The notes beneath the pieces are model-generated. The model searched no databases, was not told the origin of the DNA, and saw only the letters and a program-made list of their open reading frames with translations. From the IMG/VR virus record IMGVR_UViG_3300025131_009739, positions 1 to 64,000 of that record: a DNA stretch of 64,000 bases. One strand, written 5' to 3'. The translations under genes were made by a program, and so were the position numbers. Positions 1 to 64,000 of this stretch are shown one piece after another; positions within the stretch are counted from its first letter, which is position 1; every line of letters starts with the position of its first letter. This DNA is from a virus.

Positions 1-292
1 TTAAGCAGACCACTGTTGTCTTTGGTTTTTGCCCCTCCTCATAAGCCTTCTTGATCCATTTTTTAATGTCTCTCCCGTATGGAGGATTCATAAATACTGT
101 TTCACCTTCCCAGCTTTTACTAAGCCCGTCATCCTCTTCAGTATAATATTTTTCACACTTCGCAGTTTTGTGGGTAGCGCATGGATCAAGAGTAAACCTA
201 TGGTCAAGATTCAAATAGTCATATAATCCTTGAGGAGTTTCCCATTCTTCAGATTTAGAAGAAAACATAACTTCTTGTGTGCTCTTATTCAT
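1..292 (-). CDS. dam: DNA N6-adenine methyltransferase, Dam-type (partial, runs off the left edge)
   Basis: About 97 codons are visible from an ATG at 292, and the gene leaves the window at base 1. The N-terminal half reads like the phage-type N6-adenine methyltransferase family: an opening SSKSEEWETPQ, then LDPCA, and the catalytic motif NPPYGR at about residues 73-78. Such enzymes transfer a methyl group from S-adenosylmethionine to adenine in DNA, usually to protect phage DNA or mimic host methylation. The start codon overlaps the dUTPase stop as ATGA, so the two are probably translationally coupled. It shares the dUTPase promoter. The missing C-terminus prevents prediction of target specificity. 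Confidence 0.82.
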   Translation of the reverse strand, partial: MNKSTQEVMFSSKSEEWETPQGLYDYLNLDHRFTLDPCATHKTAKCEKYYTEEDDGLSKSWEGETVFMNPPYGRDIKKWIKKAYEEGQKPKTTVVCL

Positions 293-768
293 ACTAGCCC
301 CGTGCTTCCAAAGCCCCCATCGGAACGACTAGTGTTTAGTTCTGATGGATCACGATTAATTTCGTCAAGCTCACAGATTACAACTGGGACCAAAACAGCC
401 TGTGCAATTTTTTGGCCAGGTTTAATAATTTTTGTTGAACCTCCAATGTTATGAAGGTTAACAAAAACCTCGCCAGTATATCCTGGATCAACGACACATG
501 CACCAACAAGTAATTTTTGTTTATGAGCGATACCAGACTTATTCTTGATCTCTAACATATGATTTTCCGGAACAATAGCCTTAAGGCCAGTTGGCACCAA
601 ACAAGATGCTCCAGGTGGAATTTTATATTCCCCTTCAGGTTTCCAATAGCAATCAGGATCTTGATTTGGATTCGGACAATAAAATAGGTCCATTCCCGCA
701 TCGGTGGAATGCGCTCTCATCGGTAATTTTGCATTTTTTCTAACCTTATAAAATTTAAGTTTCATCAT
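289..768 (-). CDS. dut: dUTP diphosphatase (trimeric dUTPase)
   Basis: Hydrolyses dUTP to dUMP and pyrophosphate, keeping uracil out of phage DNA and feeding thymidylate synthesis. All five motifs of the trimeric family appear in order in 159 residues: STDAGMDL (about 21-28), NKSGIA, GACVVDPGYTGEV with the catalytic Asp, PGQKIAQAV, and the C-terminal glycine-rich lid SDGGFGSTG. Length is normal for the family. The start has two consecutive ATGs, preceded by AAGGAG. It is the first gene of a unit driven by a consensus promoter only a few bases upstream and continues into a Dam methylase. Confidence 0.95.
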   Translation of the reverse strand: MMKLKFYKVRKNAKLPMRAHSTDAGMDLFYCPNPNQDPDCYWKPEGEYKIPPGASCLVPTGLKAIVPENHMLEIKNKSGIAHKQKLLVGACVVDPGYTGEVFVNLHNIGGSTKIIKPGQKIAQAVLVPVVICELDEINRDPSELNTSRSDGGFGSTGLV

Positions 769-782
769 AACTCCTTTATACC

Positions 783-811
783 ATTATACTTTTATACTTT
801 TTGTTTGTCAA
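783..811 (-). promoter_or_regulatory. Consensus sigma70-type promoter for dUTPase and dam
   Basis: On the minus strand TTGACA (806-811) is followed after exactly 17 bp by TATAAT (783-788), a perfect match at both boxes. Transcription should start near 776, leaving a very short leader that still holds AAGGAG before the dUTPase ATG at 768. The -35 box lies inside the last codons of the upstream endonuclease gene. Confidence 0.85.
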
Positions 812-1853
812 GTTTCTTTTGTTTTCTTTTTTCACTTTCTTTTTTACGCCTTTTATATTCAACATATTTTTCAGTTTTGCGATATTCTCTCTGCCATTCG
901 GCTGCAGCCTTGCGACGTTCAGGTGTATCTTTTTCTCGCCTGCTAGCATTGTTGCGTGCTTTATATTCCTCATACCATTCGGGATCTTCTTGTTTTTTTC
1001 TTTGAAATCGAGCTGTGGCCTTCGCACTTTCTTCTTTGCGCCACTCAGGATCTTGACTTTTTTTCCGGTACCGTTCGCGCCGGTTTCGAGCGACTTTTTC
1101 GCACCACTCAGGGTTATTCCGTCTTCTTTCCCGGGCAGCGGCCCTACTGTACGCATTTTGTCTTTCTCGATATTCTGGATCTTCCTGTCTTCTTTGGCGT
1201 TCCCGCTGCGCTTGGCGCGCGTTCTGTTCAGCCCGAATCTTAGGGTCTTTCCTCCTCTCTCGTTGTCTTGCGCGATCTTTCTTGAGGCTTTCTTCACCAA
1301 AAGCGGTGCACTGGTTTAACAAAAGAGGATCTTCAGATAGTTTCTGAAGCATTTTTTGTTCTGCCAGTTTCATCTCTTTGGGACTCTCAAACTCCTTGAT
1401 AACAATCCACTCCAAATCTTCTCTGCTCAGGGAGTGTTTTTCACAATGTCTACACAAAGTTGTCTTCTGACTACCATAATATCTAAAATGCTCTTTAGAA
1501 CGTTCCTCCATGCCTTGCGTTGTCGAACCAACATAGTAATGACCAGTAGAGCACTGTGCTTTGTACAAATGATTTGCCTTTTTGCTTTCACGCCACAATT
1601 TATTTTTTTCACGGAGATATTCTCTATTATTTTCACGATATCTTTTAGCATACTCTTTCAAAACATCTTTGTTTTTTTCATGATACAGTCTAGACTTCTG
1701 AGAAAGCATTTCCTTGTTTTCCTTGTGGTATTTCTTCATATAGGAAAGTCTACAAGTTTTACATTGAGAACAAAGACCGTCTCTCGTACTGTGCTTTTTG
1801 TGAAACTCGGTTGTTTCTTTTTCTGTTTTGCATTCACTGCATATTTTTTTCAT
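792..1853 (-). CDS. GIY-YIG endonuclease with N-terminal Cys motif and long basic repeat tail
   Basis: A free-standing endonuclease-like protein of about 353 residues. It starts with a cysteine-rich motif (CSEC, later CSQCKTC), as in many phage homing-type nucleases. Next come three roughly 16-residue charged repeats (YHKENK type), then a GIY-YIG-like core with HYYVGSTT, an Arg in MEERSKEH, and a downstream Glu and Asn (KEMKLAEQ, LLLNQC). The last 170 residues are about six repeats of some 22 residues, each opening with DPEW or similar and rich in Arg/Lys/Glu, probably a DNA-contacting helical tail. I chose ATG 1853 over an upstream TTG because it overlaps the DnaE stop as ATGA and has GGAGG eight bases before it. 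It sits between polymerase and dUTPase genes, a typical place for an intronless homing endonuclease. Confidence 0.75.
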   Translation of the reverse strand: MKKICSECKTEKETTEFHKKHSTRDGLCSQCKTCRLSYMKKYHKENKEMLSQKSRLYHEKNKDVLKEYAKRYRENNREYLREKNKLWRESKKANHLYKAQCSTGHYYVGSTTQGMEERSKEHFRYYGSQKTTLCRHCEKHSLSREDLEWIVIKEFESPKEMKLAEQKMLQKLSEDPLLLNQCTAFGEESLKKDRARQRERRKDPKIRAEQNARQAQRERQRRQEDPEYRERQNAYSRAAARERRRNNPEWCEKVARNRRERYRKKSQDPEWRKEESAKATARFQRKKQEDPEWYEEYKARNNASRREKDTPERRKAAAEWQREYRKTEKYVEYKRRKKESEKRKQKKLDKQKV

Positions 1854-4800
1854 CCCAGCAACCTCCAATTATGTCTTATAGATCTCGAAGAAAATCCCCA
1901 CTGCTCATTGTAATCAATTTTGCACATATAAGGACGATTAATATGAATTATATCTTTTTCTCGAACTCCCCAACATCTGATAGAAGTTTGATTGCTCGTT
2001 GAATCAATCACATTAACAATCCAATACTCTTTACCGTTTTTTGTTTTTCTTCTTATAATTTCTCTCGGAATAAACCAAACAACCTGAAGTTCAGGGTCAT
2101 ATTCAGCGATAGGAGGAACAAAATATTCTTCAAGTTTGCTTTTTACACGCTCAGTCAACACAAGATCAATTGGAAAAACACCAGTCAAGTTAGCTTTGTT
2201 GGCAATTTTTTCTTCGACTGTAAAGTCTCCCTCTGGCCTATAAAGTTCAATGTTGTCATGTAGTTGTTTTTCCTTTTTTGGACGATCAACAACAGCAGCC
2301 GACCAAAAATGTTTCACTCCAGAAAACCTGTCATCAATCAATCCTTCTGCCGCGCCGCTCCGAACAAGAACGTCCAAAGCTTTCTTATTTAACTTACTGT
2401 AAATGATATCTTCATTAAACAACAGTTCTTCGATAGTGTTAAACGGACGATTCTGTACAATCTGTTCAATAGCTTTGTCTCCTAGACCTTTAACAGAAGT
2501 CAATGGTTGAATGAGAGTCTTACCATCTTCAGTAATTTCCCAAACTGTCCCTGAAGAATTTATATTGAGTGGCTGAATCTTAAACCCCATCGACTTAGCA
2601 ATGTTAATTGCTTTTTCTTTTCTGCTTTCAGGCTCCTTATCAAGGAAAGCGGCAGTCCACTCTACAGGATAATAATTAAGTAGCCATGCACACTGGAAAC
2701 TAAGAATACTATAGCTTACTGCGTGAGACTTATTGAAGCCATAGCCAGAAAAGTATTCAAATGTCTGCCAAAGTTGATCAGCCTGCGACATTGATAACTT
2801 CTTTTCTATACAGCCTTCAACGAATTTATTATAAATCTTCTCTTTCTTTTTTGATTCATCTCCAGCCCCTTTCTTTGTCAAATATTTTCGCAGAGCGTTG
2901 CCTTCGTCAAGGGAAATGTTTTTGCCAAGTTTGTGAGCCAGCAAAGCAATCTGTTCTTGGAAGATAAGGAACCCATGGGTCTCTTTTGTTACATCCTTTA
3001 TAAGCTTGTGAATGTAATTGACACTTCCAGGATCTCGCTTTGCGTCGACATAAGATTTGTCAACATCTGCGCCTAGGGGCCCGGGGCGGTATATTGAAGT
3101 GATGGCAGAAATATCAATCAGATTTTTCGGCTTCGCCCTCTTACAAAACTCCTGTGCTCCTTTTTCTGTGAATTGAAATATACCAGTCCACTTACCTTTC
3201 TGGAAAACATTTCTGTAAATATTTTGATCATTAAAATCAATAACATCGGGATGAAGTTTCTCGTTATAGAATTTCTTTACATTTTCAAATGTTGGATCCT
3301 CAACGCCGTGGTGCCTCTTGAGAATGTGTCGGATTGAGCCTTCAATCATTCTCAACGAAGCCAGCCCAAGAATATCAAACTTAATAAAGCCAAGAGGTTC
3401 AAGATGTCTTACGTTTTGCCCCTCAGACCAAGGAGTTTGCCTCACGCCGCCGCTATTAACAAGCGGCATCCACTTGTCTAGGCTCTCGCCTATAACGACG
3501 CCTCCTGCGTGCCTAGAGACGCTCCTAACCTGTCCTAGAAGGGCTTCAATATGAGTTTTGATGTTAGGGTACTTATTAAGGAACTTCTTCAAAGTCTCTG
3601 AGTATTCCATAACTTCTTCGAATGTTGGCGTATATACTCCTGATTTAATACCATGAACTTTTTTGGCAATTGGAGTTGCTTCAAAGATCATTTTCCCCGT
3701 CACATTATTAACTTCAATAAAAGGAACATCATAAAACTTCGATACGTCTTTGATTAAAGAACGAAGTTGTAGAGTGTTATAGTTTGAAATAGGAGCAACT
3801 GTGTCGGATCCCCATTCCTCAATCAACATCTCTTTCAACTCCATCGGATCACTTACATCATAATCAATATCAGGATAATCTGTTGCGTCTTTACGTAGGA
3901 ACCTTGAAAACAGAAGTCCATGTTTAATTGGATCAACCTGTGTGATATTAAGGACATAGGCGACGAGAGAACCTGCGGCAGAGCCTCTTCCTGGGCCTGT
4001 CAGTTGGACGGAAGACGCTTTGTCAGCAATCGCCTTCATTGTCAGAAAATACTTGGCAAATCCACGATCACGAATAACAAAAAGTTCTTCTTTAAGTCTA
4101 TCAACATATCCTTCTTTTTCATTAAGATCTTTTTCTTTTAGACCATCGAGACAATCTTGTGTCAGAGCCTGAATATCTGTTTTACCCGCAGGGACAACAA
4201 AACTTGGAAGTCTAACTTCATTATCTGGCATAAAGTCTTCGATCAGATCGTGAGCAATATATTCTGTTCTTTTGATTGAGTCCAACACAAGGTCATCATC
4301 GTAATCAAAACCAACCAACTTAGAATAGTTATGATATGCTTCCCACATCTGTTCGCCATTTTTTGGATACAATTCATATCCGACCTCTTCAACCCCGGAG
4401 GGAAGTTCAGCAGACATGTATTCTGGTAGGCCGCCTTTGCCTAGCCATCCAATCCTTTTATATAGTTCCCTGTCCTTCCAAGCGTCAGGGTTGGGATAAT
4501 GACTATCAGCGGTAGAAATAAGCTTTACATCATACTCCTTGCAAACCTGAACAATATACTGATTAAGCTCGTGCTGTTCGGGAATATTGTTCCATTGAAG
4601 TTCGCCATACCAGCGATCTCCGAATATGTTTTTCATGCGCTCTGTCGTTTGGCGCATGGCATTTAAAACAGCATCACCACTAATGTCCCTATAGTCCCAA
4701 TAATCACCAGCATAAACGCCACCAAGACAAGCACTAGAGGCAATAATTCCGTCGCCATATAGATCAAGAAGCTTATAATCAATTCTAGGGTAACGATAAA

Positions 4801-5257
4801 AGTTTTCATCTTTATAGCTCTCCGAAACTAATTTAAATATATTATTCAGCCCAACTTGATTTTGTGCAATCAAAATCAAGTGATCTCTTTTCTTCAGAAT
4901 GTCTACAACTTTTTGCTTTGAAGCTTTTTCATCTTCTATAGATAGTTCAATTTCGTTCTTGATCCCTTTTTTCTTTTCTTGTTTTGCTTTTTCGTATTCC
5001 TCACGCCACTGATCTAAGGAAGGGTTGAAGTAAGCTTCAACACCAAAGATTGGCTTAAATTTCTTGCCATCAGCCTGCATTTTGCGCGCGTGAAGAACTT
5101 GATAAGGCAATCCATTCATGTGGCCATGATCGGTCAATGCAAGGGCATTTCCGTCGTTCTCATAGGCAAATTCCATGTGGTCTTGTGGATATCCTAGACC
5201 GTCATTTAAGCTCAATCCGCTATGTGCGTGCAATCCAACAAATGGAATTTTAGTCAT
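1850..5257 (-). CDS. dnaE: DNA polymerase III alpha subunit (DnaE-like, family C)
   Basis: Replicative polymerase of bacterial type, 1135 residues, close to the length of cellular DnaE. The N-terminal PHP domain shows HAHS at 10-13, LTDHGHMNGL near 41-50 and FGVEAYF. The palm shows GPGRGSAAGS at 421-430 and the catalytic motif PDIDYD at 462-467. Further family-C blocks follow: SRHAGGVVIG, YRPGPLGAD, FQEQIALLAHKLG, and SGYGFNKSHAVSYS, with an OB-like region at the C-terminus. No beta-clamp or clamp-loader gene is visible in the window. The start ATG has AGGAG about ten bases upstream. It follows a small conserved gene in one unit and overlaps the endonuclease. It is unusual in a T4-type phage, which would normally carry a family B polymerase, and a second family A polymerase lies at 20746-21945. 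Confidence 0.93.
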   Translation of the reverse strand: MTKIPFVGLHAHSGLSLNDGLGYPQDHMEFAYENDGNALALTDHGHMNGLPYQVLHARKMQADGKKFKPIFGVEAYFNPSLDQWREEYEKAKQEKKKGIKNEIELSIEDEKASKQKVVDILKKRDHLILIAQNQVGLNNIFKLVSESYKDENFYRYPRIDYKLLDLYGDGIIASSACLGGVYAGDYWDYRDISGDAVLNAMRQTTERMKNIFGDRWYGELQWNNIPEQHELNQYIVQVCKEYDVKLISTADSHYPNPDAWKDRELYKRIGWLGKGGLPEYMSAELPSGVEEVGYELYPKNGEQMWEAYHNYSKLVGFDYDDDLVLDSIKRTEYIAHDLIEDFMPDNEVRLPSFVVPAGKTDIQALTQDCLDGLKEKDLNEKEGYVDRLKEELFVIRDRGFAKYFLTMKAIADKASSVQLTGPGRGSAAGSLVAYVLNITQVDPIKHGLLFSRFLRKDATDYPDIDYDVSDPMELKEMLIEEWGSDTVAPISNYNTLQLRSLIKDVSKFYDVPFIEVNNVTGKMIFEATPIAKKVHGIKSGVYTPTFEEVMEYSETLKKFLNKYPNIKTHIEALLGQVRSVSRHAGGVVIGESLDKWMPLVNSGGVRQTPWSEGQNVRHLEPLGFIKFDILGLASLRMIEGSIRHILKRHHGVEDPTFENVKKFYNEKLHPDVIDFNDQNIYRNVFQKGKWTGIFQFTEKGAQEFCKRAKPKNLIDISAITSIYRPGPLGADVDKSYVDAKRDPGSVNYIHKLIKDVTKETHGFLIFQEQIALLAHKLGKNISLDEGNALRKYLTKKGAGDESKKKEKIYNKFVEGCIEKKLSMSQADQLWQTFEYFSGYGFNKSHAVSYSILSFQCAWLLNYYPVEWTAAFLDKEPESRKEKAINIAKSMGFKIQPLNINSSGTVWEITEDGKTLIQPLTSVKGLGDKAIEQIVQNRPFNTIEELLFNEDIIYSKLNKKALDVLVRSGAAEGLIDDRFSGVKHFWSAAVVDRPKKEKQLHDNIELYRPEGDFTVEEKIANKANLTGVFPIDLVLTERVKSKLEEYFVPPIAEYDPELQVVWFIPREIIRRKTKNGKEYWIVNVIDSTSNQTSIRCWGVREKDIIHINRPYMCKIDYNEQWGFSSRSIRHNWRLLG

Positions 5258-5270
5258 TAATATGTGTCTC

Positions 5271-5540
5271 CTATTCCATATTCATGAGGTTTGAAGGATC
5301 GTTATGTATTACGGTCTCCACATCATATTTAGTTTCAATCCAACATCTTGCACCACAAGATAATGGTTTATGCGGACTGTATACAATTTTTGCAACTTCG
5401 TTGCCATTTTCATCACGAATTATAGCTTCGTGAGCATACCTGTTTTCTTTATACGTCTTGACAGTTAAACATGGCTTACTCTCACCAGTTTTTGTGTTCT
5501 TGCGAATAATATGTTGATTGACGTGAACAATAGTTTTCAT
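5271..5540 (-). CDS. Small conserved phage protein of unknown function
   Basis: About 89 residues starting MKTIVHVNQHIIRKN. The sequence continues with a short beta-rich region holding VYSPHKPLSCGARCWIET. The general look is familiar to me from marine phage and cyanophage hypothetical proteins, but no function is known to me. I prefer ATG 5540 to the upstream ATG at 5570 because AGAGG precedes it by eight bases and the extra residues lie against the promoter's -10 region. It is the first gene after a strong promoter and is followed directly by DnaE, so the two are probably co-transcribed. Confidence 0.75.
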   Translation of the reverse strand: MKTIVHVNQHIIRKNTKTGESKPCLTVKTYKENRYAHEAIIRDENGNEVAKIVYSPHKPLSCGARCWIETKYDVETVIHNDPSNLMNME

Positions 5541-5558
5541 TTTTTTACCTCTGCAGAT

Positions 5559-5587
5559 AATATAACACAACTATCTCTTCGTGTCAA
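5559..5587 (-). promoter_or_regulatory. Sigma70-type promoter upstream of the dnaE unit
   Basis: Minus strand TTGACA (5582-5587), 17-bp spacer ending in TTGTGT, then TATATT (5559-5564). The TG just before the -10 box gives it an extended -10 character. It should drive the small gene at 5271 and dnaE. Confidence 0.8.
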
Positions 5588-5598
5588 GCATTTTATTT

Positions 5599-5682
5599 TT
5601 ATATGAATAACAAAAAAGAAGCGCTGGCAATAATGCCAAGCGCCCCTATCAGTATTGAGACAAGCTCTATTTTTTCAATCAT
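5599..5682 (-). CDS. Putative single-span membrane micropeptide (27 aa)
   Basis: A very short reading frame, MIEKIELVSILI followed by a continuous hydrophobic stretch to the stop, starting one base after the stop of the upstream gene. The purine-rich end of the preceding gene (AAGAAG) could serve as ribosome binding site. The peptide would form one transmembrane helix. Position immediately downstream of a translated gene supports coupling. Alternatively the frame is chance. No function can be assigned. Confidence 0.35.
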   Translation of the reverse strand: MIEKIELVSILIGALGIIASASFLLFI

Positions 5683-5683
5683 T

Positions 5684-6031
5684 TTATTTCTTCTTTTTCT
5701 TCTCAGGAAGTCCCTTGTGTTTAGTTTTAGCAAAGTCTTTAACATCAGACTCTCCCATTTCTGCAGCAGTTTTAGATACTTTATCAGAAGGACAGTCGCC
5801 CTCTTCTTGACATCCGCGAACCATGCCAAAAAATCTTTGTTGAGATTTAGATACGGACTTCTCGCTGATAGGCTCTTCGTCTTCCTCTTCTTCAAGATAA
5901 ACTTCCCTCTTCTTTGAAAATTCATCTTTTGCTGGTTCGCCTTCGCCAAATCCTCTTTCACTTAAGGCCTTTTCAAGCTTTTCAAGCTCTTCTTTGATGA
6001 TTTGTTTTAATTTTGACTTGGTTAGTTTCAT
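5684..6031 (-). CDS. DUF3008-like protein with N-terminal LKQIIKEEL module
   Basis: About 115 residues in two parts. The first 20 (MKLTKSKLKQIIKEELEKLE) are almost the same as the N-terminus of the protein at 62622-62870. The C-terminal half, from SKSQQRFFGMV through DVKDFAKTKHKGLPEKK, matches the pattern of the DUF3008 family, found in many phages and of unknown role. In between is an acidic linker. I take ATG 6031 because the longer frame adds residues unlike any relative. An AGGA lies about twelve bases upstream. The shared N-terminus may be a targeting peptide (see findings). Confidence 0.75.
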   Translation of the reverse strand: MKLTKSKLKQIIKEELEKLEKALSERGFGEGEPAKDEFSKKREVYLEEEEDEEPISEKSVSKSQQRFFGMVRGCQEEGDCPSDKVSKTAAEMGESDVKDFAKTKHKGLPEKKKKK

Positions 6032-6063
6032 ACTATTAATTAGTCCTGTTAATTCAAAAAAGC

Positions 6064-6960
6064 TTATAAATTGTCCTCGCCAATTGGGTTCCATTCGTGG
6101 TAGTCAAACAACGCTTTTGATGGTCTTTTCATGCCTTTTCTCATCTCCGAGCCCATATATTCACAATAATCTTCCCAATTGTCAATTTTGAAGTACCAAT
6201 CAACTTCCACGTCTAAAGCGCCTTCGAAAGATAAAGAGCTGAACACCTGTTCAATAGGAAAGTGTCTGGCCGACCACCTTTCCTCAATTGGAAGCATCTT
6301 TTCTGTCAAGCCTTTGCCTGGCACATATCTGCCAGTTCCTTCTTTTCTAAGTTCTCGTCTGCAGTTTTTAAAGTCTTCCGCATCAAATGTGAAACCTAAA
6401 TATTCGCCATTTTTGACTGTTGTGCTCAAAAATGATAAAATAAACTGCCTTTCACTTGATATTTGCTTTCTGTATGTTCTCAATATTTCTGGAGGATATA
6501 CGCCATACGGAAATGCTGTATAATATCTATTTGGAACAACATAAGTACTTATCTTTTTACTGATGCTGTATGCAACCAACGCTCCATATAATACACTCCA
6601 TCCCAAGCAATCTCTTTTATCGCGATCTTTTGAGTGTATTGGAACATAATAAATTGGGATTTGTTTTCTCGTCTCTGATGGGCGCGGATCCATGTTTCTT
6701 CCTAGCCAAATTGGATCTTCTATTACCTCGCCTATTCTGTGTCGAATAAGAGGTTGCATATCATCATGACAAACAATCCAAATTGTTTCACATCCAGCCC
6801 AGGCGCACTCAACGACTGCTCTCTCGACAGCGAGGTAATTGGGGGCAATGGGTGTGCAGGAATCATGCCAAGGAAAATTAAAATCTAGTGGCTGTCCTGC
6901 AACCGGTACGATTCCAGCTAAATGAAAAGTATGCTGTATGTTTGTTCCACTTTCAAGCAC
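6064..6960 (-). CDS. Putative nucleotidyltransferase-like (GT-A fold) protein
   Basis: 298 residues. The N-terminal part (LAGIVPVAGQPLDF, then PIAPNYLAVERAVVECAWAG and ETIWIVCHDD) has the layout of nucleotide-sugar pyrophosphorylases: a first strand with a glycine loop, a proline-lysine-like stretch, a helix, then a second strand ending in acidic residues. The usual signature G-x-G-T-R is not present, so catalysis is uncertain. Later parts (YYVPIHSKDRDKRDCLGWSVL) could be a substrate loop. It overlaps the end of the preceding gene by eight bases, suggesting the two proteins act together. A role in making a modified nucleotide or sugar is possible but is inference only. Confidence 0.5.
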   Translation of the reverse strand: MLESGTNIQHTFHLAGIVPVAGQPLDFNFPWHDSCTPIAPNYLAVERAVVECAWAGCETIWIVCHDDMQPLIRHRIGEVIEDPIWLGRNMDPRPSETRKQIPIYYVPIHSKDRDKRDCLGWSVLYGALVAYSISKKISTYVVPNRYYTAFPYGVYPPEILRTYRKQISSERQFILSFLSTTVKNGEYLGFTFDAEDFKNCRRELRKEGTGRYVPGKGLTEKMLPIEERWSARHFPIEQVFSSLSFEGALDVEVDWYFKIDNWEDYCEYMGSEMRKGMKRPSKALFDYHEWNPIGEDNL

Positions 6961-7858
6961 TTAACACTTCACTCACTCTTTTTAAATATCCTTCATGCCC
7001 ATCGGACTGAAAATAAATTTCTCTTTCCCTTCTATAGTCGAAAATAATTGATTCTTTATTTTCAAATACTGGTTTTTCATTTTTTTGGATTTCTCTGTGG
7101 GATGTCTCAATTTTTACTGAGTGGTAATTATATTGCTCTGGATTACTAGGCTTTCTTCCGTTTCTCGCTCCTCTTATACCAGCTTTTTTCATTAAATCTA
7201 AAACTTTAAATTTGACATATGTATCTGAGTATTCAAAATCTTCCAATTGTTCTTTTGTCATGTAAGACACTGTCACAAGATCTTTTCTCTGTTTGTCACC
7301 AGTTCTGGGAGAAGGATAAAAATAGATATCTTTTACAAAATTCTTCTCAGTTCCAAAATAGTCATATTCATGTTTCATGCCAGAACGTACATCTATCCAG
7401 TCAATAACTTTAAAATTATCAACTTCTTTCGGGTTTTCCAAGCCGTTGATATTTTTGCTATCAAATATTCTCAATTTATCAAACTTGAATCTTAGAACTC
7501 TTGAATTATCAGTTGTAATTTTAAAAAGATTGTTGTCTTCAATCCTCATTGAGTAAACTTTATCTGATGCCGGGATAAGGCCAGCGAGCGATAAACAAAA
7601 AACTAACTTTTCCCAAACTTCAAGTTTTGAGGTCCCAACAATCTTAGAACCAGTTGGTGTTGTCAGTTCATATTCTACGGCATCAACCAAATACTTGTCC
7701 AGTTTGGCGGTGGCGTCGAAAAAATCAAAAAAGTAAGGCTTGCCTACATCGTTCAGTATGATATTTTTTTGATTTAAAAATGCATAGCTTACTGCTTCTA
7801 AACTATTTCCAACAACCAACTCATCGACTTCGTATATATGATGATTTAGATCACTCAC
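6953..7858 (-). CDS. Conserved phage protein of unknown function, Rossmann-like N-terminus
   Basis: 301 residues from a GTG that overlaps the upstream transglycosylase stop. The beginning (YEVDELVVGNSLEAVSYAFLN, then a short strand IILN) looks like the first strand, loop and helix of a nucleotide- or flavin-binding fold, but the classic GxGxxG is absent. The rest is charged, with no motif I recognise. It is coupled by overlap to the nucleotidyltransferase-like gene downstream and may supply its substrate or partner. No function assigned. Confidence 0.6.
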   Translation of the reverse strand: MSDLNHHIYEVDELVVGNSLEAVSYAFLNQKNIILNDVGKPYFFDFFDATAKLDKYLVDAVEYELTTPTGSKIVGTSKLEVWEKLVFCLSLAGLIPASDKVYSMRIEDNNLFKITTDNSRVLRFKFDKLRIFDSKNINGLENPKEVDNFKVIDWIDVRSGMKHEYDYFGTEKNFVKDIYFYPSPRTGDKQRKDLVTVSYMTKEQLEDFEYSDTYVKFKVLDLMKKAGIRGARNGRKPSNPEQYNYHSVKIETSHREIQKNEKPVFENKESIIFDYRREREIYFQSDGHEGYLKRVSEVLSA

Positions 7859-8342
7859 GGTGCATACAACCAGGTATCATCTCCAGTTCAATTCTTCGAT
7901 ACGTTTTTAAAATTAATTTAGCGTACCGTACACCCTGCTGGTTGTTGCTCTTGTTTTTGCCGCGACATCGATAGCCAGAATTATAACCACATAAGCCAAT
8001 GCTTATATCTCCTCGACCATATTTATAAATCCAATGATGAAGTATTTGTGCGCCTTTTCTAATCGCCATTTCAGGATTTTTTTTAAGCTGACGACAGCTT
8101 ACGTATCCAAATTTTCTCGACCATTTTGGGATCACTTGAGTTAAGCCACAGGCTCCTGATTTGCTTTCTGCTTTTGGACTCCATCTGCTCTCAACATAAA
8201 TTAAAGCAGTTAATATAGCTGGATCGATATCATATTTCTCGGAATACTTTACAACTGTGTCCATGTGTTTGCATGCATACTCTGCATTTGGCATACCAAT
8301 TGACAACACGGCAGCACAGATTAATTCGGCATAAGTCATCAT
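7851..8342 (-). CDS. Lytic transglycosylase, SLT domain (phage endolysin or virion lysin)
   Basis: Cleaves the MurNAc-GlcNAc bond of peptidoglycan. About 163 residues. The first 20 residues (MMTYAELICAAVLSIGMPNA) resemble a signal peptide or signal anchor. The SLT core follows: catalytic Glu in ALIYVESRW (E51), then SGACGLTQVIP, and CGYNSGYRCRG near the C-terminus. I chose ATG 8342 because it forms ATGA with the upstream gene's stop; upstream codons in frame overlap the co-chaperonin gene. The signal-like start would allow export independent of a holin. It lies far from the other likely lysis genes at 57513-58720. Confidence 0.85.
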   Translation of the reverse strand: MMTYAELICAAVLSIGMPNAEYACKHMDTVVKYSEKYDIDPAILTALIYVESRWSPKAESKSGACGLTQVIPKWSRKFGYVSCRQLKKNPEMAIRKGAQILHHWIYKYGRGDISIGLCGYNSGYRCRGKNKSNNQQGVRYAKLILKTYRRIELEMIPGCMHRE

Positions 8343-8611
8343 CCGTCGTGTACCACCCCACACACATGATTTTCTAAAACAATAGAAAATTCTTCTTCTC
8401 CTACCCTAATATCTTGAATCAGGTGACTGGGAGCAATAATTTTCTCGCCCTTTCTGGCCGCTACGGAACAGTCCGGACTTGCAGACAGTACACGCAAAAG
8501 TGAATATTCTTCAACTTTTTTATATCCCTCTGGCAATAAAACATTTGATTTTTCTTCCTCGTTTTCAAGCTTTTCCACCAACAGGTGCCTATTTCTTGGT
8601 TCAAATTTCAT
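8339..8611 (-). CDS. GroES-like co-chaperonin (gp31-type)
   Basis: 90 residues, the usual size of a GroES subunit. The start NRHLLVEKLE and VLLPEGYKK correspond to the first strand and the mobile loop region of co-chaperonins, followed by the beta-barrel with a GEKIIAP turn and a C-terminal strand ending CGVVHDG. Phage co-chaperonins such as T4 gp31 replace host GroES so that GroEL can fold the capsid protein, and this is the likely role. It is joined to its neighbours on both sides by ATGA overlaps. Confidence 0.72.
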   Translation of the reverse strand: MKFEPRNRHLLVEKLENEEEKSNVLLPEGYKKVEEYSLLRVLSASPDCSVAARKGEKIIAPSHLIQDIRVGEEEFSIVLENHVCGVVHDG

Positions 8612-8835
8612 GCTACTTCTCCTAAAAGGTTTTTATATGTCTCGTATTCTTCCTGTGTGAAAAAATGCCAATATCTCCTCTCGCACCTTTTGCAAAAAAA
8701 TTCCGCTCCAACAGATCCGTCAACAGACTTACGCAATTGGCCGCCGGAAAGCCACGCGTGCTTCCTCAGTCTAGTTCTGGAACCGTCACAAAGTTCGTTT
8801 GCCTCTTTTTCTGGTAATAAATAATTAAGTTTCAT
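8608..8835 (-). CDS. Small protein with one CxxC pair, unknown function
   Basis: 75 residues starting MKLNYLLPEKEANELCDG with a strong AAGGAGG upstream. The middle is basic and the C-terminal half holds FCKRCERRYWHFFTQEEY, a CxxC followed by aromatic residues, as in small zinc-ribbon-like phage proteins. It is the first gene of the unit with the co-chaperonin, transglycosylase and the two genes beyond, reading from a consensus promoter. No function recognised. Confidence 0.65.
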   Translation of the reverse strand: MKLNYLLPEKEANELCDGSRTRLRKHAWLSGGQLRKSVDGSVGAEFFCKRCERRYWHFFTQEEYETYKNLLGEVA

Positions 8836-8853
8836 TTTTTATCCTCCTTTTTG

Positions 8854-8882
8854 ATTATAGAATTTTTTGAAACAAATGTCAA
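8854..8882 (-). promoter_or_regulatory. Consensus sigma70-type promoter for the groES-like/transglycosylase unit
   Basis: Minus strand TTGACA (8877-8882), exactly 17 bp, TATAAT (8854-8859): a perfect match. The -35 box overlaps the last codons of the ribonucleotide reductase gene, so this unit can be switched on independently of the reductase. Confidence 0.85.
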
Positions 8883-11293
8883 CCACATTTTGCGTAGCCA
8901 CATTTAGCACAAGTTACACACCCATCTTGATAAGTCAAGCCTTCTTGTTCGCAAACTTCGCAGACTTTATCGCTCTCCACTTTTTCCCCATTTTGAATGT
9001 AGTTCTTAAGAATTCTCGCGACACACCTTGAGAAGCTGAACATGTCACTGTCTCGATCTTTATGGAGTTGTTCAACGAGGAAGCTTGGTTTTGCTCCATG
9101 CCGCAGTGCGAGAGAAATCATTCTTGTGAATGCTGAATTTGTTGGGTTGTCAAAAACGGTCACAACATCTTTGATAAAAATAGCGTCGTCCCCTTCGTCT
9201 ACTTGAAGATCGTATCTGTTGTTTCTGGTTTTAAAGGTGTGTTTTGTCAAAGTTCCATGAATATGTTTTTTTGGGATCTCGATCAAGTTTGAAAGACCTC
9301 CTAAAACTTCATATGGCTTGTCATCATAAATACCGATAAGAATTGTCCATTTTTCACCTTGGATAGTGGTATGGTGGATATCACAAAGAAGGTCTTTCGG
9401 TCTTTTCGGAGCACCATTTTGTGGAAATGTTCCCTTGGAATTTTTTGTTACGAGAACGCCACTTCTGCTTCCGTCAACATAAACTGTTATACCTTTAAGC
9501 CCTTTTTTCCACCCTTCGAAATAAAGTTTGCCTACAACACTTGGGTCGGTGCCCTTTGGTAGGTTGATAGTTGAGCTAATCGAATGATCTATACTTTTTT
9601 GGACGGCAGCCTGAATTTCTACTCTTTTTGGCCAGTCAATTTGGTCACTCTCAACAAAAAAGTCCGGGACTTCTTCCGTTTTTAGTAGATCTAGATATTC
9701 CTGCAGATTGTGGTGGAAAACATCGTATTCTAACCATTTGTCTCCAAGCTCATCGATGTAGTCCGGTGTAATATCTTTTTCGTTGTGAGAAAGCTTGCGC
9801 CTTCGTTTGTAAGAATTTCTAAAGACGGGTTCAAGTCCAGAGCTGGTTTGTGACATAATAGAAACAGAACCAGTGGGAGCGTTTGTAAGAATGGAGATAT
9901 TGCGTCTTCCAAATCTGGAAATTTGTTCCTGCAAAATTTTTGGCAGTTTCGAAATATAGGAATTCGATTTCTCTTTCTCCCAATCAAATACTGGAAAAGC
10001 TCCGCGTTCCTTTGCTAAATTAACACTTTCTGTATACGCAGCATCTCTTAAAGTTTCATAAATTTTTTCTATCACCTTCAAGGCCTCGTCAGAATCATAG
10101 CGAAGGTTCAGACATGCAATTGCGTCCGCTAGTCCATGAGTCCCCAGTCCAGTTCTCCTACCATTTTGACAAGCCTTTAAAAGATTTTTCCATAAAGCTC
10201 TTTCGTCCTTTGTATCACAAATTTTAATAATATTTTCGAGCTTCTCAATCTCAAGTTCCACCAAATCATCTGACAGTCTCATCGCTTGAGTTGCAACTTT
10301 ATAAAGTTTATTAAAATTAAACTTCGGATTCTTGAACGGCTTACTTACGAAATTTTTGAGATTGATCGAAATTAAGCGGCAACTATCATAAGCAGAAAGT
10401 GGTATTTCTCCACAAGGATTCGTCGTAATAGTTTTAAACCCGACATCAGCATAACATTCTGCTGGAAGGTTATTAATGATATTGTCCCACATCATGAGTC
10501 CCGGTTCAGCCGTTTTCGTTGCTGACTCAACAATGAGATCCCACAATTCTTTTGCTTCGATTTCTTTTGTTATGGTTGGGTTACTAGAATTGACAGGGAA
10601 CTGCAAAGTGAACTTTTGTTTATTTTCAACTGCTTCCATGAACTCATCACTTATTTTAACTGATACGTTTGCTCCGGTAACCTTCGTTAAATCGTGTTTC
10701 ATAGCCACAAATTGTTCAACATCAGGATGCTTTACGTCCATCGTGATCATTAACGCTCCTCGTCTTCCGTTCTGCCCGATCATGCGACATACATAAGAAT
10801 AGAAATCAGCGAAGGACCAGGCGCCAGTTGTAGTACCGGCAGAGTTGTTAACAGAGGCGTTTTCGGGACGCAATTCAGAAATGTCGAGCCCTACACCACA
10901 ACGGCGCTTAAACAGGTTAGCGAGGTATTTACCTGAATCAACAATTGAAGAAATATTGTCCTTCGGAGAATCGACGACGACGCAATTTGATAAAGAAACG
11001 TTAACGTAATTGTTTCCAATACCCATCATTGGAGAGCCTTGAGGAACAACGTATTTGAAGTTTTTTAGCAGTTCATATATATCGTCTTGTGAAAGCGCAC
11101 CTTTTCCGCCAAACTTTTGCTCCATTCTGGCAAATTCTTTCGCCATACGAACGTGCATATCGTTAGGGCTCTCTTCTACGAAGTCGCCTTTCTTATTTTT
11201 TAAGGCATACTTGGTCATCCAAACGTTAGCAGCCAGCCGATCATCGTTAAAATATTTTAACGCAGTCTCTTGTACATGTTCTTCACTGTGCAT
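8879..11293 (-). CDS. nrdJ: Ribonucleotide reductase, class II (adenosylcobalamin-dependent)
   Basis: Reduces ribonucleotides to deoxyribonucleotides for phage DNA synthesis. 804 residues. Signs of class II: a short N-terminus (AANVWMTKYALK) without an ATP cone, the active-site block NPCGEIPLSAYDSCRL with the radical-forming cysteine, a partner cysteine in LSNCVVVDSP, and PTGSVSIMSQTSSGLEP. The C-terminal tail carries paired cysteines (CEVC, CVTCAKCGYAKCG) for re-reduction. No small R2 subunit is present nearby, which fits class II. The gene overlaps the helicase end by 11 bases. Activity would need cobalamin from the host. Confidence 0.88.
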   Translation of the reverse strand: MHSEEHVQETALKYFNDDRLAANVWMTKYALKNKKGDFVEESPNDMHVRMAKEFARMEQKFGGKGALSQDDIYELLKNFKYVVPQGSPMMGIGNNYVNVSLSNCVVVDSPKDNISSIVDSGKYLANLFKRRCGVGLDISELRPENASVNNSAGTTTGAWSFADFYSYVCRMIGQNGRRGALMITMDVKHPDVEQFVAMKHDLTKVTGANVSVKISDEFMEAVENKQKFTLQFPVNSSNPTITKEIEAKELWDLIVESATKTAEPGLMMWDNIINNLPAECYADVGFKTITTNPCGEIPLSAYDSCRLISINLKNFVSKPFKNPKFNFNKLYKVATQAMRLSDDLVELEIEKLENIIKICDTKDERALWKNLLKACQNGRRTGLGTHGLADAIACLNLRYDSDEALKVIEKIYETLRDAAYTESVNLAKERGAFPVFDWEKEKSNSYISKLPKILQEQISRFGRRNISILTNAPTGSVSIMSQTSSGLEPVFRNSYKRRRKLSHNEKDITPDYIDELGDKWLEYDVFHHNLQEYLDLLKTEEVPDFFVESDQIDWPKRVEIQAAVQKSIDHSISSTINLPKGTDPSVVGKLYFEGWKKGLKGITVYVDGSRSGVLVTKNSKGTFPQNGAPKRPKDLLCDIHHTTIQGEKWTILIGIYDDKPYEVLGGLSNLIEIPKKHIHGTLTKHTFKTRNNRYDLQVDEGDDAIFIKDVVTVFDNPTNSAFTRMISLALRHGAKPSFLVEQLHKDRDSDMFSFSRCVARILKNYIQNGEKVESDKVCEVCEQEGLTYQDGCVTCAKCGYAKCG

Positions 11294-12695
11294 CTTTCTT
11301 GTTCCTCCCGTTTTTAAATTGTTTATATTTTTCTTTCAGTAAGGTCGCCTGCTCTTTAGTTTCCTTTGCTGCTTTATCTCTAGCTGCTTTAGCATTAAGA
11401 TCGTCGATGGATTCATCAATAGATTCAAACACTTTAATACAGACATTTGAAGTGTCCATAAATATAGGGTGTATCAGTCCATCGGGACCAAACCTATTTT
11501 TAGCAACAAACAATTTTCCAGTGTTTGTATTTTTGTGCTCAATTGTCCTGGAAATGGAAAAAATAAAATCTGCGACGAAACATTTGTTAAAGGCTTCGGA
11601 AATAGATTCCATTGTTATAACTTCAGCATTCAATCCAGACCTATTAGTTTGTGAAGCTGTCCAAACAGGACAGTCGAATATTTGAGCAATCGCTCTTAAC
11701 TCTTCATAAATAGATTCCAACTCCATTCTTTTCTCTTTACGAATAACATTTGGTTTTAAAAGATCTCCGTAATCAACAAGAACCATATCAACATTAAAAT
11801 CTCGTTGCCGTAATTTTTCAAGATGATTTTCTAAAGTTCTTGTAGAGGCTGACTTTGTTGGATATTCTTTAACAATCAAGCCACCTTCAAGGTCTTGAAC
11901 ATTCTCATAAATCTGTTCTTTGAACACAAACAAGTCTTTAAGTGGTACTCCCGTTATACAACTGTCATATCTTGATGCTACCATAGTATCGGATAATTCT
12001 AAAGTGTAATGGACAACATTTTTTCCTTCTTTTATTGCTTGAGCACCAAGATGAACCAAAACCATAGATTTTCCTGCTCCAGTCGGCGCAACAACCACTC
12101 CAAGCTCCCCTCTGCCAAGCCCGCCTTTCGTTATGTCATCAATATAATCCCACCCAGTCGTCACAGGGTTTCTAGATCTAATCTGAAATCTTTTTTCAAA
12201 ATCCTTCAGGTAATCATAGCCAAAATTGTTATCACATCCTAATTTGAGAGCATCGTTAATTGTACATGCAATCTCATCAAATGAAGAGCTTTTGAGAAGC
12301 CCAACACTTTTAAGCATGGCCTCTTTCAGTACTTGTTTCCTACAAAAATCAAGAGCAGTGTCCTTAATATACCCCTCTCCCTCAACTTCCATATCAGATT
12401 TATGAATTCTAGAAAAATAATCTCTCACTTGTTTTTGTGTAGCGTCATTTTCATCATCTAATTCAGAACGCATTATTGTTAGCATGATGCGAACTGTTGG
12501 GTGGACTTTATACTTCTCTCTGTAAGAGAAAACTTTCTCAATAAAAACACGAAGATACTTGAGTTCCAAGAACTGTATATCTAACACCTCTTCGATTTGA
12601 TCGCAAAAAATTCTGTCTTGCAGAATCAGTTGGCATAATTTTTCTTGAAAATCTTTGCCATATTTTGAAAAATCTACTCTCTCTTCTTTTGTCAT
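11283..12695 (-). CDS. Replicative DNA helicase, DnaB/gp41-like
   Basis: Ring helicase that unwinds DNA ahead of the replication fork. 470 residues. An N-terminal helical domain (about 1-170) precedes a RecA-like core with Walker A APTGAGKS at 203-210, Walker B MVLVDYGD, and the later arginine-finger region SRTIEHKN and NRFGPDG typical of DnaB-family helicases. Tail is basic. It likely works with the primase at 62867-63808. The ATG at 12695 follows closely on the tRNA gene; translation overlaps the reductase gene downstream by 11 bases. Confidence 0.9.
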   Translation of the reverse strand: MTKEERVDFSKYGKDFQEKLCQLILQDRIFCDQIEEVLDIQFLELKYLRVFIEKVFSYREKYKVHPTVRIMLTIMRSELDDENDATQKQVRDYFSRIHKSDMEVEGEGYIKDTALDFCRKQVLKEAMLKSVGLLKSSSFDEIACTINDALKLGCDNNFGYDYLKDFEKRFQIRSRNPVTTGWDYIDDITKGGLGRGELGVVVAPTGAGKSMVLVHLGAQAIKEGKNVVHYTLELSDTMVASRYDSCITGVPLKDLFVFKEQIYENVQDLEGGLIVKEYPTKSASTRTLENHLEKLRQRDFNVDMVLVDYGDLLKPNVIRKEKRMELESIYEELRAIAQIFDCPVWTASQTNRSGLNAEVITMESISEAFNKCFVADFIFSISRTIEHKNTNTGKLFVAKNRFGPDGLIHPIFMDTSNVCIKVFESIDESIDDLNAKAARDKAAKETKEQATLLKEKYKQFKNGRNKKDAQ

Positions 12696-12711
12696 AATTG
12701 CTCTTTTTTTT

Positions 12712-12788
12712 TGGTGCGCCCGGCTGGACTTGAACCAGAGACCTCCACCTTATAAGAGTGGCGTTCTAACCTACTGAACTACGAGCGT
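12712..12788 (-). tRNA. tRNA-Ile with UAU anticodon
   Basis: A 77-base cloverleaf with encoded CCA. Reading the minus strand: acceptor stem with six of seven pairs (first pair is A-C), D-arm GTTC/GAAC around AGTAGGTTA, anticodon stem CCACT/GGTGG with loop CTTATAA giving anticodon TAT, and T-arm with TTCAAGT. The anticodon reads AUA isoleucine codons, common in AT-rich genes. Bacteria usually read AUA with a lysidine-modified CAU tRNA, so a plain UAU is less usual. The 49-65 pair and the first acceptor pair are mismatches, so it may be slightly degenerate. Confidence 0.85.
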
Positions 12789-12793
12789 GAATA

Positions 12794-12967
12794 TTAACTA
12801 TAAAAATATTTTATATCATAGTTATACATCTTCTTAATTTTTTTAACGACTGCTTTTGCAATCATCCTTCTAGAAATTTCTGAGGAGATATTTGTTGAAT
12901 AACTGTTAAAATCTTCAAGTATTTCAATTATAATTTTCTCCATCTCTCTATCTTTATCGTGAATCAT
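12794..12967 (-). CDS. Small hypothetical protein (57 aa)
   Basis: A short charged helical frame, MIHDKDREMEKIIIEIL onward, ending just before the tRNA. I chose the ATG at 12967, which lies just after a promoter; a longer frame starting at 13021 would overlap the methyltransferase gene and cover the promoter. No clear ribosome binding site. No function recognised. Confidence 0.45.
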   Translation of the reverse strand: MIHDKDREMEKIIIEILEDFNSYSTNISSEISRRMIAKAVVKKIKKMYNYDIKYFYS

Positions 12968-12973
12968 TATTCT

Positions 12974-13002
12974 AATATACACTAATCTTCTTTCTTTGTC
13001 AA
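12974..13002 (-). promoter_or_regulatory. Sigma70-type promoter for small ORF, tRNA, helicase and reductase
   Basis: Minus strand TTGACA (12997-13002), 17-bp spacer, TATATT (12974-12979). It overlaps the 3' end of the methyltransferase gene and is the nearest promoter upstream of the tRNA, helicase and class II reductase. Confidence 0.8.
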
Positions 13003-13872
13003 GTTCATTCTTTCCATGCACTTGTCATAATATTTTTTATCTAATTCACATCCGATAAAGTTTCTTCCTGTGTTGTTCGCGGCCATGGCAGTTGTCCCAG
13101 AACCAAGAAAACAATCCAAAACAGTGTCACCCTTGTTTGAATGTTTGGTGACTAACTCCTCAAACAAAGGCAGACTCTTCTGAGTTGGATGACATCTATC
13201 TTTTCCCGAATGAATTGGATACTGGTACATGCCGTTATCATACGAACTGTTGAAAGTAGGCTTTTCTTTCTTAACTCCAAGAAGAGCTATTTCCCTACAA
13301 TTTGTAAGATAATTAAGGCTGCTATTGCGAGGCTGCGGGTTTGTTTTTATCCACTCAACAAATCTCAGTTGCTTGAAGTTGGTTCCTTCCATTTTTTCCT
13401 TCAGATAAGATATCTTCCAGAGATCGAAGAATATAATACAAGTTCCGCTATTCTTAAGAACGCGATAAAATTGCTCAACAAACAAATCCAATTGTTCCAT
13501 GGAAAAATCAGAATCCCAAGAGCCAAAGTCAGTTTGAACAGCATATTTTTTGCCGTAAATGCTTCCGTACTTTAGATAATCTTGTTTTAGTTTTTCTAGT
13601 TGCTTACTACGTAAATCCTCCGGCACATTGCCGGCTTCAAACCATCGTTCCCATTCTTCAGCAGACTTATAGTTGCCCCACTCTTTTTCGGTTTTTACAT
13701 CGACCGAGCCAGACTTATTTTGTTGATTTACATGTTTGACCCATTTATCCATACCTGATTCTTTAGAGGTTATGTATGGAGGGTCAATTAGAACGAGGTC
13801 TATAGAGTTGTCTGGAATATCTAATAAAAACTCGAGACCTTCTTTGTTGTATATTTCAATATTATTCTGCAA
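12982..13872 (-). CDS. DNA methyltransferase, N6-adenine/N4-cytosine family (beta class)
   Basis: 296 residues of the N6_N4_Mtase type. Catalytic motif IV, DPPY, is at 30-33, and the S-adenosylmethionine motif FLGSGTT comes late, at about 255-261, giving the circularly permuted beta order. DPPY favours adenine N6 methylation. Other blocks are WIKTNPQPRN and HPTQKS, usual for this family. The start overlaps the end of the DUF262-HNH nuclease by 11 bases, so nuclease and methylase are made together. The arrangement could be a restriction-modification pair or protection of phage DNA from its own nuclease (inference). Confidence 0.9.
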   Translation of the reverse strand: MQNNIEIYNKEGLEFLLDIPDNSIDLVLIDPPYITSKESGMDKWVKHVNQQNKSGSVDVKTEKEWGNYKSAEEWERWFEAGNVPEDLRSKQLEKLKQDYLKYGSIYGKKYAVQTDFGSWDSDFSMEQLDLFVEQFYRVLKNSGTCIIFFDLWKISYLKEKMEGTNFKQLRFVEWIKTNPQPRNSSLNYLTNCREIALLGVKKEKPTFNSSYDNGMYQYPIHSGKDRCHPTQKSLPLFEELVTKHSNKGDTVLDCFLGSGTTAMAANNTGRNFIGCELDKKYYDKCMERMNLTKKED

Positions 13873-15313
13873 CTTGACGACTCATGACTTCTGGTTTTTG
13901 AAAATCAAAATGTGGTTCATTATCCTTAGAGCCCTTCTTTCTATTTTCTTTCGTAGTCATAAGTTCAGCATTTTCTATGGCTGTTTCACCGCCGTTAGCA
14001 ACGGATTTAACATGGTCAGTTTCGTACTTGCCTCCCCTGTAAAGATCAAGTATGTCAACAACATCTCCGTCTCTAGTTTTCCCACCTTGAAGTCCCCACA
14101 ATTCAAGCTTGTCATCGAATGTAAAGTTGTCCTTGCTGGTTCGAATCTTTGGTTTTTCACTTAGCACGCTATTGTTAATAAGCTCTTCTTTCTCATCATA
14201 CAGGTCTCTGCCGAAAAGCAGCGCGGTTTTCCTATAAAATTTTTGATCACCATAAGTCGTAGTCCAATGAATGTAAGACTTTTCTTCTTTCTCTTTTTCT
14301 ATAACAGTTTCAGCATATTCATTATACTTTGTATTCTTCGTTAGGAACCATGTCGAGAAGTCCTTATAATCGTCGATTTGGAGACCATACTCATCAACGA
14401 GGTAAATGACGTCACAGAGATTATGCCACAGTCCGGTTGTTATTTGGTTCTTATTCAGTACCGCAGCCCTACATTTTTTGACCTCTTTTAAAATATTTCT
14501 AACAGTTGTTTGCGTATTTGAGTCGACACTATTATTTTCTTCGTAATATTCATCCAAGGCTTTTTTCTTAAGACTGGTATCGAAGCTTTTGTCATGCTTA
14601 ATGCAAAGCTGCGCTGTCATTGATTCGTGAGTTCTTTTATCGTAGCTATTAGCATTTTTGAATACAAATAGAAAACCATCTCTAATAGTTGACATATTAG
14701 CAATCTCTCTAATAGTTGCCGCCAAGTCAGTTGGATTTGCTTGCCTCCACTCTTGGTGATTTAGCGGTATTGCTCTATTTACGTTCCTAAATATATCACA
14801 CATGGCATCTTTAGAAATTCTCCTTAGTATAATTTTTGTTAGCTGCTTGTAGTGGAGAACAGAGTCTTGCTCTTCTTCATCAAGATCTTTAAAATATTTT
14901 TTTATTCTCGCTCCAGTTACAGAATCCGGAATTAACGCTGGAAGCTTTCCTTCCACAAACCCACTGATCGAGCTTGCGGTGTTATTGCCATCAATGCTAA
15001 TCTCCTCAAACCCCTGATCTAAGACCCCTTGAAAATATTCGATATCTTCCTGAGATTTTTGTTCTTTGGCCCACCTAAGACAATCTTCTACCTTAGCAGT
15101 CATGACTCTTGAACCAACTGCTCCTCCAGTGATAAGATTGCCAACAAATTCTGAACACTGCTTTTTATCCCAACCTGATCCACGGTCAATGCCGCCATAT
15201 CTTTGAAAAGACCCATCCAAAAATGTTTTTAGATATTGTTTAGCAATCTGTTTTATGCTTTGTTTTTCTTCCTTTTCGTCCCAAGGATCCGCGTCAATTA
15301 TTTTATATGTCAT
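13862..15313 (-). CDS. DUF262-type protein with C-terminal HNH nuclease domain
   Basis: 483 residues. The N-terminal half shows the DUF262 (ParB-like, GmrSD/SspE-type) layout: FQRYGGIDRG near 36-45, a conserved DGNNTASSI where DGQQR is usual, and FRNVNRAIPLNHQEWRQ. The C-terminal 54 residues are an HNH domain: YETDHVKSVANGG, then ENAELMTTKENRKKGSK, with the catalytic His and trailing Asn. DUF262-HNH enzymes cut modified or foreign DNA, with nucleotide binding by the first domain. Here the gene is read from its own promoter and overlaps a DNA methyltransferase. Alternatives are host genome degradation or exclusion of competing phages. Confidence 0.75.
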   Translation of the reverse strand: MTYKIIDADPWDEKEEKQSIKQIAKQYLKTFLDGSFQRYGGIDRGSGWDKKQCSEFVGNLITGGAVGSRVMTAKVEDCLRWAKEQKSQEDIEYFQGVLDQGFEEISIDGNNTASSISGFVEGKLPALIPDSVTGARIKKYFKDLDEEEQDSVLHYKQLTKIILRRISKDAMCDIFRNVNRAIPLNHQEWRQANPTDLAATIREIANMSTIRDGFLFVFKNANSYDKRTHESMTAQLCIKHDKSFDTSLKKKALDEYYEENNSVDSNTQTTVRNILKEVKKCRAAVLNKNQITTGLWHNLCDVIYLVDEYGLQIDDYKDFSTWFLTKNTKYNEYAETVIEKEKEEKSYIHWTTTYGDQKFYRKTALLFGRDLYDEKEELINNSVLSEKPKIRTSKDNFTFDDKLELWGLQGGKTRDGDVVDILDLYRGGKYETDHVKSVANGGETAIENAELMTTKENRKKGSKDNEPHFDFQKPEVMSRQVAE

Positions 15314-15347
15314 GCTTAGTAAGCTCTCCTTTTATTTTATATTACTT

Positions 15348-15376
15348 ATCATACATCATCTTTTGCTTGTTGTCAA
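15348..15376 (-). promoter_or_regulatory. Sigma70-type promoter for the DUF262-HNH/methyltransferase pair
   Basis: Minus strand TTGACA (15371-15376), 17-bp spacer, TATGAT (15348-15353). A good AAGGAG lies further down before the nuclease ATG at 15313. The -35 box lies in the last codons of the exonuclease gene. Confidence 0.75.
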
Positions 15377-16327
15377 GCAAAATCTTTTCATTGTTGCAAA
15401 CATTTCTGACCAATCGTATGCACCAATTCCATCTTCAATCATCAAGCCGATGCATTGAGTTTTATTCAACTCAGGTGTCATCTCCTGAATTGCGTACTTA
15501 ATCTTTTGACTTGCCTGCACCGAGATAAGAGGAGTATATAACTGCATCATTTTATAATTTCTCTGTATTTTCTTCTCTCCGCTCAAAATATTATGATGAA
15601 CTTTTAATGGCTTCTCCACTGATTCACAAGCTTCAAAAAGTGTCTGGATCTCATGCGGATTAGCCTCTGAGAGGAACGGAAACCGCTTAGCAACGGTCTT
15701 TAAGCCCGCTCCCCCTACACCGTCTAGATTGTCGCTCTTGTCGCCGCAAATGGCCCTTGCAAGGGCGAAGTTGTTAGGGTGTATACCAAACGTCTCAACT
15801 AGTCTTTTGACGTTTATGAACTCAATTTGGACCGGCCTATAAACTACTGTTTTATCATTACAGAGTTGATAGAAATCTTTATCACTTGAAATTATAACCT
15901 TCTGAGCGTCCTTAAAATGCTGCATTTGTGCAACATAACTAATGATGTCATCTGCTTCAATTTTTTCAATCATGATCTGAGAAACCGGAAGACAATTGAG
16001 ATATGTTATCAGTCTTCGTTGCTGCCAAACTTTATTGTTTTGTTCTTCTTCCTCTGACATGATACGTACATTACGATTAAGACGAATGGGTTTTCTGCCT
16101 TGTTTATAACCTTTGTGCATTGTCTTTCTTTTTCTGCTTCCATCAGGACCATCCCAGCAGACCACGATATGATCAGGCTTCATCTCTCTACAATATTTTT
16201 GGAGAGATTTGAGAAAGCCAAATGCTCCTCCAATTGGCTGACCATTCGAAGCAATTGAAGGGTTAGATATATAAGCTCTCAAATAAATATTGAGAGCATC
16301 AATTATTAATATTCTTTTCAAAACCAC
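15356..16327 (-). CDS. 5'-3' exonuclease / flap endonuclease (Pol I N-terminal domain type, RNase H-like role)
   Basis: Removes RNA primers and flaps, a job done by the N-terminal domain of Pol I or by T4 RNase H. 323 residues. Metal-binding acidic motifs of the PIN/FEN family appear in order: IIDALNIYLRAY at the start, CWDGPDG, EADDIISYVA, ISSDKDFYQL, and CGDKSDNLDGVGGAGLKTV, which is the helix-hairpin-helix entry. The gene stands alone, separate from the polymerase domain encoded at 20746-21945. Start codon is unclear: GTG at 16327 sits right on its Shine-Dalgarno; a TTG at 16321 has AAGG five bases upstream and overlaps the stop of the upstream gene. Confidence 0.88.
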   Translation of the reverse strand: MVLKRILIIDALNIYLRAYISNPSIASNGQPIGGAFGFLKSLQKYCREMKPDHIVVCWDGPDGSRKRKTMHKGYKQGRKPIRLNRNVRIMSEEEEQNNKVWQQRRLITYLNCLPVSQIMIEKIEADDIISYVAQMQHFKDAQKVIISSDKDFYQLCNDKTVVYRPVQIEFINVKRLVETFGIHPNNFALARAICGDKSDNLDGVGGAGLKTVAKRFPFLSEANPHEIQTLFEACESVEKPLKVHHNILSGEKKIQRNYKMMQLYTPLISVQASQKIKYAIQEMTPELNKTQCIGLMIEDGIGAYDWSEMFATMKRFCLTTSKR

Positions 16328-16569
16328 CTTCTTTTTGGATACAACTTATTAATTTCGTCCATACAATCCCCTAATAAACGTTGATAAAATTTTTCATCTT
16401 TAATTTCTGATAGTGGAGGACTCCATGACGATTTAAGTTTTCTCCTTCCTGCCTTAAGTGTCTGTCTCTCGTTGCAATCAAAGAGCGGGCTAGGAAGCTC
16501 TACGTTGATGAGTCTAAATTTCATTTTTGGGAAACATCCCTTAAGATCCTCTAGAAATCTTTCTTCCAT
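16318..16569 (-). CDS. Small hypothetical protein
   Basis: About 83 residues from the ATG at 16569 (MEERFLEDLKGCFP), or 98 if the ATG at 16614 inside the deaminase gene is used. It has a central LKAGRRKLKSSWSPPLSE and a C-terminal helix ending KRRWF. Its end overlaps the exonuclease start. No family recognised; the position in the nucleotide/replication unit is the only hint. Confidence 0.6.
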   Translation of the reverse strand: MEERFLEDLKGCFPKMKFRLINVELPSPLFDCNERQTLKAGRRKLKSSWSPPLSEIKDEKFYQRLLGDCMDEINKLYPKRRWF

Positions 16570-16582
16570 ACTGTAATTAGAA

Positions 16583-16981
16583 TCACAATTTATAACATTC
16601 AAGCTTGCCGTCATCTGTAGTATAATATATCCTTTTTATTCCAACATGTTTTAAAGCTGTTTCGCACATAGAACAGGGTTTGCTCATTCTAAATTCGCCT
16701 GCCTTATCAACCCTAACAACATAAATATCTGTTCCTCGTGTTATAGATCTGTCTAAATTAAGAACAGCTGCCAACTCAGCATGCAATGTTGATATCCCCT
16801 TGTCCCGCTCACGAAATCTTTTACCAAAAGAGGAATAAGACCACTTATTGCGCGCGGCGTTTATAATATTGCCGCCCTTTACTAAAACTGCACCGTGACT
16901 AGTTTTTTCACAGCTGCCCTGTTGAGCTACTCTTTTCGCAACAGACAAATAACGTTGAGCCCTTGACATCTTTATCGCCAT
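16583..16981 (-). CDS. Deoxycytidylate deaminase-family protein
   Basis: 132 residues with the zinc-dependent deaminase signature: STLHAELAAV (His67, catalytic Glu69) and KPCSMCETAL (Cys103, Cys106). Likely converts dCMP to dUMP, giving substrate for thymidylate synthesis together with the dUTPase at 289. A short GKRFRERDKG insertion before the HAE motif is as in dCMP deaminases. The start is either the ATG at 16981, overlapping the preceding gene, or the ATG four codons later. Free cytidine deaminase activity cannot be excluded. Confidence 0.85.
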   Translation of the reverse strand: MAIKMSRAQRYLSVAKRVAQQGSCEKTSHGAVLVKGGNIINAARNKWSYSSFGKRFRERDKGISTLHAELAAVLNLDRSITRGTDIYVVRVDKAGEFRMSKPCSMCETALKHVGIKRIYYTTDDGKLECYKL

Positions 16982-17307
16982 CCAGTAAGATGATCATATT
17001 TTCGGGTTCGGCGCTTCATGCGGTGTCGTGGTGGTCGAATACGGTGATGGTATTGATGATTTGGCTCAAAGATGCCATGCCATGAAGAAAAATAAACGAT
17101 AGGACTTATCTGTCGATAGCTTGATACTTTTGCACACGGTACCACATCTCTGTACCATTTCTGATCATTCAAGAAAGGAATTACCAGTCCATGATAATCT
17201 GTTTCAACGTACTCAATTTCGCAATATTGTTCTGAAGGTATTTCCTCGACGTAGGCAACACAACTAACACTAAAAAGTAGTGGCAGCAAAAAAACCAGGT
17301 TTTTCAT
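16972..17307 (-). CDS. Putative secreted or lipid-anchored protein
   Basis: 111 residues. The first 16, MKNLVFLLPLLFSVSC, form a clear signal peptide ending at a cysteine, similar to a lipobox but with a suboptimal -3 residue. The mature part has several cysteines and tyrosines, then a basic His/Arg-rich tail (YHHRIRPPRHRMKRRTRK). It would sit in the periplasm or on the membrane. Possibilities are a superinfection-exclusion lipoprotein or a spanin-like protein; nothing decides. It starts within the stop of recA as ATGA. Confidence 0.6.
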   Translation of the reverse strand: MKNLVFLLPLLFSVSCVAYVEEIPSEQYCEIEYVETDYHGLVIPFLNDQKWYRDVVPCAKVSSYRQISPIVYFSSWHGIFEPNHQYHHRIRPPRHRMKRRTRKYDHLTGWR

Positions 17308-18425
17308 TTTTGTTCTTCTTGTTCGATATCGTAAAAATCCGATGCTTCACCTTGTCTCTTGTCAAATTTGAGTATAACTTCTTCGTCCATTATTTCTAAT
17401 ACTCTATCACGAAACTTCTTATTTGTCAACATGCTTTTCCATTTTGACGGCTGAAATTTTTCTTCCGTACCATCTTTATATTGTAGCGAATACCATGCTC
17501 CACTTTGTTTAAGACAGTCGGCACCTTTAATTGCCTCGAACCAACTCTCTTCATCTTGAATACCAATATCATCTCCCCATAAAATTTTAAAACTTGCTTG
17601 TCTGCCCTGAGTTCCAAAACGGCTTTTTTTGAGAGTAGCTTTAATTTCTGTTCCGACTCTAAATCCTCTTTCATCAAGTACAAAACTGGCCTTCGCTTTT
17701 CGTCCTGTAAGCCAAACGCGAAGAGAATAAGAATAAATCATAGCCTTCCCACCAGGCGTCATATAAGGTTCAACCATCGCTTCAGAAGGACTCCTAGTAA
17801 TATTTGTCTTAAGTTGGTTAAGCACTAGAAATGTCGACTGGCTATTCGCTATTGGAACAGTTAATTTAGACATTCCTTTAGCAAGGATGCGAGCTTTTAC
17901 AGCCATTGAGGACAAAGGATTGAAGTCGCCTTCAACATCACTGACGGATGGAGTCAGAGCAAGACTGTCCCAAATAAAAAGCATACGATTGTCATTATTA
18001 GCAAGAAGATCTTCGATTGTCTCGAGAACAAATTCTACGCTCTGTGCTTGAATATAAAGCAGGCTTTCTAAATCACAGCCTGTGCGCTCTAAAAAAGAAG
18101 GATCAATTGCTGATTCAGAATCGAAATAAACTACATCGATGCCCATATTCTGGGCGTTAGAAGCAACTTGTGCGGCCATGTAAGATTTTCCAGTTGATTC
18201 TAACCCTGCAATTTCAACAACTTTGCCTATCGGAATACCAGTTAACCGCCCACGACAAATAATTGAGTCTAACCAACGAGAACCAGTGGGAATCCAATCT
18301 TTCACTTCTGTTGGGTTGGCAGTGGTTAAATCATGCGCAACAGACATACCAGCCTTTTTATTAATAAGGTTTCGCATGTCCGACATGGAAAGTTTTCCTG
18401 CTTTGGTTTTGATCTTTCTCGTCAT
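17304..18425 (-). CDS. recA: RecA/UvsX-like recombinase
   Basis: Forms filaments on single-stranded DNA and carries out strand exchange in recombination-dependent replication. 373 residues. Walker A GLESTGKS near residue 77, Walker B FIWDSLA, a conserved LVLNQLKTNI loop and TPGGKAMIYSYSLRVWL are all RecA-core features. The C-terminal part (from WFEAIKGADCL on) resembles phage UvsX. I chose ATG 18425, with GAAGAG seven bases upstream, over a GTG at 18440 overlapping the isomerase stop. It follows the ssDNA-binding and isomerase genes and likely shares their promoter at 19822-19850. Confidence 0.93.
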   Translation of the reverse strand: MTRKIKTKAGKLSMSDMRNLINKKAGMSVAHDLTTANPTEVKDWIPTGSRWLDSIICRGRLTGIPIGKVVEIAGLESTGKSYMAAQVASNAQNMGIDVVYFDSESAIDPSFLERTGCDLESLLYIQAQSVEFVLETIEDLLANNDNRMLFIWDSLALTPSVSDVEGDFNPLSSMAVKARILAKGMSKLTVPIANSQSTFLVLNQLKTNITRSPSEAMVEPYMTPGGKAMIYSYSLRVWLTGRKAKASFVLDERGFRVGTEIKATLKKSRFGTQGRQASFKILWGDDIGIQDEESWFEAIKGADCLKQSGAWYSLQYKDGTEEKFQPSKWKSMLTNKKFRDRVLEIMDEEVILKFDKRQGEASDFYDIEQEEQK

Positions 18426-18436
18426 TGTTAAACTCT

Positions 18437-18952
18437 TCACTTTTTCTCTAAAACTTGTTCTTCAACGCCCAAAAGTTCAATTTCAAAATTCAATGTTTTG
18501 CCGGCTAGCGGGTGGTTGAAATTTAATACAACAGATTCCTCGCCGACCGAATCAATTGTTGCAGTTACTGAATGGCCTTCAGGATTTTGACCTTGGACCA
18601 TGGCTCCTTCTTGAAAAGCAAAATCAGGAGGAAATGCTTGTATCGGTACCGACTGAACATGTTCAGATCTAATCTGTCCATAGGCTTCATTCGGCTCCAG
18701 TTTAATTTTTTTGACCTCGCCAACGGCCATCCCGTGAAGAGCCGCATCGAAACCAGGAATTAATTGACCTGACCCAACCTCAAAAGAAATACTTTCTTCG
18801 CGAGATCGGGAGCTATCAAATTCAGTCCCGTCATCAAGTGTCCCGACGTAATGCACGTTCACTGTTTGTCCATTTTCTACTTTTTTAATCTTCGTTTTTT
18901 TGTTTTTTACTTTTTTACTCTTTGTTTTTTTGTTTTCTGTTTTTTCACTCAT
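18437..18952 (-). CDS. FKBP-type peptidyl-prolyl isomerase, SlyD-like
   Basis: 171 residues. After a very basic, Lys-rich start of about 25 residues comes an FKBP core: VHYVGTLDDGTEFDSS, GSGQLIPGFDAAL, GMAVGEVKKI, EAYG, then a flap-like insert (FPPDFAFQEGAMVQ) and VVLNFNHPLAGKTLNFEIEL, the layout of SlyD/SlpA-type enzymes with an inserted chaperone domain. It catalyses cis/trans proline isomerisation and may help fold phage proteins. The metal-binding His-rich tail of SlyD is absent. It sits between the ssDNA-binding protein and RecA, unusual company for an isomerase. Confidence 0.9.
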   Translation of the reverse strand: MSEKTENKKTKSKKVKNKKTKIKKVENGQTVNVHYVGTLDDGTEFDSSRSREESISFEVGSGQLIPGFDAALHGMAVGEVKKIKLEPNEAYGQIRSEHVQSVPIQAFPPDFAFQEGAMVQGQNPEGHSVTATIDSVGEESVVLNFNHPLAGKTLNFEIELLGVEEQVLEKK

Positions 18953-19020
18953 TATAATTCACCCCTTTTGTTAAAATTGAGACATCTGTAACCCCATGCC
19001 TCCCTGCGGGTGAGAGAGAT

Positions 19021-19761
19021 TTACGAAAGAAGCTCGCTAAAAGCCTTATCCACCGAATCACCTGATTCAGTATTGTATTTCTCTATATTATCAGAGGAGA
19101 CATCATCAACATTCCCTGATAAATATTCATCAAGAATAGTCTCGACTTCTCCCGGAGTCTTGCGCTCAAAAAGCTTATCAAGATCTGGAATAGTATCCAA
19201 CCATTCAGCACATTGTGCCTCGTCTTCGCACAGCGGCGAAGGGCGTCGGCGTGGAGTAATCTCCGTTTGAGGAAACGATGCTCCTGCGGGTTTCCCGTAA
19301 CGAATTACAAGGTCTGTTCCGGTTTCGGAATCTGTAATATCGCCATATTCGGGATTAAGGACAAGATTAAGAAGCTTTTCATAAGCCATCTTACCAAACC
19401 CCCAAATGCGCACACCTTTTTCTTCTTCTCCGCGAACTACCACGGGAGCAAAAAAGCGCTGACGAGCAGACAAAGACTTGGCCACTTTAATGCTTTCTTC
19501 CGTGCCTTCTTTATAAAGCTTGCGAACGAAAGAATCAAGTGCGTCGTCCTCTCCAAAGTTTTTCTTTGGACTCAGAAAGCCTGAGTTGTTTCCAACATTA
19601 TAGTGAAACCAATAATCTTTGAAAGGATCGCCATCTGGAGTAGGAACGATGCGAATCGTTGTTTCTCCATCCTGCGGCTTCCAAAAAGATTCTCGGTTGT
19701 TACCGCCTCTGTTGTCTAGTTCTGTGCGTCGGGTGCGCATTTTTTCCATATCAATACCCAT
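19021..19761 (-). CDS. Single-stranded DNA-binding protein, gp32-like
   Basis: 246 residues. The N-terminus is short and basic, and the core opens with FWKPQDGETTIRIVPTPDGDPF, typical of gp32-like proteins of T4-related phages, followed by an OB-fold region, EKLLNLVLNPEYGDITD and DLVIRY. The C-terminus is acidic and serine-rich (from DEYLSGNVDD to SELLS), as needed for contacts with other replication proteins. It coats ssDNA and coordinates polymerase, recombinase and helicase. It has its own strong promoter and a hairpin in the mRNA leader that could be an operator for self-regulation, as known for T4 gene 32. Confidence 0.85.
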   Translation of the reverse strand: MGIDMEKMRTRRTELDNRGGNNRESFWKPQDGETTIRIVPTPDGDPFKDYWFHYNVGNNSGFLSPKKNFGEDDALDSFVRKLYKEGTEESIKVAKSLSARQRFFAPVVVRGEEEKGVRIWGFGKMAYEKLLNLVLNPEYGDITDSETGTDLVIRYGKPAGASFPQTEITPRRRPSPLCEDEAQCAEWLDTIPDLDKLFERKTPGEVETILDEYLSGNVDDVSSDNIEKYNTESGDSVDKAFSELLS

Positions 19762-19789
19762 ATTATTTTCTCCTTTGTTTGAGTAGAGT

Positions 19790-19813
19790 CAGAATGACTA
19801 ATTTCTCATTCTG
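19790..19813 (-). promoter_or_regulatory. Leader hairpin upstream of the ssDNA-binding protein gene
   Basis: A perfect 8-bp inverted repeat, CAGAATGA and TCATTCTG, with an 8-base loop. It lies between the promoter -10 box (19822-19827) and the ribosome binding site (AAAGGAG) of the gp32-like gene, inside the 5' leader. T4 gp32 represses its own translation through a structured leader, so a similar operator is plausible (inference). Confidence 0.55.
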
Positions 19814-19821
19814 CTATGTTC

Positions 19822-19850
19822 ATAGTAACACAATGAATTCTGTTTGTCAA
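19822..19850 (-). promoter_or_regulatory. Sigma70-type promoter for the ssb-isomerase-recA unit
   Basis: Minus strand TTGACA (19845-19850), 17-bp spacer ending TTGTGT, then TACTAT (19822-19827), with TG just before the -10 box. The -35 overlaps the last codons of the tubulin-like gene. It probably drives ssb, isomerase, recA and downstream nucleotide genes. Confidence 0.8.
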
Positions 19851-20746
19851 GTGTTTTTTTCATTTTTTTGTCGTTGGATTTCTGATGTATGAGCAATGAT
19901 ATAAACATAATCCTGCTCATACTTCGTTGCAAAAATTCCGTAGCCAGTCGGAACTTCATTTTTTATCTGCTCTCGAACTTTTTTCAAAATGTCTCCATCG
20001 GTTTCTAATTTTTTCTTATTTATAGCATAATAATAGCGCATTTCTTCAATGTTGTCAAGCAAATAAAATAGTTTTTTTTCACCATCCTCGTTGTTAGCGA
20101 TCCCGATTGTAGAGATTCGGTTGATGTCTTTAGGAGTAGAAAAATTGGTAGTTACAGGATCGTTATGATTGTAAACATTTATCATGTGTAATGTTGAAAC
20201 AATCATTTTATTCAGCCGTTCATAATAACCAATAACTGGTATTTCTCCTAAATGCTGTTCAACTTCAGGATTGCTAACAATATAAAGTCTCTTGAACAGG
20301 CCCGACCTCGCATACTCTTGCAAAATGTTAAATGTGGCCCACTCGTGTTCCCTTTTTTCTAACGGAAGAAGTTCTATTTCTGGCCTTATATATAAAATGT
20401 TTATGTCACAATGTTTAAGATGTTCTAAAATTCTTAAAGACGCCCCAGAAATGTCTCCGGCGCCGCCTATGACGAAAAGAAGCTCTCCTTTGACGTCTCT
20501 GAAGAAGTTATTCATATTCGGGCACTTTTCTTCATATTCTTCTGGACTACTTAAGCGAGGAAATTTGCAAACGCCATTTTGTTCATGTTTATCAGTTCCC
20601 CCTTCAACACCATATGACGCCCAAGACCAGTCTTCCTGTGTAGTGTTATCTGAGGCATCGATCTTATAAATTTTATACTGATCGTGTTTTGCAAACTCAT
20701 CAGCGATATTGCATCCAGCTTGTCCTAGTCCTATAACAGTATCCAT
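19847..20746 (-). CDS. Tubulin/FtsZ-superfamily-like protein
   Basis: 299 residues. The start MDTVIGLGQAGCNIADEF matches the first strand and glycine loop of FtsZ/tubulin GTPases. LLFVIGGAGDISGAS at 90-103 sits where the tubulin signature GGGTGSG belongs, with the threonine replaced. NKMIVSTLHMI and the later NFSTPKDINRISTIGI lie where the helix and T7 loop of FtsZ occur, but the catalytic NxDxxE is not clear. Phage tubulins such as PhuZ form filaments that place phage DNA or capsids in the cell; whether this one polymerises or hydrolyses GTP is open. It is coupled by TAATG to the polymerase gene. Alternative: an unrelated Rossmann-type nucleotide-binding protein. Confidence 0.65.
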   Translation of the reverse strand: MDTVIGLGQAGCNIADEFAKHDQYKIYKIDASDNTTQEDWSWASYGVEGGTDKHEQNGVCKFPRLSSPEEYEEKCPNMNNFFRDVKGELLFVIGGAGDISGASLRILEHLKHCDINILYIRPEIELLPLEKREHEWATFNILQEYARSGLFKRLYIVSNPEVEQHLGEIPVIGYYERLNKMIVSTLHMINVYNHNDPVTTNFSTPKDINRISTIGIANNEDGEKKLFYLLDNIEEMRYYYAINKKKLETDGDILKKVREQIKNEVPTGYGIFATKYEQDYVYIIAHTSEIQRQKNEKNT

Positions 20747-21945
20747 TACGCTATAAGCTCCGCAAGGTCTCCGAAATCTCTACCAGTTTTGACGTTAGTT
20801 TTAAACTTGCCAAATCTTGTATTTGAAAATTCGTTTATAATATTTTTCATAAGATGCTTATCGTCTGTGTGCAGGTCAATAACTATGCTGTCATGTACGC
20901 AAAAAGCAATATTTGATTTTCTGCCTTTCAGCATATCATGAATTTTAATCATTTTTTGTAAAATGAGGTCAGCACACGTACTTTGTATTGTGTAATTTAA
21001 TGCATGATGTTTATCTGCTGGTATCTCTCTGTTAAAACAGGTTTTTACAACTTCGCCATCCCAATAATCGTTCAAAACTTTATCTTTATCAAACATCTTT
21101 CTCAGTACTTTTTCATTTGGGTGCTCTTTTGAATTATAAAGCCAAGCGAAGATAGAATTTTTAATTTCTTGTCTCGATGAGGTTTTGTTTCCAGATAAAT
21201 GTTTTCTGTTCCACTCGTGTATATCTGTTGCTGGCTGATTTTTGTCTGACAAAGCCAACAAAGTCCTCAATTCGGCTCCGTTATAATCTAATTCGACAAA
21301 TATATCATTATTTGGTTTAATGATGGAGCGGTATTTTTTCGGAAAAGTAAGAATTGGGAAACTATATTTTTTTGTTGTTAATCTACCGGTCTTGGTCCCA
21401 AAAATATCATATTTTATATATGGCGAAATACTCTTAACTTTTTTCCTCCACTGTCTTGCCTTATATTCAGCAAGATGCGGCTTAAACCCATCTATGTCAA
21501 TGTTGAGTTTTTGTTGATTTACGTCTTCAACCACTTTTGTTAATAAAGTCAAAAATCTCAAATTTTTGGGCGGCAAAAAATTTTCAAAAACGTGTTTTGT
21601 AATTCGGTTTTTTACTTCACAAAATTCAAGTAAAAATTTCTTCGGTATCAAGTCATAAAAACAATTATCATCCAATGAAACTTTTGCCAGATGGATTGAT
21701 CTCATAAATGCTTTTATCTTCCTATTAACTTGGTTCCAGTCTTTTTTTATACTGGGGGGACAAACACTGTCAATAGATTTGCCACCACATTGCAGATGTG
21801 CGTATCTAATTTCTCTATCCCCGAGGAAAGATGCATAAGACCATGTTTTGTTAATTCCGTTAGGAAGTTCACGATTAAAGTAAAGATTTCCGTCATAGTA
21901 GACTCCTATACATTTATGTTTATTGTCTAGTGTTTGAAATAACAC
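20746..21945 (-). CDS. DNA polymerase, family A (short, polymerase domain only)
   Basis: 399 residues from a GTG. The C-terminal 220 residues carry the family A motifs: FGTKTGRLT at 182-190; motif A FVELDYNGAELR with catalytic Asp220; the O-helix RQEIKNSIFAWLY (258-270); HALNYTIQSTCADL; and motif C CVHDSIV with Asp352, where the usual Glu after HD is Ser. The first 170 residues have no recognisable 3'-5' or 5'-3' exonuclease motif. The 5' nuclease is a separate gene at 15356. The enzyme may do gap filling, primer replacement or translesion work next to the DnaE-type polymerase. It has its own promoter and leads into the tubulin-like gene. Confidence 0.87.
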   Translation of the reverse strand: MLFQTLDNKHKCIGVYYDGNLYFNRELPNGINKTWSYASFLGDREIRYAHLQCGGKSIDSVCPPSIKKDWNQVNRKIKAFMRSIHLAKVSLDDNCFYDLIPKKFLLEFCEVKNRITKHVFENFLPPKNLRFLTLLTKVVEDVNQQKLNIDIDGFKPHLAEYKARQWRKKVKSISPYIKYDIFGTKTGRLTTKKYSFPILTFPKKYRSIIKPNNDIFVELDYNGAELRTLLALSDKNQPATDIHEWNRKHLSGNKTSSRQEIKNSIFAWLYNSKEHPNEKVLRKMFDKDKVLNDYWDGEVVKTCFNREIPADKHHALNYTIQSTCADLILQKMIKIHDMLKGRKSNIAFCVHDSIVIDLHTDDKHLMKNIINEFSNTRFGKFKTNVKTGRDFGDLAELIA

Positions 21946-21981
21946 AAATTAACCTTTTTCGAATTAGTTTTCATATCTATT

Positions 21982-22010
21982 AATTTACACCATTTTTGTT
22001 TTTTTGTCAA
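21982..22010 (-). promoter_or_regulatory. Sigma70-type promoter for the family A polymerase and tubulin-like gene
   Basis: Minus strand TTGACA (22005-22010), 17-bp spacer, TAAATT (21982-21987), the weakest -10 of the set. It marks the border between the late tail genes upstream and the replication genes. Confidence 0.65.
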
Positions 22011-22048
22011 GCTTATTATGATTTCGGTGGGCTGGTGCATGATGATAT

Positions 22049-23413
22049 CTATTGTGTAGTTTCTTCTTTCACATTGGGCATCACAGGTTTTGTCATAACA
22101 ATGGGATTTGTTTCCGGGAACCCTCTTAGCGATCTATTAATATACATTGCAGCGGCGGGAATGTCAAGTTCGCCAAAGCCGGTCGCAATTCTTTGAGCAC
22201 TTTTTAATATACGTCTAAATTTTGGCTCCTTAAAAAATACTTGTTCTTCGTATGATCGAATACGAAAATAAACTTCTAGCCAGTAGTCCGTACCATACTT
22301 GTCATTCACAGTGTTCATCTTAATACGGGAACGGGTCACAACTCTTTGAGTTATCTTATCAGTTTTCATACCGTAAGGGCATCTCTTATGGTCAGTTATT
22401 CTTACTACAGGATTTGCGGTAACAAATTCATTGTAATTGTTCACCATATTTGTTTTTAACTCACTTATGTCATTAAAACAAGACTTAGTATAATAGGACT
22501 CAAAAAAATGTCTGGAAGTTTCAGGGAATGCGTAGGCTTCGCCGCCGACTGAAAGTCCTTGGTTGAGAAATTTATCAACAGTCTCTTCAGTGTCAACACA
22601 CCCAGGCACTACTTTGCTAAGAAGCTCTTTCCCATCAGGCCTCTGCTCCAAAGAAGCAATGTGGTGTCTAATCCAGTACGTCACTGTGCGAGGAGATGCT
22701 ATGTTTGCAGTTAACCTCCATGGGGCATATTTGTTCACTAGAAACCCGTTTTGTGCTGCCGTGTTAACATAGAGTGGAAAATTTGGATCCTTTACCCACA
22801 ACATCCTGGCCTCGTCGCTATTATGATCGTTGGTTTCGAGCTGCACAGTTAAACCACTAATCAAGGAAGTACAAAGACTGCTTTTAATAAAAAATGTTTT
22901 AGTGAGTGAGTTTGTCGCGGCGTATTCTTTAGCAAATTCTAGAAATAATCTTGAATAATCGTCAAAATTTTGAACTAGTCTGGTTTTCACAGAAGTTTTA
23001 AGATAGACGTCAGAAAAAATAGAAAATATACTTTGCGCATATGGTCCGTACAACGTATCCACATCAACATAGCCGCCGCTGGGCTTTTGTATGGCAATTC
23101 TTATAATTCCAGAACGTGAACTTTTTCCCAGAACATCTGTTCTAACAAGGGCGCCTTGCACATTTTTAAAAGCAGTTGCTACAAAATCTAGCAGAAGTAT
23201 ATCTCCAACTTTATTTGCAAATGCAGATGTCGGCTGTACTACTCTTAATCTTTTTGATTTAGATTCGTTACTAAGATGGATTACATTACCTTGTTGATCA
23301 ATTTTGCCATATAAAACTCTGTGGTACCACATATTCAATGGTCTTGGAGTAAGAAATGGGTATTTGTAAATTTCGTAATTTATACTATCGTCGAAAGATT
23401 TTTTTGTTGGCAT
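22049..23413 (-). CDS. Putative virion structural protein (baseplate/tail region)
   Basis: 454 residues, no family recognised. It is the last gene of the late tail group, starting two bases after the previous stop. Text such as RPLNMWYHRVLYG near the N-terminus, many beta-type stretches and no enzymatic motif suggest a structural part, perhaps of the baseplate wedge. The assignment is from position only. Confidence 0.6.
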   Translation of the reverse strand: MPTKKSFDDSINYEIYKYPFLTPRPLNMWYHRVLYGKIDQQGNVIHLSNESKSKRLRVVQPTSAFANKVGDILLLDFVATAFKNVQGALVRTDVLGKSSRSGIIRIAIQKPSGGYVDVDTLYGPYAQSIFSIFSDVYLKTSVKTRLVQNFDDYSRLFLEFAKEYAATNSLTKTFFIKSSLCTSLISGLTVQLETNDHNSDEARMLWVKDPNFPLYVNTAAQNGFLVNKYAPWRLTANIASPRTVTYWIRHHIASLEQRPDGKELLSKVVPGCVDTEETVDKFLNQGLSVGGEAYAFPETSRHFFESYYTKSCFNDISELKTNMVNNYNEFVTANPVVRITDHKRCPYGMKTDKITQRVVTRSRIKMNTVNDKYGTDYWLEVYFRIRSYEEQVFFKEPKFRRILKSAQRIATGFGELDIPAAAMYINRSLRGFPETNPIVMTKPVMPNVKEETTQ

Positions 23414-23415
23414 TG

Positions 23416-26400
23416 TTACTCCACCCCCTCGGCTCTTAGAAGTTCAACAATCTTGTCGCGATTTTTCTCTATATCTTTAGCCAGTTGCGGTGTCACTTTT
23501 TGCCCTTCCATTGCGTGACCAGGTGCTACAACTCCGTCGCTGAGAGACTTATTCATGTGAGCAACTTGTTTTTTGGAGTCTGCAATCATTTTCTCTTTTT
23601 TGATGGCAGCTTCGGCAGCCTCAAAAGTGATATCTTCTGGCGGGGCGGTGAAGGCATCTTTTGTGGTGTCGGGTTTCCCAACATCCCAGGCTTGCACAAG
23701 TCTGACGCCGCCGACGGTAGACGTGGGCCGGGGCCCAGTCCCCGACCATGATGCGGCGGGGGCGACGGGAGTTATTGGTTTATTACCCCTGCCAGAATTT
23801 GCAGACGGTCGAGAATGACCTCCGAAAGATTGCCATAAACATTGCATGTTTGTCGTCCATTCCAATCTAGCGTCCAAAGCTTTGATCTCGTTTTTCGTTT
23901 TGAGAATAAAACAATATCCACCAATTCCTAGACCTATTTGTTCCTGTTTACTAAACCAAGTAAAGGGAAAAGAAATCTTTACATGTTTTCCTGGGACTAG
24001 AAGCGCATTACCATACATAGTGACATCATAATTATATGGCTCACCAAAAACATGGTAGCTATCAATGCCCTGTTGCTCTAATTTTGCTTCAAGATAATGA
24101 GGTTGGTTAGATCTATTCATTTGAAAATTTAAAATCGTAGAATTTTCTCGCCCAAGTTCAAGGTGGTAAACGCCACGTTTTATATCAGAGGATTTATTTT
24201 TAAACCACTTGGCAGAATTCGACGCGGCTTGTACGAGAATAAGCTCTCCTGTTTTTGCTTTGGATGAATCGTTTTCGGCAGCTGAGTTCCCAGGATCCGC
24301 ACCGGTTGAATCATCATTAGAATAATAATATGCATTGTCGTTTGCGTGGCGGTACTTCCCGTGGAGTTTAGAAAAAACTATTTTGTTGTTTATATTTTTT
24401 ATCGTTAAGTAAGATGGATAAGCGCGTACATTGACGTTTACGTTTCCTTCGTCTTTACATCTGCCCGTTAGTGCCTCCACTATCAGTTGAGTTAATGTGT
24501 CGTTGAGAAACGAATCAAAAAAGTATTCTGTTCTCCATTGATCGATAACATTTTCGAGCCAAAACTCTTGCCAAACTTTGAGGGTAATTGGAATTTTGGC
24601 TAGACTTTCCTTTACTACTTTTCGGTTTGCGGGGTTGGTAAATTCAACCTCTCCTAACAAAAATTTTACAGTACCTTTTTTGTTGCTGGTACCCCACCAA
24701 TCTAGATCCATTTCGTCTTTGTGCTCATACAACATTTCTAAAACTATATCTAAAAGATCTCCGTAGTAGAAAAAATATATATTTCGCGTGGATAAATCAG
24801 CCGGGGTTACCATTTTGGTGTATGGAATTTCGTTGGCGGGAGAAGAATCTCCTGCTTTTCTCGCCTCTGCTGCTTTTACGTTCGCAGCTTTAACTTGAGC
24901 GTCTTTTTCCATATGAGCCTGAGATTCTTGAGCAGCTGCCTGGTTTGGCCCAGCATTCTGTACAGCTGGTGGCGCAGGACCCCGCTGTGACCCCGCGCCA
25001 CCTGTAATGGCTTCGCCCTCAAGGACTGATTTTTCATCTTGTAAATCTAGAATTTTATTATTATTAGCCTCGAGTTGATTTAACTGTTCCTGTGCCGTCT
25101 CTCCTTGCGGAAGTTTCCCAAGAACTTCTATTTCTTTATCGATTTCTTTTAATCTATCTTTATTTGACTGCGCTACCGCTTTCGCTTTCCTAGTTGCAAA
25201 CCATCTATGAAGTTCACTTTCAGGTAGTTGAATAAAATGTAATTTATTTTCAGCAGTTAGTCTATCTAAAATTTTACTATACATTCTAGACATCTTCTTA
25301 GCTCTATAAATTGTTTGACCAACATCGGTCCTGTTGTGATACTCCCTGTTCTGCAGGTAAGTTATAATTCTTGTGGCGCGAGCTTTTCCGGATTCAATTC
25401 CAAATTGTTCTCTGAGCACATTTTGAGTTGCTTCCAGCTCAATTGCGGACTGCGCAAGTGGGTCACCAGTCATCTGCGTCCCTCCGCCTTGTTCTGATAT
25501 CTTTGTCGAAGCCTTTGGTCCCACGATGGCCTCGCCGGCGAAGTCTAACAGAGCTGAGATGCCTGGGGCGACCTCCTTCATTACCTCTCCCATGTTCTCG
25601 ACCCCTCTACCATACTGAGTTGCTTTTACAGCTTCTGCTTCTGCCGATATTAAGTCGTTTATATTCCCTCCTCCTTCTGCGTATGCATTAAGTTTATCTC
25701 TTTGTTCTGGTTTTAAATCTCCGAAGGCCGCGTTTTGTGTCTTTAAGAAGTGCTTCTTCTTCTCCATTTCTCCTTTGGCTGCGCCCTTATCAGCAGGAGT
25801 AAATAATATATTAGCAGCCCTCGATCTAAAAGATGTTTCAATAGAACCCACATAATCTATACTTAACTCAAATCCACCATCCGGAGCGTCAAAAATTGGA
25901 TTAATAGAATGTTTAAGAAGATTTAAATAAAGTTGCATCCTATTGGCTTTTAAGGCTGCTCTTAAATTGCGAGCTTTTTTATTCGGATTTGAGAAACCAG
26001 CACCTCTGTAAGCTTCAACTAATCGTTTAAAAGGAGGCGGCGTATATCCAACATCAACTCTAATTCGAAAGTATTTTTCATCATGCAGGAGATGCAGCTG
26101 ATCAGATGAGACTCCTTTTTTATCGGACTTTTTAATGACGGCTCTCCTAATTAAATCTGCAAACGAATATTTATGCCCCTTCTCTGTGTACATCTTGAAG
26201 AGAGCTTTCGGAGATTCGAAATAAAGTTTCAAGTTGCAGTGAACATAGGTATCTATTTCAACTGGTCGGACACCTTCAAAATCAAAAGTGAACGAACGAA
26301 AAGCAACACCTAACTTATGAGAATCAGTAACCCCTAAATTTCTAAGATTATTAAATTTAAGAGGAATAACTATATCTTTATCACTTTTTGCTTTCTGGGT

Positions 26401-26694
26401 TCCGAGTTTTACTTTGAAAATCTTAATCCAAGGCTGAAAGTCTCCAGAAATCGACTTAGGTACGTCCTGAAAAAAATCCTGCCCTGCCTTCCCATGTCCT
26501 CGAAGGTTATTAAGTATAGCAGTTGAATCCGACGTGTTTGGATCTGTTAGAGCTAGATGCTTATACTTTTGAGGAATTTCGGTTCCTTTTTTATTTGCGT
26601 ATAATTCAATCTGTTCGGCCAAATAACAAGCCTCTGCATATTCAGGTAGTTTCGACCGAGATTCATGCAGTATATGAGTATTCGATTTAGCCAT
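23416..26694 (-). CDS. Large baseplate hub-like structural protein
   Basis: 1092 residues. Three parts can be seen: an N-terminal beta-rich region (to about 300); a central helical, Ala/Gln/Glu-rich region with coiled-coil character and a low-complexity linker (GPAPPAVQNAGPNQAAAQ); and a C-terminal region with VYHLELGRENSTILNF, YDVTMYGNALLVPGK and IGLGIGGYCFILKT. The last blocks are of a kind I associate with hub or central tail proteins of T4-related phages, but I cannot name a T4 counterpart. The extreme C-terminus is Pro/Gly-rich then helical. It sits directly after a gp53-like baseplate gene. Confidence 0.6.
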   Translation of the reverse strand: MAKSNTHILHESRSKLPEYAEACYLAEQIELYANKKGTEIPQKYKHLALTDPNTSDSTAILNNLRGHGKAGQDFFQDVPKSISGDFQPWIKIFKVKLGTQKAKSDKDIVIPLKFNNLRNLGVTDSHKLGVAFRSFTFDFEGVRPVEIDTYVHCNLKLYFESPKALFKMYTEKGHKYSFADLIRRAVIKKSDKKGVSSDQLHLLHDEKYFRIRVDVGYTPPPFKRLVEAYRGAGFSNPNKKARNLRAALKANRMQLYLNLLKHSINPIFDAPDGGFELSIDYVGSIETSFRSRAANILFTPADKGAAKGEMEKKKHFLKTQNAAFGDLKPEQRDKLNAYAEGGGNINDLISAEAEAVKATQYGRGVENMGEVMKEVAPGISALLDFAGEAIVGPKASTKISEQGGGTQMTGDPLAQSAIELEATQNVLREQFGIESGKARATRIITYLQNREYHNRTDVGQTIYRAKKMSRMYSKILDRLTAENKLHFIQLPESELHRWFATRKAKAVAQSNKDRLKEIDKEIEVLGKLPQGETAQEQLNQLEANNNKILDLQDEKSVLEGEAITGGAGSQRGPAPPAVQNAGPNQAAAQESQAHMEKDAQVKAANVKAAEARKAGDSSPANEIPYTKMVTPADLSTRNIYFFYYGDLLDIVLEMLYEHKDEMDLDWWGTSNKKGTVKFLLGEVEFTNPANRKVVKESLAKIPITLKVWQEFWLENVIDQWRTEYFFDSFLNDTLTQLIVEALTGRCKDEGNVNVNVRAYPSYLTIKNINNKIVFSKLHGKYRHANDNAYYYSNDDSTGADPGNSAAENDSSKAKTGELILVQAASNSAKWFKNKSSDIKRGVYHLELGRENSTILNFQMNRSNQPHYLEAKLEQQGIDSYHVFGEPYNYDVTMYGNALLVPGKHVKISFPFTWFSKQEQIGLGIGGYCFILKTKNEIKALDARLEWTTNMQCLWQSFGGHSRPSANSGRGNKPITPVAPAASWSGTGPRPTSTVGGVRLVQAWDVGKPDTTKDAFTAPPEDITFEAAEAAIKKEKMIADSKKQVAHMNKSLSDGVVAPGHAMEGQKVTPQLAKDIEKNRDKIVELLRAEGVE

Positions 26695-26701
26695 TTAAAT
26701 T

Positions 26702-27037
26702 TTACCCAATATTAAAATAAGTTAATGCCAGTTCTAAAGGCTGGGGTATGTGAATGGTGTCTCCAAGTTTGAAGTCTGACTCCAAAGGCTTTTTATTAAA
26801 CCAGGGAATAACCCACCAAACATCTACGGTGCCATAATGTTTATCAGATAGCTTGTAAAACCTATCTCCAACTGTCCATATGTGAGAGAAAATAGTAAAC
26901 TCATCCATTTCTTCAACTGTAGGATATCTAATAATTGGTGTAGATAAATGTCTAATTCTAGGAACTTTTCTGTTAAGAAACTGCTCTCTATAAAGATTAC
27001 TGTTATTCATTAATAATATTCTTGCATCATTTCTCAT
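26702..27037 (-). CDS. Baseplate wedge protein, gp53-like (LysM-type fold)
   Basis: 111 residues. IWTVGDRFYKLSDKHYG, then DVWWVIPWFNKKP and KLGDTIHIPQP follow the LysM pattern used by gp53-type baseplate wedge subunits (a short helix-turn with WxIxxFN and a terminal xIxIP). It would bind the hub or wedge at the tail tip. Start ATG forms ATGA with the preceding gene's stop. Confidence 0.78.
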   Translation of the reverse strand: MRNDARILLMNNSNLYREQFLNRKVPRIRHLSTPIIRYPTVEEMDEFTIFSHIWTVGDRFYKLSDKHYGTVDVWWVIPWFNKKPLESDFKLGDTIHIPQPLELALTYFNIG

Positions 27038-27744
27038 TTGATAAGTTTTCCTGCAGCATTTTTATATATTTCACTTGTCTCACTATACGCGTCGCCCATT
27101 TCTCCCAGATCTGGAACTTTGTGAAGAAGGTGACCTTCCTTATAAGGGTATCCTGGATAATTGAATTTTTTATTTATCCAGGCTGGGCTTTTTTCATTCA
27201 CGGGCAAGTAGGAAAAACTCGCCTCAATATTTTTTGGCAACGCTTTTCCCTTTACCAGAAAGAACCCTTCCTCCATTACAAAACTATAATTAAAACCATC
27301 TATGTATCCTAGCATGCCACTATTAGAAGCTATAGAATAAGAATCCACACTTGATGGAGACGCATCGCGTACCCAATTAACGAGTCTCAATTTAAATATT
27401 GGGCTGCCGCCGACTTTTGGATAGAAACCTCCACCTACACCAGCACCTCTTACTTGTTCTGGATATAGCATGTTAGACAAAAGAGAAATTTTTCCTAGAT
27501 TTCTATCTGCTTCAATTATATCATAAGCTGGCAATACCCAGGAAATGTTAATCGTCCTTATTGTGCTTTTAAGTTTTCTAACAGGTTGTTGATTCATAAC
27601 AAAAAATTGTTCATCGTAGGATGTATTGAATTCTTCACTATAGTTTGTCAAAAAAGCTTTGAATGTAACATTTCTTCCACTATTAACGTGATGAATATCA
27701 AGATATAGTTTATTCGTTTCTGCAAATCCGTTTGTAATTTTCAC
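27034..27744 (-). CDS. Baseplate or tail-tube-associated structural protein
   Basis: 236 residues, mostly beta-strand. NISWVLPAYD, FKLRLVNWV and GYIDGFNYSFVMEEGFF followed by SFSYLPVNEKSPAW resemble the tail-tube-like domain of baseplate cap or adaptor proteins. Coupled to the gp53-like gene, right after the tape measure gene, consistent with a tube initiator or adaptor. The exact T4 counterpart (gp48 or gp54) cannot be settled here. Confidence 0.6.
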   Translation of the reverse strand: MKITNGFAETNKLYLDIHHVNSGRNVTFKAFLTNYSEEFNTSYDEQFFVMNQQPVRKLKSTIRTINISWVLPAYDIIEADRNLGKISLLSNMLYPEQVRGAGVGGGFYPKVGGSPIFKLRLVNWVRDASPSSVDSYSIASNSGMLGYIDGFNYSFVMEEGFFLVKGKALPKNIEASFSYLPVNEKSPAWINKKFNYPGYPYKEGHLLHKVPDLGEMGDAYSETSEIYKNAAGKLIK

Positions 27745-27755
27745 TTTTTAGCCTC

Positions 27756-30032
27756 CTACTTTGTTTGTCTCGCTAATCCTAGATTAAGTTTTTTACCAGT
27801 GTCATTATTAAGAGAATATATCGTTCCATTTGGGTGGTCGAAAAGAACACTCCCTAGTTCTCTTTCGTTGAGTTTTAATACTACTTGTCCCCCTCCTCCG
27901 CCTCCTCCGGTGGCGCCGGCAACTCCTGCTTCTTTTAGAGCCTCAACAATAGCAATAGTTATCGGCTTCATCAGCATGGCGATGCCGGTATAGGCGATAT
28001 CGCCAAGGGCTCCGCCAGCACCGCCTCCGCCCGAGGTCGGTTCCATTTCGATCTTTGCAAGATCTTCATTGGCTTGTCGTGCCGTTGCTTCAAAAATGCT
28101 TTCAGTACCACTGTGATTTAATGGGCTCGTAGAGTCTTCGGCAGGTGAAGAATGAGCCCATTGGGATCGCACTTGTTTCAAAGCTTTCTTGTGAGCATCC
28201 GCATCTACCATGCCCATAGCATTACCAACTTTTTCGCCGGCGGCTTCGGCTTCGTTCCCCCACCATCCAAAGTATTCACCCAGCTTTTTCACGGCCCAAA
28301 TTAGGCCCGTGAGGATGGTCAAGACTACGCCGAAGCCTGCGAGTTTCATAGCGAACCCAACGGCGGTTGTGCCGGCGGCGACAGTGGCGAGAGCGGTACC
28401 CATGGTCCACAACATAGGAATTATAGTAAACACAAGGGTCTTAAACACACCAAATTTAAGTCCAAGTCCACCAAGAAGCATTGTCCAAAAGAAAATCTGT
28501 TTCCCACCTTCGCTCATCCCACTAACAAACCCTGTGAATGAGCTTACAGCATCTGTCACTGATTCAATAAACGGTTTCATTTCTATGACAAGCCCCATAA
28601 AGGCAAGCCTGAGTTCCTCCGCCATCGTCATTGCTTTCTTTGTCATATCAGCTAGATTCTTTTCTTTCTTTGCTGCTATTTCTGCTTCTTTTTGTATCTT
28701 TTTATACTCCGATGCGGTGGAACCAAGAAATTTAGTCGCTTCTGCCTGATCGGTGATTCCTGCTGCAGCCATAATACTCATTCGCGCATGATGACCTAAG
28801 TTTTTAAACACTGTTCCGGACTGCTTAAGGCTGGCTCTAACTGCCTCTATCCTTTCATCCTCGGCCATCATGACCATCTGAACACTGTTCAGATATGGCC
28901 CACCTAATATACCATTTAACCTTGCAACAGAATCAGCGGAACTTTCAAATGTGTCAAACTTCTCTGCCACTCCCAACAATGTATCCATTGAGGCACCAGT
29001 AGCTCGAACTTGAGCTTGCAAGTTAACAAATATCTTTTCCATTTGTGGTCCGCGAGATGCTAGTTGTTTTGAAGCCGTAACAAATTCTGAATAGAATTGA
29101 TTCAGAGGAACGTCTAATGTCTCTGCCACCTTAGCAAATTTCTTTAACTCTGCTGTGCCTTTCTTGCCTAAAACTTTAGTAAAAACGTCAAAGGCTGCAG
29201 CCGTAGTGTTTGCACTTACTCCTGCTATTTCAAGTTTTGCAACCGTATCTATTATTTCCTGTCGATAACCTCCAGTAGCATTCTTAAATTCTACCGAAGA
29301 AGCGATCAAAGCTTCAGAAGCCTTATAGGCTGCTTCCATGCCAAGCCCTTGTTGTCTTAAAGCTTCGCTAGCTTCCAGTACCGAACTTGACATTTCGTCG
29401 CTAGCTTGTGTAGATTTATGAAAACCGGCCACCAGCTGATCTTGTTGTTTGATAATGTCTTCCACCCATTCAACCGCAAAGCCCGCCATATAATCACCGA
29501 GGTTCTTCATATACTTCTCAATGATCGGGCCTTTTTTCTCTCCTTTTGCCAGCAACAACTCAAAATCTTTCTGAACCTTCTTTAATTTTGTCCCTATGTT
29601 GAAAAGTCCGCCAGACCACGTTTGAGTAAATTTCATACCAAATCCAGTTAGTTTTGAAACTTTATTGGCCCAATTATCAAATTCGCCGGCGCCGTCCTTT
29701 AGTAAATCTATTTCTTTTTCAAGCCCTACAATGCGATCTAATCTGGCTTTAAGATCTTCTCTCTGAGCTTGTACGGCATTCAATATTGCGATTCGTTGCT
29801 CTTCGGTTTTCCCGATCAATTGAGTTCTTAAATCAATTTCCGTCTGCGATTGCTGAATCTGTTCCTCGGTAAGCTTGCCCGCTAATCTCTGGACATTGAG
29901 CTTCTTCTGCATTGTATCCAGGGCGTTGCGCATCTCGTCTTTGTTGGCTATAGTAGCTTTTGTGAGCCGCTCCATAAGCTTAACTTCTTCAAGCTGTCTT
30001 TTTAGTTTTTGTTCTCCAGTTTCTTGAGCCAC
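27756..30032 (-). CDS. Tail tape measure protein
   Basis: 758 residues. Helical, charged N-terminal region with heptad character, long alpha-helical middle, then a run of hydrophobic segments (IFFWTMLLGGLGLKFG, TLVFTIIPMLWTMG, VVLTILTGLIW) and a Gly/Ala-rich end (GGGGAGGALG). These are the usual features of a tape measure protein, which sets tail length and enters the membrane at injection. Place between tube/baseplate hub genes and baseplate genes fits. At about 1.5 angstrom per residue the tail would be roughly 110 nm (inference). Confidence 0.85.
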   Translation of the reverse strand: MAQETGEQKLKRQLEEVKLMERLTKATIANKDEMRNALDTMQKKLNVQRLAGKLTEEQIQQSQTEIDLRTQLIGKTEEQRIAILNAVQAQREDLKARLDRIVGLEKEIDLLKDGAGEFDNWANKVSKLTGFGMKFTQTWSGGLFNIGTKLKKVQKDFELLLAKGEKKGPIIEKYMKNLGDYMAGFAVEWVEDIIKQQDQLVAGFHKSTQASDEMSSSVLEASEALRQQGLGMEAAYKASEALIASSVEFKNATGGYRQEIIDTVAKLEIAGVSANTTAAAFDVFTKVLGKKGTAELKKFAKVAETLDVPLNQFYSEFVTASKQLASRGPQMEKIFVNLQAQVRATGASMDTLLGVAEKFDTFESSADSVARLNGILGGPYLNSVQMVMMAEDERIEAVRASLKQSGTVFKNLGHHARMSIMAAAGITDQAEATKFLGSTASEYKKIQKEAEIAAKKEKNLADMTKKAMTMAEELRLAFMGLVIEMKPFIESVTDAVSSFTGFVSGMSEGGKQIFFWTMLLGGLGLKFGVFKTLVFTIIPMLWTMGTALATVAAGTTAVGFAMKLAGFGVVLTILTGLIWAVKKLGEYFGWWGNEAEAAGEKVGNAMGMVDADAHKKALKQVRSQWAHSSPAEDSTSPLNHSGTESIFEATARQANEDLAKIEMEPTSGGGGAGGALGDIAYTGIAMLMKPITIAIVEALKEAGVAGATGGGGGGGQVVLKLNERELGSVLFDHPNGTIYSLNNDTGKKLNLGLARQTK

Positions 30033-30044
30033 TTAAATTATCTC

Positions 30045-30371
30045 CTATTTAAATGGCCATTTTAAGCCAGATGAAACCTCAAACTTTCTTACTGCGCTAT
30101 CTAAAGCGTGTTTTGAAGCAAAAGTCGATGGGTTGTTTAAACCATTTTTCATATATGTTTGCATATATTTTTTTTCTGAGCCGAGTGCGCCCATGAATGC
30201 TTCAATTTGAGAGCGTTCTCCACGAACTCTTAAAGTGTTGCCAAAAAATCCTGGTGCAAACAGCCTTTCTAAAGCATGTTTAATGAGGGCGCCATAATGT
30301 AATAATGTTCCTTCATTTAGTTGACCATTTTTTGCAGCATTTAAATCTAATATTTTATCTTGAAGATCCAT
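30045..30371 (-). CDS. Small protein upstream of the tape measure, unknown function
   Basis: 108 residues, helical, with GTLLHYGALIKHALERLF and a conserved-looking AFMGALGSEKKYMQTYMKNG. It lies immediately before the tape measure gene, a place often held by tail assembly chaperones or baseplate hub parts. A late-promoter-like motif lies 25 bases upstream of its ATG. No family recognised. Confidence 0.6.
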   Translation of the reverse strand: MDLQDKILDLNAAKNGQLNEGTLLHYGALIKHALERLFAPGFFGNTLRVRGERSQIEAFMGALGSEKKYMQTYMKNGLNNPSTFASKHALDSAVRKFEVSSGLKWPFK

Positions 30372-30395
30372 TGGTGCGCTCCTCGACTAATAATT

Positions 30396-30404
30396 ATAAA
30401 TAGT
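30396..30404 (-). promoter_or_regulatory. Late-promoter-like motif ACTATTTAT
   Basis: Minus strand ACTATTTAT, followed by AATTATTAG, 25 bases before the ATG at 30371. One of a set of similar sites placed 14-45 bases before structural genes (others at 32011, 35093, 37831, 40817 and 54191). Confidence 0.45.
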
Positions 30405-30429
30405 TCTTTAAAACGAAATTGTGAATAAA

Positions 30430-30639
30430 TTAACGCTTGTTAGCCTTTTCCATTTGAGTACGTTCGTTTTCAAGTTGCTTTAAAAGTCTCTTGGCAAACC
30501 AATTTCGTATTTTAACAGGCAAACTATATGCCTCGGTGAAGCTCCAGCCACCGTGATACTTCAAAAAGAAGAACATTTCATAAACCTGTCCTATGTATTT
30601 TTCACTTAGGCCAAAAAAACGCAGTTGTAAATGGGACAT
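30430..30639 (-). CDS. Small tail assembly protein overlapping the gp26-like gene (gp51-like position)
   Basis: About 69 residues starting MSHLQLRFFGLSEKYIG. Its frame is +1 to that of the gp26-like gene and its ATG lies 38 bases inside that gene's end. The overlap contains a run of seven T just before the gp26-like stop. Either internal initiation or ribosomal frameshifting could be used. The size, helical character and place before the tape measure fit a baseplate assembly factor or tape-measure chaperone; T4 gp51 is a possible analogue. Function is inferred only. Confidence 0.6.
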   Translation of the reverse strand: MSHLQLRFFGLSEKYIGQVYEMFFFLKYHGGWSFTEAYSLPVKIRNWFAKRLLKQLENERTQMEKANKR

Positions 30640-31459
30640 CGATGACTGAGGTAGCATTACACCCCGGACAAACAAAGTCGCACTCCATTTTAACATTTGG
30701 AGTTATTTCTGCGTAAACTCTTCTTAAATACCTTGAATCATATGCGAGCATATTATTTACAAAAGAACTAACAGTTTCCCTTTTCCCATCTCCGTTGACT
30801 GATATAATGAATAATTTCATTTGATCTGTCAAAACAGATTCTGGTAAATTATGTTTCTTTTTGCTCTCGCTTGAAAGTAAGAAATTCTTTTCGTCTCTTC
30901 CTGTCAATAGTTTGACTTCAACATTCACTTCAGAACGTGGCAGATGGATAATAAATGTATTGTTCTGTGTCTTTTCAATGTTTAAATCCTCTAACAGAGT
31001 TTTCTCAAGCTTGTTCACCTGTAAACCAGATAAATCAACTGCGTGTGAATTTGTTTCGGAGCAAGAAGGACACGCTAATGATACCTCATATTCTTCTCCA
31101 TAACCCGTGATCCTAGCAGCGACCACAAGTGCATTTTTATCACCAACATATAAGTCATCTACTTTGATTGTCTTATCAACTATTACATTCTGTAGAAGAC
31201 GATCAATAGCAACTCCTTTTTTCAAAAGAGTCTGAGAAGTTAATATATCTTCATCTTTCGCCGTCATGTAGCGAATTTCAATTGAATCCTGGTTATGTAA
31301 AGGGTGGCCTTCCGGATAGAATAGACCACCAGTTGGTAAATCAACAAATTCAGTTGGGGTCACAAAGGAAAAACCATCTGTTTTGTTTAGTTGTTCTACG
31401 GGTGCGTCTGCGTCGGGATTTGAGACCCCGAGGCGCGCTTCATTATTTCTAGCTGACAT
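30602..31459 (-). CDS. Baseplate hub protein, gp26-like (T4 baseplate family)
   Basis: 285 residues. The N-terminal third has VDLPTGGLFYPEGHPL, IEIRYMTAKDEDILTS and VAIDRLLQNVI, the clear signature of the T4 baseplate hub family represented by gp26. Two zinc-ribbon-like cysteine pairs follow: ACPSCSETNSH and CDFVCPGCNATS near the end. Required in T4 for hub assembly rather than as a major virion part. Good start just after the tube gene's neighbour region, with a +1-frame gene overlapping its end. Confidence 0.82.
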   Translation of the reverse strand: MSARNNEARLGVSNPDADAPVEQLNKTDGFSFVTPTEFVDLPTGGLFYPEGHPLHNQDSIEIRYMTAKDEDILTSQTLLKKGVAIDRLLQNVIVDKTIKVDDLYVGDKNALVVAARITGYGEEYEVSLACPSCSETNSHAVDLSGLQVNKLEKTLLEDLNIEKTQNNTFIIHLPRSEVNVEVKLLTGRDEKNFLLSSESKKKHNLPESVLTDQMKLFIISVNGDGKRETVSSFVNNMLAYDSRYLRRVYAEITPNVKMECDFVCPGCNATSVIDVPFTTAFFWPK

Positions 31460-31472
31460 TTATACCTCTTTT

Positions 31473-31985
31473 TTAATGTATTGTAGCATAATCGTATTGT
31501 ACTGTTATGGTAATTTCTACCATATCATCACTTGTATAATCTAAATCTCCAAACTTAATGGCTTGTATCCATGGGTTCCAGAGCTTAAAGGTTTCAATTT
31601 CCGAGTTATTAGCTCCAAGTTGTTGTATTCTTAACTGGCCGTTCAAGGCACCAACTGAGTCTCTTTTCGACATGGTAAAAGGGGCGCCGTCTTCAGTAAC
31701 TGAAGGTTCTCTGTAGCCGCCGCGAGTTAAAGTCCTGTATAATTCTTTACCCACAAAAGGATCAACCGGGTCGACTAGAGTTATATCGATAGGCTCCCAT
31801 GTAACAACACCAGGATAATAGAATTTATGTCCAAAGAACATATGTTCTGCTGCGTTAACTGAAAATGCCGGCTTCCCTGCTGTCTTTATAACATAAGCAG
31901 GAATATCTGTACCACCTAAGTACAACAACCATCTATGTTTTCTTTTTGGTTCTAAAGCACTATTTGCCCAAAATTTTTCTGCCAT
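31473..31985 (-). CDS. Tail tube protein, gp19-like
   Basis: 170 residues, the expected size for a contractile-tail tube subunit. It opens with an Arg/Lys-rich stretch before LLYLGG, continues with FGHKFYYPGVVTWEPIDITLVDP, and ends EITITVQYDYATI, matching the order of gp19-type proteins (the W-PI-T pattern and the terminal beta-strand). It polymerises into the inner tube. Directly downstream of the sheath gene, as in T4, with a late-promoter-like motif (ACTACTTAT) 26 bases before its ATG. Confidence 0.9.
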   Translation of the reverse strand: MAEKFWANSALEPKRKHRWLLYLGGTDIPAYVIKTAGKPAFSVNAAEHMFFGHKFYYPGVVTWEPIDITLVDPVDPFVGKELYRTLTRGGYREPSVTEDGAPFTMSKRDSVGALNGQLRIQQLGANNSEIETFKLWNPWIQAIKFGDLDYTSDDMVEITITVQYDYATIH

Positions 31986-32010
31986 TTTTTTATTATTCTC
32001 CCTCTATAAT

Positions 32011-32019
32011 ATAAGTAGT
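32011..32019 (-). promoter_or_regulatory. Late-promoter-like motif, one mismatch
   Basis: Minus strand ACTACTTAT followed by ATTATAG, 26 bases before the tail tube ATG at 31985. One base differs from the ACTATTTAT form. The tube is needed in high copy, so a promoter here makes sense. Confidence 0.4.
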
Positions 32020-32042
32020 AAAATGTTTAAAAAATAATTTTT

Positions 32043-35000
32043 TTAATCATCAAATGCAGCTCCAGTATCGGTAATAATGAAATCAAGAGCAATGAATTCA
32101 ATAGCTCTTGCAGGCTTCAAAAACACCTTAGCATATAGAATATTTCTATCAACCATCTCTGGCGTTGTCGTAGACTCATCAAGTACTACTTTGAAATCTG
32201 TAAGACCAAACCCGGCTTTAATATCATTAAGGAAAGTTTCAACTTGAGAACTGAACTTATTCCAAGTTGAACGCACATTTTGCTCAAACAATGTCAATGC
32301 CGCGATTCTAGAAATTTGCTTCTTCGTGTGAATCAACAATCGACGAACATTAATTCTGTCCAAAGCTGATGGAGTGACCTGAAGCGTTTTCTGGCCAAAT
32401 ATTACAATTCCTTCCGCTGGGAATGAAGCAATTGGATTAACGTTTGCAGAATAAAGTCTATCTCTATCTTGAGAAGTAAGATGTTGACGAACACCTACAA
32501 CATTAAGACCAGAAGCCCCCATAGTCAACCCGCCTCTTGTAAATCCAGCAGGAGCAAACCAAAGTGCTCTTTCTGCTTCACTGAAGGACATTACTCCAAG
32601 AGCAACAACAGAAGGAGGCATCCAAAGAATGGCGTTTGAGAGAGAATCTCTAACTTGTACCCATGGATAGTAAGCGCAACCATAGCTGGTGTTCAAATTT
32701 CTATTTTTCATGGTTGTTACAGCCTGATCAACGTTGCCGCGGCGAGCTGATTCAGCTGCGGTGCCTTCCGAATCGGCAACATGATCGTTTTTTATATCAA
32801 TAATTGCCAGGGCATCCCCGCGATTCTCGCATGTAAGCATCAAATGTGCTGTAAGGGCAGAATCTGTAAGACCAGGCATGGTGGCCAAATTATATTCCAC
32901 AGCCTCTGGGTCTTTAAGCGCGTCAATCGCACGATGAACTGTGTAAAATGCATAATTACTGGCTTCAGTTTTGCCCTCTAATAGCGAGTTTCTGAATGGT
33001 TCTTTCTCTGTAATATCTAAACCATCAAAACCATGAGCAAACACTGTAGTAAACCTATTGAATCGTTTAGTTTCAAGAAGGGTGCTTAAACTCCCGCTAC
33101 CATCGCTGTTGGCAGTAATCGATGTTCCAGCAGTACGACTGCCTGAAATATAATGCGCTCCGTGGCCGGTATCGCTACCACTTAAGTCTTCAAGGGTAAA
33201 CACCCACGCATCTTCAGTGTATGTTGAATCCGAATCAGGATTAAGAGCATTTGGTAGTAATCTAAGGACATCCTTAACGCTCGCATCATATTCAGTTGTA
33301 CCGCTTCTGTTTGTATCAGCTCCCCAATAAGCTTGTCGCGGAGAAGACAATCCGCCTTGAATTCCATGATGTCTCAAGGAAACTTTGGGGAAGAAAATCG
33401 AACCGGTGAACCACTTACCGGAACCTGCAACGCTGTGGGATCCGGTTGGGAACAATGCCCATTTCGCAGCTTGCGAGGCCTCAAAATGCCAGTCAATCGC
33501 ACCCGACATTAGAATGCCGTCACCTGCACCCTGAGCGAAAATCTTTGAGGCGTTGAAATGCGTAGTGGTGTCCATGGCTGCTTTGCGAATGTGGCCAAAT
33601 GCGCCACCCGGGGTGCCCCCGGCGCCCTGCTCGGCTGACCCGCTGAAAGACTTCACGCTTTTTGGTCTTTTATGGCCAAAAACTCCAACGGGGATAAACG
33701 TTGGATCCGTTGCGCCACGATCTACATCAACATTCATGTCGACATAAACAAATTTAGACATATTGGGATAGGCGCCAAATCTTTTCCATCTTCTTTCATC
33801 GTCATCCCAAGTTCGAAATTGATTACCAATTTTTCTTGCGACATAAGTGGGGGAATTAGGGTTCAAAGTACAATTTGAAAATATTTCAACAAATTGTGGC
33901 GCGTTATCAGTGTCGTCCAACTTTCGTATAGCAACTGTAAATGAACCATAAGGATCTTGCTTGTTTGTAGCAGGCTTAAGATCTTGAATTGAGACTTTAA
34001 GATTATTCTGGAGCCATTCTCCGCCGTCTAACCCTTTAAGTCTAAAAAGTTTTTGCATATTTTCAGGTTGATAAACGGCGTAGGCGCCCAGATCTTGTGA
34101 AATGAACCACCCGGTGCCGCCATGGGTAACTCCGTTAGAATCCACCATACCTATAAGGTTATTCCCCCATTTGTTGGCGCCGTCGTCTCTGCTATCTAAC
34201 CCAAGAATGATACCCTGGCTTGTGAGACCAGAAGCAAATAATTCCTCTCTATTTTGATCGAACGTTTCGCCCAGGAAATATCCTTTTGTGCTTGTTGTAA
34301 TGGTATCATTAACAAGTGTTGGGTTTGTGTTGAAAACGTTTCTAATATATCTTTCACTATTTCTATTAAAATTGAATGTAACTTTTTCTCCAACATCAGC
34401 CTGTAAAGCAGAACCGCTTCTGATAAGAGCTGTAAATTCATCGCTTCCATTTGAACCCGTGTTAATAAATATTGCCGACCCTGTGAATACAGTAGAGCCG
34501 GAATGTGGTACTGTTCCGGAAAGTTCAATACTCGTTTGATCGTTTAAATACCAAACTGCGGCCAACGAACCCGTTGAGTGACCAGAGGTGAGGCTAGTAT
34601 GTGGACTTGACCACGAATCAAAAAGAAATAATCCATAAGCACCGTTATTGGTGCCAACTGTTTTGGTCTTGGCATTTGCGCCCATGTCCCAACCGGCTTG
34701 ACCGGTGGAGTTTGCCGCGGCTTTAGAATTTTGAACACCAAGAAGCCTCACAACATTTAACGGTTGATTATTCCTCAACCAAGCTTGTGCAGCATATGCA
34801 GCATATGTAGGCGCAGTTTTGTTTCCTTCTCGCCAAACATCTCCTCCTTGGCCGCCAGGAACAGGCTCTCCAAAAATATCAACAAATTCTGAAAAAGAAT
34901 CTACCTGTACTGGCCTCATCGCGGGGCCGCGTTGCAATCGCCCAATAACAACTGGACCAATATCTCCGCCAACATTTGTACGTCGTGTATTATCAATCTC

Positions 35001-35048
35001 ATCAATAAAAACACCTGGTGAAACAAATTTAAATTTCTTAGCTGTCAT
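32043..35048 (-). CDS. Tail sheath protein, gp18-like
   Basis: 1001 residues, clearly longer than T4 gp18 (about 660). The N-terminus VSPGVFIDEIDNT and GPVVIGRLQRGPAM, and the C-terminus with RRLLIHTKKQISRIA, NDIKAGFGLTDFKVV and LKPARAIEFIALDFIITDTG, are the conserved ends of contractile sheath subunits. GVMSFSEAERALWFAPAGFTRG is the conserved pre-C-terminal block. The extra length is in the middle (about 150-600), likely surface-exposed domains. Upstream lies an ACTATTTAT motif 45 bases before the ATG. Confidence 0.93.
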   Translation of the reverse strand: MTAKKFKFVSPGVFIDEIDNTRRTNVGGDIGPVVIGRLQRGPAMRPVQVDSFSEFVDIFGEPVPGGQGGDVWREGNKTAPTYAAYAAQAWLRNNQPLNVVRLLGVQNSKAAANSTGQAGWDMGANAKTKTVGTNNGAYGLFLFDSWSSPHTSLTSGHSTGSLAAVWYLNDQTSIELSGTVPHSGSTVFTGSAIFINTGSNGSDEFTALIRSGSALQADVGEKVTFNFNRNSERYIRNVFNTNPTLVNDTITTSTKGYFLGETFDQNREELFASGLTSQGIILGLDSRDDGANKWGNNLIGMVDSNGVTHGGTGWFISQDLGAYAVYQPENMQKLFRLKGLDGGEWLQNNLKVSIQDLKPATNKQDPYGSFTVAIRKLDDTDNAPQFVEIFSNCTLNPNSPTYVARKIGNQFRTWDDDERRWKRFGAYPNMSKFVYVDMNVDVDRGATDPTFIPVGVFGHKRPKSVKSFSGSAEQGAGGTPGGAFGHIRKAAMDTTTHFNASKIFAQGAGDGILMSGAIDWHFEASQAAKWALFPTGSHSVAGSGKWFTGSIFFPKVSLRHHGIQGGLSSPRQAYWGADTNRSGTTEYDASVKDVLRLLPNALNPDSDSTYTEDAWVFTLEDLSGSDTGHGAHYISGSRTAGTSITANSDGSGSLSTLLETKRFNRFTTVFAHGFDGLDITEKEPFRNSLLEGKTEASNYAFYTVHRAIDALKDPEAVEYNLATMPGLTDSALTAHLMLTCENRGDALAIIDIKNDHVADSEGTAAESARRGNVDQAVTTMKNRNLNTSYGCAYYPWVQVRDSLSNAILWMPPSVVALGVMSFSEAERALWFAPAGFTRGGLTMGASGLNVVGVRQHLTSQDRDRLYSANVNPIASFPAEGIVIFGQKTLQVTPSALDRINVRRLLIHTKKQISRIAALTLFEQNVRSTWNKFSSQVETFLNDIKAGFGLTDFKVVLDESTTTPEMVDRNILYAKVFLKPARAIEFIALDFIITDTGAAFDD

Positions 35049-35092
35049 GTTTTACGTTCTCCTCTAGGACACAATTGTAAATGAATTCTTTA

Positions 35093-35101
35093 ATAAATAG
35101 T
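35093..35101 (-). promoter_or_regulatory. Late-promoter-like motif ACTATTTAT
   Basis: Minus strand ACTATTTAT followed by TAAAG, 45 bases before the sheath ATG at 35048, in a 76-base gap that also holds AGAGGAG as ribosome binding site. Confidence 0.45.
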
Positions 35102-35124
35102 TTGTGGAAGACTGAAAATCCATC

Positions 35125-35991
35125 TTAATCTCGATAAAATCCCCGCTTGTCAATATGCTCTGGGATATCTCCGACAATAACACGTTCTCTCGGTGTTTTA
35201 ACCTCAACTGCGTTCTCTCTTATAACTATTTTTGGTTGTTCTTGATTTTTCCCTTCACCGATAAGATACCCCAATACTTTAATCTCAACTTTAGTTTGAT
35301 ACATTCTTTCATCAGTCTCTAAAGAAGAGACATTATTTTCTTGAGAAAAGTCTTGTTGTATAAAACTTTCATATCTATGGTCGTCTTTTGTTAAAAGAAA
35401 ATAATTAATGCCACCAGTCTTTGTAATGAACGGAGTTATCATCTCGTTCATTTGTTGTTGGTATTCAGATCTTAGCGTAATAGCATATGTTATATCAATA
35501 TACACTGGTATTGGTATTGATATTGATTGATAAACAACCTTTTTGTTCTTTGTTGGAAAATTATTTTGCCCTCGCGATCTAAAAGAATCTGCGTTGGCAA
35601 AGTTTTTTGTTTTATCTTGATTTATCCTACGTGCAATTGTTATTGAGCCGCCTTTTTCGTCAGAAACTGGGGGAATATGCCCATAAAATATACCTTTTTT
35701 TGCCGGATCTTTAACTACTGAAGTTCTTTCGACGGTAATAACCGGCAATATAATAGAACCAGAAATACTCCTTATTTCTGATCTATTTTTTGTTTGGTGA
35801 ACTCTTTCTGATGCTACCCAAATTACTTCTGTTTTTTTCCAACCTTTGTTTGTTGTAGAATATATATTTAGATTGTTATCGATATGCTCATACATTGCCG
35901 TATCAATAGTTTCTAAAGTGGATGGTGTAATTATTCTTTCTTCAACTATGCTAGGGTCTGCAATGCCTGTATGTTTATGTCTAGTTGGCAT
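35125..35991 (-). CDS. Putative tail terminator / neck protein (gp15-like position)
   Basis: About 288 residues from the ATG at 35991, whose last base overlaps the upstream stop (TAATG). A predicted beta-rich middle holds SISIPIPVYIDITYAITLRSEY and QQQMNEMITPF, a pattern I associate with tail-completion proteins of T4-related phages, then YFLLTKDDHRYE and a tail segment KVLGYLIGEG. It lies between the neck genes and the sheath gene, where gp15 (tail terminator) is found in T4. Assigned mainly from context. Confidence 0.6.
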   Translation of the reverse strand: MPTRHKHTGIADPSIVEERIITPSTLETIDTAMYEHIDNNLNIYSTTNKGWKKTEVIWVASERVHQTKNRSEIRSISGSIILPVITVERTSVVKDPAKKGIFYGHIPPVSDEKGGSITIARRINQDKTKNFANADSFRSRGQNNFPTKNKKVVYQSISIPIPVYIDITYAITLRSEYQQQMNEMITPFITKTGGINYFLLTKDDHRYESFIQQDFSQENNVSSLETDERMYQTKVEIKVLGYLIGEGKNQEQPKIVIRENAVEVKTPRERVIVGDIPEHIDKRGFYRD

Positions 35992-36479
35992 TAGAAAAGC
36001 CCCTCGCGAGCACGTATGCATTTAGCAGTTATTTCCATTCTATTGTTAATTTGGCCAAATAGTTGTTTTGGTTCGTTCAGGGAAACAATCTCATAATGAA
36101 TCTCGCCATACAGAACAAAATCTCCCTCTCTTACAAATAAATTTTGGTCTTCAGTTAATCTTCTCTTATGAAAATGAACGATTATCGAACTTTGTTTGTC
36201 AACACCAACATTGCTCATCCAAGCTGTTTCTAAATTTTCCCATTCTACTAAAGCGTAAACTCTTATTGGAGGCAAAAATGTCTTCTCAATCGCTTCTCCG
36301 TATAATGAATGAAAATTGGTGTGTTCTATGCTTATAGGATAATATAAAATTTGTTGGCCTATAACTCTTTCAACAAGCTCATCATTAACCTGCTTTACTA
36401 GATCGCGTTCCTTTTTTCCAACAAACAATGGTGGAGGAGGCTGAGTTGGTTGAGACCATTTATTTTTTTCGCTAGCCAT
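35991..36479 (-). CDS. Putative neck / head-completion protein (gp14-like position)
   Basis: 162 residues. A Pro-rich start (QPTQPPPPLF), a central block YYPISIEHTNFHSLYGEAIEK, GDFVLYGEIHYEIVS and a basic end (MEITAKCIRAREGLF). Gene order places it directly after the gp13-like neck gene, as gp14 in T4, though it is shorter than T4 gp14. No enzymatic motif seen. Confidence 0.6.
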   Translation of the reverse strand: MASEKNKWSQPTQPPPPLFVGKKERDLVKQVNDELVERVIGQQILYYPISIEHTNFHSLYGEAIEKTFLPPIRVYALVEWENLETAWMSNVGVDKQSSIIVHFHKRRLTEDQNLFVREGDFVLYGEIHYEIVSLNEPKQLFGQINNRMEITAKCIRAREGLF

Positions 36480-36488
36480 TTTTTAAAT

Positions 36489-37808
36489 TTATCCTACAAA
36501 TATTGTCATTGGAATTTTTTGTTGAACATTTTTAGTTGATTCAAGTATTGTAGCGTCTGTTTCTACTAGTTTGCTGTAAGTCAGTTCGTCAAGCGTAGTC
36601 TTTAGCTCCTCCCTTAACTTTTCTTGTTCGTCTTTTGCTTGAGATAGTAAGTCGCTCGCATTTAATGTTACAGATTCTCCTGGTATTGGGATGGTTTGAA
36701 ACTTGCCTCTAACCTGACCTAACATTTCCTTTGTTAAAGATAAAGCAAATCTACGAATCCACTGTTTACCAATAGAATTGATACTAGAATATGGTATATT
36801 TGCAAATGGAATTGTGTTCATATTGTTAATACCATCGGTACCCATGGTTCTATCATGATCTGCGTCATCCCATGCATCCTCATCTATTGTAAACTTAAAC
36901 CATATTTTAGTTGGCCCCACTTTGGCTGAAGGTGGGAAAAGTCTAAGTTGATTATTTTTTAATTCATAGGAATAATGCGAATTTCTTGTATAAATTGCGC
37001 TTTCAAATGCTTTAGACTGAAGCTTGTTTTGCCACACTGGAACGATTTGAAACTGAGAATCATCTGCCCATTGGCCATAAGTCTGAAGATTGCCAACTGT
37101 GTTTAGGCCTCCATAATACCCATAAAATCTCCACATTGCATGAGGTGTTTTATAATAAACTTGTCTAATTGTAATCTTTCTCTTGTCTGCTTTATTATAA
37201 AAAGGAAAATAATCATTATCTGAATCAACTGATGCAGAATAAATAATGGCTTGCAAATCATAATCCTGTTGACCTTGAGCAGTGCCAAATGAAGCTGAAT
37301 ATTCAAATTTATCCCCTCCGACTCCAATTTCGTTGCCGACACCTAGGCTAACTCGTTTTTCATATGAGAGTCTAAATCTAGAATATTTTAAAGCTGCCCC
37401 TGCTCCTGCATGTACAAACTCCCCATCTTCTACTTGTCCGTAAGACAGGCTGGAAGAAAGAGGAGAATTGTTCTTTAATTGACCTCGCCAATCGAAAGAG
37501 CCTGTTGTGTCTCCCAAAACACTTCCCAGAACATTCTTTGTTTGATGTATGTTAACAATATAAGAATATTCTAAAACAGATTCTTCATAAGCTGCGTAAA
37601 CATTTGAAGATGATAATTCAATATCTAATACATCTCCACCTAATTTTTTATAGGTATATGCGACTTGGGCTGCAGCGCCTTCTAAGAATTCAGCAGAGCC
37701 AGTGTACATGCCGAAAGGCACTACTGAAGATACATGGCCGGCGGTCCCAGTGGCCGGAAGCCTTACTGCGCTCGTCGTACTTGATGGTGATAAAGTTGGA
37801 ACTGCCAT
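36489..37808 (-). CDS. Neck protein, gp13-like
   Basis: 439 residues. The C-terminal part, SIGKQWIRRFALSLTKEMLG then QVRGKFQTIPIPGE and LNASDLLSQAKDEQEKLREEL, is the conserved block of gp13-type head-completion proteins. VPFGMYTGSAEFLEGAA near the N-terminus is typical of neck proteins in related phages. It closes the head after packaging and prepares it for tail joining. Located right after the capsid terminator, with an ACTATTTAG motif 23 bases before its ATG, which can restart transcription. Confidence 0.8.
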   Translation of the reverse strand: MAVPTLSPSSTTSAVRLPATGTAGHVSSVVPFGMYTGSAEFLEGAAAQVAYTYKKLGGDVLDIELSSSNVYAAYEESVLEYSYIVNIHQTKNVLGSVLGDTTGSFDWRGQLKNNSPLSSSLSYGQVEDGEFVHAGAGAALKYSRFRLSYEKRVSLGVGNEIGVGGDKFEYSASFGTAQGQQDYDLQAIIYSASVDSDNDYFPFYNKADKRKITIRQVYYKTPHAMWRFYGYYGGLNTVGNLQTYGQWADDSQFQIVPVWQNKLQSKAFESAIYTRNSHYSYELKNNQLRLFPPSAKVGPTKIWFKFTIDEDAWDDADHDRTMGTDGINNMNTIPFANIPYSSINSIGKQWIRRFALSLTKEMLGQVRGKFQTIPIPGESVTLNASDLLSQAKDEQEKLREELKTTLDELTYSKLVETDATILESTKNVQQKIPMTIFVG

Positions 37809-37830
37809 TCATTGGATTCTCCTGTACACA

Positions 37831-37839
37831 CTAAATAGT
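37831..37839 (-). promoter_or_regulatory. Late-promoter-like motif ACTATTTAG
   Basis: Minus strand ACTATTTAG, 23 bases before the gp13-like ATG at 37808 and downstream of the capsid gene terminator, where a fresh promoter is needed. Confidence 0.45.
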
Positions 37840-37880
37840 TTGACATGAAAGTAAAATCCTTGATATAGGACATTCTTATA

Positions 37881-37912
37881 TAAAAAAGCCCCGGGCCGAA
37901 ACCCGGGGCTTA
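37881..37912 (-). terminator. Rho-independent terminator after the major capsid gene
   Basis: A perfect 10-bp GC-rich stem (AAGCCCCGGG paired with CCCGGGGCTT, loop of six) followed on the minus strand by a run of T. It lies about 30 bases after the capsid stop codon. It is the only such strong hairpin I see in the window. Confidence 0.9.
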
Positions 37913-37942
37913 GATTAGTCTAACTTTTCGAAAAAAGCTATT

Positions 37943-39760
37943 TTAGACTAGGTCAGTCACAACAACAAGACCGTACATATCTGCACGAACCATCTTCTTG
38001 GCGTAACGCGTCATGACACCCTTGCGGGGCACGAAGTCTTCTACACCGAAGATTGTAGGAGTGACTTGAAGTGGTACATATGGAGCATACACATACCCAC
38101 TTTCAAGGAATGATCCGCCCTTGCGTCCAACAAGAACAAGATTCCTAGTAAAGTAAGGATCAACGTATACGTCCCACTTCTTGCTAAGGCTACCAGTCTT
38201 GACAGTGCCAACCGTACCTCTGTCAGCATCACCTGTTACATCGGCGCGGAAGCCAGCTGTGAATTCAAGAATATTAGCAACCTCGGGACTCACTACGATA
38301 AAGTTAGCCCCACCGCGAAGCGTCTTACGATGGATCTGAGCAGACACATCGTTAATGGTCTCGACAAGAGTCTCATACCATTCAGACACAGTACCGGTGA
38401 AATCAGGTGCTGCAGTAGCAGCGCCTACTTCTTTACCGGTCAAGCGGGCAACAAACTTACCAGCATGGCGTGACCAATAGTACGTACCAGCAGTAGCACC
38501 CTTCACAAGATCCTCAAGAATCTCGCGATCAATTTCAAGAGCAATCTGCTCTGAAAGGATACCAGTAAGCTCAACCTCTGCATCGAGGTTGTGATACGCA
38601 TTAAGGTCCTGACCGAGTTCCGGAGACCATTTGGCCTTCAGTTTCTTGGTCATCGCCGTCACAGACACGCTATCGACTTTGATATCGATCTCGGGAATGT
38701 CGGCATCAGCCTCAAGTCCCCACTGATCTTGACCAACGATAGAACCAATGGTGTTTCCAGCGGAAGCAGCAACAGTTCCCTCGAAGTTGTCAACAATCGG
38801 GAAAGAGAAGTTGTGTGTATAGCCAACTGAGCTTGACACGTTAGCGATAGAACCGGCGGAGGCCACTGGAATCGCTCCAGCTGCCTCAGTTACGGTAGAA
38901 CCACTATTGGCAAAGATAATAAGCACCTTAGTCTGCTCTCCTGCTGTTTGAGTAGGATCAAGACGGGTCAAACGACGTACCATATAGCCAGATTTAGTAG
39001 CTCCAGGCTCATAATCAGAAGCACTAAGCGCAACAAGATTGTGCTTATTGATTCTGGTGCTATTGGTAGCATCTACCAAGGACGAGAGCGGAACTGTTGC
39101 CGCTACATATGAAGAGCCAGAAAGATCTGGATCAAACTGTACCAGCTTATCAGCAAGAGCAGTATAAGTGGCACTAATGTCTTCCTGGGTGGAAGCTAGA
39201 CCCGAATTTGACGTTGCCTCGCCAATTCCAGCGGTACCAGAAGCAACAACCGTCACTACTACACTAGACGCACTACCAGTTGGGGAAGAATAACCATTAT
39301 TCAAGGAATAAAAGCCATCTTCAGCGTTCTCATCATCAAGGTTCATACCCCCAGTGATTTGCTGACCAACTTTACCGCCGCCAAAAAGTGACTCGTTAGC
39401 TACGAGATCTAGACGATTTTTATTAAACTGAAAGTCTAGAAAGAAAATGAGTCCAGACGGGAGACTCATTGGCTGCACAGATACAAGATCATTAGCAATG
39501 AGCCCACCAAAAACTCGGCGGACAATCGGGAACGCGACGGCTGCAAAGCCTTCCACGTCACCACCAGCGCCCATAGTAGAAGCCTCGCGAAGAAGCTCCT
39601 TGGCCTGGTTTTCAAGAAGACGAGCCATGCCATTACGCGTGGAGTCCTCAGTAAGACCTTCTAGAAGTCCGGTTCTTTCCCACTTCTCAAGTAGGGTAGC
39701 ACCTTCTCTCTGGAGGTCTCTATTAACAATACCCTCAGTAAGGGTTTCTAAAACAGACAT
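37943..39760 (-). CDS. Major capsid protein, gp23-like
   Basis: 605 residues. The block FPIVRRVFGGLIANDLVSVQPM followed by LPSGLIFFLDF is diagnostic for gp23-type capsid proteins with the HK97 fold. The N-terminal 59 residues are helical and charged; LLREASTM at 56-63 contains an L-x-E followed by Ala, the type of site that T4's gp21 protease cuts at the end of the gp23 propeptide (after residue 65 in T4). Ends with a beta-rich domain and LVVVTDLV. Between scaffold and terminator, so made in large amount. Confidence 0.93.
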   Translation of the reverse strand: MSVLETLTEGIVNRDLQREGATLLEKWERTGLLEGLTEDSTRNGMARLLENQAKELLREASTMGAGGDVEGFAAVAFPIVRRVFGGLIANDLVSVQPMSLPSGLIFFLDFQFNKNRLDLVANESLFGGGKVGQQITGGMNLDDENAEDGFYSLNNGYSSPTGSASSVVVTVVASGTAGIGEATSNSGLASTQEDISATYTALADKLVQFDPDLSGSSYVAATVPLSSLVDATNSTRINKHNLVALSASDYEPGATKSGYMVRRLTRLDPTQTAGEQTKVLIIFANSGSTVTEAAGAIPVASAGSIANVSSSVGYTHNFSFPIVDNFEGTVAASAGNTIGSIVGQDQWGLEADADIPEIDIKVDSVSVTAMTKKLKAKWSPELGQDLNAYHNLDAEVELTGILSEQIALEIDREILEDLVKGATAGTYYWSRHAGKFVARLTGKEVGAATAAPDFTGTVSEWYETLVETINDVSAQIHRKTLRGGANFIVVSPEVANILEFTAGFRADVTGDADRGTVGTVKTGSLSKKWDVYVDPYFTRNLVLVGRKGGSFLESGYVYAPYVPLQVTPTIFGVEDFVPRKGVMTRYAKKMVRADMYGLVVVTDLV

Positions 39761-39785
39761 AATTTTTCCTCCTTTTAAACTGTTT

Positions 39786-40787
39786 TTAAGAGATACCAGC
39801 TAAAGTTTTCCAACGATCTTTAACTGGATCTAGTTTCTTTGTCTCACTGTTACGGCGAGGCAAAGTTGTTGAAGAGCGTTGAATTACTTCGCTTAGTGAT
39901 TTTGGAGTTCGCTTGCGCGAAGCTCCCACAGCGCTTTGAAGCGTTTCATAAATAACTTTTGCTTCTTCAACCGAATCAGCCTTAGACAGAGCTTCGACAA
40001 TTTTATTTCTTTGTCGCTCATTCAGGGAGGTGCCACCCAAAACACGATTCGTGTACAAAAGCTTAGCATTTGAAAGATTTACTTCTTCAAGTTTTTCTTT
40101 CAACTGCATAAGCAAGTTCTTATATTTTTTGTTTTTCTCTAAAAGTTTGTCATTTTTTGAAGTTAAAGATTCAGCTTTTTTGAGATACTCTTTTTCTCGC
40201 GCAAGTGGAAGTGGATTTTCTTCTTCTTCCAGCTCTTCCTCTTCAGCTTCTTGCGCAAGAGCGATGTCCGCATTTTCTTTATCACGTATACTATTCGAAC
40301 CACCTCCAGGAACGCCAGATGGAACTTGTTTGATATCAACTGTCAAGGCTTCAAGAATATCGGCTAAATCTTCTTCGCTCAACTCAATTTCTCCACCTGT
40401 TTCCTCTTCCTCCTCTTCTTCTAATTCTTCAGCCAAATCTTCTCTATCAATTAGTTCATCAGGATTCATGTCCTCGTCTTGAAGATCTTCTGCTAATTTT
40501 GTTAGATCAATGTCCACTACTTCACCAGCCGAAGGACAAGGACATAGATCAGTTCCTTCTGTGGCTGCAGATGGTACATCAGGGGTTTCTTCTTCAGATT
40601 CCTCATCTTCCATGCCTCCCATTTCTTCTTCCGCAAAAGGATCCTCCACTGGCTGTTCCAACAAAGAGCTAACAGCCTCTTTGATCTCGTGAGAATACTT
40701 CTCAACAATCGCTGATTCAGCATTTTTTAACGCTGCTTCTTTCAAAGCTTCGGCATCAATAATAGCCTGTTCTAACATTTCTGACAT
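39786..40787 (-). CDS. Prohead core scaffold protein, gp22-like
   Basis: 333 residues. Very acidic middle (runs of Glu and Asp, 50-200), then a coiled-coil region with LKKAESLTSKNDKLLEKNKK and NLSNAKLLYTNRVLGG, a block typical of phage core scaffolds, and QRNKIVEALSKADSVEEAK. Acts as the inner scaffold of the prohead and is later degraded by the prohead protease. C-terminus DRWKTLAGIS resembles the ends of two small proteins at 43624 and 44062. Directly upstream of the capsid gene, as gp22 is in T4. Confidence 0.85.
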   Translation of the reverse strand: MSEMLEQAIIDAEALKEAALKNAESAIVEKYSHEIKEAVSSLLEQPVEDPFAEEEMGGMEDEESEEETPDVPSAATEGTDLCPCPSAGEVVDIDLTKLAEDLQDEDMNPDELIDREDLAEELEEEEEEETGGEIELSEEDLADILEALTVDIKQVPSGVPGGGSNSIRDKENADIALAQEAEEEELEEEENPLPLAREKEYLKKAESLTSKNDKLLEKNKKYKNLLMQLKEKLEEVNLSNAKLLYTNRVLGGTSLNERQRNKIVEALSKADSVEEAKVIYETLQSAVGASRKRTPKSLSEVIQRSSTTLPRRNSETKKLDPVKDRWKTLAGIS

Positions 40788-40816
40788 TTAATTAACTCCT
40801 AGAAAAATATGCATAA

Positions 40817-40825
40817 ATAAATAGT
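40817..40825 (-). promoter_or_regulatory. Late-promoter-like motif ACTATTTAT
   Basis: Minus strand ACTATTTATTTATG, 30 bases before the scaffold ATG at 40787, within a 119-base gap that otherwise holds nothing recognisable. It would drive scaffold and capsid genes. Confidence 0.5.
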
Positions 40826-40906
40826 ATGTTTGAACAGTAAATGACATTTTATATTTTATTCCAATTTCTTAATTCTTTCTTATATATATTCAATATGCTG
40901 AAGATT

Positions 40907-42895
40907 TTAATCCATTCCATAATATTCAATGATGACAGTTAATGTGCCAGCGGATGAATTAGTTGTGCCGTTTCCTGTACCAGCATTACAAATGTATACA
41001 TACTGATCTGAAGAGCCGTTTCTTACAGTGTCCCTGCATATCCAAACTTCTTTTGGATCATTTTTCAAATCAATATCTTCTGCGCTGGCGCTGTCTGTAC
41101 TATCAGTATTTGTTACTCCGGCGCCTAGTAATTCAGTTCCGGAAGAAATAGAAGAATCCGCGTTGGTTCCAGAAGTTGCAGACATTTGAACATTTACTGC
41201 GTGTGTCGACAGATTGCTTGCAGTTTTTACCACGGCAACAACGCTTGTTATAATAGCGTTCGCTGGAATTTTAACTGCCGGTAGTTCAACAATAACTGTA
41301 TTGTCGCCGCTATCAGCATATCTAATGTCCTGATCGATAGTAATAATATGTTTACCAGAACCAATACTAAATAGACCGCCGGCAGGGGTCATAGCGATGT
41401 CGCCGTCAGGGGAAATTGTTAAGTGGCCGGCGGTTCCGCCGCTATCTTCAGTAAGTATTGTCGTTGCGCCGTTGGCTGTAGTGGCAATTGCAAAGTAGTT
41501 GTCTGTGTTGTCGGCACTCTCAATTACTAGGTCGTACGACGACGCCGCGTCGGGTGTGTTGAGTATCATGCCGATGTTTGTATCAGCGCCCGTAGCGACG
41601 GCGCTGACTCCTATGCAAAAAGACGTGCCATTGGTGTGACCGGTGGCGGTGAATCGTCCGCCCGTACAGATTCCAAACCCGGCGTCTTCGGCATAAGAAA
41701 ATGTAGCAGCTGCGTTGATACCGGACAAGAAGTTAACTCCGTCTGTGGCTGTTGTGTTGTCCACCGAGCAATAGATGCCAGTAGTAAAATTGGGGCCCTC
41801 GCCCATGCCCGGATAGTTCCCGGCCGTAGATGCACCTGTTTTATCAACATCAACATGAAGACCAATTACGTTGGCGAGGTCTGTGTCAGAATAGTTTTTA
41901 TCTATACTCATGCCAGTGGTGCCGCCATCAGACTGAACATGCAAAGCAATCGCGCCTGTTGCAGAGGCATTTTCTTGTACAATTTCAACAGTGTTCCTGG
42001 TGCTAGTATTTGAAGAATCATCCTCAACGTACAAAGCATTTCCAGTTGTTAGGCCGGCAGATGTTATGCTAACCTCACCTCCGGAGGTAATTACCAATGC
42101 AGGCGCTGTGCCTAGAGTGCCGTTGCCATTTTCAATGATAAGTTTATCACCGTCGCTGTCATCGCAGCCAATAGCCCATAAGGTGCCGCCGCCAAGTTGA
42201 AATTCAATTTTTGGATCCCCGTTGGCGGCAGTGTTGTTAATTTTGAGAGCAGTGTTGGCGCCGTCGCCCTTTAATTCAAGACCAACGTTGTGATCATGTG
42301 TCATAGTAATATCTGAGTCGGCGCCAAAATATAATGCAGCCGCGTCGTGACCCAAGCCAACATCTCCTGAAATGCTTCCAAATGAATTGGCGCCGGCGCC
42401 CAAGGACCAATCAATAACTCCGTCATCGCTGTCGCCACGAATTTCAAAGCCAGTTGTAACAGTGCCATCGTATTCAGCAACGCTCATACGGAGCTTGCCT
42501 CTTTCTGTCCCGTTAGAAGCGTCACCAATAAAAGTAGTGATTCTAGCAAACTCTTCTTGCTCTCCAGCATCATTATCGCCATACCAACTTATTGTTCCAA
42601 TATTATCATCGTCTGCGGCTGTTCCAGCTGATCTATCTTTCTTGAGCGTCAGCCAGGCACCGTTAATATCATTGGTGGTGTTCGTTATAGTAACATTTGG
42701 CTTGTTAGCGGTGGCCGATTCGAAAGTGGGCGCCTCGCCTTTTGAAGTAATAGAACCACTAACACCTAAAGTATTACTAAAATGTGCGGCTCCTGCAACT
42801 TCAAGACCTCCTGAGCCAGAAATTACTCCAGCGGTATCGACTGGCTGATCAACTGGGCTGGAATCAAATCCTCCACCTTTTCCAAAACTAGGCAT
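40907..42895 (-). CDS. Repetitive virion structural / fibre-like protein
   Basis: 662 residues rich in Gly, Asp, Thr, Ser and Ala. Contains GADSDITMTHDHNVGLELK, a module that also occurs repeatedly in the two larger proteins at 51493 and 54248. N-terminal part shows VSGSITSKGEAPTFESATA; C-terminal 140 residues form a separate beta-rich domain ending LTVIIEYYGMD. The repeats suggest a trimeric beta-helical fibre or appendage. It lies in the head gene cluster, so head fibre or decoration is also possible. The function is inferred. Confidence 0.7.
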   Translation of the reverse strand: MPSFGKGGGFDSSPVDQPVDTAGVISGSGGLEVAGAAHFSNTLGVSGSITSKGEAPTFESATANKPNVTITNTTNDINGAWLTLKKDRSAGTAADDDNIGTISWYGDNDAGEQEEFARITTFIGDASNGTERGKLRMSVAEYDGTVTTGFEIRGDSDDGVIDWSLGAGANSFGSISGDVGLGHDAAALYFGADSDITMTHDHNVGLELKGDGANTALKINNTAANGDPKIEFQLGGGTLWAIGCDDSDGDKLIIENGNGTLGTAPALVITSGGEVSITSAGLTTGNALYVEDDSSNTSTRNTVEIVQENASATGAIALHVQSDGGTTGMSIDKNYSDTDLANVIGLHVDVDKTGASTAGNYPGMGEGPNFTTGIYCSVDNTTATDGVNFLSGINAAATFSYAEDAGFGICTGGRFTATGHTNGTSFCIGVSAVATGADTNIGMILNTPDAASSYDLVIESADNTDNYFAIATTANGATTILTEDSGGTAGHLTISPDGDIAMTPAGGLFSIGSGKHIITIDQDIRYADSGDNTVIVELPAVKIPANAIITSVVAVVKTASNLSTHAVNVQMSATSGTNADSSISSGTELLGAGVTNTDSTDSASAEDIDLKNDPKEVWICRDTVRNGSSDQYVYICNAGTGNGTTNSSAGTLTVIIEYYGMD

Positions 42896-42915
42896 ATTAG
42901 TACGTTCTCCTCAAT

Positions 42916-43377
42916 CTAAGTTGTCCCATTATCAAGATCAGTTGTAAGGCCAGATCCTGTAAGATCATACATCTCACGTCCTTCAATACCAGTTAACGCT
43001 GCAAATAATTGAAAACCAGACCCAGCATTTAATGCTGTAATATATACTTCTTTACATTTAACAGGAAAGTTCATAGACTCTTCATCGCCATCCAGCTGAA
43101 TATAATGGTGCGCGCTGATCACATTTGCTGAGCCCGGGCCATGGACAAGGCCACCATTTCCAGTTGTTGCAGCGGAACTAGTAGAATTAAAATGTACTCT
43201 TATTTTTGGGGTTGCGCCTGATCCGGATGCAATAACTGTAAAACTATTTGTCACTCTTGGAAATTCAACTTTTACTTCTTGCGCGCCGCCGATATCAGCT
43301 GACCCAGTTATCCATGGTTGGCCAGAAACCATATAAGCAGCTGAATTTCCTAATCCTGATTTATAATTATGTGGCAT
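42916..43377 (-). CDS. Small structural protein of unknown function
   Basis: 153 residues, beta-rich, with GQPWITGSADIGGAQEVKVEFP and VTNSFTVIASGS then KIRVHFNS and NFPVKCKEVYITALN. It seems a single compact domain with no enzymatic motif. Lies in the head gene group next to bS21 and a fibre-like gene. Could be a capsid decoration protein, from size and position only. Confidence 0.6.
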   Translation of the reverse strand: MPHNYKSGLGNSAAYMVSGQPWITGSADIGGAQEVKVEFPRVTNSFTVIASGSGATPKIRVHFNSTSSAATTGNGGLVHGPGSANVISAHHYIQLDGDEESMNFPVKCKEVYITALNAGSGFQLFAALTGIEGREMYDLTGSGLTTDLDNGTT

Positions 43378-43405
43378 ATTTTTCTCCTACTCACAGCTCT
43401 TTTTA

Positions 43406-43618
43406 TTAATTAGTTTCTTGTTTAGCTTTCAACTTGTCTAAGACAGCTTTTCTTCTCTTTTTAAGCCTTCTCTTAACTTCAGATGGTTTTTCATAATACC
43501 TTCTTTCTCTAGCCTCTTCAATGATTGTTTCTTTCTTTACTTTCTTTGTGAATCTTTTTATTGCTCTCTCAATATTTTCGCCTTTTCGAATAACTGTCTC
43601 TACATTGATTGATTTCAT
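43406..43618 (-). CDS. rpsU: Ribosomal protein bS21 homologue
   Basis: About 70 residues: VRKGENIERAI-type opening (VIRKGENIERAIKRF), then KKVKKETIIEEARERRYYEKP and a Lys/Arg-rich helix KRRLKKRRKAVLDKLK. This order (an IERAIKRFKR helix, EARRREFYEKP, basic tail) is characteristic of bS21, the small-subunit protein close to the anti-Shine-Dalgarno region of 16S rRNA. Phage copies may replace host bS21 and bias ribosomes to phage messages. I chose ATG 43618 because AAGGA lies eight bases upstream; a longer frame at 43648 would overlap the preceding gene. It lies within the head gene cluster. Confidence 0.88.
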   Translation of the reverse strand: MKSINVETVIRKGENIERAIKRFTKKVKKETIIEEARERRYYEKPSEVKRRLKKRRKAVLDKLKAKQETN

Positions 43619-43623
43619 ATTTC

Positions 43624-44058
43624 TTATCCTTCTGCCAATGTTTTCCACATATTAGCATTTTTCATAAAGCCTGATATATCGACTCCAGGATCACTTGGGT
43701 CAACACCGGAGAGGGCGGACTGTGGCGAAGTTGTATCTCCTGGAGTTCCAGCGTTTGCTATTGGGGCTGTGCCTTCAAACAAATCAACTCCGTTATAAGA
43801 GCTTTTACCAATAGCATCTAGCATCTTTTTTCTTGTTTCGTTTATCTTTTTAGATTTCTTTTGTTTTTCTTGCAGTTGCATTTTATTAATTTTATCTTCG
43901 TTATCTTGTTTTTGCTCAACAACTAATTGCTGTGTTCCTCCGAGGCCTTTTACAACTTCAGCGATGACACTAGATAAAATACCTTCCTCAAAAAGAGTTT
44001 CCTTTACGCATTCTTTAATAAGTGGTTTTAACACTTTTTTAAGATCTGTCTTTTTCAT
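43624..44058 (-). CDS. Prohead core-associated protein
   Basis: 144 residues. Helical N-terminus (MKKTDLKKVLKPLIKE, then TLFEEG) of the same style as the LKxIIKEEL module; a Gln/Lys-rich middle; a Gly/Pro/Ser-rich linker; and a C-terminal NANMWKTLAEG, similar to the ends of the scaffold (DRWKTLAGIS) and of the neighbour at 44062. Likely an internal head or core protein processed by the prohead protease (inference). Confidence 0.65.
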   Translation of the reverse strand: MKKTDLKKVLKPLIKECVKETLFEEGILSSVIAEVVKGLGGTQQLVVEQKQDNEDKINKMQLQEKQKKSKKINETRKKMLDAIGKSSYNGVDLFEGTAPIANAGTPGDTTSPQSALSGVDPSDPGVDISGFMKNANMWKTLAEG

Positions 44059-44061
44059 TAC

Positions 44062-44391
44062 TTAACCTTTTAAAATCCCAGCCATTTTTTTCCAACGTGA
44101 GAAAGTGTCAGACTCTTGAAGTGGAAGCGCTAATTGTTTTGGCTCCCTTGCAGGTTTAGTTGCAGGTGGCTTTTCGGACTTGCCTAATCCTTTGACACCT
44201 CCAGTTACACTTCCAAGTTTGGAAACCCAATGTTTAATTGTGTCCCACGTGCCTTCAGTAACAACGCCTTCATTGAGCTGGTTTTCAAATTTTTTCAAAT
44301 CATGAATCATTCTCTCTAAAAGAAGGTATGTTTCAATTTCTTCTTTAATAACCCGTTTAATTGACTTTTTTGCAACTTTGTCATTCGACAT
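44062..44391 (-). CDS. Prohead core-associated small protein
   Basis: 109 residues. N-terminal helix with KKSIKRVIKEEIETYLLLE, a central KKFENQLNEGVVTEG, a Lys/Pro linker, and C-terminal ESDTFSRWKKMAGILKG, sharing the W-K-x-[LM]-A-G ending with the scaffold. Adjacent to the prohead protease. Likely a core or internal protein; small T4 analogues are gp67/gp68. Inferred from place and shared motifs. Confidence 0.65.
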   Translation of the reverse strand: MSNDKVAKKSIKRVIKEEIETYLLLERMIHDLKKFENQLNEGVVTEGTWDTIKHWVSKLGSVTGGVKGLGKSEKPPATKPAREPKQLALPLQESDTFSRWKKMAGILKG

Positions 44392-44392
44392 T

Positions 44393-45004
44393 CTATTTGT
44401 TCCTTAATATATTATTTAATGCACGGTTTATTCGGTCTGCTTTTGTGAATATATCTTTTGTAACATTTTCATGAAGTTGTCTTGGTGTCATATAAGCACC
44501 AGTTGTTGAAGGTTCTGAAACCATATCAAAACAAATCAGTTGAAAATCATCTTCGACCATTGTATTTCCTTCAGATTCGTGAACTGAGCCCATTCCTCTC
44601 GAAGAAATGCCAAGTTTTACTCCAGCATTTACAAGTTCTTTTAATACTTGACCAGAAGGAGTATTAAGAACTTGAATTTTCCCCATTACAGCGCCCTTGT
44701 CCCACCAAATATCAGTTACAAGGTGAGAAGCATTCTTTAAATTAATAACTGAATCATCGGGATGGTCAAGTTCGCCTAATGCTCTTCGTTCTTTTACAAG
44801 TTTTTTATAATTATTCGTTTCTCTCTCAAGAATGGGGCCGGGATAGACGCGCCCATTACCATTTCTGGTATCTGCCCTCTGCATAACACCACTAAGGAAC
44901 ACATGACCTTCTTTAACCATTTTCTTTTCGGCTTCAGTTAGGAAATCTTGACAAACGCCGCCTTCACAAAGTTCATAGTATTCTCTTAATAGCAATTTTG
45001 ACAT
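44393..45004 (-). CDS. Prohead core protease, gp21-like
   Basis: About 203 residues from ATG 45004, which has AAAGGA at good distance; the longer frame to 45049 adds unrelated residues. Serine protease of the T4 gp21 type: NGNGRVYPGPILERE near 48-62, the catalytic His in LGELDHP (His81), NTPSGQVLKEL and LGISSRGMG (catalytic Ser134 or 135). Cleaves the core and the capsid protein propeptide during maturation. The neighbouring core genes are its probable substrates. Confidence 0.9.
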   Translation of the reverse strand: MSKLLLREYYELCEGGVCQDFLTEAEKKMVKEGHVFLSGVMQRADTRNGNGRVYPGPILERETNNYKKLVKERRALGELDHPDDSVINLKNASHLVTDIWWDKGAVMGKIQVLNTPSGQVLKELVNAGVKLGISSRGMGSVHESEGNTMVEDDFQLICFDMVSEPSTTGAYMTPRQLHENVTKDIFTKADRINRALNNILRNK

Positions 45005-45052
45005 AGTCACGATCCTTTGCAGCACCTTCTCACTGGCTGCAGCATCCATTTA

Positions 45053-45349
45053 TTATCTGTCCAAATGTTTAAATTCATGTTTAACTCCGTTGTCTCCAAA
45101 TAGTGTACATAAGATATAAGATGTTCCAGAACTCAAACATCCTAATAGAAAATAATTAACAATATTATTATCAAATATAAATAGTTCTGTATACCTGTTT
45201 ATGCCTACTAAAAATACACCAACCCAGAATCCCACACACATGGGACAATGGAAGAAATGATGTTCTGGTCTTATTTTATCGAATACTGAACCATACACCA
45301 AAATTTGCGTTAAACCGTAAGCACAAAGAATAAAATATATTAGCCCCAT
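45053..45349 (-). CDS. Small integral membrane protein with CPMC motif
   Basis: 98 residues, about three membrane segments. HFFHCPMCVGFWVGVFL and LLGCLSSGTSYILC match the general pattern of the DUF1360 family (CxxCxGFWxG), also known from bacterial membrane proteins of unknown function. An odd member in a head operon; possible roles are assembly at the membrane or modification of the host envelope. No function known to me. Confidence 0.7.
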   Translation of the reverse strand: MGLIYFILCAYGLTQILVYGSVFDKIRPEHHFFHCPMCVGFWVGVFLVGINRYTELFIFDNNIVNYFLLGCLSSGTSYILCTLFGDNGVKHEFKHLDR

Positions 45350-45350
45350 T

Positions 45351-45899
45351 TTAATACCTGTAAAATGATGTCATACCATAAGGACCGCGAATATATCCCG
45401 GGATAAGAGATCCTTTTCTTTCTTCATGCGGGACTTCTCCAAGTTCTGTTGAATCTTCTGAGCTTGGATCTGTCAATTGTTCTATTTCGTCCTCTTCATC
45501 ATATCCATATATGGCATAAAATTCTTTTTCTTCTTTTAAGTATTCCCATATATTATACAATGCGGAGTCTATAGCGCTTATCTCTTCATTTATCGATACA
45601 GCAAGTTTAGCTTCTAACGACCCATAAATATTACCACCTTGAATATTTGCAAGTTCTACGACACCTCTCTTTCTTAAGAAAGAAAACAATCTTTCTTGGG
45701 CTTCATATACTTGATCTGAAAAATTCTTTTTAGCCAATGCTAAAACCTTTTGAGTTGCTGGTATTATAACAATATCTATTTCTTTATGATCAAAAATCAT
45801 TACGTTGCCATCAAGACTTTTTCTAGCATTTAAACTAATAGTTTCCTGAACGGGCTCCATGTTGGCGGCCAATTTATTTATTGTAATATTAATAGCCAT
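45351..45899 (-). CDS. Conserved head-region protein, unknown function
   Basis: 182 residues. N-terminal strand-rich start INITINKLAANMEPVQE, then MIFDHKEIDIVIIPA, a helical middle (AQERLFSFLRKRGVVE) and an acidic, unstructured end finishing GYIRGPYGMTSFYRY. Sits between portal-side and protease-side genes; may be part of the core or vertex. No family recognised. Confidence 0.65.
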   Translation of the reverse strand: MAINITINKLAANMEPVQETISLNARKSLDGNVMIFDHKEIDIVIIPATQKVLALAKKNFSDQVYEAQERLFSFLRKRGVVELANIQGGNIYGSLEAKLAVSINEEISAIDSALYNIWEYLKEEKEFYAIYGYDEEDEIEQLTDPSSEDSTELGEVPHEERKGSLIPGYIRGPYGMTSFYRY

Positions 45900-45901
45900 T
45901 A

Positions 45902-46723
45902 TTAACTTTTAATCTCTTTTACTAAATCTTGAATTTTCAAAACTTTATTTATTAAAGCTTTATCAATTTTTTCTTTTTTAAAGTTTTCTAGAATACTCAT
46001 AACTTCTTTTGTTTTTGTCAACATGTCTAAATCATCTTGAACTTCTTTCATGTCCAAAGCACTTGAAATGTTTTCTTTGAGTCTGGTTATTTCTTCATTT
46101 AAATAAACTTTTAATTCTATACCATTATCTAAAAAAGAAGTGATGTATTTATTTAAAAGTGTTTTCTGTTCTTCTAGCAATTTTTCTGAATATTTGCCAT
46201 TAAATCTCTTAACAAAAGACTTATAGACCAAATTACCCATAGTTTTCATATTTGTATCTTCTTTCTTGTTTCCATAAGTTAGTCTTCCAAATATATTTTG
46301 CTCAAGCAAAATTTTCTTCTTAATTGAATTAATATTGAAAACTTGATAAATCGTTGCTAAATCTTTATAGTTTGGTACGAAGTTTGAAAAGATTGATTTT
46401 GATACTATTTTATTAATTTTGTTAATTAATTTAGTTTGTTCAGCAAACAATCTTTTTTTATCAATGGTAGAATGCTCTTTCTTAACTTCAAAAATTAATT
46501 TTTCTGCCATGTTTGGAGACAGACCATATGTCTCATTTAAAGTACTATAAAGTTTTAATTCACGATAAAGAAGAGTGTCTTCGTTAAAATGTTCTTTGAT
46601 AACTAAGATGATCTGATCTTTGTTTTTGTCATCTTTATTAATAATCGACTTTGTTAGTTCTCTTATCAAAGATTCATAAAGAAAAGCAGTATTACGCTTC
46701 TTGTTGTGTTTTAGTTTCATCAT
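45902..46723 (-). CDS. Conserved head-region protein following the portal, unknown function
   Basis: 273 residues, almost all helical and charged. The N-terminus MKLKHNKKRNTAFLYESLIR is a form I associate with a conserved gene beside the portal of marine T4-like phages. Its first codons overlap the portal gene end by 32 bases. The rest has repeated helices (LLEEQKTLLNKYITSFLDNG). Possible internal core or portal-associated protein; no activity predicted. Confidence 0.65.
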   Translation of the reverse strand: MMKLKHNKKRNTAFLYESLIRELTKSIINKDDKNKDQIILVIKEHFNEDTLLYRELKLYSTLNETYGLSPNMAEKLIFEVKKEHSTIDKKRLFAEQTKLINKINKIVSKSIFSNFVPNYKDLATIYQVFNINSIKKKILLEQNIFGRLTYGNKKEDTNMKTMGNLVYKSFVKRFNGKYSEKLLEEQKTLLNKYITSFLDNGIELKVYLNEEITRLKENISSALDMKEVQDDLDMLTKTKEVMSILENFKKEKIDKALINKVLKIQDLVKEIKS

Positions 46724-48662
46724 CCTTTAACTCCAATTCTGCAATCAAATTTCGAACCTGATGGTTGACTTCAAATAGTTTCACTTCCTCATTATAAGTA
46801 GTATCTTTTTCTTCAGTTAGCCCTCTTCCCAGCGTTAATAAGTCTGAGGCCCCGGGGTATATATTTCTCTTTGTATTTTTGCCTGTTTCATAAGCAAATT
46901 GAGATCTCATGTTGCTTCTTCTAGCTGCTCTTTTTCTCCCGTCATCCGTTACGGGTTTATACCACTTTCCTTTTGATTTAGAAGTTGTAGTTTTACCATC
47001 TTTCCTTCTTTTTGCCTTATACCAATCTTCATCACGTTTAGCCGGAGGGGTCAAAAGAGCTGTTTCGGCTTCTTCGGCCGGGGCCGCTTCTCCCCCAAGT
47101 TCTTCACCACCTAATTCCTCACCACCTAATTCCTCACCTCCGAGTTCTCCTCCAAGCTCTCCTCCAAGTTCTCCTCCAAGCTCTGCGCCGCCTAGGCCAG
47201 CTTCGTCTCCAGCAGCTTCTTCCCCGACGCCTTCGAGTGAAGCTTCAAACTTGCGATCATAAAATAGCTCTCGTTGATTCCTCTGGAACTCTTCGTCAGA
47301 AAGATTAAATACATTCTTAGCGACCCAGCGCTTGCTAAAAAATCCTTCTGTAGCAGAATTAGCTGTATCAAACTTTGTTTTCCAGTTCTCAAGCTCTTGA
47401 AGTTCAGCAATTTTAGACGGATTATTCAGACTTAACTTGAAAGAAACCAAATCTTCATTTCTAAAACCTAAAGTAAACAAATGAACAATGCCAATTTTTT
47501 CTAACTCTGAAACGATTGACCTTTGAAGTCTTTGGATTGTCCTTGCAAAACGAATATCTTTTTGGGCAAGAGTTGTTTTGTCTTCCTCCGCTCCTTCTCC
47601 TCTGAAAAGATAAGCCTGCGGGATCTTAAGTGCTGCAAATAATTTATCTTTTAAATATTTGACATCATCAATGTCTCCGGTATAAGAGCCGCCTGCGACT
47701 GTTTCAATCTTTGTTCCCGTTTCACCTCCTCGAACAGGGATAAAATAGTCTTCTTCTATGCTCAAAGGATTATAACGTAAATCAACACGACCAGTACTAG
47801 AATCAACAACTTGGTTACGCTTCATTTGCGTCATGGCCTTTTGCATGAACTGTTCGACATCTTGTGCTGGAATGCTCCCAACATCAATATAAAAAGCTCT
47901 TCTTTCCGGGGCCCTAACAATTCTATATGCCATCATAGCATCTTCCAAAAGAATTAACTGGCGCCAAATTCTTCTTGCCGGCTCCAAAACGCTTGTACCA
48001 TAAGGAGCATACTTATCATTTCCAAGTACACGAAAATGAGCAACTTGCCAATTTTCTAAAGTTAATCCTGCAGAGTTCCATTGATATTGAATATAATTTG
48101 GATTCTCGGGATCTAATCCTTCTAGTCTTTCAACTTCGGAATTGGGGATTCCAATTGCATTTCTAACTCCAAGCTCTTCATCGATATCTATATACAATAT
48201 ATAGTCACCGAACTTACACATTGTTCTGGCCCAGCCAAAAAGATTAAATTCAAGATTAAGAGTTTTGCGATAAAGGCTATCAAGAATATTTTTTATTTCT
48301 TCATTTGGACACCGTATTGTTAAAAGTGATTGTAGTTCGCTCGAAGTTGTCATTTCGTCAGCATACACATCCATAGCAGAAGCTATAATTGGTTCATATT
48401 CCATTTGTTCAAAATCTGCATATCTTTCAATGCGATTTTGATTTGCCATTATGTTAGCGGTAAGATTTTCAAACGGATCATATGATGTCTTTTTGAACTG
48501 TTTGCCGGCGGCCGATTGAAATTTGTATTTATCTAAATTTCTTCTCTTGTCCTTTTTTGGGGATTCCCTACGATAATTAATAATAGGGCCTGATAACAAC
48601 CTTGTTAGTCTTTTAAATAATCCTGATTCTGGATTTCTTGGATTGTTTGTTTTTTTAGCCAT
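46692..48662 (-). CDS. Portal protein, gp20-like
   Basis: 656 residues. ENLTANIMANQNRIERYADFE, MEYEPIIASAMDVYADE, FGWARTMCKFGDYILYI and LKIPQAYLFRGEG are the conserved gp20 blocks. The dodecameric portal forms the DNA entry vertex and the terminase dock. The C-terminal part contains a Gly-Gly-Glu-Leu repeat (about 490-540) from a short tandem DNA repeat and a basic tail, both absent from T4 gp20 as far as I know. Downstream of the large terminase gene, as in T4 order. Confidence 0.92.
   Translation of the reverse strand: MAKKTNNPRNPESGLFKRLTRLLSGPIINYRRESPKKDKRRNLDKYKFQSAAGKQFKKTSYDPFENLTANIMANQNRIERYADFEQMEYEPIIASAMDVYADEMTTSSELQSLLTIRCPNEEIKNILDSLYRKTLNLEFNLFGWARTMCKFGDYILYIDIDEELGVRNAIGIPNSEVERLEGLDPENPNYIQYQWNSAGLTLENWQVAHFRVLGNDKYAPYGTSVLEPARRIWRQLILLEDAMMAYRIVRAPERRAFYIDVGSIPAQDVEQFMQKAMTQMKRNQVVDSSTGRVDLRYNPLSIEEDYFIPVRGGETGTKIETVAGGSYTGDIDDVKYLKDKLFAALKIPQAYLFRGEGAEEDKTTLAQKDIRFARTIQRLQRSIVSELEKIGIVHLFTLGFRNEDLVSFKLSLNNPSKIAELQELENWKTKFDTANSATEGFFSKRWVAKNVFNLSDEEFQRNQRELFYDRKFEASLEGVGEEAAGDEAGLGGAELGGELGGELGGELGGEELGGEELGGEELGGEAAPAEEAETALLTPPAKRDEDWYKAKRRKDGKTTTSKSKGKWYKPVTDDGRKRAARRSNMRSQFAYETGKNTKRNIYPGASDLLTLGRGLTEEKDTTYNEEVKLFEVNHQVRNLIAELELKDDETKTQQEA
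47090..47190 (-). repeat. Short tandem repeat coding for GGEL/GGEEL in the portal gene
   Basis: About 100 bases of degenerate 12-15-base repeats that encode seven or so copies of GGEL and GGEEL. The first group (GGEL) has 12-base units, the second (GGEEL) 15-base units with nearly the same DNA. Such repeats change copy number easily. Confidence 0.75.
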
Positions 48663-48670
48663 ACTCTTGT

Positions 48671-50245
48671 TTATCCTTTAAGAAGCCATAAGAATTCTTT
48701 ATTCTTATTTTTTTCATCTGTAGTTCTTATTGGTTTGTGTCCTTGCATTCCTGGAATAGTTGTGTTTATAACACTATCAGACTTGAACATTGCGCTTAAA
48801 CATGCCTTTTGATAGTCTATTTTCTTTTGATTCTCCACAAATACAGTATCTTTAATCCAACAACCCATCGCAAAAGACATAACTAAATCATCATTTCCAG
48901 CTCTCATAGCTTGTGCCTTTCCGTTGTTCCAAATAAAAGTCTTGAATTCATTATAAAGTCTAGACGAATACGTTATAATTAGCTTGTTCCTCACAAATTC
49001 CTCCATTTTTGCAACAATGATTGGTCTTGTTTTTAAAGAGGTGGTAAATCCTGCAACACTATTCGATCTATATTCTGCAGTTAACTGATCAACATATTCA
49101 TGAGTAGATTTAATTGAGTAATAAATGTTTGGATAATCTATATCCTTGAGTTTATCTAAGACAGCGAAACCAACTGAGTTGTTTTCAACCACCAACAAGC
49201 AAGATCCATATTCTTTTCCTGCATCAGAGAGTATATTTGCGAATATATCCGGAGCTACTTTTCCTTGATATTCTGCGACCACTTCAGATGTTTCTAATTT
49301 GAAAACATGAAAAACTGAATAATCCTGGCCATCGCCGCGTGCGACATCGGCTGCTAGCATATATGTGTTTTCTGGCTTGTATTCTTCCCAGATCCAAAAA
49401 TTTCTATCAAAACCAGTTCTATATTTTGGCTCTTTAATATTCTGTTCAATATATTTTATGTCATCCGGGTGCAAAACAGTTTCGCCAGAAGTGTTAAAGT
49501 TGCATTCCAGCTCTTGTGCGATCTGTCTAATTGACATATTTTTGGTTTCTTTATCGAACCAACCTTGATCTCGATCAGGGTGTTCGTCCCACATTAATTT
49601 TATTGGATGAAAATCATTTCTTCTTGCCTCGGCATCAATATATGTTTTATAGAACCATCCTCCAACGCCATTTGGAGTGCTTAGCGAAATACAACGACCA
49701 CCAGTTGAAATCGTAGGATAAAGCCCCGTCCATAACTCTTCAAGGCCGTCGACATGGGCGGCTTCATCGATAACTAACAAAGATAGTGCTTCTGAACGGC
49801 CGGCATCCCCAGAAGTTGACGAAGCCTTGATCTGTGATCCGTTACATAATTCGAAGCTTGTTCTATTATCGACAACAACTTTAGTTATTTGCATCCAAAT
49901 TGGAAGACGTTTAATAATAGATTTGACTTTTTTTACAAGATTCCCTGCCGTGCTAAACTTTGTAGCCATGACAAGAATATTTTTGTCACGATGAAACATC
50001 ATCATCCAAACAACATATGCTGCTGTAATTGTGGATATACCAAGTTGGCGTGCTTTTAAAATAACATTAAAACGATAATCATTAAAATCATTAATAAGAT
50101 CTTTCTGATAATGATATAACTTAAAAGGAATCAACCCTTTCATTGGGTGAGAAATCTTACAATAGTTGTTTATAAAATAAACTGGATCCTTACCACTTTT
50201 AAGGACCTCTTTTGTGACTTCTTTTTTTGTTAACTGATAAGACAT
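48671..50245 (-). CDS. Terminase large subunit, gp17-like
   Basis: 524 residues. Packaging motor and headful nuclease. Walker A-like KARQLGIST at 64-72, Walker B SLLVIDEAAH at 155-164 with the catalytic Glu, coupling block STPNGVGGWFY, and a RuvC-like nuclease domain with ADVARGDGQDYS (Asp300), LVVENNSVG and GNDDLVMSFAMG. Order and spacing match T4 gp17, though shorter at the N-terminus. The start ATG has GGGATG-type poor ribosome binding but overlaps with nothing. Upstream gene at 50256 could be its small subunit partner. Confidence 0.95.
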   Translation of the reverse strand: MSYQLTKKEVTKEVLKSGKDPVYFINNYCKISHPMKGLIPFKLYHYQKDLINDFNDYRFNVILKARQLGISTITAAYVVWMMMFHRDKNILVMATKFSTAGNLVKKVKSIIKRLPIWMQITKVVVDNRTSFELCNGSQIKASSTSGDAGRSEALSLLVIDEAAHVDGLEELWTGLYPTISTGGRCISLSTPNGVGGWFYKTYIDAEARRNDFHPIKLMWDEHPDRDQGWFDKETKNMSIRQIAQELECNFNTSGETVLHPDDIKYIEQNIKEPKYRTGFDRNFWIWEEYKPENTYMLAADVARGDGQDYSVFHVFKLETSEVVAEYQGKVAPDIFANILSDAGKEYGSCLLVVENNSVGFAVLDKLKDIDYPNIYYSIKSTHEYVDQLTAEYRSNSVAGFTTSLKTRPIIVAKMEEFVRNKLIITYSSRLYNEFKTFIWNNGKAQAMRAGNDDLVMSFAMGCWIKDTVFVENQKKIDYQKACLSAMFKSDSVINTTIPGMQGHKPIRTTDEKNKNKEFLWLLKG

Positions 50246-50255
50246 TCATCCCTTA

Positions 50256-50807
50256 TCATTGCTCTTTTTTTCTGGTGACGTTTTTTGGCTTTGGTCCGTT
50301 GCCAAGAGAGATCCACTTTTTAACTGCGTCGTCAAGCCTGTCTTTGTCGCTTTCGGCGCATAGCGGTTCGACTCCCTTAAGCCCGCCAATTTTATAAAAT
50401 TGTTTTGCCTGAACCCAAGTTCTAATGTTGCTCATGTGTTGAACCAAAATATTTGATTCGCCTTCTTTTGTAAGAGATAAGGAGTTATTTGTTATTGATT
50501 TATACTCTTTTTGCAAATACTTTTTAATATTGTTGAGCATGGTATTAATTTCACCTTCAAATTTGTTCCTGTTGTGAACTTCTTTTAATTTGGTTTCTCC
50601 ATGATATTCAATACAAAGCGAATCGCCATAATATTTAACATTGAAGCCGTCCATAACTCTTGAATCAAGGATAGGGTTTCCTTCTTCTCTTTTAAGCCCT
50701 ACTTTTCTAACCTTGCCATCATGAGAATATTCTTCAATGTGAGAACCGTCATAAGCATTTGCTGCGGCTTGCGAAATACCTTGAATTATGTCTAAAACAG
50801 TGGCCAT
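50256..50807 (-). CDS. Conserved protein upstream of the large terminase, unknown function
   Basis: 183 residues. VLDIIQGISQAAANAYDGS, KVGLKREEGNPILDSRVMDGF and a central FEGEINTMLNNIKKYLQKEY. The pattern is one I recall from marine T4-like phages near the terminase. The helical middle could suit a small terminase or packaging accessory, but there is no DNA-binding motif to prove it. Starts with overlap to the zinc-ribbon gene. Confidence 0.6.
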   Translation of the reverse strand: MATVLDIIQGISQAAANAYDGSHIEEYSHDGKVRKVGLKREEGNPILDSRVMDGFNVKYYGDSLCIEYHGETKLKEVHNRNKFEGEINTMLNNIKKYLQKEYKSITNNSLSLTKEGESNILVQHMSNIRTWVQAKQFYKIGGLKGVEPLCAESDKDRLDDAVKKWISLGNGPKPKNVTRKKEQ

Positions 50808-51201
50808 TATTTATCTCCTATATTTGGTCTCCAGCCAGATTCCCAACGTTCTTCTCTTTCATCAACATACTGAAGAAAACATTTAAAACAACAATCATAT
50901 TTATTCATGTATATGTCATCCTTAATGTTGAAAGAGTAAATATCACAAACCGGACAGGTTCTATTACTTCTCTTTGTAATTAGTTTCTTGCTAATCAAAA
51001 ACCCGTCTTTTTCTATCTTTTCAGTCTTGTCTTTGCTCTTGCGTTGTTTTTTTGCAAATTCTTCAGCTTGTTCAATATATTTCTTTTCTTTTTCATCGTT
51101 CCAATTGCTTCGTGGATGACTTACTGCTTCCTTGCCATATTTTTTTTCAATGGCTTGTTCAACTTTTGCTACGTAGTTGGGATCTTTGTTTTTTTTTTCA
51201 T
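50807..51201 (-). CDS. Zinc-ribbon protein with a possible frameshift near its start
   Basis: The open frame runs from 50807 up to a TGA at 51233, but has no ATG or GTG in it; the first in-frame TTG is at 50998. Yet the translated sequence upstream looks real (DPNYVAKVEQAIEKKYGKEA, NWNDEKEKKYIEQAEEF), and the C-terminal part holds a zinc ribbon (TCPVCDIYSF and YDCCFKCFLQYV). An ATG at 51201 is followed by ten A in a row and is one base out of frame; one more A would join it. Thus an assembly error, programmed slippage, or a non-standard start are all possible. Function unknown. Confidence 0.55.
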
Positions 51202-51219
51202 TATTATAACAAAGCTTTA

Positions 51220-51426
51220 TTAGCTTTTGTCTTCAGTTTCTTCAGTTTCCTGAACAGGTTCATCCTGTGAGGGGGATCTATCAGAAAATAGTTTAACCGC
51301 CTGGGAAAGAAGCGCAGCTTCTTCTAAGTTATAAGCACCTCTTTTTTGAGCTAGTTCAACACCTTGTACTAGCATACTAAGAGCTTGATTAGCAGTTTCT
51401 ATTTGTTGTTCCTGTTTGTCTGTCAT
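51220..51426 (-). CDS. Small helical protein, unknown function
   Basis: 68 residues: MTDKQEQQIETANQALSMLV, then GVELAQKRGAYNLEEAALLSQ, and an acidic C-terminus. Helical, no cysteine. It is the first gene of the terminase group, and its end lies next to the start region of the zinc-ribbon gene. The LAQKRGAYNLEEA block has the look of a conserved marine phage protein. No function. Confidence 0.6.
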   Translation of the reverse strand: MTDKQEQQIETANQALSMLVQGVELAQKRGAYNLEEAALLSQAVKLFSDRSPSQDEPVQETEETEDKS

Positions 51427-51492
51427 GTTATAAATCTCCTATTATTACAAGCACACTCATAATTATAACAAATTATGGGCGTTTGTTAAGCA

Positions 51493-54177
51493 TTAAAAGC
51501 TAGCGCCATAAAGCTTGATAACAAATTTACCAGCGTTATAAGTGCCACCAGAATTTGCACCAGTGCCATTAGCAAGATATACGTAATGCGAATTCGCAGA
51601 AAGAGCAGAACAGTCTAGTCCAGCTGCGCTCGAGCGCGTCATACCTACAGTCCAAGCTGCAGTGGCGGGAATGAGTGCAACTTCAGTTGTGCCGCTGTCG
51701 TATAAAGCATCTTCTGCCAAGGAGTTAGAGCTTGTAACCAAATCAATATCAACTGCGGCATTGTCATCTGCGCTGTCGGGCACTTCAATACAAGACATTT
51801 CTGCTTTGTAAATAACACCATTGACGGCCGTGGTAATTCTTGTTAAATAAGCTGCAGCTACATCATTTTCTCCAATAACATCTTTAAGGGTGCCTGAATC
51901 AACAATGCTCCCAGCGCCAATGTCAACTAATATAGTTGTTACAATTTCGCCATTAACTCTGGCTACGTGTAAAGTTGGCGAAACAGCGTCAAAGCCGCCG
52001 CCAGTAGCAGTTGCAGTTGCTGTATTCATCTTAATTTCAGGATAATCTGGTCCATTTTGCGTGTCTCTGCCGCCAAGAGTTAAAATAGATAGCATCGAAG
52101 GATCATTCGCAACTTGGAATGTGATTTCCCCGCATTCATCGCCGTTCACGATATCGGTTGATTTTACTTGTATCTTTGCATAAGTATCTGAACTTCCGGC
52201 GCCATCTGCACCAGTCCAGGTAATATTGCCCAGAACATCGTCGGCGGCGACTATGCGGTCATATGAACCGCCCCAACCGCGAGTTTTAGCAAAAGTTAAA
52301 TGTGGTCCAGTTGCATCGTTTGCACCGTTGCTGACATAAATTTCTGGCTTCTCTGTTGTTTCACCTGATGATATAACCCAGAAAGTGCTAGCTTTTGTAT
52401 CGAGAACTGGAGAACTATAATCAGTGTTGTACCCCAAAGTGAAGTCTGAGTCGTTCCCGAAGATAATATTTTTTGCGTCTGCAGTTGATATATCACCAGT
52501 AAACGAGGACTTGCCATCATCATCTATTGTAAGTCTTACTGTAGGCGCGCCGGCATCATCAGCGTCTGATGTGGCAAAAACAATTTTACCGGGGGAGGAA
52601 TCAGCATCTGACACGGCATCATTCGCGAATTCGATATAAGAAGACAGGGTGGCGCCGTCGTCGTCATCGACTCCATAAGCTTCAATACGGCCTAATATTT
52701 CACCAGCAGTAGTGTGATCGCCGCCTGTAAAAGTATTGATTGCGCCAGTACCAGCTTTTTGAAACTTGAGGACGCCGGCATGAGCTGCTGTGGCAGTAGC
52801 AGACCATGCGCTTAATTCAAGAGAAGGTTGTCCAGAGACTTTACTAATTTCAAGCGTAGAGCCCGGGGCTGGATTTCCAATACCAATACTACCATCGCTA
52901 CCTTGAAGGAAAAAAGCATGTGTATTGATATTAGACTCAACGCGAAAGTTACAGTCAATGCTCGAGTCGTTAACAGTAACTTCACAAGCTGAAGAATTTG
53001 CAACGTCTTCGCCACCAATGCTAAGAAGGTTCATAAGCTGCGCCGCTCCGGCAGTTCCGGCAGCCATGACATGAAATTTAAGTTGACCACCTTCGTCGTT
53101 GTCGGTCACATCACTAGAAGTTGCTATTATTTGAGCAAAGACTGCTTCCGCGTTGTTGCTTTTGTCGCCGGAGAACTTAATTGTCCCGAGAATGTCATCA
53201 TCGTCTTCTCCAGCGCCGTTATCTAGTATGAAGTGAAGAGTTGGCCCATGGGCCAAATCACCCACAGTTTTAAGAGTTAACACTGGTTCGGCGTGCGCGT
53301 CGGTTTCCTGAGTCAAGGTAAGGCCTGAATCATGGTCATGAGTCAAAATAATGTCGCTGTCGGCTCCAAACTTAATCGAGGCGCCATCAGTAGTAAGAGA
53401 CAAATCTCCAGCGCTGGAAAGAGCCATTTTTTCTGCTGCAGTTTCTGATGCAGCTGTTTTGAAACTTAGCTTAGCGGCGTTGTTGTCGGCAGCATGTGCA
53501 GCCGTCGCGACAGCTTCAATACCAGCACATACCAAAGTTGCGTCTCCGGCGCTGTCGTCGCCACCCTTGAAATCAATTGCTCCAATAACTTCTCCGTCGA
53601 GGATCTCGTCTTCTTCGGACTTAAGAGTTAATTTAATAGGAGTGTTATCTGCTGTGGCGGTATGCGTTAAAATAAGCCCTGTGTTATGTTCATGAGTTAA
53701 AGTTATTTCCTTGCTGGCGCCAAACCAGATTTCGACGGCATCTGCAGCGAGACCAAGATGGCCAGCACTTGTTAGTCGCATTTTTTCAGTTGCAGTCTCA
53801 GACTCTCCAGTCAAGAAGCTCAAATACGTTTCGTTGATTGTTGAAGTAAATTGCCTCTCCGCTACAGCCTCGATTCCTGCCGCCACCAGAATGGAGTCGC
53901 CTTCAGCGGATGCATCTGGCGCCTGGAAGTGTATGGCGCCAAGCTTCTCGCCGGCAGATTGAATGGTGTCGTCGGACTGGAATGTAAGAGTGGGATATCC
54001 GGCGGTTCCGCCATGTTTTTTCAAATTTAAACCATAGTCGTTTACGTGAACAAGTTTAATTTCTTTATCGGCACCAAACTTGATTTCAGATGAATCTGAT
54101 GCGAGAGCAATGTTGTCTTCGATATTGATGTCGGTAGAGGACACGGCGCCGATATTTGTTACATAGAGTGTACTCAT
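51493..54177 (-). CDS. Large repetitive fibre-like structural protein
   Basis: 894 residues with several repeats of a 75-100 residue module, each including GA(S/D)xxI(T/K)LTHxHxxGL, a stretch of TLKSEED-like residues, and a segment such as AGIEAVA(T/E). The C-terminal 150 residues form a distinct beta-domain ending FVIKLYGASF. It is related in sequence style to the proteins at 40907 and 54248. Probably a long fibre or appendage with beta-helical repeats. No receptor-binding residues can be pointed out. Confidence 0.7.
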   Translation of the reverse strand: MSTLYVTNIGAVSSTDINIEDNIALASDSSEIKFGADKEIKLVHVNDYGLNLKKHGGTAGYPTLTFQSDDTIQSAGEKLGAIHFQAPDASAEGDSILVAAGIEAVAERQFTSTINETYLSFLTGESETATEKMRLTSAGHLGLAADAVEIWFGASKEITLTHEHNTGLILTHTATADNTPIKLTLKSEEDEILDGEVIGAIDFKGGDDSAGDATLVCAGIEAVATAAHAADNNAAKLSFKTAASETAAEKMALSSAGDLSLTTDGASIKFGADSDIILTHDHDSGLTLTQETDAHAEPVLTLKTVGDLAHGPTLHFILDNGAGEDDDDILGTIKFSGDKSNNAEAVFAQIIATSSDVTDNDEGGQLKFHVMAAGTAGAAQLMNLLSIGGEDVANSSACEVTVNDSSIDCNFRVESNINTHAFFLQGSDGSIGIGNPAPGSTLEISKVSGQPSLELSAWSATATAAHAGVLKFQKAGTGAINTFTGGDHTTAGEILGRIEAYGVDDDDGATLSSYIEFANDAVSDADSSPGKIVFATSDADDAGAPTVRLTIDDDGKSSFTGDISTADAKNIIFGNDSDFTLGYNTDYSSPVLDTKASTFWVISSGETTEKPEIYVSNGANDATGPHLTFAKTRGWGGSYDRIVAADDVLGNITWTGADGAGSSDTYAKIQVKSTDIVNGDECGEITFQVANDPSMLSILTLGGRDTQNGPDYPEIKMNTATATATGGGFDAVSPTLHVARVNGEIVTTILVDIGAGSIVDSGTLKDVIGENDVAAAYLTRITTAVNGVIYKAEMSCIEVPDSADDNAAVDIDLVTSSNSLAEDALYDSGTTEVALIPATAAWTVGMTRSSAAGLDCSALSANSHYVYLANGTGANSGGTYNAGKFVIKLYGASF

Positions 54178-54190
54178 ATTTATCCTTCCT

Positions 54191-54238
54191 TAAATAGTAT
54201 TATATATAAATAGTATTATATATAAATAGTATTATATA
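54191..54238 (-). repeat. Three perfect 16-bp tandem repeats with late-promoter-like motif
   Basis: The plus strand reads TAAATAGTATTATATA three times without change in the gap between two fibre genes. Read on the coding strand each unit contains ACTATTTA, the same core found before other late genes. The nearest copy lies 14 bases and the others 29 and 45 bases upstream of the ATG at 54177. The triplication may strengthen expression. Confidence 0.75.
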
Positions 54239-54247
54239 TAAGTATCT

Positions 54248-57200
54248 TCACTGCCATTTATTCTGCCCCGGCGAATAGGGGTTATAACTAAAAGCGTCTA
54301 CAAAATCTATAATCTTTACATTGCAGTCATCGCTAATAGTCACCGTTTTTTCGCTTCCAACTGTAATTGGTCCAATTAAAACAGCATTGTGATTTGCTGG
54401 CAAAACCGCTGTATCTAGGGTTTGGCGATTAGCTATAATAGATCCTGCAACCGTACTCGCCTCCAGGATCCCATTGATATCAATTGTTGTGGCAGTTAGA
54501 TCGATTTCATCAGTTGCTCCAATAGAAAGCACAGTCGCGGAGGAACCATGAATAAATTGTGATGCATCGTTAAACTCAATCTTATTGGTAGAGGCCATTA
54601 ATAGCGAATCAGCAGAGCCATCAATTCTAAAGATCTCTGTTCCGCCGGTGTCTTTGACAATTAGATCATCTGTAGCTGACATATCGAACGTTGCATGCGT
54701 TGTACCGGCCTTCTTTAAGTTGACTAAATCTCCACCAGCATCAATGTGAACATCATCACTAGCATCAAGAATAATGTCGCCGCCACCTACAGCAATTGTC
54801 ATATCAGTCCCATCAGAAGAGATTTTGTCGGCCTGGCCAGTTCCATCGAATGTTAATGGAATGTTAGCAGGGATCTCAACAAATGCTGCAGCTGTCAATT
54901 TGATGTCTGCGCCAGAAGTAATGGTAAGATCCGTATTATCACCTTCAATCTTTTCACCAGTGCCAAAAGTTATACCTACGTCGGCAGGAACGACAACATC
55001 TTCAACTGCTGTCAAATTAATGTTATTACCAGAAATAGTGAGATCGGTTCCGTCGCCTTCAATTTTTTCACCGTCGTTGCCGAAAGTCAGACCGATATCA
55101 GCAGGAATGTTTATGTCTCCGCTAGAGCCAACAGTAATTGTCAGGTCGGTGCCGTCTGACTCAATCTTTTCGGTAGTTGCAAAAGTCAGGCCGACACCGG
55201 AAGGGATGTTAACGTCATCGACCGCCGTTAAATTAATGTTATTACCAGAAATCGTTAGATCAGTTCCATCACCTTCAATCTTCTCGCCGTCGTCTCCGAA
55301 CGTGAGGCCAATATCAGCAGGAATGTTTATGTCTCCGTTCGAGCCAACAGTAATTGTCAGATCAGTACCATCCGACTCAATCTTCTCGGTAGTTGCAAAA
55401 GTCAAGCCAACACCTGAAGGAATGTTAACGTCCTCTACCGCCGTTAAATTAATGTTATTACCAGAAATCGTTAGATCAGTTCCATCACCTTCAATCTTCT
55501 CGCCGTCATTACCGAAGGTCAGACCGATATCGGCAGGAATGTTTATATCACCGCTAGCACCAACACTGATATTAATATCAGTTCCGTCAGACTCAATCTT
55601 CTCGTTTCCTGATCCATCCAGGACAAGTCCAACATTTACTGGGATGATAACATCATTTGTGGCGGTGAGGTTTAAATGCCTGCCTGACCCAATTGTCATA
55701 TCAGTACCATCAGATGAAATATGTTCGCCGCCTTGATCATAGAAATAAAGTTTTCTGTCATCTGCAATTCTTATGACTTCATTGCCATCATATTGTTTGA
55801 ATACAAGATCGTCACCATCAACTTTTAACTGAAAGAAGATCTCAAAGTTGGTGGTATCCATATCAAGCGCAAGCTGGGCTACGCCACCATCCATGAATGT
55901 CACATCACCGGTCCAGGAATCGATATCAATACCATAAAGAGCATCAAGTGTTATTTTATTGCCTGATGCTATTATAAGACCATTAGAGCCATCGCCGACA
56001 ATGTGCTCGCCTGAATCTTCGCCCCACTCAAGCTTGGAGGTGGCGCTATTAATTCTAATATCTCCCCCCGCACTAAGTATCAAATCTGTTCCGGTACCCT
56101 GAATCCATTCGTCCCCATCATCCTTAAATTTTAACTTAAGATCATCAGTAAATCGTACAACCTCAGTACCATCGTATTGCTTAATTACTAAATCTTTACC
56201 ATCAACCCCCTGCTTAATGACTCCCTCTCCAGAATTCTGATGGGAAAAATCTATTTGGCCGGCCGCACCTCCGAATTTTATTGTAACATTGTCACCATCA
56301 GCATCAAGGATGATATCGTACAAGGAGTCTAAAATGATGTTTCCGGCCATGTCGCCTGACCCATGGGCTGTTTGTAGCGTGATGCCCTTCAATCCGTCCA
56401 ATGTCAGATCCCCATTATTAGCATCGATTATGAGATCCCCCGCAGAACATGACCATGTTGCGCTTTCTGCAGAAGTAATAGTAACTGGAGAGCCAGCAAT
56501 AGTAGCCCCTTCGTCGCCGTCATGAGTAATTGTAAAATCGGCGTCGACGCCTAAAGAAATAAGAGAACTATCACTTGAAAGAGTCAGGTCATCACCAACA
56601 TTGATATCGCCATCTGAACTATAAATAACTGCTTTGCTATTCACAACAGTGCCGCCGGAAACGCCATCAAGCAAATTCAGTTCTTCGGGAGTGGAAGAAA
56701 CCGCTGTGGTACTAGCAGCAGCTAAGACAGGTAGACAATATGTACCGGCATCCATGGCTGGTAAATTAATTGTTGCATCAGCTGTGGGGTCAATGATTGC
56801 CAATGTCGTCTCGTGGGCGTTGGCAGTGGCTCCTTCGAAGACAAAAGCGTTTGTCACATCAATCGTCGTTTGGTTTATAGATGTTGTAGTGCCGTTGACA
56901 GTCAAATCGCCTGTTACCGTAAGATTGTCATTAACAGTGGTCTCAGAAGTGGTGTGGCCAATAGAGATTGGCACGTTAACCGTTGCAGTGCCAATAGTGA
57001 TACCGTTAGTAGTATTTGAACAATCAATATTGAAGGTGCTGGTAGAATCTAACGAAATAATACTTCCATCAGCAACCAAATTCGCCGTAATTTCGGTGTC
57101 ATTTGCGGTAGTGAATGTGCCGTCGACAACAAGATTATCACTAATATGAACGTTTCCATCGGTAATATCCAATGCGTTTTGACCATTTGTTCCAACAATT

Positions 57201-57523
57201 GTTAGTTTTTCTTCAGATGCGTCCCATAAAAAACTATCGCCAGATGTGGCACTATAAAAGGTGACGTCATGACCTGAACCATCGGACCCGACAACCATAT
57301 TATCGTTAACAGTAAAGGTCGTACCATCATATGTAAGATTAGCCTCGCCATCGAGTTCAGTTGTGGCGTTGCCTATCGTGACTAGTCTGCTTTCTGTCTT
57401 GTTATTAAGTGCGGAGACGGGCAGGACGGCATATCTATCTAAATAATTCTGTACGGATTTCCATAGTCTTTGTATTGACCAATTTCCAATTGTCCCTTTC
57501 GTGCCATGGCTTTTACTGGCCAT
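54248..57523 (-). CDS. Very large repetitive fibre-like structural protein
   Basis: 1091 residues, Gly/Asp/Thr/Ile-rich, made mostly of repeats. N-terminal part has SIQRLWKSVQNYLDRYAVL, a likely attachment region, then beta-rich modules with TVNDNMVVGSDGSG-like segments. A 72-residue unit (two related halves, from KIEGDGTDLTIS through NIPADIGLTFG) is repeated three times with nearly identical DNA. The C-terminus ends with SYNPYSPGQNKWQ. Likely a long tail fibre or whisker. Its gene is first of the fibre group after the lysis-like cassette. Confidence 0.7.
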   Translation of the reverse strand: MASKSHGTKGTIGNWSIQRLWKSVQNYLDRYAVLPVSALNNKTESRLVTIGNATTELDGEANLTYDGTTFTVNDNMVVGSDGSGHDVTFYSATSGDSFLWDASEEKLTIVGTNGQNALDITDGNVHISDNLVVDGTFTTANDTEITANLVADGSIISLDSTSTFNIDCSNTTNGITIGTATVNVPISIGHTTSETTVNDNLTVTGDLTVNGTTTSINQTTIDVTNAFVFEGATANAHETTLAIIDPTADATINLPAMDAGTYCLPVLAAASTTAVSSTPEELNLLDGVSGGTVVNSKAVIYSSDGDINVGDDLTLSSDSSLISLGVDADFTITHDGDEGATIAGSPVTITSAESATWSCSAGDLIIDANNGDLTLDGLKGITLQTAHGSGDMAGNIILDSLYDIILDADGDNVTIKFGGAAGQIDFSHQNSGEGVIKQGVDGKDLVIKQYDGTEVVRFTDDLKLKFKDDGDEWIQGTGTDLILSAGGDIRINSATSKLEWGEDSGEHIVGDGSNGLIIASGNKITLDALYGIDIDSWTGDVTFMDGGVAQLALDMDTTNFEIFFQLKVDGDDLVFKQYDGNEVIRIADDRKLYFYDQGGEHISSDGTDMTIGSGRHLNLTATNDVIIPVNVGLVLDGSGNEKIESDGTDINISVGASGDINIPADIGLTFGNDGEKIEGDGTDLTISGNNINLTAVEDVNIPSGVGLTFATTEKIESDGTDLTITVGSNGDINIPADIGLTFGDDGEKIEGDGTDLTISGNNINLTAVDDVNIPSGVGLTFATTEKIESDGTDLTITVGSSGDINIPADIGLTFGNDGEKIEGDGTDLTISGNNINLTAVEDVVVPADVGITFGTGEKIEGDNTDLTITSGADIKLTAAAFVEIPANIPLTFDGTGQADKISSDGTDMTIAVGGGDIILDASDDVHIDAGGDLVNLKKAGTTHATFDMSATDDLIVKDTGGTEIFRIDGSADSLLMASTNKIEFNDASQFIHGSSATVLSIGATDEIDLTATTIDINGILEASTVAGSIIANRQTLDTAVLPANHNAVLIGPITVGSEKTVTISDDCNVKIIDFVDAFSYNPYSPGQNKWQ
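54960..55610 (-). repeat. Three 216-bp near-identical repeats inside the fibre gene
   Basis: Coding-strand units of 216 bases, each giving 72 residues, repeat three times with few changes, mostly silent. For example a CCAGAAAT(A/C)GT segment recurs at about 55034, 55250 and 55466. Each unit is composed of two related half-units. Confidence 0.8.
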
Positions 57524-57677
57524 TTTCTTCTTCTCTTTTTAACTCTTCTTCCCAAAGTTTGTTAATAACTTCCCAAACATGTTCTTCACCAATTTGTTCT
57601 GTCATCTCATGAAGATTTCTCCAAGCTTCATCCAAAGTTAATTTATTTTTATTATATTCTACACATATCAAACACAT
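57513..57677 (-). CDS. Small acidic helical protein
   Basis: 54 residues starting MCLICVEYNKNKLTLDEAW, then EMTEQIGEEHVWEVINKLW and a Glu-rich end. The start overlaps the preceding stop as TAATG; a longer frame gives an unlikely Cys-rich extension. A CxxC at the start. Helical protein of unknown function between the lysis-like genes and the fibre gene; it overlaps the fibre gene start by 11 bases. Confidence 0.55.
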   Translation of the reverse strand: MCLICVEYNKNKLTLDEAWRNLHEMTEQIGEEHVWEVINKLWEEELKREEENGQ

Positions 57678-58138
57678 TAGTCTCTCTCTCCTATTTCTAC
57701 TGCTGCATAAAAAATCACAACTGATGTCACAATACCCGCTACGACACCTCCAGCAAACCACCAATGAGAATTTTTATTTGGTCTTTCTAAAGCAAATTTT
57801 TGGAGCCTGTTAACTTCTTCATCTTTAATTTTCAATATTGAATCATATTTTTGTTTTAAAAAATCGACTTCAACTTTTACTGTCGAAACCAAAAGATCGC
57901 ACCTGATCTCTTCTTTCTGTTCTATGTGAGCAGTTCTTAACCTGCATTGTGCAGCATTATATTCTTTCTCTGCAATCGATTGCGCAACAGCAGCTGAATT
58001 AAAAAGGACTCCAGGAAAAGGAGCTATTTCACCTTGATTCATTGGTTTAATTTTTGGCGTCTCTTGAGCAAAAACCAACAACGGAAAAGTTATAAGCAAA
58101 ACAGTAGCTAATATTTTATTCAACAATTTCAAAACCAA
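57677..58138 (-). CDS. Secreted/membrane protein of likely lysis cassette (spanin-like)
   Basis: Up to 153 residues; start codon is one of several TTGs between 58138 and 58123. Signal peptide (LNKILATVLLITFPLLVFA), then GEIAPFPGVLFNSAAVAQ, a two-cysteine helical region, a coiled coil with YDSILKIKDEEVNRLQKF, and a C-terminal membrane helix (WWFAGGVVAGIVTSVVIFY). The APFPGVLF element and the coiled coil with a membrane span recall spanin-type proteins that fuse inner and outer membranes at lysis. Assigned by features and context, not by clear homology. Confidence 0.55.
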   Translation of the reverse strand: MVLKLLNKILATVLLITFPLLVFAQETPKIKPMNQGEIAPFPGVLFNSAAVAQSIAEKEYNAAQCRLRTAHIEQKEEIRCDLLVSTVKVEVDFLKQKYDSILKIKDEEVNRLQKFALERPNKNSHWWFAGGVVAGIVTSVVIFYAAVEIGERD

Positions 58139-58520
58139 AAGTCTCCTTAACTAAATAGGCTAACTCTTGTGGTTCGTCAGAATGTTTTTCAACAATTTCT
58201 TTAATTCTTTTCTTTTTATTTTTGTCGAGAGTCTCATTCTTCTTTTTTAACTCTGTCTCAACTTTTTCAATTGTTTCATTAAAAACTTTATTTAAGTGCT
58301 CTTTTTCTTTCTTCTCTGCTTTATGAACTTCGTTTATGACATTAATTTGTTTTTTGTAGCTATCACTTCTTATTTCTAAAACTCCAATAGCAGCAGAACC
58401 GTCTTTTTTAAAAACAATCCAAAGAACATAAGTGTATATCAAAACAACTGGAAAGTACCAATAAGTTTTTAGCCAAAGCCAGCTCTTCTTAGCAGAGAGC
58501 TTAAATGTTAGCCAGCTCAT
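58116..58520 (-). CDS. Membrane-anchored coiled-coil protein of likely lysis cassette
   Basis: 134 residues. One N-terminal membrane helix (WYFPVVLIYTYVLWIVF), then a long charged coiled coil (EKKEKEHLNKVFNETIEKVE, KKKNETLDKNKKKR) and a short tail. This architecture fits an inner-membrane spanin subunit. It is joined to the preceding holin-like gene by an ATGA overlap and overlaps the next gene. Confidence 0.55.
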   Translation of the reverse strand: MSWLTFKLSAKKSWLWLKTYWYFPVVLIYTYVLWIVFKKDGSAAIGVLEIRSDSYKKQINVINEVHKAEKKEKEHLNKVFNETIEKVETELKKKNETLDKNKKKRIKEIVEKHSDEPQELAYLVKETFGFEIVE

Positions 58521-58720
58521 TCTTCTTTAAATCCATGCTTCCAAGCTGTGGCCATGTCAACCAGCGCTTGAGTACCAATATATGCCAGTGTAACAGCAAC
58601 CCAATTATCACTAGAAACAGAACCATGAACAGCAAGTCCTGTTGCAGTTAACCAAGCCAAAAATTTTCGACTTATAAATCTCTCCACATGTTTGTCCGCA
58701 AAAGCTTTTAAATTAGCCAT
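58517..58720 (-). CDS. Putative holin
   Basis: 67 residues. After a charged start (MANLKAFADKHVERFISRK) come two hydrophobic segments (FLAWLTATGLAVHG and WVAVTLAYIGTQALVDMA) and a charged end (WKHGFKEE). Size and two spans suit a class II holin that opens the inner membrane. The cell-wall enzyme is not next to it but at 7851-8342. Assigned from hydropathy and position. Confidence 0.5.
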   Translation of the reverse strand: MANLKAFADKHVERFISRKFLAWLTATGLAVHGSVSSDNWVAVTLAYIGTQALVDMATAWKHGFKEE

Positions 58721-58756
58721 AATAATTTCTCCTTTTTAATATTATATTATCTAGTT

Positions 58757-58963
58757 TTATTTATCTAAAAACAACTCATATTCCAACAAACTTTCATCTA
58801 GTTTGTCAAGAGCATATTGTTTTTCATTATATGAAGCGAATGCATCTTTGTACGCTTCTAAGACGCGGGCTGCCTCTTCAGCAATCCTTTCTAATTTAGC
58901 ATTTTTCTCCAAAATTTCTTCTAGTGACAGTTCGCTAGTGACAAGTTTTTCAGCTGTTTGCAT
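58757..58963 (-). CDS. Small coiled-coil protein
   Basis: 68 residues from ATG 58963 with GGAGG upstream: MQTAEKLVTSELSLEEILEK, then KLERIAEEAARVLEAYKDAF and KLDESLLEYELFLDK. Entirely helical with heptads. It follows the Mre11-Rad50 fusion gene, whose stop lies a few bases before. No function recognised; a partner of that enzyme is possible. Confidence 0.6.
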   Translation of the reverse strand: MQTAEKLVTSELSLEEILEKNAKLERIAEEAARVLEAYKDAFASYNEKQYALDKLDESLLEYELFLDK

Positions 58964-58979
58964 TTTGTATGTTCCCTCC

Positions 58980-61900
58980 TTAATAATTAACATAAGCAAA
59001 GTTACCCTTCTTTTCAATCTCAATTGTCATATCTACACAATCTTTCAATGTGTCCAAATGAGAAATGAGAAGAACAGTTTTGAAATATGATTTGACCATA
59101 TCTAAGATTCTAATAAATCCTTCCATATTTTCTTCGTCTAAAGCCGTTGCTGGCTCATCTAATATAAATAGATCCGGCTTTGGCAAACTTGACACATTTA
59201 ATAGTGCCAAACGAATTGCCATGGCTGCAATTGTTTTTTCTGAACCGGATCCTAATTCAATTGGTCTCGCATCAAATTTTGGATGCTTAATAAAAATCTC
59301 GAGTTTTTTGTCCTCTGCTTCAAAAAAGACCTGGAAGTCAACAATGTTGGCCAGCACTTTCGAAACTTCTGCATTAATATATGGTAATCGCTTTTTGATG
59401 ATATCATAAGCAACTCCATTAGAGTGTACACATCTCATAAATAAATCATAAGCAGCATATTCTTCGCGAAGATCATGAAGCTCTTGTTTGTTGTTCTCAA
59501 GATTTGTTAACATCTGTTCAATTGAACCATGCTCTTTGGAAAGTTCAATGAGACGATTTTGGCATTCTGACAAGTTTTCTTTTTCTCTCGTTGTAGCTCT
59601 CAAAAAATTATCTTTTTCAAAATTTAATGCTTCCAGATTTTCAATTGCTAACTTGTTCTTATTATATTCTACCACTTTTTCATTTAGTTGTTCAATCTCT
59701 TTTTTAAACCCAACAATTTTTGTTTTATTTTTTTGTATCTCCAGCTCATATGAAGAGTTTTCAGAATTTAGCTGACTTTGCTTTTCAATAAGCTTGTCAT
59801 ATTTTTCAATGTGTTCTTCAATCTTTTCTGGATTTAGTTCTTGAATTTCAGAAGATGTTTCTGTTTCTGTATTTCTTAACTCATCAATTTCTTGTCTTAC
59901 TTCATCAAGCTGTTTCAAGGCTCCGTAAGCATCTTTGATAAATTTGCAATGAGAAAATTCTTCGCCACAAGGAACTTCTTCTAAAAGTGCTGTTTTACCT
60001 TCTTTAATTTTTAGTTTGGTTTCATGCACTTTAATATCATTACAAATTAAATTTAATTGATTTTGTTTTTCAACAACAATAGATTTGTTATTTTTAATCT
60101 CTTCAATATCAAAATCATCATCTAAAAAGCTTCCAATTTTATCTAAAGTATCATTATTGTTCTTAATGTTTCCAAAAAACTTTTTATTCCTTCCAGTCAA
60201 CAAATCTTTTTCTTTTTTGTTTGTTTCTAAAGATTTTTCTGTTTCGTCTATATCAATCATTTCAACTGGAATTATATTTATTCTTTCGTTAATATCATCG
60301 ACTTGTGATTGATATGAATCAATCTTCTTTTCTATTTCTTCGCATGTGCTCTCTTGACTTTTATTTTCATTTTCAATTGCAACAAGCTTTTCATTTACTT
60401 CTTCTATTTGTTTATCAAATTCTGTACCCTCTAGTCTTTTAAGCATTCCTCTTAAATCAGCAACATCATCTTTTGCTAATTTAAACTTGCGTTCAAACAT
60501 TTCTAAATCTAGAAACTTGGCAAGAATTTCTTTTCTTCTTGTAGAGCCTTCACTAATAAACATAAGAGAGCCAAGTTGCGAAGCCATTGATGTAAAAAGA
60601 AAATCATCCAATGTCCCAAACATCTTTCTTATGCTTTTGTCAGTATCGTTTCTTGATAAACCATTCAAACTAATGTTTTCTCCAACAACTTCATCGCGCC
60701 TCGAAAAATCTATATCTGTTTTTGCTTCAACCGTTGTGCTGCCATGAAGCTTCTTTTCATATTTTTCTGTAGTTCTTTCAATTTCATAAACGTTGTGTCC
60801 AATTACAATCTCTGCCTTGCCTCTGCAATTGTCTTTTGTTTGATTAATCAGGTGAAGGTTCTTGCGATTGTTTTTGGAAGTCGAGTTGTACACAGTGTAT
60901 AATAAACTATCGATAATGCTTGATTTGCCTGAAAAGTTCTTTCCAAAAATACCAACAACCCCATTTAAGTTTTCAAAATTAATTTTATTCTTTTTACCAT
61001 AATTGAATAGATTGTCCCATTCAATACTTTTAAGTCTCCAATTAATATTTCTCGCCACTTCTTCATCTTCCTCAACAACAGAACTATATTTTGTATTGAG
61101 GTCCAAAACTTTTTCCATCACTTCATCGCTAGGATCGTAGTCTTTAAGATAATCTTTTATAAGTCTTTTTTGAACTGCCATATCTCGCAAATTTTCTTGA
61201 AAGATGTTCTTAATAGAATCATCCATATCTGCTCCATCACTGGTAGCTCTGTTTAAGAAAGTCACACTTTCTGGTTTAAATTTGGCCTTTGCCACATCAA
61301 CTGCTTTTTTTAATATGTCCAATGAGAGATTCTTATTAGAAACTAAACGAAGACGAGCGCCATCTGGAACTTTTATTTTGTTGGGGATTCTTCCTTTTGG
61401 TGTAAGATTAACAGTGATAAACGGTTTTGGGTTTATAAAAGAAACATGCTTGCAAGTAAATTTATCTTTATCTTGAACGTCCCATATCAACAAACCTTTA
61501 TCATTTGTCTCTCCTTGGTTCTGTTGAATTGTACTACCTGGATAACGAACCCTACCTTTAAGATCTAGCACCTGATTTGTTTTGTGAATGTCTCCAAGAA
61601 AAGCAAAATCAAATTTATCAAAGATTGATATATCATGATCTCCATGTTCCATTGTCCAACCGAGATCAGTTTTAACTCCAGAGATCGATCCATGATAAAG
61701 AGCAATATTAATTTTGTTTATGTCAGTTGGTTCAACCCACTTGTCTTCGTCAAAAATTGAAAGCACATTCAAGACAAACTTATCACCCACTAACACCTCA
61801 CCAGATGCCTTTAGGAGGCACAGATTTGGGTGTTCTAGGGCCTCAACGATAGGAGTGATGGCATCTTGCCTACTCGAGTTTCGGAGGTTTCCATCGTGGT

Positions 61901-62135
61901 TTCCGGGGATGACATAAGTGGGTGCAATGTCCGCTAAATTCTTGAGAAAGTTTGAAGCCATCTCAAAATATTCAGGACTCAATTGAGTTTTTGTATGTGC
62001 GAGATCTCCACAGTGAATAATACAATCGACTTCTTCCTCTCGCAACTTGTCGTATATTTGGTCGAATATTATACGATATTCATAGTGGTATTTTAAGTTG
62101 CGGATATGCGTATCCGCAAGGTGGGCGAACTTCAT
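58980..62135 (-). CDS. Mre11-Rad50 (gp47-gp46, SbcD-SbcC) fusion protein
   Basis: 1051 residues in one frame. Residues 1-360 are a metallophosphoesterase nuclease: ADTH at 7-10, HCGDL, PGNHDGN at 77-83, ALYHGS and LGDIH at 180-184. From 370 on is an SMC-type ATPase: Walker A FGKNFSGKSS (397-406), a long coiled coil with a central cysteine pair (VPCGEEFSHCKF) in place of a CxxC zinc hook, then the signature ELGSGSEKTIAAMAIRLAL and Walker B LFILDEPATALDE near 989. In T4 and bacteria these are two genes. It processes DNA ends for recombination-dependent replication with RecA and host DNA breakdown. Own promoter. Confidence 0.92.
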   Translation of the reverse strand: MKFAHLADTHIRNLKYHYEYRIIFDQIYDKLREEEVDCIIHCGDLAHTKTQLSPEYFEMASNFLKNLADIAPTYVIPGNHDGNLRNSSRQDAITPIVEALEHPNLCLLKASGEVLVGDKFVLNVLSIFDEDKWVEPTDINKINIALYHGSISGVKTDLGWTMEHGDHDISIFDKFDFAFLGDIHKTNQVLDLKGRVRYPGSTIQQNQGETNDKGLLIWDVQDKDKFTCKHVSFINPKPFITVNLTPKGRIPNKIKVPDGARLRLVSNKNLSLDILKKAVDVAKAKFKPESVTFLNRATSDGADMDDSIKNIFQENLRDMAVQKRLIKDYLKDYDPSDEVMEKVLDLNTKYSSVVEEDEEVARNINWRLKSIEWDNLFNYGKKNKINFENLNGVVGIFGKNFSGKSSIIDSLLYTVYNSTSKNNRKNLHLINQTKDNCRGKAEIVIGHNVYEIERTTEKYEKKLHGSTTVEAKTDIDFSRRDEVVGENISLNGLSRNDTDKSIRKMFGTLDDFLFTSMASQLGSLMFISEGSTRRKEILAKFLDLEMFERKFKLAKDDVADLRGMLKRLEGTEFDKQIEEVNEKLVAIENENKSQESTCEEIEKKIDSYQSQVDDINERINIIPVEMIDIDETEKSLETNKKEKDLLTGRNKKFFGNIKNNNDTLDKIGSFLDDDFDIEEIKNNKSIVVEKQNQLNLICNDIKVHETKLKIKEGKTALLEEVPCGEEFSHCKFIKDAYGALKQLDEVRQEIDELRNTETETSSEIQELNPEKIEEHIEKYDKLIEKQSQLNSENSSYELEIQKNKTKIVGFKKEIEQLNEKVVEYNKNKLAIENLEALNFEKDNFLRATTREKENLSECQNRLIELSKEHGSIEQMLTNLENNKQELHDLREEYAAYDLFMRCVHSNGVAYDIIKKRLPYINAEVSKVLANIVDFQVFFEAEDKKLEIFIKHPKFDARPIELGSGSEKTIAAMAIRLALLNVSSLPKPDLFILDEPATALDEENMEGFIRILDMVKSYFKTVLLISHLDTLKDCVDMTIEIEKKGNFAYVNY

Positions 62136-62161
62136 CGGACTCCTATTTTGCCTCTCTTGTT

Positions 62162-62190
62162 ACTATAACACAAAGTATTTTGCTTGTCAA
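62162..62190 (-). promoter_or_regulatory. Sigma70-type promoter for the Mre11-Rad50 fusion gene
   Basis: Minus strand TTGACA (62185-62190), 17-bp spacer ending TTGTGT, then TATAGT (62162-62167). A clear ribosome binding site AGGAG lies before the ATG at 62135. Confidence 0.8.
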
Positions 62191-62453
62191 GGATTAATAT
62201 TAAGATCTTCTTCAATCTCTTGCAACAAGTTCAAAAGCGCATCAAAACTTGCTGCAGCTTCCGGCGACCACTCCTCTGTTGTGAGCGACCTTAATTGCGA
62301 TAACAACTTCATTGCTTCTGTGGCTTTGTTCTCCGGAGGCATTTTGTAGCCGGGTGGCAGACGCTCTGAGGGATTAAATTCACTTTCATTAATATTTTCA
62401 AGCTCTTCTTTAATGATTTCTTTTAATCTTTCAGTCGAGATCTTCATTTTCAA
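62187..62453 (-). CDS. Small protein with LKEIIKEEL N-terminus
   Basis: 88 residues. MKMKISTERLKEIIKEELEN at the start, a Pro-rich central part (NPSERLPPGYKMPPENK), then a helical end with AAASFDALLNLLQEIEED. The N-terminal helix matches the proteins at 62622 and 5684. The gene overlaps the end of its upstream neighbour. No known domain beyond the shared module. Confidence 0.65.
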   Translation of the reverse strand: MKMKISTERLKEIIKEELENINESEFNPSERLPPGYKMPPENKATEAMKLLSQLRSLTTEEWSPEAAASFDALLNLLQEIEEDLNINP

Positions 62454-62625
62454 TTTCCTTTATTTGTTGTTGAATATAAGAAGCAGCTTTAAAAAAGACA
62501 CTCTTCGCCAAATTGTAATCGCCATTTGTATTTTTAAGAGTCATGTTAACAACTTCTTTTGCAAAGTGTTCTACAATAGCTCTTCTATCGCCTTCGCTTA
62601 AATTATTTGTGGTGGTTAGTTTCAA
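62431..62625 (-). CDS. Small helical protein, unknown function
   Basis: 64 residues: MKLTTTNNLSEGDRRAIVEH, then FAKEVVNMTLKNTNGDYNLA and KAASYIQQQIKEIENED. Short helical protein whose ATG overlaps the upstream stop as ATGA. No motif recognised. Confidence 0.6.
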   Translation of the reverse strand: MKLTTTNNLSEGDRRAIVEHFAKEVVNMTLKNTNGDYNLAKSVFFKAASYIQQQIKEIENEDLD

Positions 62626-62870
62626 TCTATTCTGCCACCGCTGCGTTCATGGGATGCCTTAAAAACAGCATCTAAGAGATCGTGGGCCGCAATATTAAAT
62701 TTCTGTATAACTTCTGGACCGACTTTCAATTCGTCTGCCAACTTAATAAAAAAGTCTTGTGAAGACCTTAACATTTTTTGAGCTTGTTTTAAATCGTCAA
62801 ATCGTCCTTCGGTGATTTCCTGAAGTTCTTCTTTAATAATTTGTTTAAGTTGAGACTTGGTTAGTTTCAT
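62622..62870 (-). CDS. Small protein with LKQIIKEEL N-terminus
   Basis: 82 residues. MKLTKSQLKQIIKEELQEIT, then a helical body with FDDLKQAQKMLRSSQDFF and VIQKFNIAAHDLLDAVF. The first 17 residues differ from the DUF3008 protein at 5684 by one residue, although the bodies are unrelated. ATGA overlap with the primase stop. See findings for the possible targeting role. Confidence 0.68.
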   Translation of the reverse strand: MKLTKSQLKQIIKEELQEITEGRFDDLKQAQKMLRSSQDFFIKLADELKVGPEVIQKFNIAAHDLLDAVFKASHERSGGRID

Positions 62871-63808
62871 TGCAACTCTCCTAAAGCTTCGTATAATAAG
62901 TAGTCATCAGAACCGCATAATGACGCTTCATTTTTTCGTTTCAAAAACTCATCTTTTGTCATCGACCCAATGTCGTCATAGCCGGCTGTATTTATTTTAT
63001 ATACTTCAATTCCATAATTCAATAAGTCTTTTATTATCTTCTTTGATTTGTTCTCGGCATCAACATCTAAACCAATATAAATTGGTGTATCATTCTTTAC
63101 GATCATCTGAAACAACTTTGAGTTCTCGCGCAAAGTAGAACCAAGAATTGGAACAGCATTTGGGCCAGCAATTATTGCATCAAAGATGCCTTCAACAATC
63201 ACAAGATCTTGATCGAGGTCTAGGTAAAGTTCATTAAATATTATATCTTTTGATACTGGAGGGTTGAGATATTTTTTCCATGCACCATTAAATGCTCTTG
63301 CAACAAAATAGTTTACATAACCTTCTTCATCAAAAGATGGAATGATAACTCTGTTATTATATTTTCCATTCATGCAACATCCAATTTTCCAACGAAGAAT
63401 CTCTTTCTTTGTTATTCCTCTATTCTTCAAATAATTTAAAGCAGGCGTCGTTACCAAAGGAAGGTTTTCATTTGCAAGAGATATAAATTCTTTTGGCAAG
63501 TCAAATCTTTGTATTTGTTCAGTTTCATCGTCTTCTGAAAATATATCATCAAATTTTGTTACATCTTCTCGACCATTTAATTTGTCCCATTGTTGAAGTG
63601 TGCGAAAATCACCATACTTTCTTACGAGACGCCGAAGAGAGCGACCATAATAATCACAAATCCAACACTTAAAAGCATCTTTCTCTAAATTAATAGAGAA
63701 TTTTCGTTTATGATGTTTGCATTTTGGACAATAAAAAAGGTGTTCATCGTTTGAATGATGAAATTTTCCAAAAATACTTTTTAGGAGTTGGAGCTTCTCT
63801 CCTTCCAT
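62867..63808 (-). CDS. DNA primase, CHC2 zinc and Toprim domains (gp61/DnaG-like)
   Basis: 313 residues. Makes RNA primers for lagging-strand synthesis with the helicase at 11283. Zinc-binding motif CPKC (27-30) with CWIC (48-51). Then KYNNRVIIPSFDEEG, and a Toprim core with VIVEGIFDAII (the metal-binding Glu) and YIGLDVDAE (DxD). Shorter than cellular DnaG, without a C-terminal helicase-interaction domain. Its ATG lies 28 bases inside the upstream resolvase gene, and its stop overlaps the next start as ATGA. Confidence 0.9.
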   Translation of the reverse strand: MEGEKLQLLKSIFGKFHHSNDEHLFYCPKCKHHKRKFSINLEKDAFKCWICDYYGRSLRRLVRKYGDFRTLQQWDKLNGREDVTKFDDIFSEDDETEQIQRFDLPKEFISLANENLPLVTTPALNYLKNRGITKKEILRWKIGCCMNGKYNNRVIIPSFDEEGYVNYFVARAFNGAWKKYLNPPVSKDIIFNELYLDLDQDLVIVEGIFDAIIAGPNAVPILGSTLRENSKLFQMIVKNDTPIYIGLDVDAENKSKKIIKDLLNYGIEVYKINTAGYDDIGSMTKDEFLKRKNEASLCGSDDYLLYEALGELQ

Positions 63809-64000
63809 AAATTATAACCTGCTCTCGCGATAATTAAACTGTCTGCCCGATCATAAGAACCAGGCTTGGGATTACCTTGTTTTGTATATTCTACCACAAA
63901 ATTTGGTTCGTTGTCAAGAATATATTGAAGAACGACCTGTTTTGCCTTTTCTCCACGAGGAATTTTAATACCATTTGATTTTCTAGCAGTTGATGCTCCA
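63781..64000 (-). CDS. RuvC-like Holliday junction resolvase (C-terminal part; runs off the right edge)
   Basis: 72 codons of the end of a gene entering from beyond base 64000, stop at 63781. The frame reads IPRGEKAKQVVLQYILDN and then SYDRADSLIIARAGYNLW. The D-x-A-D-x-L-x-I-A pattern is the catalytic C-terminal motif of RuvC-type resolvases (compare the DAADALAIA motif of bacterial RuvC). It would cut branched recombination intermediates before packaging. It overlaps the primase start by 28 bases. Confidence 0.75.
   Translation of the reverse strand, partial: GASTARKSNGIKIPRGEKAKQVVLQYILDNEPNFVVEYTKQGNPKPGSYDRADSLIIARAGYNLWKERSSNS

What the first reader, a model, noticed from the sequence alone, without database searches (positions are those of the whole stretch)
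19847..20746. Tubulin/FtsZ-like protein with altered signature and T7 loop beside a DNA polymerase
The sequence has an FtsZ-type first strand (GLGQAGCN) and a glycine loop GGAGDISG where GGGTGSG is expected, but no clear catalytic NxDxxE. Known phage tubulins are mostly in jumbo phages with a spindle; here it occurs in a T4-type genome without an obvious nucleus-shell gene in the window. It may be a GTP-binding filament protein or a non-polymerising relative.
Basis: partly seen in the sequence, partly recalled or inferred. Interest (0 to 1): 0.7.

Follow-up and report, generated by a model that had tools for sequence, protein, structure and literature searches.

The report
Degenerate tubulin in phage replication operon
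A family of uncultured tailed phages carries, always between a DNA polymerase gene and a single-stranded-DNA-binding protein gene, a protein with the tubulin/FtsZ fold that lacks the parts needed to hydrolyse GTP and has no relative among about 50,000 catalogued phage genomes, so it is probably a new, non-hydrolysing branch of the phage cytoskeleton proteins tied to DNA replication.

Summary
The ORF is real (minus strand, 20746..19847, 299 aa) and under strong purifying selection. It has the tubulin/FtsZ fold over its whole length: AlphaFold pLDDT 87.7, and all 50 listed PDB matches are FtsZ, TubZ, CetZ or tubulin. Sequence methods barely see it (PF00091 13 bits). It founds a large family: at least 590 IMG/VR stretches, none in 50,697 INPHARED phages, no PHROG. 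In 114 of 114 informative loci it lies between a PolA-like polymerase and a gp32-like SSB, same strand; here its ATG overlaps the polymerase stop. GTPase signatures are degenerate family-wide: no GGGTG[ST] T4 loop (0/112), a 16-residue T7 loop without the aspartate pair, no H8 or H9 in the model. The same 166-kb record carries a second tubulin outside the window, with intact glycine loop and T7 aspartates (31/31 rows). The two are not obligate partners: four 159-193 kb records with the degenerate one lack a detectable canonical one. Best reading: a non-hydrolysing tubulin-superfamily scaffold or adaptor of the phage replication machinery (mechanism about 0.4); an FtsZ-binding decoy is the main rival. 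New variant of a known kind.

The parts
19847..20746 (-). Tubulin/FtsZ-fold protein P0001, 299 aa
   Evidence: ORF; AlphaFold pLDDT 87.7; PDB fold matches FtsZ/TubZ/CetZ/tubulin; family alignment A1
20708..20731 (-). T1-like loop GLGQAGCN, residues 6-13
   Evidence: G6, G8, G11 in 98% of 112 relatives, the rest gaps; aligns with GVGGGGGN of E. coli FtsZ
20444..20467 (-). T4 glycine-loop equivalent GGAGDISG, residues 94-101, degenerate
   Evidence: GG[GAS]TG[STA] absent in 112 of 112 relatives; position from alignment and model
20303..20320 (-). QEYARS, residues 143-148: family hallmark at the end of the helix after T5
   Evidence: Q143, E144, Y145, R147, S148 invariant and A146 A/T in 112 relatives
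20165..20227 (-). Core helix H7, residues 174-194, with HMxNV
   Evidence: DSSP on the model; H187 invariant, N190 96%, V191 92%
20117..20164 (-). T7 equivalent, residues 195-210: 16 residues, no catalytic aspartate pair, no H8
   Evidence: Length 16 in 112 of 112, best D..[DE] column pair 20%; no helix in the model
20746..21945 (-). PolA-like DNA polymerase, 399 aa; stop overlaps the P0001 start codon (TAATG)
   Evidence: PF00476 E 3e-16; junction sequence
19021..19761 (-). gp32-like single-stranded-DNA-binding protein
   Evidence: phrog_1192 E 1e-24; next to P0001 relatives in 114 of 114 loci where POL, TUB and SSB were all seen
17304..18440 (-). UvsX/RecA-like recombinase
   Evidence: PF00154 E 2e-32; same block in relatives
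18437..18952 (-). FKBP-type peptidyl-prolyl isomerase
   Evidence: PF00254 E 5e-25; present in many but not all relatives
21982..22010 (-). Promoter-like site before the polymerase-tubulin pair
   Evidence: Consensus match 10/12 only; number of such sites not clearly above shuffles
19822..19850 (-). Promoter-like site between P0001 and SSB
   Evidence: TTGACA-17-TACTAT, 10/12; consensus match only

Best explanation
It is a diverged member of the FtsZ/tubulin superfamily that keeps the two-domain fold and core helix H7 but has lost the machinery for GTP hydrolysis: T4 glycine loop degenerate, conserved glutamates in the T3 region, T7 without catalytic aspartates, H8 and H9 missing. It is made together with the phage's PolA-like polymerase and most likely works as a non-dynamic, non-hydrolysing subunit: a scaffold or adaptor, perhaps a short oligomer, that organises the phage replication complex (polymerase, SSB, recombinase) or holds it at a place in the cell. 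Shown: gene, purifying selection, predicted fold, degenerate motifs, fixed place in the replication block. Inferred: no GTP hydrolysis. Guessed: physical contact with the replication proteins.
For: Fold. Degenerate T4/T7 across 112 relatives. H8 and H9 absent in the model but present in the paralog. POL-TUB-SSB order in 114/114 loci; start/stop overlap and co-inheritance with POL (Mantel r 0.83) and SSB (0.69). dN/dS 0.05-0.10. In FtsZ the T7 aspartates are catalytic: PMC8936486.
Against: No interaction or activity data. Operon neighbours often share timing, not contact. Distant relatives replicate with the same POL/SSB/UvsX set and no tubulin, so it is not a general replisome part. It evolves faster than SSB and UvsX. 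Conserved T1 glycines, D30 and N179 leave nucleotide binding possible.
Confidence: 0.4

Rival explanations
1. Decoy against host division: it binds one end of host FtsZ filaments through its nucleotide face, but without T7/H8 it cannot carry the next subunit, so it caps filaments and stops division during infection.
For: Half of the longitudinal interface is missing and FtsZ structures are top fold matches. That phages encode small FtsZ inhibitors such as T7 Gp0.4 is established (own knowledge; Gp0.4 and FtsZ also in the abstract of PMC13423816).
Against: Sits in the replication block, not among early host-takeover genes; FtsZ dominates the PDB, so its rank says little; host unknown.
Confidence: 0.2
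2. Partner of the second, canonical tubulin P0002: a cap, nucleator or alpha/beta-like second subunit that makes P0002 filaments end or stick at the replication site.
For: Both genes are in G000 and in five other records; P0002 has intact T4 and T7.
Against: 0 of 17 records picked by P0001 have P0002, including four of 159-193 kb with no PF00091 match; 15 of 21 records searched by P0002 have no P0001. Profile similarity of the two is weak.
Confidence: 0.12
3. A still dynamic GTP-driven filament like PhuZ or TubZ with an unusual active site, moving or centring phage DNA.
For: Whole fold kept; T1 glycines, D30 and N179 conserved.
Against: No T7 aspartate pair, no H8, degenerate T4 in all 112, almost no tail after the last strand. 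PhuZ T7 mutants lose GTPase and make static filaments (PMC7950403).
Confidence: 0.1
4. Not a tubulin relative: another GxGxxG Rossmann protein.
For: Weak Pfam matches of single members are shared among TrkA_N, Sacchrp_dh_NADP, Lycopene_cycl and Tubulin.
Against: All 50 listed PDB matches are FtsZ, TubZ, CetZ or tubulin over the whole chain although no FtsZ was in the input alignment; epimerases appear in BFVD only at E about 0.01.
Confidence: 0.03

Closest known systems
FtsZ (cell division; PF00091)
   Same: Two-domain fold, element order, H7, T1-like loop; best PDB matches
   Different: No GGGTG[ST]G T4, no T7 NxDxxD, no H8/H9 in the model, 12-16% identity, phage-encoded in a replication operon
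PhuZ (phiKZ-type phage tubulin)
   Same: Phage-encoded, tubulin fold (BFVD match to Noxifer PhuZ)
   Different: PhuZ has a catalytic T7 loop (PMC7950403) and occurs with a nucleus shell; here T7 is lost and phiKZ gp54 finds no relative in G000
TubZ (plasmid and c-st phage partition)
   Same: Fold match E 3.6e-12
   Different: TubZ works with TubR and a centromere in replicon partition (PMC7950403); here the neighbours are PolA-like polymerase and SSB, TubR not searched
FtsZ-like 1 (FtsZl1, PMC2875224)
   Same: Precedent for a superfamily branch with a lost or changed S6-T7 region that may not form normal filaments
   Different: Cellular, with coiled coil and another C-terminal domain, next to VWA genes; P0001 keeps H7 and an FtsZ-like C-terminal domain
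P0002, second tubulin of the same record (G000 about 103386-104480, minus)
   Same: Same superfamily, same virus record
   Different: P0002 keeps GGGTGS and FDSKDL in 31/31 rows, H8 and H9; often present without P0001

Membership tests
FtsZ/tubulin superfamily | Two-domain tubulin fold joined by long helix H7 | tested here: met
   AlphaFold and Foldseek, (prediction, not experiment)
FtsZ/tubulin superfamily | Pfam PF00091 above the gathering score | tested here: not met
   13.3 bits against 33; one of 31 members at E<=0.1
FtsZ/tubulin GTPases (FtsZ, PhuZ, TubZ) | T4 signature GGGTG[ST]G | tested here: not met
   0 of 112 relatives
FtsZ/tubulin GTPases (FtsZ, PhuZ, TubZ) | T7 NxDxx[DE] catalytic residues followed by H8 | tested here: not met
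   Best D..[DE] column pair 20%, 16-residue loop, no helix
FtsZ/tubulin GTPases (FtsZ, PhuZ, TubZ) | Binds and hydrolyses GTP, forms filaments | not testable with these tools
   Needs biochemistry
PhuZ | Extended C-terminal helix and tail beyond the last strand (own knowledge) | tested here: not met
   Last strand ends at residue 287 of 299, no helix after it
PhuZ | Co-occurs with chimallin nucleus shell | tested here: inconclusive
   phiKZ gp54 finds nothing in G000; one distant query, weak test
TubZ | TubR and tubC partition partners | not tested
   No TubR model searched; neighbours are PolA-like polymerase and SSB

The most novel reading that the evidence does not exclude
A widespread lineage of T4-type phages has turned a tubulin-fold protein from a GTP-driven filament into a fixed structural subunit of the replication machinery (a tubulin pseudo-GTPase working with a DNA polymerase), while some of these phages also keep a separate, active tubulin.
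Probability: 0.3. Interest if true: 0.85.

Novelty: new variant of a known kind. Interest (0 to 1): 0.62.

Why it matters
[quoted passage not shown] Here is a further, large branch, absent from PHROGs and from the INPHARED collection and below Pfam's cut-off, in records of about 150-200 kb and always in the replication block. It shows that a tubulin fold can be kept by selection without the GTPase, and gives a testable system for what the fold does without dynamics. At least 590 matching stretches suggest that it is common in nature.

Tried and rejected
Single-sequence and profile searches against PDB sequences found nothing meaningful. Profile-profile comparison with the canonical paralog aligns the elements in the right order but is weak (E about 0.05), so descent of P0001 from P0002 by recent duplication is not supported. 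PHROGs gave only non-significant matches; INPHARED tblastn no true hit. An obligate pair of P0001 and P0002 is rejected by co-occurrence, with the caveat that records may be fragments. The single match in the genome collection (L237, WOR-3 MAG) carries the same phage POL-TUB-SSB-UvsX block, so it is most likely phage DNA in a MAG, not a cellular gene. No Rfam RNA in 18000-23500. Eight of thirteen dN/dS pairs failed numerically and one script step failed, redone.

Full report
Observation. The ORF at 19847-20746 is on the minus strand and encodes 299 aa (P0001). The quoted motifs are present: GLGQAGCN at residues 6-13 and GGAGDISG at 94-101. By sequence alone it is almost invisible: PF00091 gives 13.3 bits against a cut-off of 33, PHROGs give nothing significant, and neither phmmer nor a family profile finds a meaningful PDB chain.

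Family. tblastn against 50,697 INPHARED phages gave no true relative. In the genome collection one hit appeared, in a WOR-3 MAG, and it carries the same phage gene block. dN/dS is 0.05-0.10 in the five pairs that could be computed.

Fold. AlphaFold2 with 31 family members, none of them an FtsZ, gave pLDDT 87.7 and pTM 0.87. Foldseek against PDB returned FtsZ, TubZ, CetZ or tubulin for all 50 listed matches, E 2.7e-12 to 4e-10, over essentially the whole chain, TM about 0.6. In BFVD the seven matches with E<=1e-3 are five phage proteins named FtsZ, cell division protein, tubulin(-like) or PhuZ and two without a telling name. The rmsd is mostly 5-7 A, which may reflect the missing helices and a different domain angle.

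Anatomy. The element order is S1-T1-H1-S2 ... S3-T4-H3-S4-T5-helix-S5-helix-H7-T7-S7-S8-H10-S9-S10 (element names are my assignment). Across 112 distinct relatives the T1 glycines G6, G8, G11 are in 98% (the rest are gaps), D30 is 88% and N179 at the T6 position 95%. The T4 consensus occurs in none. The T3 region carries conserved E69 (95%) and E72 (100%). The T7 segment between H7 and S7 is 16 residues in all 112, its best D..[DE] column pair reaches only 20%, and the model has no helix there, nor between S7 and S8, where the paralog has H8 (250-257) and H9 (278-288). In FtsZ two T7 aspartates promote hydrolysis of the GTP in the neighbouring subunit (PMC8936486). P0001 therefore cannot do this in the known way. 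The family's own signature is elsewhere: QEYARS (143-148), HMxNV (187-191) and YYY (238-240). What these bind is unknown.

Neighbourhood. The gene lies between a 399-aa PolA-like polymerase (PF00476) and a gp32-like SSB (PHROG 1192), followed by an FKBP isomerase, UvsX and, further on, a 5'-3' exonuclease. The polymerase stop and the tubulin start overlap by one base (TAATG). In all 114 loci where the three genes were seen, the order and strand are POL-TUB-SSB; these loci were picked by TUB, not by context. Pairwise distances of TUB track POL (Mantel r 0.83) and SSB (0.69), so the gene is inherited with the block. It evolves faster than SSB and UvsX. More distant relatives (G016-G018) keep POL, SSB and UvsX together but with other small genes in place of TUB. 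The closest cultured phages by terminase, Flavobacterium phage immuto (44%) and Microcystis phage Mel-JY01 (41%), show no tubulin by PF00091 or by the family profile. The simplest history is one gain in an ancestor of this lineage, kept ever since; no tree was built to test it.

Second tubulin. The PF00091 search of the record G000 (165,872 bp) found a 364-aa protein at about 103386-104480, minus strand (P0002). It has PF00091 E 3e-6, hits FtsZ, CetZ and TubZ structures by sequence profile and by fold (E 4e-20), and keeps GGGTGS and FD[ST][KR]DL in 31 of 31 rows. It too has no INPHARED relative. Co-occurrence: P0001 relatives are in 6 of 21 records searched, G000 and 20 records picked by P0002; P0002 is in 0 of 17 records picked by P0001, including four of 159-193 kb that have no PF00091 match either. 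The two are not an obligate pair, with the caveat that records may be fragments.

Interpretation. I take hydrolysis as very unlikely; nucleotide binding is open. The best-supported role is a non-hydrolysing scaffold or adaptor in the replication machinery (0.4). An FtsZ decoy (0.2), a partner of P0002 (0.12) and an unusual dynamic filament (0.1) remain. No relative of the phiKZ shell protein gp54 was found in the record, a weak test because one distant sequence was used.

Known or new. Two phage subgroups, TubZ and PhuZ, are described in the review read here (PMC7950403). FtsZl1 (PMC2875224) is a cellular precedent for change of the T7 region. The present family fails the defining GTPase motifs of FtsZ, PhuZ and TubZ while keeping the fold, so it is filed as a new variant within the superfamily and not as a member of any of the three. 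My literature searches covered open PMC papers only.

Noticed in passing
G000 (same virus record, outside the window) about 103386-104480 minus; L001:1027-2121: A second, canonical tubulin/FtsZ-like GTPase of 364 aa with a disordered N-terminus, intact T1, T4 and T7, over 100 IMG/VR relatives in contigs up to 281 kb and none in INPHARED.
   Followed up: partly
window 1850-5257 and 20746-21945: The phage encodes both a DnaE-type Pol III alpha subunit and a short PolA-like polymerase without an evident exonuclease domain; the PolA-like one has no INPHARED match.
   Followed up: partly
L237 (CP070664.1, WOR-3 MAG 'chromosome'): A bacterial MAG chromosome record contains this phage lineage's POL-TUB-SSB-UvsX block: misassembled phage DNA or a real insertion.
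   Followed up: partly
window 22049-26694: Two large proteins (454 and 1092 aa) beside the polymerase, conserved in relatives at low identity, with no PHROG match.
   Followed up: no
window 12712-12788: A tRNA-Ile gene with anticodon TAT, the only tRNA gene found in the window.
   Followed up: no
L155, L156, L157 (G017, G016, G018): In more distant relatives small proteins with a basic Ile/Leu-rich start sit between polymerase and SSB where the tubulin gene is in this lineage.
   Followed up: no
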